A DNA stretch of 36,100 nt from a virus. The notes below the pieces were generated by a model. That model saw only the letters and a program-made list of their open reading frames with translations. It ran no database searches and was not told the origin of the DNA. Positions 1 to 36,100 of this stretch are shown here, piece by piece (the first letter of the stretch is position 1; the number at the start of each line of letters is the position of its first letter). The stretch lies in IMG/VR virus record IMGVR_UViG_3300035661_000182, positions 1-36,100 of that record. The stretch is one strand, 5' to 3'. Position numbers and translations under genes: made by a program.

Positions 1-2862
1 TAGGTCTGTAGTACCAGCATCTATACCCAGGGCATTAGTAGCCCTTACCCCGCCTATCACTACTTGCTGAGATCCACGAGTCAGAAAATATGGACTACCG
101 ATATTCCCCATGCCTCTAGAAATGTTACCACTTATGGTTATTGACAAATCATCAGAGGAGTGAGTGCTTATATAAGGCCTTCCTACGAAGTTGTTATTAG
201 ATGTTACCCAATATACGCTGATACCTGTGTCGTCACCGTGCTCAAAAAACATTAAGAAGTCACCAGAAATAACATCTGAAACGGACAATGGTAGGGAGGT
301 ATACGAGTTTTTTGGATAATACCACGGTAGATTAGCCCCTGTATCCCTTATAAATAAGGAGCTAAAGTTTTGGATTAAGAAGTTTGCAACAGAGTATCCT
401 GTACCATCATTTATTGGGGCAGTATTTATGCCCATTGTATTCCTAGATCCAGAAGCCAGAGTATGCCATCCTCCAGTCCCATTAGATGTTTGTTTATTTT
501 CACTATAGGCCCCAGACCAGCTAATGATAGATCCACTCTCAGGTATAGGGTTATTCATTATCACTTGTCCATCTACTAATGAATAGTCAGTTCTAGTAAC
601 TTGGGCTGTGGTTGTTTTGATATAAGAAGTGAGTACTGGGGATCGTTCTACCTGAGCACCCCATAGGTATACTCGTCCCGTATTGGACGAGTATATAACA
701 GGGTTAGGGGCTGTAGCTATGAAGGTAATACTTGCCCTATACCATCCATTACCAACACTGGTCAAAGTAGTAGTTCCCCTTGTGGAAGAAGCATTTAAAG
801 TAGTGGTATTTACTGCACAAAGCTCTGCATCACTACCAAATATTATATTACAATTACCGCTAGATGGGACTTTAAAAAATAAAGACATAGTATATTGCAG
901 GCCAAGTACAAATATGCCTAATTGGAAGCCCCCAATACCATACCCGGAAAATTGAGTACCTGCAATTAATAACTGAGCTACTCCTACACCATCTGGTCCT
1001 ATGGTACCATCCGTAGTGTATACCGGACTATTATTACCATACCATCCATTGGATCCATTGGATATACTTTCAGAGCCTGTCAATAAGTTAGTTCTGGGAT
1101 TTAAATACTGTAACTGCCTACCCTGCCAGTTAGTTTTGAATACGTTGGCATTTCCAACCAAGGTCTGAGCTCCGGTAGTTATCCTGAAGCTAGAAGTAGC
1201 ACCATTGCCGTTACCTATCGTATTATCAGTAACCTGTACTGTAACGTCATTTGAAACGGCTGTAAACTCTATGCCATTGGCTCTTAAAGAGTCAACACTA
1301 GTAGTATGTAAATATATAGACCTAAACCCCGTATAGGCTGGGTTTGTATAGACGGGTATACCCCAAGAGGAAATAGTGGTATCTATACCTCTACAGAAAG
1401 ATAGTGTAGTATTATTGGGGACGAAGTTGTCAGTAGGATAGACTACTACTGCTTTTAACCAGCCTTCTTCGTTTTTGGTCGCACTTCTAAATTGTCTTAA
1501 TCTGCCTTGAAAGCCAGTAACCGTAGCCCCATTTACTATGGTGCCTGTACCATTGTCTACTGGGCTAGTTCCAACCTGACGGTCCATAGAAGAGGGGCCA
1601 GAAAATCTGGTAAAAGCCCCGCCTCTTCTAGAAATAGGAGTAGTGGAGTCTCTTGTAAAAACCCCTATATTAGGGCATACGTATTCTACTTGGACGCTGT
1701 CTACCTCCAGGGTTAGATTAGCATCTGATATACCTATTTTTTCATCTGGGACCGGAACCGACCAAATGTAAATAGGGCTTGTATAAGTTGGCCGAACTCT
1801 GCTAATAACGTCTGTTAGTTTTGTAAAAAGTTCCAAGTCTTTGAAACTTGTAGTATTTACATTGACCAAAAAAGTATTTTTGTACAAGTAATTGGCCATG
1901 ACATACTCTGCATGACTACCAGCAGTAGCCCTATTATCCTTACCATTGGGGGGGTATGGTATCAGTTCTGGAGGTATAGCTAGATTAAGCCACCACACTC
2001 CGTCGGATACGTAATCCTTAATAACTACCCAACTTGTTAATTCCTGAAATGGTTGTAGAACATCCCCTACCTGTCCGGTTGGAGATAATCCATAGGGTAA
2101 TAAGTAGGAGTTGGAATCGGTGGTTACTAAATACTGTTGCGAATTGGGGTATAGCCTAATGTCAAGTATAGTCTCTACGCCTCTAGCCAACGGGATGCCT
2201 AGGACTAGATTAAGGGCCTTTTTAATTGTATTTAGAACCGGACCATTGGTATATAGGTAATATAGTCCATATACAAAGTTACTAAAGTTATCTGTAGACG
2301 TTTCTGGGCTTATGGAAATCAGATTGCCATAATACTTAGATATTAGTTGTTCATCTATCCTGGCATCCACCATCCAAATAGAATACTGAGTAGTACCGTC
2401 CGGTAATACTCTAGAAGGAAAACCTATTGATTCTATTGGTTTATATAGTAACAGATTATTAGAGCCGGCATCTATAAAGTAATGAGCTCCTTCTTCTAAG
2501 GTGGCCGTTGGCAGAAAAGGTTTGTCTGCTATAAACCTAGCAGAAGAAATAGATATACCATTTATTTTATAAGTAGAAGGCGTGCCGGGTACCAGGTCAG
2601 TAGAATTTATTAAAACCAGCTTTATCTGGGAATTTGTCAGAGCTGAAATACCCTCCAGACTAAGGGTAGAGGTCAGTTGTAGAAAATGATTATAAATTTC
2701 TGATGCCTGAGTAGCCCCAGACTCTAATAGAAGATTTATTTTTTCAGAGTCTTCAAACATGAATCTCCAAAAGTCGGATAACCCATACATAAAGGTCAAG
2801 ACCTTGGAGTCTATACCAAGATCAAGACCTTTGGAAGAAAACTGCGAAATATTATTAGACAT
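1..2862 (-). CDS. Large tail protein with carbohydrate-binding-like module (3' end outside window)
   Basis: Open on the minus strand from an ATG at 2862 to the window edge, giving at least 954 residues with no stop. The start overlaps the end of the upstream baseplate J-like gene by 8 bases, as expected in this compact operon. The N-terminal third reads like a tail/baseplate wedge-associated protein with mixed helix and strand. The middle has the pattern seen in phage tail-fibre jelly-roll modules: an 'NLLTGSES' start, 'YTMSLFFKV', 'GWYRASITF', then 'LWGAQVERS' and 'TSYIKTTTAQVTRTD'. Known examples of this pattern occur in CBM_4_9-like sugar-binding modules of tail fibres and adhesins. The remainder is Ser/Thr/Asn/Gly-rich beta-type sequence typical of distal tail parts. 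I infer a role in host-surface contact or baseplate periphery. It could also be a baseplate wedge subunit with a decorating lectin-like domain. Confidence 0.75.
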   Translation of the reverse strand, partial: MSNNISQFSSKGLDLGIDSKVLTFMYGLSDFWRFMFEDSEKINLLLESGATQASEIYNHFLQLTSTLSLEGISALTNSQIKLVLINSTDLVPGTPSTYKINGISISSARFIADKPFLPTATLEEGAHYFIDAGSNNLLLYKPIESIGFPSRVLPDGTTQYSIWMVDARIDEQLISKYYGNLISISPETSTDNFSNFVYGLYYLYTNGPVLNTIKKALNLVLGIPLARGVETILDIRLYPNSQQYLVTTDSNSYLLPYGLSPTGQVGDVLQPFQELTSWVVIKDYVSDGVWWLNLAIPPELIPYPPNGKDNRATAGSHAEYVMANYLYKNTFLVNVNTTSFKDLELFTKLTDVISRVRPTYTSPIYIWSVPVPDEKIGISDANLTLEVDSVQVEYVCPNIGVFTRDSTTPISRRGGAFTRFSGPSSMDRQVGTSPVDNGTGTIVNGATVTGFQGRLRQFRSATKNEEGWLKAVVVYPTDNFVPNNTTLSFCRGIDTTISSWGIPVYTNPAYTGFRSIYLHTTSVDSLRANGIEFTAVSNDVTVQVTDNTIGNGNGATSSFRITTGAQTLVGNANVFKTNWQGRQLQYLNPRTNLLTGSESISNGSNGWYGNNSPVYTTDGTIGPDGVGVAQLLIAGTQFSGYGIGGFQLGIFVLGLQYTMSLFFKVPSSGNCNIIFGSDAELCAVNTTTLNASSTRGTTTLTSVGNGWYRASITFIATAPNPVIYSSNTGRVYLWGAQVERSPVLTSYIKTTTAQVTRTDYSLVDGQVIMNNPIPESGSIISWSGAYSENKQTSNGTGGWHTLASGSRNTMGINTAPINDGTGYSVANFLIQNFSSLFIRDTGANLPWYYPKNSYTSLPLSVSDVISGDFLMFFEHGDDTGISVYWVTSNNNFVGRPYISTHSSDDLSITISGNISRGMGNIGSPYFLTRGSQQVVIGGVRATNALGIDAGTTDL

Positions 2863-4852
2863 TTTCTGAGCTAGTACTAATGCTATTAACCATAAATATA
2901 TTGGTTGAATCTCTAGTGTTTAAGGTGTCCGTAATAGTACCAGATATGGGAGGAACCAGGTCACGGGTATATATATTATAAGTAATTGATATTGGAGTCT
3001 TTATAGTAGTAATACCGCCAGAGTACAAAGTAGATAGCAGGTCAGACATAACAAAAACCTGGCCTGGAACTAAAGAGGACAGATAGTTTTGTGTCAGGGA
3101 TAGAGACAAGGCAGAACTAGGTGCTACCCCAGTATATCCTACTATTTCAATATCCAGCATACATAGATTAAATCCACGAGCCAATAAATCAGCAGCCAAG
3201 ACCTTATTACTCTTACTGGATAGGTAGTTCTGAATACCGTCCAATCCTTGAAAAGAATGTAATGAAAGACTAACTGTCTTATTGGCCTGGCCAGTACCAA
3301 AGTCGTATAGTAATTGTTGCCTACTGCTAAAACCAATATCACTATTGGGAACTACATAGAACAGGCTAATTATTCCAGTAGCCGCCCCGGTCACACTAGG
3401 AGCTATCTCATAGGTAAAAGTATCTTTTGTAGATGACAGAACTTTAAAAGTTCCATTATATCCTGTAGGAGTAGCTCCTGATATGGTCACATACCTACCG
3501 GGAGTGATACCATGATCTGGTCTGGTGGCCGTGGCTAACCCAGTAGTACCACTAATGACTAATCCAGCAAAAGAAACTTCGGCAAAAGGGGAAAAGGCAA
3601 AAGTATTAGTAGTATTAGAGCCACTGTTCAAGGACACGCCAGAAGCTTGACCAAAATTAGGATTGCTAACAACATAGGCAGGGCCTACCACGGCGTCCGA
3701 AAGAGTATTCCAAATCTTGTCGGCCACAGTAATAAGAGACCCGGATATGGCCGTTATCTGGGTATTTAAGGTATTATTTCCAGGAGCCGCCCCTTCAATA
3801 CTTATATTCCCAAATAGGACGAGTCCATTAGTAGAATCTACAGTAATTTGAAAAGTATTGGGTAAGGCTTGGCAATGAGTTACAAACATTGTATCAACGT
3901 CTATACCTCCGGTTACGCCTGAGCGAATGCCTTTGTAGTTAGGGCCGGGTATATAGACTTTGCCATTAACATCAGTTACAAATTGTAACGTATTAGTAGT
4001 CAAAGGTACTCTGCAATATACGTCCACCATACCTCCCGTATGTACCCATATTGGTACGTTTGGAAATGGGGGTGTTACTAGACTAAGATCCCTAATCATT
4101 TCTGGGTCCCCTAGACCTTTTGAGGCTACTTCAGTTATAAGGGAAAAATTCTCCAGTAGGTTAGAGCTGATACTGGGGTTATTTATAAGATTACGAGTAG
4201 AGATACTGTCCGAAGTTCTTTTTACAAAATCTAGGTTACTCTCGGAGGAAATCGATGTCGCTGACAAATAGTTGATCTCGGCATGTAAGAAATAAGTGTC
4301 GAATGTGGTGAAATATAATAGACTACCTGAGCTTATGTCATAGCCACTACCTGGAGTTTCTGCCACCAGGTCTACATCTATGTACCAAGAATTAGAGGGT
4401 ATATCAAGACTCATCTGATCTGCATTGAATGCCAGAGAACCACTTGGGTAAAAACGTAAGACGTTATCTGGGGAAAAATATGTACTCGTATTTAAGATGA
4501 CATTTTTAGATACAGCAAAATATAGTCTGGCATTAATTACTGAGGCAGATCCTTGATTTCTAGTAATAAACCAATTGGACAACAGACTATCTACGATACT
4601 GGTAGAAGTGTCATTGGTTACACTGGCCAAGGTATTTTGAGAGAAATAGAAAATTAGTGCCTTATTAATTAAGGCCAGTAGAGTTGCACTAGGCCTAATT
4701 ACCATATCGGTAACACCCGTACCTTGCCTCCAATCAGTGTCGGGGAACTGAGCCTGTAACACTTGCTGGCAAAATAACTCACTCTCTAAGATTTCGTTGG
4801 GAGATACTTGAAGGCCTGGTAAATAGCTGAATAGGTCAGTAGTAATAGTCAT
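2855..4852 (-). CDS. Baseplate J-like wedge protein
   Basis: Product of 665 residues. The N-terminal segment has the typical opening of the baseplate J family: a statement of input such as 'DTDWRQGTGVTDMVIRP' followed by 'SATLLALINKAL', equivalent to the 'GS..R.L...P.A..la' signature. A central 'AETPGSGYDISSG' resembles the conserved Gly-rich beta segment of gpJ/gp6-type proteins. The C-terminal third, with 'LSSLVPGQVFVMSDLLSTLY', resembles the end domains of the family. In contractile phages this protein forms the wedge ring that links the hub to the fibres. It lies directly downstream of the gp25-like gene, which is the normal order (W, then J). Long beta-rich insertions (residues about 280-520) make it larger than P2 gpJ and closer to T4-like gp6. 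Confidence 0.8.
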   Translation of the reverse strand: MTITTDLFSYLPGLQVSPNEILESELFCQQVLQAQFPDTDWRQGTGVTDMVIRPSATLLALINKALIFYFSQNTLASVTNDTSTSIVDSLLSNWFITRNQGSASVINARLYFAVSKNVILNTSTYFSPDNVLRFYPSGSLAFNADQMSLDIPSNSWYIDVDLVAETPGSGYDISSGSLLYFTTFDTYFLHAEINYLSATSISSESNLDFVKRTSDSISTRNLINNPSISSNLLENFSLITEVASKGLGDPEMIRDLSLVTPPFPNVPIWVHTGGMVDVYCRVPLTTNTLQFVTDVNGKVYIPGPNYKGIRSGVTGGIDVDTMFVTHCQALPNTFQITVDSTNGLVLFGNISIEGAAPGNNTLNTQITAISGSLITVADKIWNTLSDAVVGPAYVVSNPNFGQASGVSLNSGSNTTNTFAFSPFAEVSFAGLVISGTTGLATATRPDHGITPGRYVTISGATPTGYNGTFKVLSSTKDTFTYEIAPSVTGAATGIISLFYVVPNSDIGFSSRQQLLYDFGTGQANKTVSLSLHSFQGLDGIQNYLSSKSNKVLAADLLARGFNLCMLDIEIVGYTGVAPSSALSLSLTQNYLSSLVPGQVFVMSDLLSTLYSGGITTIKTPISITYNIYTRDLVPPISGTITDTLNTRDSTNIFMVNSISTSSENV

Positions 4853-4860
4853 GTGTTATT

Positions 4861-5358
4861 TTAACTGGAAAGGGGTAGGTTAAGTTCCGGGAAAGGTATA
4901 GCCACGGAGGCGGATTCACCGGCAGCAGTAGTTATCTGAACATATACTCCCAAGGCATCCTTAAAAGTGGTTATGCCAAGAATAGATAATCTACTTAGTT
5001 GACTAGCAGGGTCACTACCCTGGGTATTTAGAATACCTTTAACCTGATTACCCGCATCGTTTATAGCATCTGTTATGGTTGCCAAGAAGACACTATCATT
5101 AGTGGTTATGTTGGCCCCTATCGTATTGGCCGAAAAAGTCGTGCCTATATTGGGCCGAACCGGATCAGAGCCTTTTGTGCTAAAAAGTATCTTAAAAAAT
5201 AGCTGGGCTACTTTCTGAATACCCGTAATTTTTCTAGGGGTGTCCTCAAATTTAAAAAAAAGCTGGCCTTGTGGATAGCCCTCAGGAGTACTTACCAATA
5301 ATAAATCATTGGTGGCTCCTACTGGTAGGTTCTCGGCAATGCCTATGCGTGGGTTCAT
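4861..5358 (-). CDS. Baseplate wedge protein, GPW/gp25 family
   Basis: Product of 165 residues. The key segment is 'KILFSTKGSDPVRPNIGTTF' (about residues 56-75), which matches the GPW/gp25 pattern in which a helix is followed by 'P.RP.fGt.f'. This family resembles the lysozyme-like wedge component gp25 of T4 and the T6SS protein TssE, and it nucleates sheath assembly. The beta-rich C-terminus ends the protein. The gene overlaps the upstream gene by 4 bases (ATGA) and sits 8 bases before the J-like gene, so all three are likely translated from one message. Confidence 0.7.
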   Translation of the reverse strand: MNPRIGIAENLPVGATNDLLLVSTPEGYPQGQLFFKFEDTPRKITGIQKVAQLFFKILFSTKGSDPVRPNIGTTFSANTIGANITTNDSVFLATITDAINDAGNQVKGILNTQGSDPASQLSRLSILGITTFKDALGVYVQITTAAGESASVAIPFPELNLPLSS

Positions 5359-5732
5359 GCAGATCCCCTTATAGTATTAATAAATATTCCCCTTTGATTA
5401 TCAAGCTTAGAGTTTATATTATCTAGTTCAACCGCGGCAGTAGAGTAGTATTCTAGCTTGGCAGATGCTCTCATAGATATTTCTCTCATAAGGGCGTCAT
5501 ATTGATGTATTACATCTACTAACACCCCTCGATCTAAGTCCCCTCCAGCAAAGGCTTCTCTATTAGATTTGGTTATTATGTTATCAATATTAAACTGCTT
5601 AATTAAATCTAACAGTATAGGTGTGTCTGTTACTGGAGATAATAGGTGAGCTTTTATAGCGCTATTATATCCTTTTATAGTATCGAGTATGCTGTTTAGG
5701 TCTGTACCTAAACTGGTAGTTGTCTCAGCCAT
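5355..5732 (-). CDS. Unknown helical tail-operon protein
   Basis: Product of 125 residues. I do not recognise the family. It is predicted by eye to be largely alpha-helical, with a possible coiled-coil stretch at residues 75-115 ('YDALMREISMRASAKLEYY' and following). No Cys and no catalytic motif is evident. It overlaps the gp25-like gene by 4 bases and lies one base after the sigma-like gene, so it is co-transcribed with baseplate genes. A small baseplate or assembly component is the likeliest role by position. Confidence 0.6.
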   Translation of the reverse strand: MAETTTSLGTDLNSILDTIKGYNSAIKAHLLSPVTDTPILLDLIKQFNIDNIITKSNREAFAGGDLDRGVLVDVIHQYDALMREISMRASAKLEYYSTAAVELDNINSKLDNQRGIFINTIRGSA

Positions 5733-5733
5733 A

Positions 5734-6429
5734 CTAGTACATGCCTATTTCTTTTTTAGTGGCGGCTACTTTGTTGGTCAACTTCATGACAAGATAATTG
5801 AGGCGACTTACATTTACCCCCAAGGCTTCTGCCAATTGAGTTGAATTCATAGTACCTCTATTATTCAGTATAAATTTTTCTTGGCTATCTAATTGAGAAA
5901 GTATATGGTCCAACAAGAACTTATTAGAATTAAACTGAGTTGCCTCAGTAGGCTTTAATGAGCCTGATTCCAGCAGGTCATCATACAGACCACCTTTAAA
6001 CTTAACCACCTGTGGCCTACTCCAGCCAATTTCATCGGCAATCTCATCATCTGTCGGATCACGATTTAGATTATCAGTCAAATGACTAACTACATTTCTA
6101 AACTCAGAGAATTGTCTATGTAGATTTTCTGGAAGCCTAACTGCATTTTGATACTTATAGTTAAGTCTACGAGTCTTGGCCAGGTAGTTTACAGTATGAG
6201 TAGACAATAAGGCCCCCTTGCTAGGGTCATACGTCTGTATGGCTTTAATGGCCCATTTCTTGGCCTCCCCAGAAAGAGCAGCTTCTGGTAAAGTACCAGA
6301 CTGTCTACGGACTTCCGAGTATATAATTGGATAAAGCTGCTTTACAAGTTTGCTGAGGTTAGGCTTGGATTTATCCTCAACCCATTTAAAGTAAAGCTCT
6401 TGGTCTAGATTTTTTACATCTTCTGTCAT
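5734..6429 (-). CDS. Sigma-70-family-like factor encoded in the baseplate operon
   Basis: Product of 231 residues with sigma-factor features in the usual order. Residues 55-90 contain 'AIQTYDPSKGALLSTHTV', the region 2.1-2.2 pattern ('YDPSKG.kFSTya'). Residues 97-104 'VRLPENLH' begin region 3, followed by 'NRDPTDDEIADEIGWS' (123-138), the classic R.PTdeEiA.e.g.s helix. Residues 178-220, with 'NSTQLAEALGVNVSRLNYL', look like a region 4 helix-turn-helix. It is shorter than housekeeping sigmas and lacks region 1.1. It would redirect host RNA polymerase, probably to late phage promoters. Its position between structural genes means it is made with the late proteins, which would give positive feedback on that operon. 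It could instead be a sigma-fold structural or regulatory protein. Confidence 0.7.
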   Translation of the reverse strand: MTEDVKNLDQELYFKWVEDKSKPNLSKLVKQLYPIIYSEVRRQSGTLPEAALSGEAKKWAIKAIQTYDPSKGALLSTHTVNYLAKTRRLNYKYQNAVRLPENLHRQFSEFRNVVSHLTDNLNRDPTDDEIADEIGWSRPQVVKFKGGLYDDLLESGSLKPTEATQFNSNKFLLDHILSQLDSQEKFILNNRGTMNSTQLAEALGVNVSRLNYLVMKLTNKVAATKKEIGMY

Positions 6430-6635
6430 TCTGGATTAAACCCTGAGTATAATGAATAGTAACCACCCACTGCCATTACATAGCTTACCAAGTAAGTTTG
6501 TAGTTTGGCACTGAACTGTTGTTGACTAAAACAGGCCAAGGCGTCACTTGTCGAACTTAGAACCGGTGCAGCATTGGTAGGAATTAATTCAGCACCGGTT
6601 TGAACTCCGACGGCCAGACTTGAGGTAGAAATCAT
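6426..6635 (-). CDS. Small unknown tail-operon protein
   Basis: Product of 69 residues, overlapping the sigma-like gene by 4 bases (ATGA) and starting 10 bases after the hub gene ends. It is rich in Ser, Ala, Thr and Gln, and the C-terminal half ('LVSYVMAVGGYYSLYSGF') is mildly hydrophobic. I do not recognise it. Tight packing in the operon supports it being a real gene. Position suggests a minor tail or chaperone protein. Confidence 0.5.
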   Translation of the reverse strand: MISTSSLAVGVQTGAELIPTNAAPVLSSTSDALACFSQQQFSAKLQTYLVSYVMAVGGYYSLYSGFNPE

Positions 6636-6644
6636 ACCTTTATT

Positions 6645-8954
6645 TTAACTGGGGTCAGCATAGTCCAGGAATGGACTTTGGTTAAGATCTAGTCTTTGAC
6701 TAGGGTCAGTAATAATTTTATCAATATACTTGAAGACGGTACTATTGTATACGGAGGGATGCATATCAATAAACTTTATATTTTCTCTGGCCATTATACT
6801 GTCCTTGGACTCAATTTCTCTGTATGCTAAACTTAGATTACCTTGATAGGTCAGATTGGGGTTAATTTCTCCGCCATTATGTCCCTCTACTGAAGTGGCT
6901 GATCCTCCTGGTCCGACCAAGTTGTCCCCTCCTCTTGTCAAAGGGTTGGGTAAACCGGTAGAAAAGTTCAGCAAGTCCTCTGGTCCTATGGCAGTTACGT
7001 AATTGGATAATACCCCTTTGTAGAACTGCTTGGCCTTTATCTTGCCTTCAGTGTTGGCCACCAAAGTAGGATTATCGGCCAAGCCAAGGCTGACCTCTAA
7101 CCAGGGGTGAACAAAAGGTATATAGTAGTTTACCAGTTGAGAATAAGTCAGGGCTGCGGCAAAAGACACAGTAGTCTGGCAAGAGGTAGAGGTTATTGTA
7201 TGGGTTATGCTAGTACATAAGCCATGGAAACTTGGCGAGGTTGGGTTTCCTGAGATAATGTCCAAGGGATACCCAGGTATTACATATGGGTTAAACGGAC
7301 AATCCATTACACCAGCCCTACTTCTGGCAACATACTGAGTATAATAGTAGTCAACGGCAGAAAATAGCATTCTATGGTAGGGTTGGACATCAGAGTTTTT
7401 AACCCATGGATTTAGATTATCCTTTTCTTTGCCATACCTGGCAGTCCAGGCATTTGCCAGTCTATCAATAGAATCATAGTTGTTTTTATTTGTAGGGTCT
7501 GGCCAGCTTTCTTTACTACTACTTTGATCAGAAAACTGAGCGGCACTAAACATAGATAGCCATCTAGGTAAAACACCCACTTCTACCTTGACACCCCTGC
7601 CTTGCTCATATTTACTGAATTTACCCTTACCTTGGCCGGTAGTACTCAAAAGGTCATTTTTACCCTGAGGATCAAACCCTTTGGATATGGCTTCTCTAAC
7701 AGATGCCGGAGCCCTAAAGTAAGTATTTAGTTTGGCACTATTAGTACCATCAATACTCTCATCATTTCTAAAGTCTAGTCTACTAGGAATATTGCTTTCA
7801 TCACTATTTACATTTAAGGATAGATACATCCCTGGTAAGAAAATATTACAAGTTGGAGAATAATAAAAAGGTAGTTTGGGTTTTATAATAGTATCGGCGG
7901 CCCAGGTACTGACCCCATCTAGCATATTAGCAGACTCGGCTGGGCTGGCCAAAGTAATCATATCGTAGTCGATAGATTCATAGACCGCATTGAACAAAGA
8001 GAAAATATCAGTAAGTTCCCCAGTATTCTGCATGGTTTCACTAATAACTCTTATAGCCATTTCCTGTTGAATAGCTGACTCAATAAATAGTCTATATGGG
8101 TGAGGAGTGATTATTTTCCTTACCCCTCCATTGGCCGCCCCACAATCATAGTCAGTCTTAGAACCATCTATTAATGATTCTATAAACCTATGACCGGTAG
8201 TCCTTTGGAAAATCTGTAGACCTGATTCTACCAGCGGTAGATATAATTTATTAAATATATCCATAAAAGGAAGCAAGTCTTTATTAAAAGTATCCCTTTT
8301 TATTTGTTGCCAGAAATTGACCATGACCCCTGGAATACCAATAAGTCTATTTTTGAAATTCCGTAAAAATAAAGGTAGGGTAGAAGTTTTGACTGAATTA
8401 GTAGGTGTGGTCAGAGTGGCCTCTGTGGCCGGATCATTATCAGTTATACTCTCTAATGCCGCCAAAATACTCACTTGACTATTGGCCGCTCCGGGAGAAG
8501 TCCCCTGGGTGGACCTATCTGTTTGGAGATTAAATCGAGCGGTATAGTCCAATAGCATATCTCTGGTAACACTATACTTATGTATACAGGAAAACTGGAT
8601 ATTCTCAGTAGAAGAATTAATAGATTTCTGAAAGGAACTACTGGCAATTATACCTTTAAATAGTAGTCTCCAAGTTCCCGGCTGTCTATTGGGATCACCG
8701 GCATTGGCCCCATCGTCTATACCTCCTATGGTATCCCTATAAAAAATATGTACCTTAGGTTGATAGAAAACAGCTATATCCATTAAGGCCGGGGCTGGTG
8801 GTACAGTTATTACTGCCGTTGGTAAAGTCCCCAGCCCAGAAGATACTGACATAGAGGTAAATGGGACTTCTACTCCCTCAATAAAAAGAGCAAATTCTTG
8901 AAATACTACATCAGTATAGGATTGGTTATTATTGAATTGATGAGTAGATTGCAT
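6645..8954 (-). CDS. Probable baseplate hub protein
   Basis: Product of 769 residues. The N-terminal 120 residues ('EFALFIEGVEVPFTSMSVSS', then 'LLFKGIIASSSFQKSINSST') follow the pattern of hub proteins such as gpD/gp27/VgrG-N, where two beta barrels open with a statement of the parameter and 'F.G.i.....'. A C-terminal part ('YVIPGYPLDIISGN', 'HGLCTSITHTIT', 'TTVSFAAAL') resembles the closing 'v.pG..v.' barrel of phage hub proteins. The long middle (residues 150-530) is family-specific. The protein would form the trimeric hub at the end of the tail tube. The start is the ATG at 8954, overlapping the upstream gene by 26 bases. A larger tail-tip protein of other type is possible. Confidence 0.55.
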   Translation of the reverse strand: MQSTHQFNNNQSYTDVVFQEFALFIEGVEVPFTSMSVSSGLGTLPTAVITVPPAPALMDIAVFYQPKVHIFYRDTIGGIDDGANAGDPNRQPGTWRLLFKGIIASSSFQKSINSSTENIQFSCIHKYSVTRDMLLDYTARFNLQTDRSTQGTSPGAANSQVSILAALESITDNDPATEATLTTPTNSVKTSTLPLFLRNFKNRLIGIPGVMVNFWQQIKRDTFNKDLLPFMDIFNKLYLPLVESGLQIFQRTTGHRFIESLIDGSKTDYDCGAANGGVRKIITPHPYRLFIESAIQQEMAIRVISETMQNTGELTDIFSLFNAVYESIDYDMITLASPAESANMLDGVSTWAADTIIKPKLPFYYSPTCNIFLPGMYLSLNVNSDESNIPSRLDFRNDESIDGTNSAKLNTYFRAPASVREAISKGFDPQGKNDLLSTTGQGKGKFSKYEQGRGVKVEVGVLPRWLSMFSAAQFSDQSSSKESWPDPTNKNNYDSIDRLANAWTARYGKEKDNLNPWVKNSDVQPYHRMLFSAVDYYYTQYVARSRAGVMDCPFNPYVIPGYPLDIISGNPTSPSFHGLCTSITHTITSTSCQTTVSFAAALTYSQLVNYYIPFVHPWLEVSLGLADNPTLVANTEGKIKAKQFYKGVLSNYVTAIGPEDLLNFSTGLPNPLTRGGDNLVGPGGSATSVEGHNGGEINPNLTYQGNLSLAYREIESKDSIMARENIKFIDMHPSVYNSTVFKYIDKIITDPSQRLDLNQSPFLDYADPS

Positions 8955-9786
8955 AGTTGTATAATAAGAACAAGGCTTTTTCCAGGTTAGAATTTATTGT
9001 ACCATAATACTCAAGGGTGGTAGAGGTTATTGGAAATTTCTCTAGTTCCGTAAAAGCCTGATCCAATACTGCATCTGGTATTACTACTGTTTCGTAAAGA
9101 CCTTGTCTAATAGGTAAGGGATAAGTAGGCAGCTCATGTATTCCGAAAACTGCCCCAGAATAACTCCTGGCAAAAAACCCCAATAGTCCGGAGGTACTAA
9201 GACCATAATTTTTGACGGCTATTATGTCATTTATTGGTAGTGGGGTTAAAGTAGTAAGAATATTACCTTGTATATCATATGTGTTAGAAGGCGATAAAAT
9301 ACCATTAATAAACAACAAAGTAGTATCTGTGGCCTCAGGGGCAAAATTCAGAGTATATGTATTGCTATGACCATTTCCGATAACTATGTCAAAAGATAAT
9401 ATGTATCTAGGAGGTATACTGACAATAGACCCGACTTCTGGTGTGCTCTTTTCCGGGAATGTGCCAGAGAAACACTTGGTACAGATACCATCTATAGAGG
9501 TACAAGTATTGATAGATCTTACCTGAGTAGTATAGATACCTTTTGAGTATAGGTAGTTTATCCTGGCTTTAGTCAAGGCTACACCGGTTGATACTTCTAT
9601 CTCTCCAGTTAGGTCTGGGGTCAAAGGTAATACTCTACCCATAAAAGTATTACAATCTGTTTCTACAATTTTAAGATGTGGATATAGAATCATATCCCTT
9701 AGCTGAGACATTATAGGAGAGACATTTCCTATACTTTCCAGGACTCCTTCAAAGACTAGGAAATTAGAGTATTCTCTTAGACTCAT
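8929..9786 (-). CDS. Unknown baseplate-region protein with CxxC pair
   Basis: Product of 285 residues. The family is not recognised. Residues about 94-107 hold a Cys-rich segment 'CTSIDGICTKCFSG' that could bind a metal ion or form a disulphide. The middle is beta-rich ('NTYTLNFAPEATDTTLLFIN', 'NDIIAVKNYG'), like an immunoglobulin or tail-fold domain. The last 60 residues are helical and end 'LLYNYAIYSSIQ'. It sits between the large 465-residue protein and the hub, overlapping both neighbours, so it is probably a hub-associated or tail-tube-end protein. Confidence 0.6.
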   Translation of the reverse strand: MSLREYSNFLVFEGVLESIGNVSPIMSQLRDMILYPHLKIVETDCNTFMGRVLPLTPDLTGEIEVSTGVALTKARINYLYSKGIYTTQVRSINTCTSIDGICTKCFSGTFPEKSTPEVGSIVSIPPRYILSFDIVIGNGHSNTYTLNFAPEATDTTLLFINGILSPSNTYDIQGNILTTLTPLPINDIIAVKNYGLSTSGLLGFFARSYSGAVFGIHELPTYPLPIRQGLYETVVIPDAVLDQAFTELEKFPITSTTLEYYGTINSNLEKALFLLYNYAIYSSIQ

Positions 9787-11180
9787 AGAGAGGCCCCAGA
9801 GGAAGGTTTATAAGTGGATCCTGAGTGTAATAGTGGTATTTTGTCGGCAGTATGACTTGAGCGGAATCCGCCTCCTAATATGGCCGCCTTAGAAGAAACC
9901 CTACCGCCAGTAACTAAAGAGGCGAAGGCTTGAGATGCTGTATGTGGAATACGAGTAATGGATCCAACTGCATTCTTAACACCTATTAATGTCTGAGTAA
10001 TACTATTACGGCCCTTTAATCCTATGTCAGCAATTTGTTTTATCTGGTTATCTATGGCCGTCCCAAGGGCGAAGGCTTCCTTGGAGATATTATTAATAGA
10101 TTTAAGTATGGCATTAACTGGGCTGCTAAATGAGTTAATAATACTGGCAATATCCCCACCACCAGTGTTTATAAGTTTGGTTATATCAGATAGGATACCA
10201 TAAACAGGAGAAAAGGATGACTCAATTATAGATGCGGCTGATGTCAAAGGGTTAGTAATAGATGAAAAGGGGTTTTTAGACAGTATACTGCCTAATCCAG
10301 TAGTAGTACTAAGTACATTACTTGCGGATCCGATATTGGCCCCAAATAAAACAGATACTTGATTACTCAGATTGGGAACCTTATTCGTGTCAAAGGTAAG
10401 CATTGGTTTGCCGATTCCAACAGCTCCAGTCCCAGCAGGCATAGGCTGAGGGACAAAACCCTTGGCTAAAAATTGAAGGACAAACCCTATATCTGTATCC
10501 CTGGCCGCATTCTGATTTGTTGACAAAGACATTATACTGCCAACAAGTTTTATATTAGGTAATAATATTTCCAATAATTCATAGTTCTTGGCCAGCTGAC
10601 TACCTCTGAGGGTATTTTGGTATAAGGCTACGAATTTGGTAAACCATTCAAAGTTTATGGCATCTACCAGTACACCTGACAAATTATATACTACCGGCTG
10701 TCTACCGAAATAGTAGGCTACTTCGTTATCACCAAAAGTAGTCATAATTTGAACTTTTTCACTATATGTAACCTGAATGTCGGTCAATAAAAAGTTCTGG
10801 AAAGTAAGCCCTTCTTTTGTAAGAGAATCTATATCAGAAGAATAATCCAGCCCACCTTGGCTTGTAGGTCTATTTTTAAGATTAGGATTGACCTTAAGTC
10901 TCATGGCCGCAACTACTCCCCTGGAGTTATAATCCTTAGTCGTAGCCTGGACTACTCCGTTACTCATACGGTTACTTGCTGACCTGGGTAGGACAATTCC
11001 TAGTCTGGTATTTCCGCCATCTCTGTCTGGACTACTATCGTTATATGGTTGACTAGTCAAGAAATTATTCAGATTGGTGGAGGCAACCGGTACCTTACTA
11101 GCCTGAAGTGGAGAATCGGGTGTAAGAAAACTAGTCAGACTAGATGGTACTACAGGACTACTTGTAAAAGGAAATGTCAT
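9783..11180 (-). CDS. Unknown tail/baseplate structural protein
   Basis: Product of 465 residues. A central domain (about residues 125-240) carries 'LLTDIQVTYSEKVQIMTTFG', 'YYFGRQPVVYNLSGVLVDA' and 'LPNIKLVGSIMSL', a pattern typical of phage proteins that connect the tail tube with the baseplate. The C-terminal half is low in aromatic residues and rich in Ser, Ile, Gly and Asn, with repeated amphipathic helices, ending in a basic, Gly/Ser-rich tail. The gene overlaps both neighbours by 4 bases. It lies just downstream of the tape measure, where tube-terminating and hub proteins are normally coded. Confidence 0.55.
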   Translation of the reverse strand: MTFPFTSSPVVPSSLTSFLTPDSPLQASKVPVASTNLNNFLTSQPYNDSSPDRDGGNTRLGIVLPRSASNRMSNGVVQATTKDYNSRGVVAAMRLKVNPNLKNRPTSQGGLDYSSDIDSLTKEGLTFQNFLLTDIQVTYSEKVQIMTTFGDNEVAYYFGRQPVVYNLSGVLVDAINFEWFTKFVALYQNTLRGSQLAKNYELLEILLPNIKLVGSIMSLSTNQNAARDTDIGFVLQFLAKGFVPQPMPAGTGAVGIGKPMLTFDTNKVPNLSNQVSVLFGANIGSASNVLSTTTGLGSILSKNPFSSITNPLTSAASIIESSFSPVYGILSDITKLINTGGGDIASIINSFSSPVNAILKSINNISKEAFALGTAIDNQIKQIADIGLKGRNSITQTLIGVKNAVGSITRIPHTASQAFASLVTGGRVSSKAAILGGGFRSSHTADKIPLLHSGSTYKPSSGASL

Positions 11181-11386
11181 GATTCTATATCAAAGGAAAT
11201 TACTTCTAATACTACCCCACTATTAGAAACCAGGTTTTGGCCCGTCAATCCACCAAATTGAGCGGGTATATACGACAAGTCGGTATTGCTATATCTAATG
11301 GCCTCAAAAGTAGCACCTACCTGTTGTAAGTAAACTTGGGCTGGGGTCAATGCCAAAAGTTTGGTATTAATAACTGCCTTGGCCAT
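11177..11386 (-). CDS. Small unknown protein after the tape measure gene
   Basis: Product of 69 residues, starting 1 base downstream of the tape measure stop and overlapping the next gene by 4 bases. It is beta-prone with no Cys and no membrane segment ('LSYIPAQFGGLTGQNLVS'). The family is not recognised. Its position fits a small tail-tip or tube accessory protein. Confidence 0.5.
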   Translation of the reverse strand: MAKAVINTKLLALTPAQVYLQQVGATFEAIRYSNTDLSYIPAQFGGLTGQNLVSNSGVVLEVISFDIES

Positions 11387-11387
11387 T

Positions 11388-14279
11388 TTATGGTTCCTTT
11401 AAAGTTCTGACGGCTGGGTCTTTACCCTTGCCGAAGTTTATTTTATCAAATCCTGGAAGCTTACCTCCCTCTGTTTTACTCACCCAATTATTTACTGCCT
11501 TATCAAATTTAGATACTGATCCGGCAAAGGAGATTTCAGAAATTTCTCTCTTATAAGTACTGAAGTCTATGGCCTTACTCTTATATTCGGTCAAGGCCTG
11601 GTTCATATCTCTGGCCGTCTGCATACGTTGCTCATTCAGATTGGAAGCATCGTCTGCGTCTCCTCCTTCGTAAGTGGACATTTTGTCATAGATTTTAATA
11701 CCATTAAAAACTTCCTTTTCCAAGGCATCTCTACGTGCTGTACCTTTGAGCCCCATAATTCTGGCCCGGGCATCCTTATCTTTTATGGAATCCCATAGAT
11801 TACCCTTACCACTTTCTAACTGATCGGCCTCGCTTTTAAAGAAAGCATATGGGTTTTTAGGATCAAACCCAAGTTCAGTCATTCTAAGACCAGCCTCAGA
11901 TAATCCCTGATTAACGAAGTTTTTAGCATCCGAGTCGGCCAAGCTTCTAGCCGTGGCTATATCCAATTTATTCTTACCAGTCCTACCACTAACCGTATTA
12001 AACCTATCCACAATATCTTGGGCATCTTTGGCAGATTTAGCCCCCTTTAGGTCAGTGCGTAGAGTACCTAGCATTAAGTCTTCTGCCATACCCCTCATCA
12101 TACCTTCTTTTCCTATCTTCCTGATTTCGCCTAATCTAGAGGTTAATAGGTCATTCTTGGAGCCAGCTGGGGTAGCCGTTGTAGTACCGCCCTCCATATT
12201 TATAGAGGCAGCGTTATGATAGAATTCTTCATCAGCAGAAATTTTTCCCATAGTAGACATTCTGCGAAAGGCTTCTTTCTGTAGGCTTTTATTACCAGCT
12301 GGGCCAGAATTGTCTATATAAGTCTGAGCATCCTCATCCCCCGCATCAGCCAGCTTATTTATCTCATTCGTTGGGTCTAGTCGATCAAAGGATTCTATAT
12401 TTTTAAGTCTTTTAACCTTGCCTTCAACTTTTCTACTGGGGTCATACACCTGACCTTTTAGGTCGCCGTATTGAGCTCCCGACAAAGCTTTTTCTGTGTC
12501 GTCTCCAATAATTGCAGACAGGGCTCCAACAGTTCGCCCTACTCCCCTGGCTCCAGCCGCCTTAGCTCCTCTCCAAGCCCCGCTTATACCTTGAACAGCT
12601 CCATTAAGTGGGCCATAGTTAATATTCTGATTTTTCATATAAGACATGGTTTGGTCAGCACCATTCTTAGTAAGGGCAGCCATCCGGGCCTTAAGAACCT
12701 CCGGGTCTTCCTGGTTCATACGATCTATCATAACGGCCTTAGCGTTCTCTGGGCTCATACCAAGACCGTCTACCAAGGCCACCATAGCTACTTCTGGAGA
12801 AATTTTCCCATTTTTATCCCTGGACAATCCGTGATTATTATCAACATAGTCTTCGATCATCCTTTCCACACCCATAGGCCCAGCCTTGGTCATGGAACCA
12901 GTAATATCATTTTGGTGAAGAAGCATTTTACCCCGTACTCCAATAGGGTCACGAGCAGCAGCCCCTCCGAATTTTGTAACGTTGTCTATGACTGATTTCC
13001 CGGCTCCGCCATTATATAAGGCGTTATACCCAATAATGTTGGCATATGGACTCTGATAGGCATTTAATTGGCCTGTAATAGAGGATTGGGCTGCCCCTTC
13101 GGCTCCACCCATTGTGGCCAGCAAGCTTTGAGAAATTAAACCCTGACGGTTAGCTGCCATAAAGGAGGCATAAGACTTACCTGCCGCCAACTGCCCCAGG
13201 GCTGGATTTAATCCATTTGCCCCGAACATATATTGACCCTGCATACCTACGGTATTCATCATTCTCTGAGTAGAGACACCAGCAGTGGCCGCATACCCAC
13301 CCATTGTGGTAGTAAACTGGCTCATGGCAGTACCTACCCCTACACCTGACCTTTGAATGGTCGCCATAAGCTCAATAGCCTCTTTATAATCAGAGGTATT
13401 GGCAAACTGCATAATGGTCTTAATCTGGGTTACAATCTGTTTTGTCTTACCGACCAAGTCCTTGGCCTTGACGTTATCGTATAGCCCGGCCCTCATAGAA
13501 TTATCGGCAATGTCAGTAACTTCATCCATACTGAAGGTTTGATCACGGGCACCTATTTGACTCATCTGAGTGGACATCCTAGAGGCTGATCTACGACTCA
13601 AACCACCACCAGTTACATCATTACCATATCCACCACCAAAAGTAATACCCGCCGTATTACGTCTTAACATGTCAGCGGTCTGAAAGTTGTTTACCATTGG
13701 GTTAAAGATCATGGCATTTGCCGGGGCCAAGGCAGCCTGAGCCACCATACCGGGAAGCGCAAATTCTGCCGCGAAGCCACCTACTGCCCCCATCATTTCT
13801 CCAGCTCCGGCGGCCATACCAGCATTAGCCCCTAGACCTGACATAACACCTCTGGAAAATCCACCCAGGGCCGCCCTACCTATGGCATGACTGGGACGAT
13901 TAAGGTATTTGAAGGCATAGTAGCTGGCCGTCATAGGTAAGACATAGTTCTGAGCCAAGGAGGCTGCACCCGCCATCGGTGTTTGTCCTAGTGAGCTATA
14001 ATAGCCAGAAGTTTGATTGTATACGTTTCCACCAGGGCCAGGGGCAGCACTAAAAGGATTTAAGGTGGCATTTAAGGAATGGAAAAACCCAGGATTACCC
14101 GAGTTACCATACTGGGTTCCGTAGGGTCCTTGATAGCCGGGTCTATACTGGGCAGTATAACTCGGAGTCAGATAGGCTGAATTAATACCCCATGACCCAG
14201 AGTTTGTATTGACCGGGTTAAGGGGATCAGTAAAAGAGTTAAACCTAGTATCTGCCTGGGTTTTAAAGATGTCAGCCAT
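11388..14279 (-). CDS. Probable tail tape measure protein
   Basis: Product of 963 residues, one of the longest in the tail operon and directly downstream of the chaperone pair, the fixed position of tape measure genes. The N-terminal 110 residues are Gly/Tyr/Pro/Asn-rich. Residues about 130-200 are Ala/Gly-rich and hydrophobic ('GVMSGLGANAGMAAGAGEMM', 'GAVGGFAAEFALPGMVAQAA'), a membrane-inserting type segment seen in tape measures. The rest is helical and charged, with long stretches suited to an extended rod. A tape measure of this length would set a tail of very roughly 140 nm if about 1.5 angstrom per residue applies. No lysozyme or peptidase motif was noticed. An internal virion protein is the alternative. 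Confidence 0.65.
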   Translation of the reverse strand: MADIFKTQADTRFNSFTDPLNPVNTNSGSWGINSAYLTPSYTAQYRPGYQGPYGTQYGNSGNPGFFHSLNATLNPFSAAPGPGGNVYNQTSGYYSSLGQTPMAGAASLAQNYVLPMTASYYAFKYLNRPSHAIGRAALGGFSRGVMSGLGANAGMAAGAGEMMGAVGGFAAEFALPGMVAQAALAPANAMIFNPMVNNFQTADMLRRNTAGITFGGGYGNDVTGGGLSRRSASRMSTQMSQIGARDQTFSMDEVTDIADNSMRAGLYDNVKAKDLVGKTKQIVTQIKTIMQFANTSDYKEAIELMATIQRSGVGVGTAMSQFTTTMGGYAATAGVSTQRMMNTVGMQGQYMFGANGLNPALGQLAAGKSYASFMAANRQGLISQSLLATMGGAEGAAQSSITGQLNAYQSPYANIIGYNALYNGGAGKSVIDNVTKFGGAAARDPIGVRGKMLLHQNDITGSMTKAGPMGVERMIEDYVDNNHGLSRDKNGKISPEVAMVALVDGLGMSPENAKAVMIDRMNQEDPEVLKARMAALTKNGADQTMSYMKNQNINYGPLNGAVQGISGAWRGAKAAGARGVGRTVGALSAIIGDDTEKALSGAQYGDLKGQVYDPSRKVEGKVKRLKNIESFDRLDPTNEINKLADAGDEDAQTYIDNSGPAGNKSLQKEAFRRMSTMGKISADEEFYHNAASINMEGGTTTATPAGSKNDLLTSRLGEIRKIGKEGMMRGMAEDLMLGTLRTDLKGAKSAKDAQDIVDRFNTVSGRTGKNKLDIATARSLADSDAKNFVNQGLSEAGLRMTELGFDPKNPYAFFKSEADQLESGKGNLWDSIKDKDARARIMGLKGTARRDALEKEVFNGIKIYDKMSTYEGGDADDASNLNEQRMQTARDMNQALTEYKSKAIDFSTYKREISEISFAGSVSKFDKAVNNWVSKTEGGKLPGFDKINFGKGKDPAVRTLKEP

Positions 14280-14282
14280 ACT

Positions 14283-15064
14283 TTATTTTAACCCTAGCAG
14301 ACCTTTGACTACCGTTATACCTTCTGCGGTCTTAGACATTACTGGACGTAGATGTTTGAAGAAATCATATTCATGACGCATAGCCACTTCCTCATCTACT
14401 GACTTGTCTTCTATACCATAGGCCAAACTAACATAATGACTCCACAGCTTCTTAATAGAGGAGACAAAAGAATCCCCCCTACTTTGACTAATAATGTGTT
14501 GAGTCATTATCTTATTTAATATAACCTGCTTCTCTTCCTGTATAAGATCAAACTTTCTAAGGACTATATCTTGGGGGCTTCCAAGAGGTGGAGGTTTTAT
14601 TCCAGAGGTATATAATTTAAGTCGGCTAATGGCCCACGACTGTTTTAAAAATTTTTCTCACCTACCTCGCAGGCTTTCATAACTTTGACAGAGAACTCCC
14701 CAAGAGAGTCTGACAAGGCAGCCACCATTGCAGCAGGGAGGCCTTCAATGAATGCCATTTTATTATCAGAAGTCATTGTGGACAAGTCTTTTTGATTATA
14801 AAAGTCAAGGCAGCGGCTCAGGTTGAGTAACGCTCTTTGTTGCTGCATGGTTTCATATAAGATATAGTTCTTGGAGTCCAGAAGGGCAGAAGTCTCTGAT
14901 ACATCTTTGGCAGACATTGACCTAAACGTCACCTTAAGCTTGCCCTTAATCATTACATCTTCAGTATACTTACCTTCAAACATAAGGGTATCAAAGATAG
15001 CCAATAGATCTTCTTCTTTGTACTTGGTGTTCTCTTTTACTTCTTCTTTTACTTCTTTACTCAT
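14283..15064 (-). CDS. Tail assembly chaperone, long -1 frameshift product (GT-type)
   Basis: Translation starts at the ATG at 15064, follows the short chaperone frame to the slippery heptamer 14648-14654, shifts back one base and continues in the -1 frame to the stop at 14283. The extension adds 121 residues: 47 that precede any ATG (beginning 'LKQSWAISRLKLY') and the 74 residues of what would otherwise look like a separate small gene starting at 14507. The first 47 codons are open, carry normal composition and have no start codon of their own, which argues that they are reached by frameshifting. In lambda and many other phages the G and GT proteins bind the tape measure during tail assembly, and the same layout is seen here. 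Total length would be about 260 residues. Confidence 0.75.
14645..15064 (-). CDS. Tail assembly chaperone, short product (G-type)
   Basis: Product of 139 residues that ends 'EVGEKNF' directly on the slippery sequence. It is acidic and helical, opening with a Lys/Glu-rich leader ('MSKEVKEEVKENTKYKEED') and carrying 'KVTFRSMSAKDVSETSALLD', which resembles chaperones and tail assembly proteins of the gpG/gp13-type group. The start ATG overlaps the terminase stop by one base (TAATG). This is the main product when no frameshift occurs. It is assigned mainly from position before the tape measure and from the slippery stop context. Confidence 0.7.
   Translation of the reverse strand: MSKEVKEEVKENTKYKEEDLLAIFDTLMFEGKYTEDVMIKGKLKVTFRSMSAKDVSETSALLDSKNYILYETMQQQRALLNLSRCLDFYNQKDLSTMTSDNKMAFIEGLPAAMVAALSDSLGEFSVKVMKACEVGEKNF
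14648..14654 (-). promoter_or_regulatory. -1 programmed frameshift slippery site A AAT TTT
   Basis: On the coding strand the chaperone frame reads GAG AAA AAT TTT TAA. The heptamer A AAT TTT fits the canonical X XXY YYZ rule, is directly followed by the zero-frame stop, and the -1 frame is open for 121 codons afterwards. An A5T5A4 run surrounds it. I did not work out a downstream stimulatory hairpin or an upstream Shine-Dalgarno-like enhancer. Confidence 0.75.
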
Positions 15065-16689
15065 TAAAAATCTCCTAGTTGATGTGGGTCTTGCTGATCC
15101 AGATAAGTGAAGTCGCCCTGCATTATCTGAAATCCAATATTGGCGAAGGCCGTTGACATTAACAGGTCGTCGGTCGTTCCGTCATTCTTTCTATAAACTT
15201 TTCTTCCTGACCTGGTTTCTTCATCATAACAATTAAGCCAATCTGACCAAAAAGGTGAAGACATCAGATTCCAGCTTGGAGTCTCCAACTTAGAACGGCC
15301 TAACTTGGCCTTAAATATAACGGAGTCCATAGCCATTGTCCTGTCGGCGAACATATAACCGCCAGCACGGTCCAGGGTCAATGGAACTTTGGCTGCCCCT
15401 AATTGTATCATATAAGCTTTGTCAGAACCTATAATCTGAGAAATTAATTGCCCCTGCATAACACCTACTCCACGGTCGCTACAAATAATCTGGGCGTTAA
15501 ATCTACGATAAATGTCAATTACTTCCCGGACCTGTTTCTGTACATCTTTTTCATCTATTCTTTTGGCATACATTACGTACAGCTTACCGGTACTATCAAA
15601 CCCGGCAACAGTAATTGTCGTATGGCTAACTTTACTACCTACCAAAGACCAGTCTACCCCTACTGCAATTGCAACTATACCACGAGAGTCCATCGCCCAG
15701 CAAGTATCAAATTCAGAGACTTCTGGGTTACAGCACTCCATCGCCTCTTTCTGAGAAAGAATACGGCCAGCACTGCCACTGGCAATACCAAAGACTTCAT
15801 TGTCTAGCTTGCTGGTAGAATACTCTGTTATGGCATGTTGTAGTTCCCCCCACTTTTTAGGGTTGGCCCTAGACTCCAGCATAAACCTTGGTATATGCAT
15901 AGACACATGTACTTTGTTTTGGTCTGGTCTGGCCGAGATCCATCCTCCGGAGGTTACGTCTAATAGGTTAGAGCATTTAATACAAATAGGTCCTACTAGT
16001 CCACTACAGATGGCTACACAATTGTCATGGTCCCAGGGAATGTTCCAGTGATTACAATGATTACATTTAACACACCACTCACTACCCGACCCCTTTTTGA
16101 ACAGTACCTCTAAGGTATTCTGTTCTGACTTAGGAGTACCATAGTGCCTCTTAAGGGCATAGTCTGAGGCCGACAAAGATTCATATAGGATAGGCAAGGC
16201 TTCGGCTTGGACGTCTTGAACTTCATCTACGGAAAGGGCATCTCCGGCCACCCCTCGAACTCGGTCGGCGTCTACCTCGGACTCGGCATAAGACAAGAAC
16301 ATTATAGAACCATTATTCAATGTCTTTTCAAAGACATTTTTCTTCGAACTGGTATCCCTATAGTATTTCTTGACCAGAGGGGAATTCAGGAAAGGGTCTA
16401 GGTAAGTAGTTGAAAACCGTGAGGCCTGGACTGACAATGGGGCAATATACAGAGAGGTGAAATAAGGCCTTGATATACACTTAAGGGCTTTGATGGCCCC
16501 AATGGATAGAGTCTTACCAACCTGTCTGGAACACTTGACCGTCATCAGAGGTGGGTCAAAGTCATATATTTCAGTAAATGGTTTATAGCCGTCCAGGGAA
16601 AAGGGTTTCCCCTTAAAGGACAATATTGCCCTGCCCAGCTGCGAAGTAGTTAACTTCACTTTCTTTTGTGTCATGCCGTATTTTAACAT
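15064..16689 (-). CDS. terL: Terminase large subunit (DNA packaging ATPase/nuclease)
   Basis: Product of 541 residues. The ATPase half has a Walker A-type loop 'CSRQVGKT' (about residues 53-60), a coupling segment 'RVRGVAGDALSVDEVQDV' that contains Walker B and the catalytic Glu, and 'HYGTPKS' as the motif III-like segment. Next comes a four-Cys zinc-binding insert ('CVKCNHC' ... 'CIKC'), as in GpA-type terminases. The nuclease half begins 'VGVDWS' and continues with 'IICSDRGVG' and 'DGTTDDLLMSTA', giving the acidic residues of the RNase H-like fold. It packages DNA into the prohead. The start is the ATG at 16689 with a close AAAGG; an in-frame ATG five codons later has no ribosome site. The small subunit is not visible in this window. 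Confidence 0.85.
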   Translation of the reverse strand: MLKYGMTQKKVKLTTSQLGRAILSFKGKPFSLDGYKPFTEIYDFDPPLMTVKCSRQVGKTLSIGAIKALKCISRPYFTSLYIAPLSVQASRFSTTYLDPFLNSPLVKKYYRDTSSKKNVFEKTLNNGSIMFLSYAESEVDADRVRGVAGDALSVDEVQDVQAEALPILYESLSASDYALKRHYGTPKSEQNTLEVLFKKGSGSEWCVKCNHCNHWNIPWDHDNCVAICSGLVGPICIKCSNLLDVTSGGWISARPDQNKVHVSMHIPRFMLESRANPKKWGELQHAITEYSTSKLDNEVFGIASGSAGRILSQKEAMECCNPEVSEFDTCWAMDSRGIVAIAVGVDWSLVGSKVSHTTITVAGFDSTGKLYVMYAKRIDEKDVQKQVREVIDIYRRFNAQIICSDRGVGVMQGQLISQIIGSDKAYMIQLGAAKVPLTLDRAGGYMFADRTMAMDSVIFKAKLGRSKLETPSWNLMSSPFWSDWLNCYDEETRSGRKVYRKNDGTTDDLLMSTAFANIGFQIMQGDFTYLDQQDPHQLGDF

Positions 16690-16702
16690 AGGCCTTTTGA
16701 AT

Positions 16703-16730
16703 TAGATATTTTTGAATTTCATGGTATAAG
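16703..16730 (+). promoter_or_regulatory. Promoter of the ubiquitin-like operon (extended -10)
   Basis: A -35-like TAGATA (16703-16708), a 16-base spacer and TATAAG (16725-16730) preceded by TGG, which gives an extended -10 (TGnTATAAG). The same 20-base spacing and 'GGTATAAGCA' core recur at 27381-27408. It reads into the ubiquitin-like gene about 65 bases downstream. The opposite strand must carry the terminase promoter in the same gap, but I see no strong candidate. Confidence 0.55.
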
Positions 16731-16794
16731 CAATTTAGAGGAAAGATATTTAGTCTTTCTTCTTTTTTACTTAACCCTATAGGAAATTAAAAAC

Positions 16795-16992
16795 ATGGCA
16801 ACAACTACCGTAAACATTGCAACGACCGGCGAATCATATTCTCTTCCAGGTGATCACTATACTGTAGACGACATCGTCCGCAACCTGAAGGGTGGTGTGC
16901 CCGGCATGGCCTCTATGGATGCAAGTCAAGAGACTGACTCCGATGGTAATGTGGAATTCACCTTCCGCGCAAAAACGGGTACCAAAGGCTAA
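16795..16992 (+). CDS. Ubiquitin-like protein, PRTRC protein C / Prok_Ub type
   Basis: Product of 65 residues. It is the length of a beta-grasp ubiquitin-like protein and ends in 'KTGTKG', an exposed C-terminal Gly as in PRTRC protein C relatives whose tails read '..GTKG'. The body ('VNIATTGESYSLPGDHYTVD', 'VEFTFRAK') matches the pattern of a short beta-grasp with a central helix 'DDIVRNLKGG'. An AGGAA ribosome site precedes the ATG. The gene opens an operon with E2-, JAB- and E1-like genes, so it is presumably the modifier that the E1 adenylates at Gly65. An intrinsic terminator follows it at once, which suggests it is made in excess over the enzymes. Confidence 0.7.
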   Translation: MATTTVNIATTGESYSLPGDHYTVDDIVRNLKGGVPGMASMDASQETDSDGNVEFTFRAKTGTKG

Positions 16993-17014
16993 AAAAAACT
17001 TTTTTAGTTTAAGG

Positions 17015-17047
17015 ACATTGACCTCTGGCCAGGTCAATGTTTTTTTT
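17015..17047 (+). terminator. Intrinsic terminator after the ubiquitin-like gene
   Basis: Perfect 10-base stem ACATTGACCT/AGGTCAATGT (17015-17024 with 17031-17040), 6-base loop, then seven T. Because the next genes of the operon lie just behind with no promoter I can see, it probably acts as a partial terminator (attenuator) that raises modifier output relative to the enzymes. A second AT-only palindrome (A6-AC-T6) lies at 16990-17007. Confidence 0.8.
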
Positions 17048-17067
17048 AGTTTTCCAGGGGTTAAGAA

Positions 17068-17688
17068 TTGATATACGAAACAATACCACTTAAAAGAAAA
17101 CGGGCAGTAGATGTCCTTTCAAGTAGATTACAATCAGCACTTATATCGGAGTCTCTTGTTAAATTTACCTTTAGTAGACTACTGGAATTAAAGGCTGTGA
17201 CTAGAAACTTTAAATCCTTCTATGGGTTCTCGGCAGACCAAAGGTATACATTATCGGGGTGGAGTGATCCATTTTATTCCCTACTTAAAATAGCTGGGTC
17301 ACAGGCCTTAAAGTCGTACCAAGGGGCTTTTACTTATATACCTTTCCCACATAGGCCTAATGTAATTATTTCTCCTCCTAATATTAATCGGGGAGTACCA
17401 CTAAAGATACAGTTTTTAGGTAGAATGTCGCCCAAAGGATCTGAGACTATGGTTAGGTATCTTGCTAAGTTGGTAAAAGCATCTACTACTTTGGGGATAA
17501 CGCTAACAGCAAGTATTGTAAATGCCGAGTATGTTAATACTCAGAGTATATCAGTACTGATGAAACCATTAAACCCTAACCGTTCATTCACCCCATATAG
17601 ATATGTGTGGTATTTTCCAGAGGTTATAAAAGCTATGCAAAATATCCTAAGAATTAGAATGCGTTATAACCCGGTAGATACACAATGA
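17068..17688 (+). CDS. Unknown protein of the ubiquitin-like operon (206 aa)
   Basis: Product of 206 residues. The start is a TTG at 17068 preceded by AGGGG at good spacing; no ATG alternative near the 5' end is better placed. The family is not recognised. It is basic, with one possible beta core ('IPFPHRPNVIISPP', 'PLKIQFLGRMSPKG') and C-terminal helices ('YFPEVIKAMQNILRIRM'). No Cys is present, which argues against an E2- or E3-type thioester role. The gene sits between the modifier and E2-like genes and overlaps the next gene by 4 bases, so it likely belongs to the system, for instance as a substrate, adaptor or phage morphogenesis partner. Confidence 0.6.
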   Translation: MIYETIPLKRKRAVDVLSSRLQSALISESLVKFTFSRLLELKAVTRNFKSFYGFSADQRYTLSGWSDPFYSLLKIAGSQALKSYQGAFTYIPFPHRPNVIISPPNINRGVPLKIQFLGRMSPKGSETMVRYLAKLVKASTTLGITLTASIVNAEYVNTQSISVLMKPLNPNRSFTPYRYVWYFPEVIKAMQNILRIRMRYNPVDTQ

Positions 17689-17909
17689 ATATAGGTAACC
17701 TAAAGAAGGGATTTGTTGATTCAGAAGATCTATACTCTAAAGGTCTGGCCTTGATGGAAAACTTATCACAAACGATAACCTCCCTTGAAATACTAAATCA
17801 ACTAATAGACTTTGAAATTGGGGATTTTACAATAGGTAGAAGTAATCTAGGCGTTATTAATAACCGCCTAAAAATGGTTAACATCTTCATAGAAGGGGAT
17901 TTTGTATGA
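17685..17909 (+). CDS. Small unknown protein of the ubiquitin-like operon (74 aa)
   Basis: Product of 74 residues, ATGA overlap with both neighbours. It is helical and slightly acidic ('EDLYSKGLALMENLSQTIT'), with no Cys. Not recognised. Coupled translation with the E2-like gene suggests a partner of that protein or of the 206-residue protein. Confidence 0.55.
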   Translation: MNIGNLKKGFVDSEDLYSKGLALMENLSQTITSLEILNQLIDFEIGDFTIGRSNLGVINNRLKMVNIFIEGDFV

Positions 17910-18673
17910 CTGAAGAAAATATTAGCGAGCCATATATAAATATAAAAATGTATACAGATTGTGTCGAAGTGGACACCGGTAATAGTCTCAGTACCAGTAG
18001 CAAGATAATTTCTATTAATGACTTTTTAAAAACAGTATCTAAGGAAGTAGCTCAACCAAATTCTGAAGAAGCTTTTAGTCTACCACCAAACTGTATACGA
18101 TTTTCCAGGACAACTCAAGGTATAAAATTAAGTACCTACTTCCCTGCAAAAAAACAAGACCTTAAATACAAAAAGAGCTACGACCCCGAGACCATTTATA
18201 AAGTTGCGGCTCCAAACATTATATTATCCTTTACCTTAGATATTAAACCAGATAACTCATATTACCTAAAGGATATCAGATATTTTTGTACTGATCTTGG
18301 AGCCGAGTCAGTAGAGCTGCTAGAACAAGTACCTACAGAAAAAGATCATCTAAAACATATTTGGATACTCCCATTTTCTAATATATATAATGATGGTCAT
18401 ATGTGCTACGGAGGCAATACTACTCCTAGAGTATTTTCCAAAAACTTAAAAGGTCTTCACTATTATTACACCATGTTGTTTGATACTCCCTTCAACGATG
18501 ACCTATCCATTAATGATACTACCTTCAGAGGCAATGTTTCCTCCTGGTATAAAATCCTAGAAGATGCCGAAACCTTTCCGTACTATATGCTACGGGATAG
18601 TCCACATCTAGCTCCAACTCCTGTGGCGAATGACCTGAGTGAAATATTGCCAACTTTACACCAATTAGCATGA
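17906..18673 (+). CDS. E2-like conjugating protein, PRTRC protein B / Prok-E2_D type
   Basis: Product of 255 residues. Residues 155-170 'LPFSNIYNDGHMCYGG' match the signature of PRTRC protein B ('..P..N.y.dG..CwG'), the family that Pfam places as a prokaryotic E2 group. Cys167 is the candidate thioester residue and His165 and Asn159 flank it. The N-terminal half is beta-rich. A helical segment 'LKGLHYYYTMLFDTPFNDD' follows the active site. It would accept the modifier from the E1-like protein and pass it to a target. It overlaps the upstream gene by 4 bases and is followed 13 bases later by the JAB gene. The assignment rests on the motif and the operon context. Confidence 0.75.
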   Translation: MTEENISEPYINIKMYTDCVEVDTGNSLSTSSKIISINDFLKTVSKEVAQPNSEEAFSLPPNCIRFSRTTQGIKLSTYFPAKKQDLKYKKSYDPETIYKVAAPNIILSFTLDIKPDNSYYLKDIRYFCTDLGAESVELLEQVPTEKDHLKHIWILPFSNIYNDGHMCYGGNTTPRVFSKNLKGLHYYYTMLFDTPFNDDLSINDTTFRGNVSSWYKILEDAETFPYYMLRDSPHLAPTPVANDLSEILPTLHQLA

Positions 18674-18686
18674 CGAGGACTTAAAA

Positions 18687-19682
18687 ATGAAAATTCTTGT
18701 ACCATATGTCTCCTGTGTTTGTTCAGAAGATGAATTCAAAGATGTAGTCGGATCCTATTCAACCATCTATGTAACGACTTCTGATGGGTTTCTAAAACAT
18801 CAAAACCTGGTAGGTGGTCGTAGTGTCCGCCTGAAAATCCCAAGCCTACCGGCAGAAGCAGTTGGTGACGGAGACAAATTAAAAGAGGAACTGAACTTCT
18901 TACCAGATGGCAAAATCCCAAAGTCTATTCTCCATCAAATCACCAAGTTTTTTAAAGAAGTAATTACTCATAAGAAGGCTGAATATGAAGCCCACTGTTT
19001 TGTCTTATGGACAAAAGAAAAGGGGTATCATGTCTCGGTCCCGAAACAGACGGTATCAAAGGCGGCAGTATCTTTTTCGTATGATGCAAGCACTCTACCA
19101 TCAGGCAGTATTATTGTCTTAGACATGCACTCCCATAATACAATGAGTAGCTTCTTTAGTGGTACAGACAATAATAATGATAAAGGCTGTATCTATTATT
19201 CAGGAGTAATTGGTAATCTGGACAAGGAGCCTACCATGGTGTTCCGGTTCAACTTCCGTGAACTTAACTATCCAGTACAAGTTGATGAGATCTTTGAGAT
19301 ACCCTCTTTGGACATAGTACAAATCGATCCTACCTGGCTAGATCAAATTTCTGTTCCGGAGCCACATAATTATCCCCCCAAATACGGACAGATCACTCCT
19401 TTTTATGACCAGGAAAGCTCTAAGCTGTATGGCTTTCAAGAGGATGATTATATTATCCCTCCCGTAGATTTTGATAATGGTGGTAGACGTAGACGACTGG
19501 AAGACATTGATCCCGTAGGACTAGGGGATGATGACTATGAATATATAATCGGAGATGCCCTTGATTTTGTAATGGACAATCATCACAATGATGAAAATCT
19601 AAAACTTATTATTAATGAAGCCTATCAGAATCTGACAGAAAATGGCAGAAGACACTATGCGACCAACGGATTTATAGGATAA
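18687..19682 (+). CDS. JAB/JAMM metallopeptidase, PRTRC protein A-like
   Basis: Product of 331 residues. His148-Ser-His150, seven residues, Ser158, two residues and Asp161 give an exact JAMM motif H-x-H-x7-S-x2-D, preceded by a beta-hairpin 'GSIIVLDMHSH'. The upstream Glu that polarises water is probably Glu99 or Glu101 in 'KKAEYEAHCF'. In this family the enzyme removes or trims ubiquitin-like modifiers by cleaving isopeptide or C-terminal bonds. The C-terminal 120 residues form an acidic extension with a short basic run ('GGRRRRLE'), perhaps for binding partners. It lies between E2- and E1-like genes. A start with AGGAC-type site at 18675 fits the ATG at 18687. Confidence 0.85.
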   Translation: MKILVPYVSCVCSEDEFKDVVGSYSTIYVTTSDGFLKHQNLVGGRSVRLKIPSLPAEAVGDGDKLKEELNFLPDGKIPKSILHQITKFFKEVITHKKAEYEAHCFVLWTKEKGYHVSVPKQTVSKAAVSFSYDASTLPSGSIIVLDMHSHNTMSSFFSGTDNNNDKGCIYYSGVIGNLDKEPTMVFRFNFRELNYPVQVDEIFEIPSLDIVQIDPTWLDQISVPEPHNYPPKYGQITPFYDQESSKLYGFQEDDYIIPPVDFDNGGRRRRLEDIDPVGLGDDDYEYIIGDALDFVMDNHHNDENLKLIINEAYQNLTENGRRHYATNGFIG

Positions 19683-19689
19683 ATAAGAA

Positions 19690-20577
19690 ATGATATATAA
19701 CACTTCAAGCCTATTTCCTAACAAAGTATACATACATGGATGTGGTGGAACTGGTTCTAGACTGGTTCCATTGGTGGCTCAGTTTCTTAAAAGTCTGCCA
19801 CATGTAATTAATCCGGAGATTGTCCTTTTTGATTTTGACACTGTAGAGGCTAAAAATTTAAGTAGACAAAATTTTGTGACTTCTGACGTCGGTAAATATA
19901 AGTCAGAGGTATTAGCTGCTCGGTATGCCAAAGCCTATGATATTAATATTAAGGCAGAGACTACCTCAATTACAGATTCACAGTCTAATACTATGGAGTA
20001 TGGTGAAGTAGCATTACACATACTATGTGTAGACTCGGTATCCTCTAGGAAAGATATTCAGGCATGGATTTCCGCCAATTCAGTGGTAGGCATAATCATA
20101 GATACTGGTAATGGAGATAATTATGGCCAGGTAAAAGTAATGGGGACTAGTAGTCCAAGTGCATGTCAAGCCTCTGGAGAAATCTTGGAAAAACTTATAA
20201 GTAATAAGAGTGTCCCCTTTAGTGTTAGAGTACCTTCTCTGTATATGGATGTAGACTATTTTAATCAGATGGTTGAGACTACTTCTACGGCCAGCTGCGC
20301 TGACCTGGATCAGACTATGGCTATTAATGTTTTGGTTGCGGCCACGGCTTTTTCTGTGGTACAAAATATCTACTATGCCAAAGATATTGATTACCACAGA
20401 ATTGACATCGGGTTAGACTCTGGGTGTATTTATAGGCATACAGATTTTAAATACTTGAGAGAATTAGTAAGTCAAGACTCCTGGCAGAGCGGTTATACCC
20501 TTCCCGGATCAAATATTGATACTCTGATGAAAATAGCTTCTATAGAATTTGATAAGGCTATTTTGTTGGCGGCCTAA
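19690..20577 (+). CDS. E1-like ThiF-family adenylating enzyme (PRTRC ThiF)
   Basis: Product of 295 residues. The Rossmann P-loop 'GCGGTGSR' (residues 17-24), the acid loop 'FDFDTVEAKNLSRQNF' (47-62, with Asp48, Asn56, Arg59 and Gln60 in the ATP site) and Lys69/Lys71 match the E1/ThiF/MoeB adenylation fold. Cys203 in 'SCADLDQT' is the candidate thioester residue and is followed by a helix ('MAINVLVA') as in PRTRC ThiF proteins. It would adenylate the Gly-terminated modifier encoded at 16795-16992. There is no separate FAD- or rhodanese-type domain. It is the last gene of the operon and a terminator follows 12 bases downstream. Confidence 0.85.
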   Translation: MIYNTSSLFPNKVYIHGCGGTGSRLVPLVAQFLKSLPHVINPEIVLFDFDTVEAKNLSRQNFVTSDVGKYKSEVLAARYAKAYDINIKAETTSITDSQSNTMEYGEVALHILCVDSVSSRKDIQAWISANSVVGIIIDTGNGDNYGQVKVMGTSSPSACQASGEILEKLISNKSVPFSVRVPSLYMDVDYFNQMVETTSTASCADLDQTMAINVLVAATAFSVVQNIYYAKDIDYHRIDIGLDSGCIYRHTDFKYLRELVSQDSWQSGYTLPGSNIDTLMKIASIEFDKAILLAA

Positions 20578-20589
20578 GAAAAAATCCCT

Positions 20590-20619
20590 AATCCCGGAAA
20601 ATACTTTCGGGATTTTTTT
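20590..20619. terminator. Terminator between converging operons
   Basis: Stem AATCCCG/CGGGATT (20590-20596 with 20608-20614) followed by a T run on the plus strand. On the other strand an A-tract lies at 20577-20584, so it may work in both directions. It separates the ubiquitin-like operon from the minus-strand operon that ends at 20618. Confidence 0.7.
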
Positions 20620-21022
20620 AGCCTAGACGCTCTCTGGAAGAGGAGTCTGCTGTGTCAATTATTTTAAATGTACCGAGAATAGAACTATCTTGTCTTATAA
20701 TAGACATTACTCCGGTTACTTTATTCCAAGTCCAACTGCCTATGGCCTCATCTTCTATATTTCTAAGGAAGCTATAGACATCACGGGTTACAACATTGAA
20801 CCTAGTTTGAATGGCTCCTTGAATGTACACGGTATAGGCACCAGAAGCATTGGAGTTAAAAGACATAGAATATAACCCATTGCTCAAGTCCCTAAAAGTT
20901 ACTGTTTCAGGTGTCAGGACACCATCTACAAAAATTCTAAGATCTGGGAAACTAGTAAGACCTGAAATTAATCCTTGACTGGGAAATACTATGGTAATGG
21001 GTTGACCTAACATGTATTCCAT
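20618..21022 (-). CDS. Unknown phage protein (134 aa)
   Basis: Product of 134 residues, with a beta-rich start ('GLYSMSFNSNASGAYTVYIQ') and an end ('IGSWTWNKVTGVMSIIRQDS', then 'GTFKIIDTADSSSRERLG') that resembles small structural proteins found in many phage tail or capsid operons. The exact family is not recognised. The stop overlaps the terminator. It is the last gene of the minus-strand operon and starts at the base where the next upstream gene stops. Confidence 0.55.
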   Translation of the reverse strand: MEYMLGQPITIVFPSQGLISGLTSFPDLRIFVDGVLTPETVTFRDLSNGLYSMSFNSNASGAYTVYIQGAIQTRFNVVTRDVYSFLRNIEDEAIGSWTWNKVTGVMSIIRQDSSILGTFKIIDTADSSSRERLG

Positions 21023-21555
21023 TATTTTTGCTCATCCATCATATGTTTAGAGTAGGCCTTAATTGCCAAGTCCCGGTTTGAAACATCTGTCTTATCTTGT
21101 GTCTCCGGAAAGTTGGTTATCCAACCCAAGGGTACCCCAGAGAGTTGGCTTGGTATGTGGGAAAATCCATCTTGGACCAAAATGTTGGCCAAGGTTTTTT
21201 TTACCCCAAGAGAAAAGTCAGAGACTTTAACCGGTTCGTCAATAAGTTCATTGACCTGGTCAATGGCATATATTGCCTCCAAGGTAGAGGGGACGGGCAG
21301 GAAATCGAAGTCGGCCACATTATTATTAATAACCTCTACACCATGTAGAAATACCATAGGATCTTCAAAAAATAGGTCGGGGTCATGAGCCAATACCCTT
21401 AACAAAGAGATTTTGTCTCTGGCCAAAGGGTCTAGGACAACATCCAAGGTAAGAGAAATGGTTTCCGTCTCAAGGTTTTCCCAAAGACCCTCACCAAATA
21501 TACGGTCCAGGTTATCTCTAATATCCTTTAAGGAGGCTAATCCAAGGTCAGACAT
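21022..21555 (-). CDS. Unknown phage protein (177 aa)
   Basis: Product of 177 residues, overlapping the upstream gene by 8 bases and adjoining the downstream one. Mostly helical, acidic ('LFFEDPMVFLHGVEVINNNV'), without Cys or an enzymatic motif. Not recognised. Its place in a run of four small genes downstream of a DNA ligase makes a virion accessory role possible. Confidence 0.55.
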   Translation of the reverse strand: MSDLGLASLKDIRDNLDRIFGEGLWENLETETISLTLDVVLDPLARDKISLLRVLAHDPDLFFEDPMVFLHGVEVINNNVADFDFLPVPSTLEAIYAIDQVNELIDEPVKVSDFSLGVKKTLANILVQDGFSHIPSQLSGVPLGWITNFPETQDKTDVSNRDLAIKAYSKHMMDEQK

Positions 21556-22405
21556 TTAATACCTTTACCAAGACTGTCTGTAAATCTTTAGGTAGGGACT
21601 CGATAAGATACTTATTATTGACGGGGTCGTCATTCATACCTTCTGAGACAGAACTACCCAAGACTTGACCAATACGCTCTTTGCCAAATTTGGCAATAGT
21701 CTCGTATGGAATTTCTTTGTTTAAAAGCTTAATCTTTAATACTGACTTAAAGGCAGCTTCTTTTGTAATAAGGGCCTCTTTATAGAAGTTGAACCCAATA
21801 AGGTCTAGGCCTGCTCGTTTATCCAACTGGGTCACAGTCCGGCAGACTTGTCTAATTTGACTCTGGTCGTCTTCTCTTACATTGTCCAAAACCATACGGG
21901 CAATTTTGACAAAGTCTTGATCTTTGGTCTGATAGAAGCGGTTGGCTAAGGTCTTTACTGCGGCCTCTTTATTTAACCAACCCTTTACGGCATATAAGTC
22001 TACCATAGGATTATTATATAGGTTTAAATCCTGGTCAACAATTGCTTCGGCCAAAGAGGCTATTTTTTCTAAGCCCAAAGGATTGCCAACGCTGTCTTCA
22101 AATTCAATAATTAATTCATCGGCCTTTTGACTGGCCGTCTTTTCAAGCGATGGATTAAACTTTCTAGACATCGTGTCCAGTCTGTCTCTTACTTGATACA
22201 AAGAGGCTGCCTTGATAATCTTAGATTTAGTCTCTGGGGCAATATTTAGATTGGCCACCTTGGTCAAGTAATTCATACGTAGGTAGGAGGCGCAGACCGA
22301 GTCCTTATTATTTGTAGGGAACTCTTCTTCTATAGAAGCCTGTTTTACTAGTTCGGAGGCTTCTGGGATCAGTGTAAGGATCTCCTTTAAATTGTGTGCT
22401 AACAT
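21548..22405 (-). CDS. Unknown helical protein with about ten K-x-A type repeats
   Basis: Product of 285 residues, almost entirely helical. It carries a short motif of the form hydrophobic-x-K-x-A-S/A about ten times: 'LVKQAS' (19-24), 'LTKVAN' (47-52), 'IIKAAS' (63-68), 'LEKTAS' (87-92), 'LEKIAS' (112-117), 'LNKEAA' (144-149) and four more. The same pattern opens the nearby helicase ('KYLEKIA') and ends the phosphoesterase ('KYLEKLS'). The repeats could be protease cleavage or docking sites. The start is the ATG at 22405. Not recognised as a known family. Confidence 0.6.
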   Translation of the reverse strand: MLAHNLKEILTLIPEASELVKQASIEEEFPTNNKDSVCASYLRMNYLTKVANLNIAPETKSKIIKAASLYQVRDRLDTMSRKFNPSLEKTASQKADELIIEFEDSVGNPLGLEKIASLAEAIVDQDLNLYNNPMVDLYAVKGWLNKEAAVKTLANRFYQTKDQDFVKIARMVLDNVREDDQSQIRQVCRTVTQLDKRAGLDLIGFNFYKEALITKEAAFKSVLKIKLLNKEIPYETIAKFGKERIGQVLGSSVSEGMNDDPVNNKYLIESLPKDLQTVLVKVLNV

Positions 22406-22430
22406 CCTATATTTACCTTATTAATGAGGT

Positions 22431-22985
22431 TCATCCTCTATGTATCTCGCCATGTAATACATTGTTCATCAAACTCAGTTGAGAAATAATAGGGTTTGAA
22501 TTTACTGATTCTGGATTTAGTTTTCCAGTTGTATAATTGATACCAAGTACCGTCTCTGGGGAATTATTGGCCACCATATTGCTAAATCTTTGGTCATCCA
22601 TTCTTTTCATTTGCGAAAAGACTAAACTTTTAATAATACCTAGACTTGCCCCGATTCCAGCGGCATATGCAAGGTTAGTTGAATTAAACCCTTTTGGGCC
22701 TCTTACTAATGGACTCAGCAGTTTTGTCTTCTGACTGAGGCCAGATATGCCAGCAGACAGGACGGCTCCCGACAGCCCAGATTTAAGTGCCTGTATGGCT
22801 GTATTGGCGGCAGAGGTTTCTGGATTAGACCTCAAGGCCAAGCTATATTGCTTAATTACTTCTATTTTTGATGCCAGGGGCAGGTGTAGAAAAATAGGGT
22901 TATCCATTATTTTTCTAGGGTTCACTCCCTGATTTTTATAGGCCTGGATAATCTGCTCAATTATTTTTGATTCTAATTCTGTCAT
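22431..22985 (-). CDS. Unknown helical protein with Gly/Ala-rich hydrophobic segments
   Basis: Product of 184 residues. Residues about 64-85 ('IQALKSGLSGAVLSAGISGL') and 105-122 ('LAYAAGIGASLGIIKSLVFS') are hydrophobic and Gly/Ala-rich, like membrane-inserting or amphipathic helices. The N-terminal 60 residues are helical. Not recognised. It sits 10 bases downstream of the ligase gene. A virion-internal or membrane-associated role is a guess. Confidence 0.5.
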   Translation of the reverse strand: MTELESKIIEQIIQAYKNQGVNPRKIMDNPIFLHLPLASKIEVIKQYSLALRSNPETSAANTAIQALKSGLSGAVLSAGISGLSQKTKLLSPLVRGPKGFNSTNLAYAAGIGASLGIIKSLVFSQMKRMDDQRFSNMVANNSPETVLGINYTTGKLNPESVNSNPIISQLSLMNNVLHGEIHRG

Positions 22986-22994
22986 AGGACTATT

Positions 22995-23873
22995 TTAGCT
23001 CGGTATGGTATCAACTTCACCATCGGCATCCCCATTGAATACAGGGGAAGCAAGTCGGTTTACCTTAAGGCCGAAGGTCTTGACCTGAATAAGTTTACCA
23101 ATCCAGGCTGGTTTGTTTTTCCATATTTCTTTACGAAGATCATGACTTAGACCAGTGCCTACCGAGGCTACTTCTCTACCAGTAGAGTCCGATACAATCA
23201 AGGCCCCGGCTGATTCTTTTGGCCGCGTGTCTTGACCTACCTCCTGAGTGATTCCAGTCACTACCAAGTTATAAGTCTGACAGTGCTTTATTTTTATCCT
23301 AGGGTTATTAGTCTCGGGGGCGGTCATTGAGGTAATGATTACACCCTCTCTACCTTCACTGCGAGTAGAGTCAATAAGGTCAGCAATTCTACTGGGATTA
23401 GTTTCTACTGGTATAGCATATAATACATTTGGTTTATTATACTGGGTTTCCAGGGATTTCAAATATGAGATCTTCTGACCATAAGTAGGAAGGGCGGGGT
23501 GTATTACATCTAATAAGACTGCCCTAATTGGGCCTGTGGCAACTTGGGTGGCCATTGCCCTATCTGGTAGACTATTTAAAATTCCAGAGGCCTGAGGATG
23601 GGATTCTGGACCTGGGTGGTGGCCAGTATGGATAAGCTCGACCGAAAATACGTTTCCTCTAAAGTCTTCTGGGTAAGGACCAGACAGGTGAGGTAGGCTT
23701 GCCTGTCTTTCTGGGTAATTACCCTTAACCCCTTTACGACGACTGATAAACTTGGCTTCTCCATGGTTGTCTATTGCCAAAAAATAATGACCACCGTCCA
23801 GTTTGACCGATGCCGCCGGATTTTCCAAAGAGGTCCAGTCTTGTCCTTGTTTGTATTTGGCCCTAGTAAACAT
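22995..23873 (-). CDS. ATP-dependent DNA ligase
   Basis: Product of 292 residues. 'SVKLDGGHY' (residues 22-30) holds motif I K-x-D-G with Lys24 as the adenylated residue. 'VFSVELIHT' (around residue 75) fits motif III with its acidic residue, 'SEGREGVIIT' motif IV and 'RIKIKHCQTYNLVV' motif V with the paired Lys. The last 100 residues form an OB-fold-like domain ('GALIVSDSTGREVASVGTGL', 'IQVKTFG'). It is shorter than many phage ligases, near minimal size. It would seal nicks in phage DNA and probably works with the LigD-like phosphoesterase and helicase in the same operon. The start overlaps the end of the PAAR gene by one base. Confidence 0.8.
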   Translation of the reverse strand: MFTRAKYKQGQDWTSLENPAASVKLDGGHYFLAIDNHGEAKFISRRKGVKGNYPERQASLPHLSGPYPEDFRGNVFSVELIHTGHHPGPESHPQASGILNSLPDRAMATQVATGPIRAVLLDVIHPALPTYGQKISYLKSLETQYNKPNVLYAIPVETNPSRIADLIDSTRSEGREGVIITSMTAPETNNPRIKIKHCQTYNLVVTGITQEVGQDTRPKESAGALIVSDSTGREVASVGTGLSHDLRKEIWKNKPAWIGKLIQVKTFGLKVNRLASPVFNGDADGEVDTIPS

Positions 23874-24181
23874 TAGAAGGAGTCTCCCATAGGGCTACCA
23901 GTTATTGCAGTTCCGGTACCACCACCTATTACTTCAACAGTATCCCCTACCTTGATCAAAGGCAGTCCTTCTACGGTGCTATAAGGAGATCCAGTTATTG
24001 CTATAAAAGTATGATTACAATCAGTAATACCAGAGTCCCCAAGTCTGACTACCCCTATGTTGTCAGCAAAAACCACTTGACTTCCAGTAGTCCAAGTCCC
24101 GGTAAAACTTCTTGGGTGTCCAGTGGTACTTACTAGACATGTGCCGGTTACAATATCACCTATTCTACAAATTGAATTCAT
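23873..24181 (-). CDS. PAAR-repeat spike-tip protein
   Basis: About 102 residues from the ATG at 24181; an in-frame GTG at 24187 would add two residues and overlaps the helicase stop. 'VVRLGDSGITDCNHTFIAIT' and 'GSP' repeats are the PAAR-type motif, with its Cys/His pattern for a metal at the spike apex. Such proteins sharpen the central spike of contractile phage baseplates and T6SS. Its placement among DNA-repair genes, away from the baseplate cluster, is unusual but the motif is clear. The small size matches single-domain PAAR caps. Confidence 0.75.
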   Translation of the reverse strand: MNSICRIGDIVTGTCLVSTTGHPRSFTGTWTTGSQVVFADNIGVVRLGDSGITDCNHTFIAITGSPYSTVEGLPLIKVGDTVEVIGGGTGTAITGSPMGDSF

Positions 24182-24183
24182 AG

Positions 24184-25755
24184 TCACCTATCATATAGTT
24201 TATTCATCTGATCTGACAGACTTTGTTTGTGGGCTGCATTATGCATCATATAGGTATCAATACTATTACTCCTAGACTTGCCAAGGATTCCATCGGGGAA
24301 GACTGAGTTATATCTTTCAATTTCTACTACCCGATCTTTCTCTGGTAAATCTTTATGAGAATCATATCTAATAGATCTACCCATTACCTGTTTAATCTTA
24401 GACTCATTCCAGTGATTTTCCAGGATCTGAAGCTTCCTGGTTTTTAAAAGGTTAAGTCCTTCGGCACCAGAACTAGAAATCAATAAGACCGGTACCTTGC
24501 CAGTATTATACTCTTCTTCCATTGCGCTTTTTTGATTTTTGTTCAAAGAACCGGTAAATATATTATGTGGTATCTTTCTTTTGGTCAATTCTCTTGAGTA
24601 GTCATTAAGGCCAGCCTCCAGGAAATTGGAGTAGACCACTCCACGGAATTCCTTGTTTGTCCGGTAGTCTTTTTCCAGACTATCTACTGCGGCCTTAATC
24701 TTGGGAGTAGGATCTTCGTAATTAGGCAGGTACTTCCTGGTAGAATTAGAGATTTGTCTAATGTTAGAACTAAAGGCCTGTATCTGGGCAGAGTCTTTTT
24801 TATCTAAAGGCATACCAGCCCGGATTTTAATCTTGAGGTGCCAAGGTAGACTATCTTCCGAATACTTATAAAGACGGTGCTGAAGGGCACTCATCTTGAC
24901 GTCTATGACCTTCTCTTCTTTGCGGGCAAAATGCTTGGCCGACTCTGGGTCTTCGCTGCTGTTGTAGTAGTCAGAATATTTATTGACCACTGAGGCCAGC
25001 TCTTTTTTATTTTTAATATTGGAGACTTCTTTTGGCGGGGCACCAAAGATACGTTGTAGAATAGGGGCCGAGACCATCTTTTTATCAACATACCTTTCGT
25101 CAAAGGCTTGCTTTCCCTCAGGCATAACCTTGCTACCAGCGGCCAAGTTTACCATGGCCCCGATATCAGAAACATTATTGTAGTCAGGAGTGGCCGAGGC
25201 CAACAGTCTTTTGTCAGAGTCTTTAAAAAGCTCAGAAATAACGGAGTGTCTTTTGGTTCCTATATTGCGGAGCTTCTGGGCTTCATCAGCAATAGCCAAG
25301 GCATACTTATTTTTTGAAAGCTTGTCAGAGTCAATGACGGCCTTTTCATAAGACAGTACATCCAATCTGTCCCGGTCTAGCTTAATATTGTGTTTTAAGA
25401 TCTCTTTGTCGACGTTATTAGTCAGACTGGCCGGGGCCACTAGTAAGGCCCTTTTGTTGGGATTGGCCTCTAAAGCTCTCTGGGCGGCAACTAAAAAGAC
25501 TCTAGTTTTACCACTACCAGTAGAATGGTTGAGAATTACTCCGCCTGTGTCATCCATCTTCTTCAAGGCTTTTTCCTGTCTAGGAGAAAGGTCGGCAGCA
25601 GCCTTGTCTAAACCCATTACTTTAGCGGGAATTTTAAAGGTGTCAGCAGCCCTCAGACTTTTAAATTTCAAGGCTCCAGCCTTTAAGACTGAAGGCTTTA
25701 AGGGATGAGTAAGACCCATTAAGTCCAAGGCTATTTTTTCTAGGTACTTATTCAT
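24184..25755 (-). CDS. SF2 helicase / Snf2-like ATPase
   Basis: About 523 residues if started at the ATG at 25755, which overlaps the PhoH stop by 8 bases; a longer open frame begins at 25797 but would overlap PhoH by 50 bases. Motifs: Q-like 'LSPRQEKALKKM' (56-67), Walker A 'STGSGKT' (78-84), motif II 'DEAQ' (157-160), motif III 'LLASATP', and C-terminal 'QVMGRSIRYDSH' (motif VI with Arg finger), preceded by 'SSSGAEGLNLL' (motif V). This places it near Snf2/Res-type translocases. It likely unwinds or remodels DNA during phage replication or recombination. The N-terminus 'MNKYLEKIALDL' carries the short K-x-A-type motif seen in neighbours. Confidence 0.85.
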   Translation of the reverse strand: MNKYLEKIALDLMGLTHPLKPSVLKAGALKFKSLRAADTFKIPAKVMGLDKAAADLSPRQEKALKKMDDTGGVILNHSTGSGKTRVFLVAAQRALEANPNKRALLVAPASLTNNVDKEILKHNIKLDRDRLDVLSYEKAVIDSDKLSKNKYALAIADEAQKLRNIGTKRHSVISELFKDSDKRLLASATPDYNNVSDIGAMVNLAAGSKVMPEGKQAFDERYVDKKMVSAPILQRIFGAPPKEVSNIKNKKELASVVNKYSDYYNSSEDPESAKHFARKEEKVIDVKMSALQHRLYKYSEDSLPWHLKIKIRAGMPLDKKDSAQIQAFSSNIRQISNSTRKYLPNYEDPTPKIKAAVDSLEKDYRTNKEFRGVVYSNFLEAGLNDYSRELTKRKIPHNIFTGSLNKNQKSAMEEEYNTGKVPVLLISSSGAEGLNLLKTRKLQILENHWNESKIKQVMGRSIRYDSHKDLPEKDRVVEIERYNSVFPDGILGKSRSNSIDTYMMHNAAHKQSLSDQMNKLYDR

Positions 25756-26443
25756 AGCTGGAAACAATATCTCCACAAATACCAGACCGGACAACATCAG
25801 CAGCCGTAAAGGTAACTACCTTAACCTGAGGAATCCAGCCAATCTTTTCTATGGCATCATTTAATCCTGACTTGCCAGTCAGATCCCTTTGGCTTGAGTC
25901 ACCAGTAATAATCATTTTGCAGTTTTCTCCGATACGAGTAAGTATTAGTTTCATCTGTCCGGGAGTAATATTCTGAGCTTCATCCACAAGGACGACACAA
26001 TCCTTAAAAGTCCTACCTCTAAGGAAGGCAATCGGGGCACCTTCAATCTTACCAACCTTAAGCATATAATCTGTCTGGCTCTTGCCCAGCCGTTCGTATA
26101 GGATTTCCTTAATTGGGAAAATATAAGGGGCATACTTCTCTTCCAATTCCCCGGGTATAAATCCAAGGTCCTCCTGGGCCCCTACTGCTGGTCGAATGAT
26201 CAGTAACTTGCTGAATTCCCCGTTACGAATCATATCGGCAGCCATGGAGGCTGCAATAAAGCTTTTACCAGACCCGGCAGAGCCGGTACCAAAGATTACC
26301 TTACCCGTCTTGATTGCTTTGATGTATCTATCCTGGTTTGCCGTCTTAGGTCTTATCGGTTCAGGCTCTCTATGATATGCCTGTTCTGGTAGTGAATAGG
26401 GTGACTCTCTCAAGGAGGTTTTTGGTCTTCTGGATTTACGCAT
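25748..26443 (-). CDS. phoH: PhoH-like ATPase
   Basis: Product of 231 residues. 'GTGSAGSGKSF' is the Walker A loop, 'VVLVDEAQNITPGQMKL' Walker B with the PhoH-specific continuation, and 'MIITGDSSQRDL' the sensor-type motif. The spacer 'PAVGAQEDLGFIPGELEEKY' is diagnostic of the family. PhoH-like ATPases are common in phages; their role is not settled, with RNA helicase/ATPase activity suggested. Overlaps with the phosphoesterase upstream (8 bases) and the helicase downstream (8 bases) show they are one operon. Confidence 0.85.
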   Translation of the reverse strand: MRKSRRPKTSLRESPYSLPEQAYHREPEPIRPKTANQDRYIKAIKTGKVIFGTGSAGSGKSFIAASMAADMIRNGEFSKLLIIRPAVGAQEDLGFIPGELEEKYAPYIFPIKEILYERLGKSQTDYMLKVGKIEGAPIAFLRGRTFKDCVVLVDEAQNITPGQMKLILTRIGENCKMIITGDSSQRDLTGKSGLNDAIEKIGWIPQVKVVTFTAADVVRSGICGDIVSSYE

Positions 26444-26840
26444 AGTGAGATAGCTTCTCTAAGTATTTATTAGGCATATTTTTAAACAGCCAGGCCGTTT
26501 CTCCGTAGGCTGGTATCTTCTTCAACAAAAATCTAGACCCATCTTTGACATTCAAAGTATAAGTATCCTTACCGTGGTCTTCCATAGTAGCCTTTCTTAC
26601 AAACTGGAGCTCTGTAGTACCAGCTCCGTAGTTACCCTTGGGAATTACCAGATTCTCTGTAAGAGCATAAGAGGCAGTATGAACCGGTTGTTCCCATAAG
26701 ACAATGGATTTCCCTGGGTCGGGCATTTCTTTTTTAGTGGCCCAAGACAAGGCCTTGTCACCAATTACAATTCGGTAGTCGTAGTGTCTACCGGCCCTGT
26801 CGGCCTGGTGAAGTTGTCGGGTAAGCAATACATCAGTCAT
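26436..26840 (-). CDS. Stand-alone LigD-type 3'-phosphoesterase
   Basis: Product of 134 residues. 'HQADRAGRHYDYRIVIGDK' followed by 'ALSWATKK' matches the DNA ligase D 3'-phosphoesterase domain (the 'LHyDfRLe....l.SwA.pk' pattern), with His and Asp for the Mn2+ site. 'IPKGNYGAGTTELQ' and a later 'RFLLKKIP' continue the family core. In bacterial LigD the domain cleans 3'-phosphate or ribonucleotide ends before sealing. Here it is a separate protein at the head of the operon that also encodes a ligase. It ends in 'NKYLEKLSHYA', like the start of the helicase. Confidence 0.8.
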   Translation of the reverse strand: MTDVLLTRQLHQADRAGRHYDYRIVIGDKALSWATKKEMPDPGKSIVLWEQPVHTASYALTENLVIPKGNYGAGTTELQFVRKATMEDHGKDTYTLNVKDGSRFLLKKIPAYGETAWLFKNMPNKYLEKLSHYA

Positions 26841-26857
26841 TGCATTATTTTAGTCTA

Positions 26858-27364
26858 TGACAAATTACTGACAAAACTCCAAAAGTCTGTCAGAGGCATT
26901 TTGTCAGTTTGTCAATTTTTGGATTTTATTGACAAAATGGACAAATTAAAAAAGTTAATTAAAACAAAGAGTTATCTATACTTTGTCAGTTATTGACAAA
27001 TGGGAAAATAGTTTTGTCAGTTGGATTTCTTTTTAAAATCAAGCACTTAACCCCATTATTGACAAACTGACAAAACTTTTCGTGAAAATGGCACATCTTT
27101 TCTGTCTACAGCATAAAATTATTTGCCAACCTCTATAAAAGGAAAAGCCTGGGTCTCTACAAAAAAGAGCTAACCCCTTGTTCTATATATATATATTATA
27201 TTATATTATATTATATATATATATAGAGGTTGTCATACTTTCGTTCTAATAGAGCTTTTTATATAGAGGTGGGGGCATTTTTTTCAAGAAAGTTTGTCAG
27301 TTTGTCAGTTGGGAAGGTAAGTACTTGATTTCAAACGAAAAGTTTGGAAAAGGGCTTTGACAAA
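26858..27364. repeat. Array of 14 TTTGTCA/TGACAAA iterons
   Basis: TGACAAA occurs at 26858, 26869, 26930, 26994, 27060, 27068 and 27358, and the inverse TTTGTCA at 26900, 26908, 26982, 27013, 27293 and 27301, with the degenerate GGACAAA at 26939. Three closely spaced pairs have an 8-base period (26900/26908, 27060/27068, 27293/27301) and 26982-27000 forms a palindrome, TTTGTCA GTTAT TGACAAA. Such repeated short sites are typical of initiator or repressor binding regions. Confidence 0.7.
27183..27226. repeat. Long AT palindrome
   Basis: 44 bases composed only of A and T apart from the first C and last G. The outer 14 bases on each side are perfectly complementary. It could form a cruciform, act as a DNA-unwinding element beside the iterons, or form an mRNA hairpin. 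The flank TATAGAGGT at its right edge recurs at about 27262. Confidence 0.8.
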
Positions 27365-27380
27365 CCTAAAAAGGGGTACC

Positions 27381-27408
27381 TAGACATTTCAAGTTTTTTT
27401 GGTATAAG
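27381..27408 (+). promoter_or_regulatory. Promoter of the exonuclease/RT operon (extended -10)
   Basis: -35-like TAGACA (27381-27386), 16-base spacer, TATAAG (27403-27408) preceded by TGG-like TTGG. It matches the promoter at 16703-16730 over the -35, spacing, and 'GGTATAAGCA..TTT.GAGGA' core. Transcription would begin about 27415, 58 bases before the first gene. Confidence 0.6.
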
Positions 27409-27472
27409 CATTTTGAGGACGTTATGCTAGCCAAACTCGTACCTCTTTTTTTTCAACTCTAAGGAATATTAT

Positions 27473-27607
27473 ATGTGGGTCTTTTTACAGTCAGTTTATT
27501 CATCTTTCAAAGTAATCATTCAAATAGCTTCTCTAATAGCTCAAATCTGTACATTTGGTGCTGGCCTCTTAGAAAAGCTTTTTGAAGACCGTAAGGTAGC
27601 AGTATGA
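27473..27607 (+). CDS. Small hydrophobic peptide (44 aa)
   Basis: ATG at 27473 with AAGGA seven bases upstream; it ends with a TGA that overlaps the next gene's ATG (ATGA), so translation is probably coupled. The peptide has a hydrophobic stretch 'VIIQIASLIAQICTFGAGLL' suitable for one membrane pass, then a charged tail 'EKLFEDRKVAV'. Not recognised. It is the first gene after the promoter in the operon that carries the exonuclease and reverse transcriptase. Confidence 0.6.
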   Translation: MWVFLQSVYSSFKVIIQIASLIAQICTFGAGLLEKLFEDRKVAV

Positions 27608-28146
27608 AAAACCTAGTACTAGACTTAGAAACAATGGGCACTGGCCCGAATGCTGCAATCACTGCAATCGGAGCAATAGAGGTAGACCTGAAGAATTTTA
27701 CCATAGGAATGGATTTTTATAGGAAGGTTAGCCTGATTAGTTCCGTAGAGTGTGGTGGAACAATGGATGCAGACACTGTTCTTTGGTGGTTAGAACAGTC
27801 CGATGCCGCTAGGGCGGAATTCAAGCATGGAGTAAGCCTGCCTGATGCCTTGGCCGATTTCTCTGAGTTTTTCTTCTCTTATAGCTCCAGCTCAGAGATT
27901 AAAGTTTGGGGTAATGGGTCTGATTTTGATAATGTAATTTTGGCCAATGCCTACACTAGTATTAATTACTCTGTACCTTGGTCTTTTAGAAACAACAGAT
28001 GCTATCGCACGGTCTTGGCTGAGTTTAAAGATTCCAACCTGGCCAGAGGTTGGATACATACAAGACCAATGTTAGCCCATCATGCCGGGTCAGATGCTCG
28101 TGCCCAGGCAGAGAATTTAATATCAATATATAAACTTAGAGGATAG
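27604..28146 (+). CDS. DEDDh 3'-5' exonuclease
   Basis: Product of 180 residues. 'LVLDLETMGTGPNAAITAIG' is the DEDD motif I (Asp and Glu that bind metal). 'WGNGSDFDNVIL' is motif II and 'LAHHAGSDARAQAENLI' motif III with the catalytic His and Asp, which together make a small RNase-T/DUF5051-type exonuclease. Such proteins are common in phages and degrade single-stranded 3' ends of DNA or RNA. The gene is translationally coupled to the 44-residue peptide and is followed 4 bases later by the next gene. Confidence 0.8.
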   Translation: MKNLVLDLETMGTGPNAAITAIGAIEVDLKNFTIGMDFYRKVSLISSVECGGTMDADTVLWWLEQSDAARAEFKHGVSLPDALADFSEFFFSYSSSSEIKVWGNGSDFDNVILANAYTSINYSVPWSFRNNRCYRTVLAEFKDSNLARGWIHTRPMLAHHAGSDARAQAENLISIYKLRG

Positions 28147-28150
28147 TCTT

Positions 28151-28555
28151 ATGACGGTTGAAACGGCCATCCATCCGAAAGGATATAAAGGTCAAAGCCC
28201 AGATCTTGTATACAAAAAGAATACTTTCGCCATTTTTAATCAGCAGGATGAGGCCTGGGATTATTTCCGAGTAGTTATAGGGGTAGAGTCTAGATTATTT
28301 GTTCATTTAGATATGACCCCCTCTGTTCTTAAAAATGGTTTTTTATCTTATAACAAAAAACTATACCCAGCCTCTGGATTACAATTACTTAAAAGGAAAG
28401 TTTATGTCGGATCAAATGCAGTTACCTCCACCCCCGTTCGTGCGACCAGAGACAAACCTGGAATTATCTCAGATATTGGAAGTGGGGAATGCTCGGAGGC
28501 TGACTTGGCTTGGTCTGAACAAATTAGAACATTACAGCTTCTTTCGGATTCCTAA
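28151..28555 (+). CDS. Unknown protein overlapping the reverse transcriptase start
   Basis: ATG at 28151 with GAGG upstream; 134 residues. The first 85 residues look like a normal small domain ('NTFAIFNQQDEAWDYFRVVI', 'RLFVHLDMTPS'). The last 50 codons (from 28404) overlap the start of the reverse transcriptase in another frame and look less protein-like ('RATRDKPGIISDIGSGECSE'). I do not recognise it. It may be an accessory to the RT, or its tail may be fortuitous because no stop occurs sooner. Confidence 0.5.
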   Translation: MTVETAIHPKGYKGQSPDLVYKKNTFAIFNQQDEAWDYFRVVIGVESRLFVHLDMTPSVLKNGFLSYNKKLYPASGLQLLKRKVYVGSNAVTSTPVRATRDKPGIISDIGSGECSEADLAWSEQIRTLQLLSDS

Positions 28556-29375
28556 AAGATCTGGAGGCTTTAGGAATATCTACAATCCTTCTGGGCAAAT
28601 GAGATTAGTTCAATATAGACTACTTAGCAGAGTCTTGAGTACTTATGATATACCTGGATATATTCATGCTTTTGAAAAGGCCAGATCTATACCTAAGATG
28701 GCTCAGAGTCATGTGGGCAAAAGCGTAGTAGTAAGCGTCGATCTTAATGACTTCTTTACCAGTATACATCAAGACCATTTGATGAAAATCTTTACTGATG
28801 ATGGATTTGGTCCTAAACCAGCAAGACTGATTTCTGAACTTTGTACTTATAAATTCTTTGTCCCACAAGGAGCCATTACAAGCCCTAAGATTAGTAACCT
28901 GGTAATAGCTAAGACTTTTGGCCCCATCTTAGAATCGTACTGTAGAGAAAGAGATCTTACCTTGACGATCTATGCCGATGACATTACTATTTCCTCCACT
29001 GGGAGAATGGAAATAGGCGAGGTCTTGGCTTTTATTAAACAGACCTTGACCACTTTTGGCTTTAAGATTAATAATGCCAAAACCAAGGTTATGACCAAAA
29101 AGAATCGACACTATGTATGTGGGGTAGTAGTAAATCAGAAAACTAATCTGATCAGACATGAGCGTAAAAAGCTTCGGGCCATGGTTCACAACGTAAGTCT
29201 TTATGGACTTGAACCTGAGGCGGTCAAGAATAGTATGACCTCTGGAGAGTTTAAAAACTACCTAACGGGAAGGTTGGGGTGGTTTAACCAATTGAATCCG
29301 CAGGGAGCAGAGCCCTTATTTGATAAGTTGAAGGACGCACTTAACCCAGAAATAGTAGAGTTACCAGAGTTTTAA
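28404..29375 (+). CDS. Retron-type reverse transcriptase
   Basis: 323 residues from the ATG at 28404, which has AAAGG at good spacing; an in-frame earlier start at 28335 lies inside the upstream gene and is unlikely. Motifs in order: 'YSFFRIPKRSGGFRNI' (44-59), 'SVDLNDFFTSI' (111-121, Asp113), 'CTYKFFVPQGAITSPKISN' (147-165), 'YADDITIS' (190-197, catalytic Asp pair), 'FGFKINNAKTKV' (218-229), and 'HYVCGVVVN' (236-244), which is the retron 'VTG' motif with Cys replacing Thr. The 'PQGAITSP' segment excludes the DGR type (G..xSQ). It probably copies a structured RNA. I could not identify an msr-msd region. A promoter-driven operon with an exonuclease precedes it. Confidence 0.85.
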   Translation: MSDQMQLPPPPFVRPETNLELSQILEVGNARRLTWLGLNKLEHYSFFRIPKRSGGFRNIYNPSGQMRLVQYRLLSRVLSTYDIPGYIHAFEKARSIPKMAQSHVGKSVVVSVDLNDFFTSIHQDHLMKIFTDDGFGPKPARLISELCTYKFFVPQGAITSPKISNLVIAKTFGPILESYCRERDLTLTIYADDITISSTGRMEIGEVLAFIKQTLTTFGFKINNAKTKVMTKKNRHYVCGVVVNQKTNLIRHERKKLRAMVHNVSLYGLEPEAVKNSMTSGEFKNYLTGRLGWFNQLNPQGAEPLFDKLKDALNPEIVELPEF

Positions 29376-29401
29376 ACATAGACCTTGGTTTTTGGTATAA
29401 G
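29373..29401 (+). promoter_or_regulatory. Possible third TGG-TATAAG promoter
   Basis: TAAACA (29373-29378), 17-base spacer, TTGGTATAAG ending at 29401. It resembles the promoters at 16703 and 27381, but transcription from it would begin about 29408, in or after the ribosome site of the first gene (GTG at 29415). It is therefore either weak, leaderless, or only a sequence similarity. Confidence 0.3.
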
Positions 29402-29414
29402 TAAGGAGAATGCA

Positions 29415-29741
29415 GTGAAATTTGGGACCTATGCCGAAGCACGGACGGCAGGATTTAATGAGCGGCAGGCAGGAATGATTGCCAGGTTTGGTGTTGAACT
29501 AAAAAGTGAGATGCTGGGTTCAGCGCCAGCCCCGAGTAATACGTTTAGATTCTTCAGGGCGTGGGTTACATACACGATTGATCTTGCGATTGCCGTTGCC
29601 GCGTGGACTTTTGGGTTTGGCCTTGAAGTTAAAAGCTGGGTAGCATTAATCGGGTTGGGAATTGTGTCTCGGTTTTTCTTTTATGTATTACAGAATGCAT
29701 TCATGCGGGATGATATTCAGGCCTACCGGAGACGAGAGTGA
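29415..29741 (+). CDS. Two-pass membrane protein
   Basis: 108 residues from a GTG at 29415 with AAGGAG six bases upstream; a TTG at 29385 is less likely. Residues about 52-70 ('YTIDLAIAVAAWTFGFGLEV') and 75-92 ('WVALIGLGIVSRFFFYVLQN') are hydrophobic. Start 'MKFGTYAEARTAGFNERQAG' is soluble. The C-terminus is basic. Not recognised. It starts the block that differs in composition from the upstream genes. Confidence 0.6.
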   Translation: MKFGTYAEARTAGFNERQAGMIARFGVELKSEMLGSAPAPSNTFRFFRAWVTYTIDLAIAVAAWTFGFGLEVKSWVALIGLGIVSRFFFYVLQNAFMRDDIQAYRRRE

Positions 29742-29944
29742 ATAGTAAAGACAAGGTATTAATTCTCTACCCTCAGGCCAGCATAGAGCATGAAAGCACT
29801 GGTGAATGGAGTGTATGGTACATAAGCCCCGACCAAAAAAAATGGCTTAACGAGAGGTATTGGCCAGAAAGATTCTCCCGTAGACTATTAGGACTTGGCA
29901 GAACTGAGGATGAAGCATGGGCTAATGCGGCGCGGGAAATCTAG
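29738..29944 (+). CDS. Small unknown protein (68 aa)
   Basis: GTG start at 29738, overlapping the previous stop by 4 bases (GTGA); GGAG lies eight bases upstream. Product of 68 residues, charged and aromatic ('EWSVWYISPDQKKWLNERYW'). Not recognised, but compact coding and coupling support it. Confidence 0.55.
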   Translation: MNSKDKVLILYPQASIEHESTGEWSVWYISPDQKKWLNERYWPERFSRRLLGLGRTEDEAWANAAREI

Positions 29945-29970
29945 AAAATTGTAAAGGCTAATCCGTGATA

Positions 29971-30034
29971 CGCAACAAGCATTAACTCAGAGGATGGCGG
30001 ATTTTCGCCCGTCACCTAGAATGATTTGTATACC
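29971..30034 (+). repeat. Degenerate attC-like inverted repeat (weak)
   Basis: The 108-base gap between two genes holds a partly complementary pair: CAAGCATT..AGAGGATGGCG on the left against the complement of CGCCCGTCACCTAGAATGATTTG on the right, with GGCG/CGCC at the centre. It is too degenerate to be sure. The right half, CCTAGAATGATTTG, recurs nearly exactly at 30433. Confidence 0.3.
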
Positions 30035-30052
30035 TTTTAACTGGAGATAAAG

Positions 30053-30430
30053 ATGGACGATAAAACAACAGCGCTGATTGAGAAACTGGCCGAGAAGCTT
30101 GGAACAACAGCACAGCATTTGTGGGATGTTTTGCTGCACCAAGCGCCTATAAGTGGTGGCATTGATTTAGTTACGGACATCGTGATGGTGATATTGGCAA
30201 TTGTCTTGATGCGGTTTGTTAAAGATAAAACCACAAAACCAGCTAAGACTGAATATAATAAATACCCAGAAGCTGAATGGGAACACGAAGGCGCAGTTTT
30301 GGCATGGATTGCAACAGCTGTTTATTTTATTACCACTCAGGTGGTAGTGATTGGATCAGCGCAGGGGATTGTGGCGGCGTTTTTCAACCCAGAATACTGG
30401 GCACTGTCTCATATTTTGGGCAAGGTATAA
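30053..30430 (+). CDS. Membrane protein (125 aa)
   Basis: ATG at 30053 with GGAG upstream. Hydrophobic segments at about residues 38-55 ('IDLVTDIVMVILAIVLMRFV') and 80-108 ('AVLAWIATAVYFITTQVVVI'). A charged stretch lies between them. Not recognised. First of the genes separated by attC-like sites. Confidence 0.6.
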   Translation: MDDKTTALIEKLAEKLGTTAQHLWDVLLHQAPISGGIDLVTDIVMVILAIVLMRFVKDKTTKPAKTEYNKYPEAEWEHEGAVLAWIATAVYFITTQVVVIGSAQGIVAAFFNPEYWALSHILGKV

Positions 30431-30452
30431 CGCCTGGAATGATTTGTTAGGC
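30426..30452 (+). repeat. Short attC-like site (weak)
   Basis: TATAACG at the end of the membrane gene is followed by GTTAGGC (30446-30452), a match to the R' core GTTRRRY. The segment between them is too short for a full attC. It could be a deleted site. Confidence 0.3.
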
Positions 30453-30475
30453 ACGGTGTTAAATAGGAGAGAGTT

Positions 30476-30901
30476 ATGCAAATTTGCCCTAACTGTAAAA
30501 GCACAAGAATTGGACGCCTTAGCATCAATCATAATTATGGAGGGAGCGGTTATTGGGGTGCAGAAAACGGGAAAGACGCAGGGTATACCGAGCAAGACGT
30601 TAAAAGCTTTGAGGATAACGAGCGGCCAGATATTGAATGTTGCGTGTGCTGCGTATGTTCAACTTGTTTTACACCAAGTGACGCAATGCAAGACAAGAAC
30701 GGAACTGAAATCAAGGCAGGGGACACATTGTTTAATTCACATGACCGTGACCAATACCACACTGTTTTGCAGGGCGACGATGGCAAATTGTACTTGGGGG
30801 ACTTCGATTCCCCGCTTGAAAGATACGCTCCACAGACTTGGTGGGAGGTGATGCCTAACGCAAAGTTGAGCGCCGGGGAACGGCGCGAGGAGAAACCATG
30901 A
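30476..30901 (+). CDS. Zinc-ribbon protein fused to a second domain
   Basis: Product of 141 residues. N-terminal zinc ribbon 'CPNCKSTRIG' (Cys4/Cys7) and a Cys cluster 'CCVCCVCSTCF' (55-65). From about residue 70 a second domain begins with 'KNGTEIKAGDTLFNSHD', typical of a small phage beta domain, and ends 'APQTWWEV'. The last residues 'MPNAKLSAGERREEK' are read through an attC-like site. A paralogue at 34231-34458 has only the zinc ribbon, so this is probably a fusion. AGGAGAG precedes the ATG. The function is unknown. Confidence 0.65.
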   Translation: MQICPNCKSTRIGRLSINHNYGGSGYWGAENGKDAGYTEQDVKSFEDNERPDIECCVCCVCSTCFTPSDAMQDKNGTEIKAGDTLFNSHDRDQYHTVLQGDDGKLYLGDFDSPLERYAPQTWWEVMPNAKLSAGERREEKP

Positions 30902-30957
30902 ACGAAGCTGAAAAAGAAGCCGCGCCGTTGCCCGTGCGCTCGAACGCCGGGTTAGCT
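30853..30957 (+). repeat. attC-like site 1
   Basis: R'' GCCTAAC (30853) and R' GTTAGCT (30951-30957) flank long complementary arms. After the R boxes come a 5-base unpaired spacer (GCAAA versus CCGGC), the L boxes GTTGAGCGC versus GTTCGAGCGC with one extra C, and inner arms CGGGGAACGGCGCG / CGGGCAACGGCGCG that match in 13 of 14 bases. This is the layout of an integron attC site. It spans the end of one gene and the start of the next. Confidence 0.6.
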
Positions 30958-31107
30958 GCCGTTCACGAGTGGATATCCTACCTGAAAGCAACTAGCAACT
31001 ATGAGTCATACGATGCTATGTGCGATTGTCACCGATGCAACCGCATAAGAGCTAATTATGAAAACTGGAAGGCGCCTAACGCAGATTATACACCAAGTGA
31101 CGCATAA
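30898..31107 (+). CDS. Small unknown protein (69 aa)
   Basis: ATG at 30898 overlaps the preceding stop by 4 bases. The first 21 residues ('MNEAEKEAAPLPVRSNAGLA') are encoded inside the attC-like site, a known trait of cassette genes. A 'CDCHRCNR' motif suggests metal binding. The C-terminus 'NADYTPSDA' is shared with the zinc-ribbon gene because the underlying DNA is repeated. Not recognised. Confidence 0.55.
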   Translation: MNEAEKEAAPLPVRSNAGLAAVHEWISYLKATSNYESYDAMCDCHRCNRIRANYENWKAPNADYTPSDA

Positions 31108-31164
31108 CGTAGAGTTAATCGGATACGCGCTTTTGCGGAGTCCGGGTTTAACGTAGGGTTAGGC
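31102..31164 (+). repeat. attC-like site 2
   Basis: 63 bases. R'' GCATAAC (31102-31108) and R' GTTAGGC (31158-31164). Between them, a 5-base unpaired spacer (GTAGA versus CCTAC), then GTTAA on both arms, then CGGA..CGC. The TTTT loop lies in the middle. The stop codon of the gene to the left lies inside R''. Typical short attC form. Confidence 0.6.
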
Positions 31165-31185
31165 ATAACTTTGAAGGAGATAAAG

Positions 31186-31524
31186 ATGATTTTAATACTT
31201 GTAGCAATTATTGCAGCTAGCGTTATTGCAGTAGCACTGATGTGGTACAGCAGAGAAACCTATGACGGCATAGGCACTATGGCTGGGGTGCTCGGATTCC
31301 TTTTGGCGATTACCGCCGGGTTGGCTGCCGTGGCATATACCTTTGCTGGGCGGTCTTGGTTTGCTGCCGAGTACAAGGCTCAGATTATAAACAGAGAATA
31401 TGGCACTAAGTACACCCAGGCCGAGGTTTTTTGGGCAAGCGATGTGATCGAAACAGTCCGCCAGCTTGACCGTAAACGGATCGAACTCAACGGCGACATC
31501 ATGCGTGAAGATGATGGACGCTAA
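31186..31524 (+). CDS. Small membrane protein with soluble C-terminus (112 aa)
   Basis: ATG at 31186 with AAGGAG seven bases upstream. Two membrane segments, residues 1-18 ('MILILVAIIAASVIAVALMW') and 30-52 ('TMAGVLGFLLAITAGLAAVA'). The rest ('FAAEYKAQIINREYGTKYTQ', 'FWASDVIETVRQLDRKRIEL') resembles a small protein found in many phages whose role is unknown. It is preceded by attC-like site 2 and followed by site 3. Confidence 0.65.
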   Translation: MILILVAIIAASVIAVALMWYSRETYDGIGTMAGVLGFLLAITAGLAAVAYTFAGRSWFAAEYKAQIINREYGTKYTQAEVFWASDVIETVRQLDRKRIELNGDIMREDDGR

Positions 31525-31570
31525 CGTAGGGGGTAAAGGGCTGGCCGCCGCCTGCAACGACTTGTTAGGT
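31519..31570 (+). repeat. attC-like site 3
   Basis: CGCTAAC (31519-31525) at the stop of the membrane gene and GTTAGGT (31564-31570). The L arms pair poorly. The segment TAACGTAGGGGGTAAAGGG and CTGGCCGC is repeated at 32276-32302, so the two sites share an origin. A GCCGCC/GGCGGC inverted repeat brackets the R' end. Confidence 0.4.
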
Positions 31571-31602
31571 GCGGCGGCAACTACAGAGAAAGGTGGCGAC
31601 AA

Positions 31603-32067
31603 ATGAAAGGCGAGCAGCTTTCCAGAATGCTTGTGCTGGCGACAAACCGACATGACGGCCAGTTTGACAAGGGTGGAAACCCGTACATCCTGCACCCGCT
31701 GAAGGTGATGCATTACTTGAAGACCGACGACGAGGAACTGATGTGTATTGCCCTTGGGCACGACCTTGTGGAAGACACATTTAAGCGTGTAGAGGATGGC
31801 GTCGGAACGCTGCGCTACAACGGTTTTTCCGAGCGCGTAATTGCCGGCATCGTGGCGCTCACCAAGGTTGATGGCGAGGCATACGACGACTACAAGGCAC
31901 GAGTAAAAGCAAATCCTGACGCAGTGATGGTGAAGATGGCAGACCTGCGCCACAACAGCGACATTCGCCGACTAAAGGGCGTGCGCCCGAAGGACGTCGA
32001 GCGGATTGCCGAGTATCACCGTTTTTATCTGGAGCTTCAGCATTTGGAAGCACCTAACGCGGGTTAG
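31603..32067 (+). CDS. HD-domain hydrolase, SpoT/MESH1-like
   Basis: Product of 154 residues. 'TNRHDGQFDKGGNPYILHPL' (residues 14-33) is the opening signature of RelA/SpoT-type HD hydrolases; 'LGHDLVEDT' (51-59) gives the HDxxED metal ligands (His53, Asp54) and the ED pair; 'VKMADLRHN' (110-118) gives Asp114 and Asn118. Known small single-domain relatives (MESH1-like) remove pyrophosphate from (p)ppGpp. It would lower the alarmone level in infected cells. No synthetase or ACT domain is attached. It lies between two attC-like sites, so it may be mobile. The start is the ATG at 31603 with AGGTGG upstream. Confidence 0.8.
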   Translation: MKGEQLSRMLVLATNRHDGQFDKGGNPYILHPLKVMHYLKTDDEELMCIALGHDLVEDTFKRVEDGVGTLRYNGFSERVIAGIVALTKVDGEAYDDYKARVKANPDAVMVKMADLRHNSDIRRLKGVRPKDVERIAEYHRFYLELQHLEAPNAG

Positions 32068-32069
32068 GT
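32052..32069 (+). repeat. Minimal attC-like inverted repeat
   Basis: ACCTAAC GCGG GTTAGGT: 7-base arms exactly complementary around four bases. Only the R boxes remain, no L boxes. The bases just after it (ATAACTTTGAA) are the same as after site 2 at 31165, so the two right flanks are related. Confidence 0.5.
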
Positions 32070-32088
32070 ATAACTTTGAAAGAGAAAA

Positions 32089-32283
32089 ATGTTTGGAATA
32101 CTTAGAAATTTGACAAAGGCAGCAGTTGCCGTGGCATTAACACCAGTCGCACTCGTAGTTGATATATTGACATTATTCGCAAGTGCTGACCATGAGGATG
32201 ACCACCCATTCGGACGCACTGGCGACTTACTTAATGCGGCTGGAAAGAGCGTTAACAAGGCCATAGATAGTGACATAACGTAG
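32089..32283 (+). CDS. Small hydrophobic protein, paralogue A (64 aa)
   Basis: Product of 64 residues, opening 'MFGILRNLTKAAVAVALTPV' with a hydrophobic middle ('ALTPVALVVDILTLFASA'), then charged. Paralogous to the gene at 32924-33106, which starts 'MFGLLENLTKAVIGVVVETP'. Not recognised. It sits between attC-like sites. Confidence 0.6.
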   Translation: MFGILRNLTKAAVAVALTPVALVVDILTLFASADHEDDHPFGRTGDLLNAAGKSVNKAIDSDIT

Positions 32284-32302
32284 AAGGTAAGGGGCTGGCC
32301 GC
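32274..32302 (+). repeat. Remnant of an attC-like site
   Basis: CATAAC, then GTAGA, then GGTAAGGGG and CTGGCCGC, matching the left part of the site at 31519 but lacking the right R' box. The DNA after it, AACAACAGG, resembles the segment that follows R' at 31575. It fits an internal deletion. Confidence 0.4.
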
Positions 32303-32320
32303 AACAACAGGAGATAAGCA

Positions 32321-32605
32321 ATGAGTGAAACACAAGAAACAACCGAAGCCGCTGACGGCCAGTCCCGCTTGACCAAAGTGTTAGCCACTAGACGTGCCGC
32401 AGCTACGCACCTAAGGAAAGTAGGTGGGACGCTATTCCAGTTAAGCAAGCCGGACGATAATTATCCAGATCTAGCGTGGTGGTTTAACGAAGGGTCTGGA
32501 ATGTGGCAAATCTCAGACTACACGAATAAAGAGGTTTACCACGGATCTCAGTTTGAGGTGGCTAACGCTGAATTGAGGGGCGCGACTGATGAACTCAAAC
32601 AATAA
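32321..32605 (+). CDS. Unknown protein (94 aa)
   Basis: ATG at 32321 with AGGAGA upstream. Product of 94 residues with Trp-rich C-terminal part ('DLAWWFNEGSGMWQISDYTN'). N-terminal half helical and basic. Not recognised. Its 3' end overlaps attC-like site 4. Confidence 0.55.
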   Translation: MSETQETTEAADGQSRLTKVLATRRAAATHLRKVGGTLFQLSKPDDNYPDLAWWFNEGSGMWQISDYTNKEVYHGSQFEVANAELRGATDELKQ

Positions 32606-32648
32606 TGAAACTGCTGAAGGAGCGTCCCTCTCGAATGTAGGGTTAGGC
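32560..32648 (+). repeat. attC-like site 4
   Basis: R'' GGCTAAC (32560-32566), R' GTTAGGC (32642-32648), 5-base unpaired spacer (GCTGA versus CCTAC), then ATTGAG versus ATTCGAG, with one extra C in the same place as in site 1, and GGGGCGC versus AGGGACGC. It covers the end of the 94-residue gene and the start of the next one. Confidence 0.6.
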
Positions 32649-32849
32649 CAGAAGCAATCGTTGGCGGCAAAAGTTGGGTACACGCCGATGCTTTGTTGGC
32701 TTGGTTTGCACCGATGGTCGGTCACATGTGGAATGTTAGACCTGCAACCAGACAGCGACGGGTTGAAGTGGGCTACCACAGGCTATTTGTGCATACGGTG
32801 CGGAGCATCGAAGGACGTTACCACCGTGGCAGAGTGGCCTAACCCGTGA
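32589..32849 (+). CDS. Small protein with possible zinc ribbon (86 aa)
   Basis: ATG at 32589 overlaps the previous gene's end by 17 bases. First 20 residues ('MNSNNNETAEGASLSNVGLG') run inside the attC-like site. A CxxC 'CIRCG' near the end and His46/Cys52 may form a zinc-binding site. Not recognised. Confidence 0.5.
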   Translation: MNSNNNETAEGASLSNVGLGQKQSLAAKVGYTPMLCWLGLHRWSVTCGMLDLQPDSDGLKWATTGYLCIRCGASKDVTTVAEWPNP

Positions 32850-32880
32850 TATGCACCAGATACCGAGAAAATGGTTTAGC
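32837..32880 (+). repeat. attC-like / repeat region
   Basis: GCCTAAC (32837-32843) starts a segment containing 'CCGTGATATGCACCA', which recurs at 35155-35169 and, less exactly, at 29963. The right end GTTTAGC (32874-32880) is a poor R' match. No clear stem was found. Confidence 0.35.
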
Positions 32881-32923
32881 CTCCTACCCTTGAAGTGAGG
32901 CACTTTAAAAGGATGAATAGACT

Positions 32924-33106
32924 ATGTTTGGATTACTTGAGAATTTGACCAAGGCAGTTATTGGTGTTGTTGTCGAAACACCTGTTGCGATTGTCGCTGA
33001 CGTGATAACAATGGGAGGAGCACTCACCGATAAGGATGAGCCTCATACCGCTACTGCACTCAAAGGTGTGATGAAGAACATCGGAGACGCCACTAAGCCG
33101 AAATGA
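32924..33106 (+). CDS. Small hydrophobic protein, paralogue B (60 aa)
   Basis: Product of 60 residues, 'MFGLLENLTKAVIGVVVETP' with a hydrophobic middle, paralogous to 32089-32283. The C-terminal halves have diverged. Not recognised. Confidence 0.6.
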   Translation: MFGLLENLTKAVIGVVVETPVAIVADVITMGGALTDKDEPHTATALKGVMKNIGDATKPK

Positions 33107-33114
33107 CAGTGCTA

Positions 33115-33157
33115 CATAATCCGCTTGAACGTATTTGATACGGAGCAAGAGGTTAAC
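33115..33157 (+). repeat. attC-like stem, degenerate
   Basis: CCGCTTG..CGTAT and its complement at ATACGGAGCAAGAGG form a stem around TTG, followed by GGTTAAC. The R boxes are poor matches. It sits in the gap between two genes as the other sites do. Confidence 0.35.
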
Positions 33158-33199
33158 CGCCTACCTTTGAAGTGCGGCATTTTGAAAGAGGAAAGTAAG

Positions 33200-33499
33200 A
33201 TGACAGAACCTAAATTGATGGACATCACAGAGGTGAAAGGAGCAACTGCGAATATTAACGACTTGAAAGTGTTTGGCAATGGTGATACATTCCAGCTTAT
33301 TTGCAAAGCATCCTCCACGGCGCAAGGGTGGATGAAGTCAACAAAGGCAATGCAGATTGATGGTGTTGGGTGTGTTGTACAAGTAACTACGCAGCAAGGT
33401 GATAATGTAGCCGAAGCAATTACTTTTGTTCCTGGCGTTAGGATTGAACTGATAGATGGCGACAAAGCAAACGGACGAAAGTTGGTTGCTATTTGGTAG
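33200..33499 (+). CDS. Unknown beta-rich protein (99 aa)
   Basis: ATG at 33200 with AGAGGAAAG upstream; an earlier in-frame ATG at 33125 lies in the stem region and is less likely. Product of 99 residues, beta-rich with 'FQLICKASSTAQGWMKSTKA' and 'GCVVQVTTQQGDN'. Not recognised; similar short proteins occur in phages without known role. Confidence 0.6.
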   Translation: MTEPKLMDITEVKGATANINDLKVFGNGDTFQLICKASSTAQGWMKSTKAMQIDGVGCVVQVTTQQGDNVAEAITFVPGVRIELIDGDKANGRKLVAIW

Positions 33500-33547
33500 G
33501 TTAGCCGCCTACCTTCAAAGTGCGGAACTTTAAAAGGAAATTAAACT

Positions 33548-33991
33548 ATGAGCCTTGAACGACTGGATCACATTGTTGCGGGAGTGCTGTTAGACTTCGG
33601 CGACTATCTTACAATGCGTAACAAGCCTTTGACTGCTTCGGCCAACAACTCTGCCCCGATGGCTGAAGAAATCAAAGCTTTTATGGAACTGCGCGGGGTT
33701 GACAGCACCTGCGAACCGTTCTCTCAATGGCCGGCGCGGTGCAGCCTAGATGGCGACACCAAGACACCAAGTCGCATTGAGGCGGCGCTCGAAATCTTGA
33801 AGAGTGAAATGCGAGATGACCCCAAATATGCGTGGGGATGGCACTGCGAGATTGCGATGAATATGCTGTACGAAGGCATACTGCCCGACGAGGCCAACGC
33901 AGCGACTACACGCTTCATGCAAAGTTGCTTCGGAGTGGACACCACTAAGCTGCCGACACCTCAGGGCTTAGTGGAGGAAAGCGATGTTTGA
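33548..33991 (+). CDS. Unknown phage protein (147 aa)
   Basis: ATG at 33548 with AAAAGGAAA upstream. 'DPKYAWGWHCEIAMNMLYEG' and 'ANAATTRFMQSCFGVDTTK' match a small family of phage hypothetical proteins. Helical. The end overlaps the next gene by 8 bases. Function unknown. Confidence 0.65.
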   Translation: MSLERLDHIVAGVLLDFGDYLTMRNKPLTASANNSAPMAEEIKAFMELRGVDSTCEPFSQWPARCSLDGDTKTPSRIEAALEILKSEMRDDPKYAWGWHCEIAMNMLYEGILPDEANAATTRFMQSCFGVDTTKLPTPQGLVEESDV

Positions 33992-34247
33992 AGTATTGAG
34001 CTACAGGACGGAGAAAATGATGAGAGCAAAAGACATAGTGATTGACAAAAGCTACAGGCACAAAGACCATCCAAGGTATGGCTGGGCAAAAGCGTTAAAG
34101 GTGCTGCGACCCAAGGAAGGCGAGAACACGACAACCCAGGTTATTGTGAAGTGCAAATGGTCGCAAGACAAAGATGCCATGTTTTCGCTTATTAAATACT
34201 TCAGTCCATCTAGCTTAATAGGAGAGAGTTATGCAGATTTGCCCTAA
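33984..34247 (+). CDS. Unknown phage protein (87 aa)
   Basis: Start at 33984 has a strong GGAGG six bases upstream; 34017 or 34020 are alternatives that remove 11 or 12 residues and match the usual start of relatives. Core 'YRHKDHPRYGWAKALKVLRP' and 'VIVKCKWSQDK' fits a common phage family of unknown role. The end overlaps the following gene by 17 bases. Confidence 0.6.
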   Translation: MFEVLSYRTEKMMRAKDIVIDKSYRHKDHPRYGWAKALKVLRPKEGENTTTQVIVKCKWSQDKDAMFSLIKYFSPSSLIGESYADLP

Positions 34248-34458
34248 CTGTAAAAGCACAAGAATTGGACACTTTCGCCTTGATTCTGATTGGGGTGGAG
34301 GGAGTGGTGACTGGAGTGCAAAAAACCGGAAAGATGCAGGATATACTGAGCAAGACATTAAAAGCTTTGAGGATAATGATCGGCCAGATATTGAATGTTG
34401 CGTGTGCTGCGTTTGTTCAACTTGTTTTACACCAAGTTACGGAGTAGAAAATGATTAA
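34231..34458 (+). CDS. Zinc-ribbon protein, second copy (75 aa)
   Basis: Product of 75 residues, close paralogue of the N-terminal half of the gene at 30476, with the same 'CPNCKSTRIG' and 'CCVCCVCSTCF'. The DNA of the two copies is nearly identical over about 50 bases at the start and most of the cysteine-rich end. It lacks the second domain. The copy ends at the same 'TTTTACACCAAGT' junction. Function unknown. Confidence 0.7.
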   Translation: MQICPNCKSTRIGHFRLDSDWGGGSGDWSAKNRKDAGYTEQDIKSFEDNDRPDIECCVCCVCSTCFTPSYGVEND

Positions 34459-34642
34459 CCACGATTTGCTTTTGGCTTCGGTCTCAATGGTCATGGGAGG
34501 TATAGTGGGTGCAGCGATAACAAATGAGATTTGGGCGCATAAGCCTACCAAACTCACAGCAGATGACCCACTGTGGGGGGAATTAAACGATCAGTACAGT
34601 AAGGACTACAGGGTACTTGAGGCCAGGGCCGAGCATGAATAG
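34451..34642 (+). CDS. Small membrane protein (63 aa)
   Basis: ATG at 34451 with GGAG six bases upstream, overlapping the previous gene by 8 bases. Residues 6-26 ('LLLASVSMVMGGIVGAAITN') form one hydrophobic pass; the rest is soluble and charged. Not recognised. Confidence 0.55.
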   Translation: MINHDLLLASVSMVMGGIVGAAITNEIWAHKPTKLTADDPLWGELNDQYSKDYRVLEARAEHE

Positions 34643-34669
34643 AATCACAGCGTTCAAAGGTAAGTTGAC

Positions 34670-34924
34670 ATGAGTGAAGAACAGCAAAGCGTAGTAGCAT
34701 TATACAAAACAGTAGATAGCACAGAGGTGCGGGTGTTCAAGACTAAGGAGCAGGCTTTTCAGTGGCGCACAGAGATAGCCGTGGCTAACTGGGCCGATGA
34801 GTTCCCTGATGATCCTGAACCTGAATATTGTGATATTGGCTGCATATACTTTTATCTAATGAGCAATATGACTGAGCGGGCCGAGTATTTCCAAACTTTC
34901 TTCACAACCATGGAGGGGGATTGA
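34670..34924 (+). CDS. Unknown acidic protein (84 aa)
   Basis: ATG at 34670 with AAAGG upstream. Product of 84 residues, acidic ('EFPDDPEPEYCDIGCIYFYL'), with one CxxxC pair. Not recognised. Confidence 0.6.
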   Translation: MSEEQQSVVALYKTVDSTEVRVFKTKEQAFQWRTEIAVANWADEFPDDPEPEYCDIGCIYFYLMSNMTERAEYFQTFFTTMEGD

Positions 34925-34925
34925 A

Positions 34926-35153
34926 ATGACTGAAACAGTACAGTTTATAAGGACAGTGGCGGACTGCGGGTGGTGCCCTAATCATGAGAGCAAACGCTTC
35001 CACAAAGCGGATGTATTCGAGTCAATAGATGAGTGGACATGCAAAGCACATCACAACAAGCGTATAGCTCTGCGCAAATGGAACGATAATAAACAGGCGA
35101 TACCAAAATGGTGCCCGCTACGCCCCAAAGTAAGGTTAGCCGCCTACCCCTAA
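34926..35153 (+). CDS. Small protein with CxxC/His pairs (75 aa)
   Basis: Starts 1 base after the previous gene. 'CGWCPNHESKRFHKADVF' and 'TCKAHHNKRIALR' have paired Cys and His that could bind zinc. Its last residues 'VRLAAYP' are encoded by the repeated GTTAGCCGCCTACC element. Not recognised. Confidence 0.55.
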   Translation: MTETVQFIRTVADCGWCPNHESKRFHKADVFESIDEWTCKAHHNKRIALRKWNDNKQAIPKWCPLRPKVRLAAYP

Positions 35154-35190
35154 CCCGTGATATGCACCAAGATGAAAGAAAGGAAATGAA

Positions 35191-35427
35191 ATGCGTAAAG
35201 TAATGGTAAGTGAGCTTAAAAAGCAGTTCCCCAGCGGTGTATGGAGACTGGAGGAAAAGGGCGAAGCGATGTTTCATCAATTCGGCGTGAACTACGAAGA
35301 GTTCGCGACTTGTGCGGGTAACTACACAACTGCAATTGTTGAGTGGCCAGATGGAACTATAAGCAATGTACCTTTAGAGCATGTGAGATTCCTTGATATT
35401 CCCCAATCAGAGACAGCCCCAACGTGA
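35191..35427 (+). CDS. Unknown protein (78 aa)
   Basis: ATG at 35191 with AAAGGAAA upstream. Mixed alpha/beta, ends acidic ('DGTISNVPLEHVRFLDIPQS'). Not recognised. Precedes thyX by 20 bases and may be co-transcribed with it. Confidence 0.6.
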   Translation: MRKVMVSELKKQFPSGVWRLEEKGEAMFHQFGVNYEEFATCAGNYTTAIVEWPDGTISNVPLEHVRFLDIPQSETAPT

Positions 35428-35447
35428 ACGAACTACAGGAGATTAAA

Positions 35448-36100
35448 ATGGAATTCAAAGTATTGGACCGTGGGTTAGTCAGGCTAGTAGATAGTATGGG
35501 CAGTGATCTATCCATAGTGCGGGCAGCTCGCGTAAGCTATGCAGCGGAGTGGCGCACAGGAGAGGATTCGGGTAAGGATGAGAAGCTCATCAAGTACCTG
35601 CTGAATAACAAACACACAAGCCCCTTTGAGTCGGTGCAGTTCACCTTTGAGGTGAAGGCCCCCATCTTCGTATTGAGACAGTGGCACCGCCACCGCACCT
35701 GGAGCTACAATGAAGTTAGTGCTAGGTACGCAGAGCTACCAGAAGAGTACTACGTACCGGAGCTGGCTCAAATAACCACGCAAAGCAAGGACAATAAACA
35801 AATGAGGACTGAGGAAGTACATCCATTAGCCAGCAAATTCCAGCTGACTATCGATGCTGCCAACAACTCATGCTTTGAGGTATACCAGAGCCTCATCAGG
35901 GAAGGCTGTCCAAGAGAGCTAGCCAGGTCAGTACTCACTACGGGTACCTACAGCCATATGTTTGCCTCGGTCGACCTACACAACCTCATGCACTTCTTGC
36001 GTCTTCGACTTCATGCACATGCCCAGTACGAAATCCGGGTGTACGCTGAGGCTTTACTGGAACTGGCGACTGCCGTCTGCCCAGTTACAATGAAGCACTT
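35448..36100 (+). CDS. thyX: Flavin-dependent thymidylate synthase (runs off window)
   Basis: At least 217 residues from the ATG at 35448 with CAGGAG upstream; the gene is cut by the window end. Residues 81-94 'RHRTWSYNEVSARY' match the ThyX signature RHRxxSxNExSxRY, which binds the flavin and dUMP. 'HTSPFESVQFTFEVKAPIFV' precedes it and 'MHFLRLRLHAHAQYEIRVYA' follows, both core family blocks. The enzyme makes dTMP from dUMP using methylene-tetrahydrofolate and FAD. ThyX is common in phages that increase dTTP supply. The codon use is unlike the minus-strand structural genes. Confidence 0.9.
   Translation, partial: MEFKVLDRGLVRLVDSMGSDLSIVRAARVSYAAEWRTGEDSGKDEKLIKYLLNNKHTSPFESVQFTFEVKAPIFVLRQWHRHRTWSYNEVSARYAELPEEYYVPELAQITTQSKDNKQMRTEEVHPLASKFQLTIDAANNSCFEVYQSLIREGCPRELARSVLTTGTYSHMFASVDLHNLMHFLRLRLHAHAQYEIRVYAEALLELATAVCPVTMKH

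Follow-up and report, generated by a model that had tools for sequence, protein, structure and literature searches.

The window, by which we mean the whole 36,100-nucleotide stretch of viral DNA analysed here, appears from its sequence to encode a complete and working phage cascade for the conjugation of a ubiquitin-like protein (Ubl), a ParB-less variant of the PRTRC type. We put the probability of this reading at about 0.75, and the same figure, which refers to the cascade as a whole, covers the conclusion that the conjugation operon has long been a fixed component of a clade of large phages that appear to be virulent. The target of the conjugation is the weakest step of the proposal. Ubiquitin-like protein tagging is a type of chemistry familiar above all from the cells of animals and plants. 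Ubl operons of the present type were described in 2006 (Iyer, PMC1779556), and no function is assigned to the PRTRC-type ones in the accessible portions of the literature examined. Our search, in papers mostly outside subscription journals and in part available only as excerpts, found no report of phage-encoded Ubl conjugation of this kind, and the accessible text of a jumbo-phage review (PMC7824862) does not mention Ubl, JAB, ThiF, E2-like proteins or PRTRC.

The features of the locus are collected in Table 1. An earlier note on this DNA had described a four-gene operon on the plus strand. The list of open reading frames agrees with the strand and positions of the Ubl, E2-like, JAB and E1-like genes, but the operon consists of six ORFs, ORF2 and ORF3 having been omitted, and it is interrupted by a terminator-like hairpin.

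Table 1. Conjugation operon and adjoining features, with positions in the window.
Feature	Position	Strand	Remarks
Terminase large subunit	15064..16689	-	Divergent neighbour of the operon; PHROG 675, E 3.7e-55
Extended -10 promoter-like site, TGGTATAAG	16722..16730	+	73 nt upstream of the Ubl start
Ubl	16795..16992	+	65 aa, ends TGTKG
Intrinsic-terminator-like hairpin with T-run	17011..17044	+	Separates the Ubl gene from the enzyme genes
ORF2	17068..17688	+	206 aa, fast-evolving, between the Ubl and E2 genes
ORF3	17685..17909	+	Small ORF, 74 aa
E2-like protein (Prok-E2_D)	17906..18673	+	255 aa, Cys167
JAB metallo(iso)peptidase (Prok-JAB; nearest NCBIfam PRTRC_A)	18687..19682	+	331 aa
E1-like adenylating enzyme (ThiF; nearest NCBIfam PRTRC_ThiF)	19690..20577	+	295 aa, Cys203
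Terminator-like hairpin at operon end	20590..20614	+	Faces the convergent gene at 20618

The terminase large subunit serves as the marker of the phage clade, which includes the cultured phage Arash (Salmonella Typhimurium) and D69 (Vibrio by name). On the right side, the earlier note had placed a DNA-repair operon; the operon is in fact followed by four minus-strand genes without a PHROG match, and the ligase-like, PAAR, helicase and PhoH genes lie beyond these. At the corresponding place in Arash, some of the convergent genes bear a structural label. Short ORFs that are weakly alike occupy the place of ORF3 in Arash and D69 as well. For ORF2, no significant match was obtained in Pfam, NCBIfam or PHROG (best E 0.094, DUF2827) and no credible fold match either (Foldseek best E 0.17, VIA Z under 4, with a model pLDDT of only 70.7). 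Chance or misread ORFs are ruled out as an explanation of the locus by the HMM matches and the conservation described below.

The three enzymes all pass the Pfam cut-offs in the HMM search that the earlier note had called for: E1 scores 58.1 bits against ThiF (cut-off 28.1), JAB 32.8 bits against Prok-JAB (cut-off 25) and E2 27.5 bits against Prok-E2_D (cut-off 25). Their best or only NCBIfam matches are all PRTRC families, each under its cut-off, namely PRTRC_ThiF for E1 (85.3 bits, cut-off 144.75), PRTRC_A for JAB (68.7 bits, cut-off 101.8) and PRTRC_B for E2 (20 bits, cut-off 131.45). The catalytic residues are where they had been placed. E1 has the GCGGTGS loop and Cys203 (codon 20296-20298), E2 has Cys167 (codon 18404-18406), and the JAB motif reads H148-S-H150-x7-S158-x2-D161. 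No loss of these residues is seen in homologues: Cys203 is conserved in each of 101 clusters of relatives, Cys167 in 90 of 90, including all 25 clade members counted, and the JAB HxH-x7-S-x2-D motif is kept wherever aligned. Where the description by Iyer has a conserved His following the E2 Cys, the alignment has Asp in 25/25 clade members; of the 65 remaining sequences, 49 have Asp, 9 His and 7 another residue. Which His is meant in that description is here our interpretation of its wording. A solved relative of E2 was sought by sequence, and the one match (E 0.99) was judged to be chance. None of the operon proteins was recognised as E3-like.

The Ubl itself is the only one of the four to match no model, at E up to 1 in Pfam and NCBIfam, and its match in PHROG, to a tail family, is insignificant (E 0.026). 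As a family, on the other hand, 26 clade-type Ubls align with six PRTRC_C-type Ubls (three plasmid, three phage) with an hhalign probability of 96.9% (E 1.4e-10, 68 columns), compared to at most 1.34% for 30 column-shuffled controls, and four of the 26, the window's Ubl not among them, match TIGR03738 singly (best E 0.0012). The sequence profiles thus indicate that the phage Ubl is homologous to the PRTRC_C-type Ubls. The C-terminal Gly is present, and the terminal G-x-K-G is kept in 29 of 29 clade members. The AlphaFold2 model is predicted to be an E-E-H-E-E beta-grasp (pLDDT 88.4, pTM 0.70), so that the failure of fold envisaged in the earlier note did not occur. The fold matches are weak, the best from Foldseek being ubiquitin at an insignificant E of 0.064 and the best from VIA protein G B1 (Z 6.1, rmsd 2.1, 52 aligned).

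In eight of the 29 clade members, two to five Ubls are found in one reading frame. Some of the tandem repeats are identical as proteins and yet differ in 20-27 of 55 codons, and in other phages the difference between identical proteins reaches 36 of 55, which suggests that each repeat is selected as a finished protein. Ubl matches are confined to the operon locus in 15 of 15 records, and no second Ubl, such as one fused to a target, was found elsewhere in these.

The operon is present on 38 of 38 contigs found by the window terminase that have enough flank, on 36 of them within 4.2 kb; in D69 some 8.6 kb separate it from the end of the record, and it does not adjoin the terminase. Because of this presence on all 38, the operon is no recent insertion, contrary to what had been supposed. 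In outline the E1 tree resembles that of TerL (Mantel r 0.84), with 11 of 23 splits differing, and the 29 clade members form one group in the E1 tree, apart from four plasmid sequences. The absence of ParB, already remarked on from the window, holds more widely, as PF02195 was found in none of 18 clade records other than Arash and D69, some of them perhaps fragments (the control for PF02195 rings in 10 of 14 genomes). A prophage reading was considered and set aside: a pattern scan of genome contigs for relatives of the clade terminase gave 103 matching stretches, none of which was confirmed, although a lytic life style is not thereby proven.

We now turn to how the cascade may operate. All of the 29 clade members have a terminator-like hairpin after the Ubl gene, compared to 24 of 421 random places. 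In the window alone such sites are hardly commoner than in shuffles (4 versus a mean of 3.1), and the fold of this hairpin is unexceptional (z -1.66). Most transcripts would stop there, and the Ubl would for this reason be made in excess, while read-through past the hairpin would supply E1, E2 and JAB. Where the precursor is tandem or tailed, JAB would cut after G-x-K-G. E1 would then adenylate the terminal Gly and take the Ubl onto Cys203, and E2 would take it onto Cys167 and pass it to amines of target proteins, from which JAB might also remove it. The scheme builds on gene content and order, residue conservation, tandem precursors, the hairpin and the outline co-inheritance with the terminase; the read-through and every enzymatic step are what we infer from these.

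It is important to point out what is found in the virion. According to the accessible part of the published virion proteome list of Arash (PMC10585845), E1, E2 and JAB are on it. They are so under either numbering of the list, whose renumbering we deduce from four coverage percentages that fit a length of N-1 and not N; ORF2 is on it only if this correction holds. In the annotation of Arash the frame of the Ubl is wrong; the true protein has 66 aa, and its gene overlaps gp251c in a different frame. We give virion or assembly proteins of the phage itself a little under an even chance of being the target of the Ubl. A bolder version, in which a virulent lineage depends on Ubl conjugation as a core step, with a polyubiquitin-like precursor cut by JAB, bulk tagging of the virion and the enzymes inside the particle, is in our judgement unlikely. 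If true, this would put a prokaryotic, viral pathway of the ubiquitin type to work in building or arming the virion, and not in defence.

Host proteins would fit as a target too, at somewhat lower odds. In this case the cascade would mainly modify them early, for takeover or counter-defence, and the enzymes in the virion would be carry-over, which the Arash authors allow as a possibility in the available text (PMC10585845), or codelivered with the DNA; we hold this account, taken whole, to be tenable if tentative. The operon is oriented opposite to its neighbours and is preceded by the extended -10-like site, TGNTATAAN being found within 250 nt upstream of the Ubl gene in 27/29 clade members as compared to 109 of 2900 shuffled upstreams. 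In Arash, TGNTATAAT is found just twice, once ahead of the Ubl gene and once ahead of a series of small genes without assignment, a kind that is often expressed early. On the other hand, this promoter class is a short motif only; a generic two-hexamer scan does not list the window's site and finds 7 promoter-like sites in the region, fewer than in shuffles (13.2). Presence in every sampled member, across Salmonella (Arash) and, going by the name, Vibrio (D69), is also less expected for a host target.

Another option considered was that the Ubl is a sulfur carrier of the ThiS/MoaD kind. It would then serve tRNA thiolation or a cofactor, E1 would act as the adenylyltransferase, and JAB would be the peptidase that processes it. 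E1 is a member of the ThiF superfamily, with MccB, ThiF, Uba4 and also ubiquitin E1 among its closest solved relatives, and the Ubl model has the molybdopterin synthase chain 1nvi_D (Z 5.6), presumably MoaD, as one of its structural matches. However, the operon has a separate E2-like protein with its Cys invariant in the clade, and we know of no sulfur-carrier pathway that needs one; the tandem modifier copies, too, fit bulk tagging better. We therefore consider this role improbable. Finally, that a plasmid PRTRC cassette was recently acquired by one phage as cargo is barely credible and is rejected for this clade, since, even though the core gene order equals that of a plasmid PRTRC locus and separate L007-type phages sit near plasmid sequences in the E1 tree, the clade E1s group apart with partial TerL agreement, every contig with enough flank has the operon, and the 18 records lack ParB.

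With the cascade in every sampled clade member, a cultured phage included, the question of what such Ubl systems tag becomes testable. The Ubl ends in Lys-Gly, and trypsin would thus leave a single Gly on the target lysine. This remnant (+57.0215 Da, C2H3NO) has the same composition as carbamidomethylation by iodoacetamide, and routine virion proteomics could for that reason miss Ubl adducts.

Among known systems, the plasmid PRTRC operons, which we read as type 6d in the accessible text of Iyer 2006, are the closest in having Ubl (C), E2 (B), JAB (A) and E1 (ThiF) in this order, a profile-homologous Ubl with C-terminal -KG, and an additional variable gene that separates Ubl from E2. The order Ubl, variable gene, E2, JAB, E1 is that of the Methylomonas plasmid, where a small gene precedes ThiF; this is the only plasmid locus in which the full order is visible, those of Deinococcus and P. 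putida being partly labelled and Stanieria showing ThiF alone. The variable genes of the two sides are not recognisably alike (hhalign 0.1%, against three plasmid sequences and one phage sequence). The earlier assignment to a PRTRC-type operon without ParB stands. Gene order, Ubl homology and the E2 Cys agree with this type; the scores lie below the NCBIfam PRTRC cut-offs, and the phage E2 has Asp in place of the downstream His. The phage locus differs further in the hairpin after the Ubl gene, the tandem precursors and the adjoining terminase.

The bacterial poly-Ubl operons (type 6e), to which we take Bub to belong, also place several Ubl domains in one frame. In type II CBASS, Cap2 is an E1-E2 fusion, whereas the phage has two genes; parts of the PADLOC E1-E2 models are matched by the phage E1 and none by E2. 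Eukaryotic polyubiquitin genes have silent codon differences between identical repeats and, in some cases, a short tail; they are of another sequence family, and the phage Ubl genes resemble them without being members. The repeats are head-to-tail in both, as far as the available text goes (PMC11354881). In type 6e, going by the accessible portions of PMC1779556 and PMC11354881, the E2-like domain is inactive and JAB is in most cases fused to E1, in contrast to the separate JAB and E1 genes and the Cys167 of the phage. The lambda/T1 tail assembly proteins I and K, with which the earlier note had compared the locus, do share the setting in a phage, a Ubl with conserved Gly, and JAB. The likeness is one of analogy only, as JAB there goes together with NlpC/P60, the Ubl has a further domain, and no E1 or E2 is named in the accessible text of Iyer 2006 (PMC1779556).

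BilABCD likewise combines Ubl, E1, E2 and JAB in one operon, as described in the available part of PMC11354881. It is a bacterial ISG15-like anti-phage system, not phage-encoded, that attaches its Ubl to the central tail fibre of the phage (cited in the accessible text of PMC11364771). A reading of the phage operon as a defence system was rejected, PADLOC matching only E1 of the five operon proteins examined, and weakly (BilD, 20.4 bits, residues 41-147), with no match of Ubl, ORF2, E2 or JAB to the Bil models at E up to 1. A phage with a tagging reaction of its own would reverse the picture drawn from Bil, where it is the phage tail fibre that is tagged as a means of defence.

The earlier note had reported an operon for a ubiquitin-like modifier (Ubl) with E2-like, JAB and E1-like proteins. 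This finding is real and stronger than first put: the operon is a core phage pathway, mostly co-inherited with the terminase. E1, JAB and E2 exceed their Pfam cut-offs. All four genes are present, but the operon has six, ORF2 and ORF3 being small genes between Ubl and E2. The closest NCBIfam families are those of the plasmid PRTRC cassette, PRTRC_ThiF (E1), PRTRC_A (JAB) and PRTRC_B (E2), each scoring under its cut-off. The window's single Ubl sequence matches nothing in Pfam or NCBIfam, and its PHROG match, to a tail family, is insignificant (E 0.026). Two more contigs (138,036 and 41,256 bases) share the operon at 100% DNA identity. On the side of the terminase, the window, an IMG/VR virus record of 36,100 bases, also has a sigma-factor-like gene; Salmonella phage Arash has one too (gp10, on the Arash virion list).

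Features of the window discussed in the text
Feature	Position	Strand	Remark
Sigma-factor-like gene	5734-6429		terminase side
Terminase large subunit (TerL)	15064-16689	minus	divergent, one side of operon
Ubl	16795-16992	plus	65 aa
Terminator-like hairpin after Ubl gene	17011-17044		hairpin and T-run
ORF2	17068-17688	plus	206 aa
ORF3	17685-17909	plus	74 aa
E2-like	17906-18673	plus
JAB	18687-19682	plus
E1-like	19690-20577	plus
Further genes		minus	convergent, other side of operon
Further TGGTATAAG	27400		204 nt upstream of plus-strand gene series
Polymerase-like gene	28335-29375	plus	in that series

A tblastn search with E1 gave ten phage records. The gene order of the window is repeated in Arash (180,819 bases) and in Vibrio phage D69; phages D181 and D148 are known from matches to the same proteins. 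The terminase is the first gene of both the Arash and D69 records. The Arash operon lies at the extreme end of its record, on the opposite strand to the terminase, and the layout is that of the window if the record ends are joined; in D69, ca 8.6 kb with other genes separates Ubl from the record end.

IMG/VR was scanned twice, with the E1 and the JAB alignments (142 and 90 relatives), and the best 80 of each were taken. With repeated contigs dropped by a hand list, these scans, the phage records and the window gave 129 loci with E1, forming 101 clusters at 90% identity. In this set the candidate E1 thioester residue Cys203 is Cys in 101/101 clusters and Cys167 is kept in all 90 clusters with E2, so that both proposed cysteines are conserved in homologues. 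JAB, present in 98 clusters, keeps H148 in 98, H150 in 96, and S158 and D161 in 95, the remainder being alignment gaps; the JAB gene is split in some loci. The scans selected for N-[LIV]-x-RQ-[NM]-F in E1 and HSH in JAB, and the conservation of those residues is thus partly selected; Cys203 and Cys167 lie outside these patterns.

Some of these genes have unusual forms. JAB is in two pieces around an insert at L021:7490-9929, L023:8249-9931 and L009:2733-5843, and in Acinetobacter phage ME3 the insert holds tRNA-Met and small ORFs; such inserts are possibly introns or homing elements. Large additional E1 domains are possible in some phages, since frames run stop to stop for 1053 aa (L112:8141-11299) and 831 aa (L130:11635-14127). 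The D69 E1 frame (L005:9998) has no ATG, GTG or TTG near its start; the best-fitting start is an ATT after an AGGAG site, and the annotated CDS begins 225 bases downstream, without the nucleotide-binding loop.

We now turn to inheritance. The terminase is upstream of Ubl on the opposite strand in 25 clusters, which together with Arash, D69, L031 and L039 are counted as one clade (n=29). In a quick tree of 105 rows the clade E1s form a single group (98% SH-aLRT), separate from four plasmid PRTRC sequences. The E1 and TerL trees of 26 phages agree partially: the Mantel r of 0.836 was reached in 0/5000 permutations, 12 of 23 splits are common and 11 differ, some on long branches, and the window's partner is L015 in both.

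A converse survey by terminase alone, with no selection for the operon, gave 56 loci, some on contigs that are near-copies of one another. Among the 38 with at least 6.7 kb of flank toward the operon side, 36 have Ubl, E2, JAB and E1 on the strand divergent from the terminase, Ubl being at most 4.2 kb off; the other two (L212, L227) are on the contigs of L031 and L039, with the operon ~9 and ~14 kb distant. Nine of the 18 shorter-flank loci show a fitting part of the operon, and nine (flank at most 895 bases) show none. A terminase pattern scan of genome_contigs confirmed zero relatives. ParB_N was found in 0/18 clade records, in agreement with the earlier remark that no ParB is visible. According to PMC10585845, lysogeny genes are not apparent in Arash.

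The Gly-terminal motif of the modifier is likewise conserved: G-T/N/A-K-G occurs in 29/29 clade Ubls, as the chain end in 23 and followed by 1-23 residues in six. Outside the clade an HMM detects Ubl in 31/72 clusters; TTKG replaces G-x-K-G in L087, and the ME3 candidate, ending in DGNKAA, was missed. The family profile aligns end to end with six PRTRC_C-type Ubls (three plasmid, three phage; shuffled controls, n=30, at most 1.34%). The structure model has the E-E-H-E-E order (pLDDT 88.4), in line with the proposed beta-grasp; structural matches are weak, with ubiquitin and protein G B1 at the top.

In 8/29 clade members, 2-5 Ubls stand in tandem in a single frame (five in L039, three in D69, two each in L016, L032, L036, L042, L048 and L053), and non-clade phages have up to six (L134). 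Four- to six-fold precursors outside the clade are seen at L008:2661-3422, L134:1722-2840 and L152:5685-6491, e.g. in Bacillus phage KLEB27-3. Over the last 55 residues, protein-identical repeats differ by 27 (L032), 26 (L036) and 20 (L048) silent codons, and the best non-clade pairs by 31 (L008) and 36 (L134); repeats have diverged in L005, L039, L042 and L152. The identical pairs look like eukaryotic polyubiquitin genes, and identical protein with differing codons suggests that every repeat is maintained as a mature protein, with cleavage after Gly.

Every clade member (29/29) has a hairpin with T-run, of dG -9 or below, in the stretch from the Ubl stop codon to ORF2, compared to 24/421 random places in the same loci (many inside genes), 7/29 on the reverse strand, 9/58 after E2 or JAB, and 3/31 other phages; at dG -6 the count is 29/29 against 57/580 letter shuffles. 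The evidence is this recurrence, since the window's fold is unexceptional against dinucleotide shuffles (z -1.66) and its terminator-like sites are not enriched (4 vs 3.1). Most Ubl transcripts would stop here, leaving Ubl in excess over the enzymes. Within 250 nt upstream of Ubl, TGNTATAAN, which resembles an extended -10 promoter, occurs in 27/29 clade members vs 109/2900 shuffles. A generic two-hexamer scan of the region in the window missed this site and found fewer promoter-like sites than in shuffles (7 vs 13.2). In Arash, TGNTATAAT stands at two places, one ahead of Ubl and the other ahead of several consecutive small genes with no assignment, which hints at early or middle expression and argues mildly against a purely structural role.

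LC-MS of gradient-purified Arash particles listed 116 proteins (PMC10585845). For Gp216-Gp238, all 15 coverages tested fit the same-numbered GenBank protein, while those of Gp244, 247, 248 and 251 fit solely the protein numbered one lower; four 100% coverages are uninformative. With the shift, Gp247 is E1 (3 unique peptides, 430 spectra), Gp248 JAB (2, 369), Gp249 E2 (5, 95) and Gp251 ORF2 (2, 379); unshifted, E1, JAB and E2 correspond to Gp246-Gp248. All three are thus listed under either numbering, and of these GenBank labels E1 and E2 alone as structural. The peptide and spectrum counts match oddly, and carry-over is likely for some proteins because DNA primase and similar enzymes are also listed. 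The true Arash Ubl (L004:107-307, 66 aa, ending RTGTKG) is missing from the deposited proteome because gp251c (L004:102-320, OQ632216.1) is annotated over it in a different frame; if the search database followed that annotation, Ubl was undetectable.

In gene set and order the phage operon equals a plasmid PRTRC locus and, on our reading of Iyer et al. 2006 (PMC1779556), type 6d. It differs in having no ParB, an Asp where His is expected in E2 and a seemingly unrelated middle gene, and adds the terminator-like hairpin and tandem Ubls. As three PRTRC features fail (cut-offs, ParB, His), we class it as a phage variant rather than a PRTRC member. There is nothing new in tandem Ubls by themselves, since type 6e bacterial operons have multi-Ubl genes (PMC11354881); in the literature searched, as far as its text was available, we found no report of them in type 6d-like operons or phages. 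By analogy, the predicted phage cascade would work in a ubiquitin-like manner.
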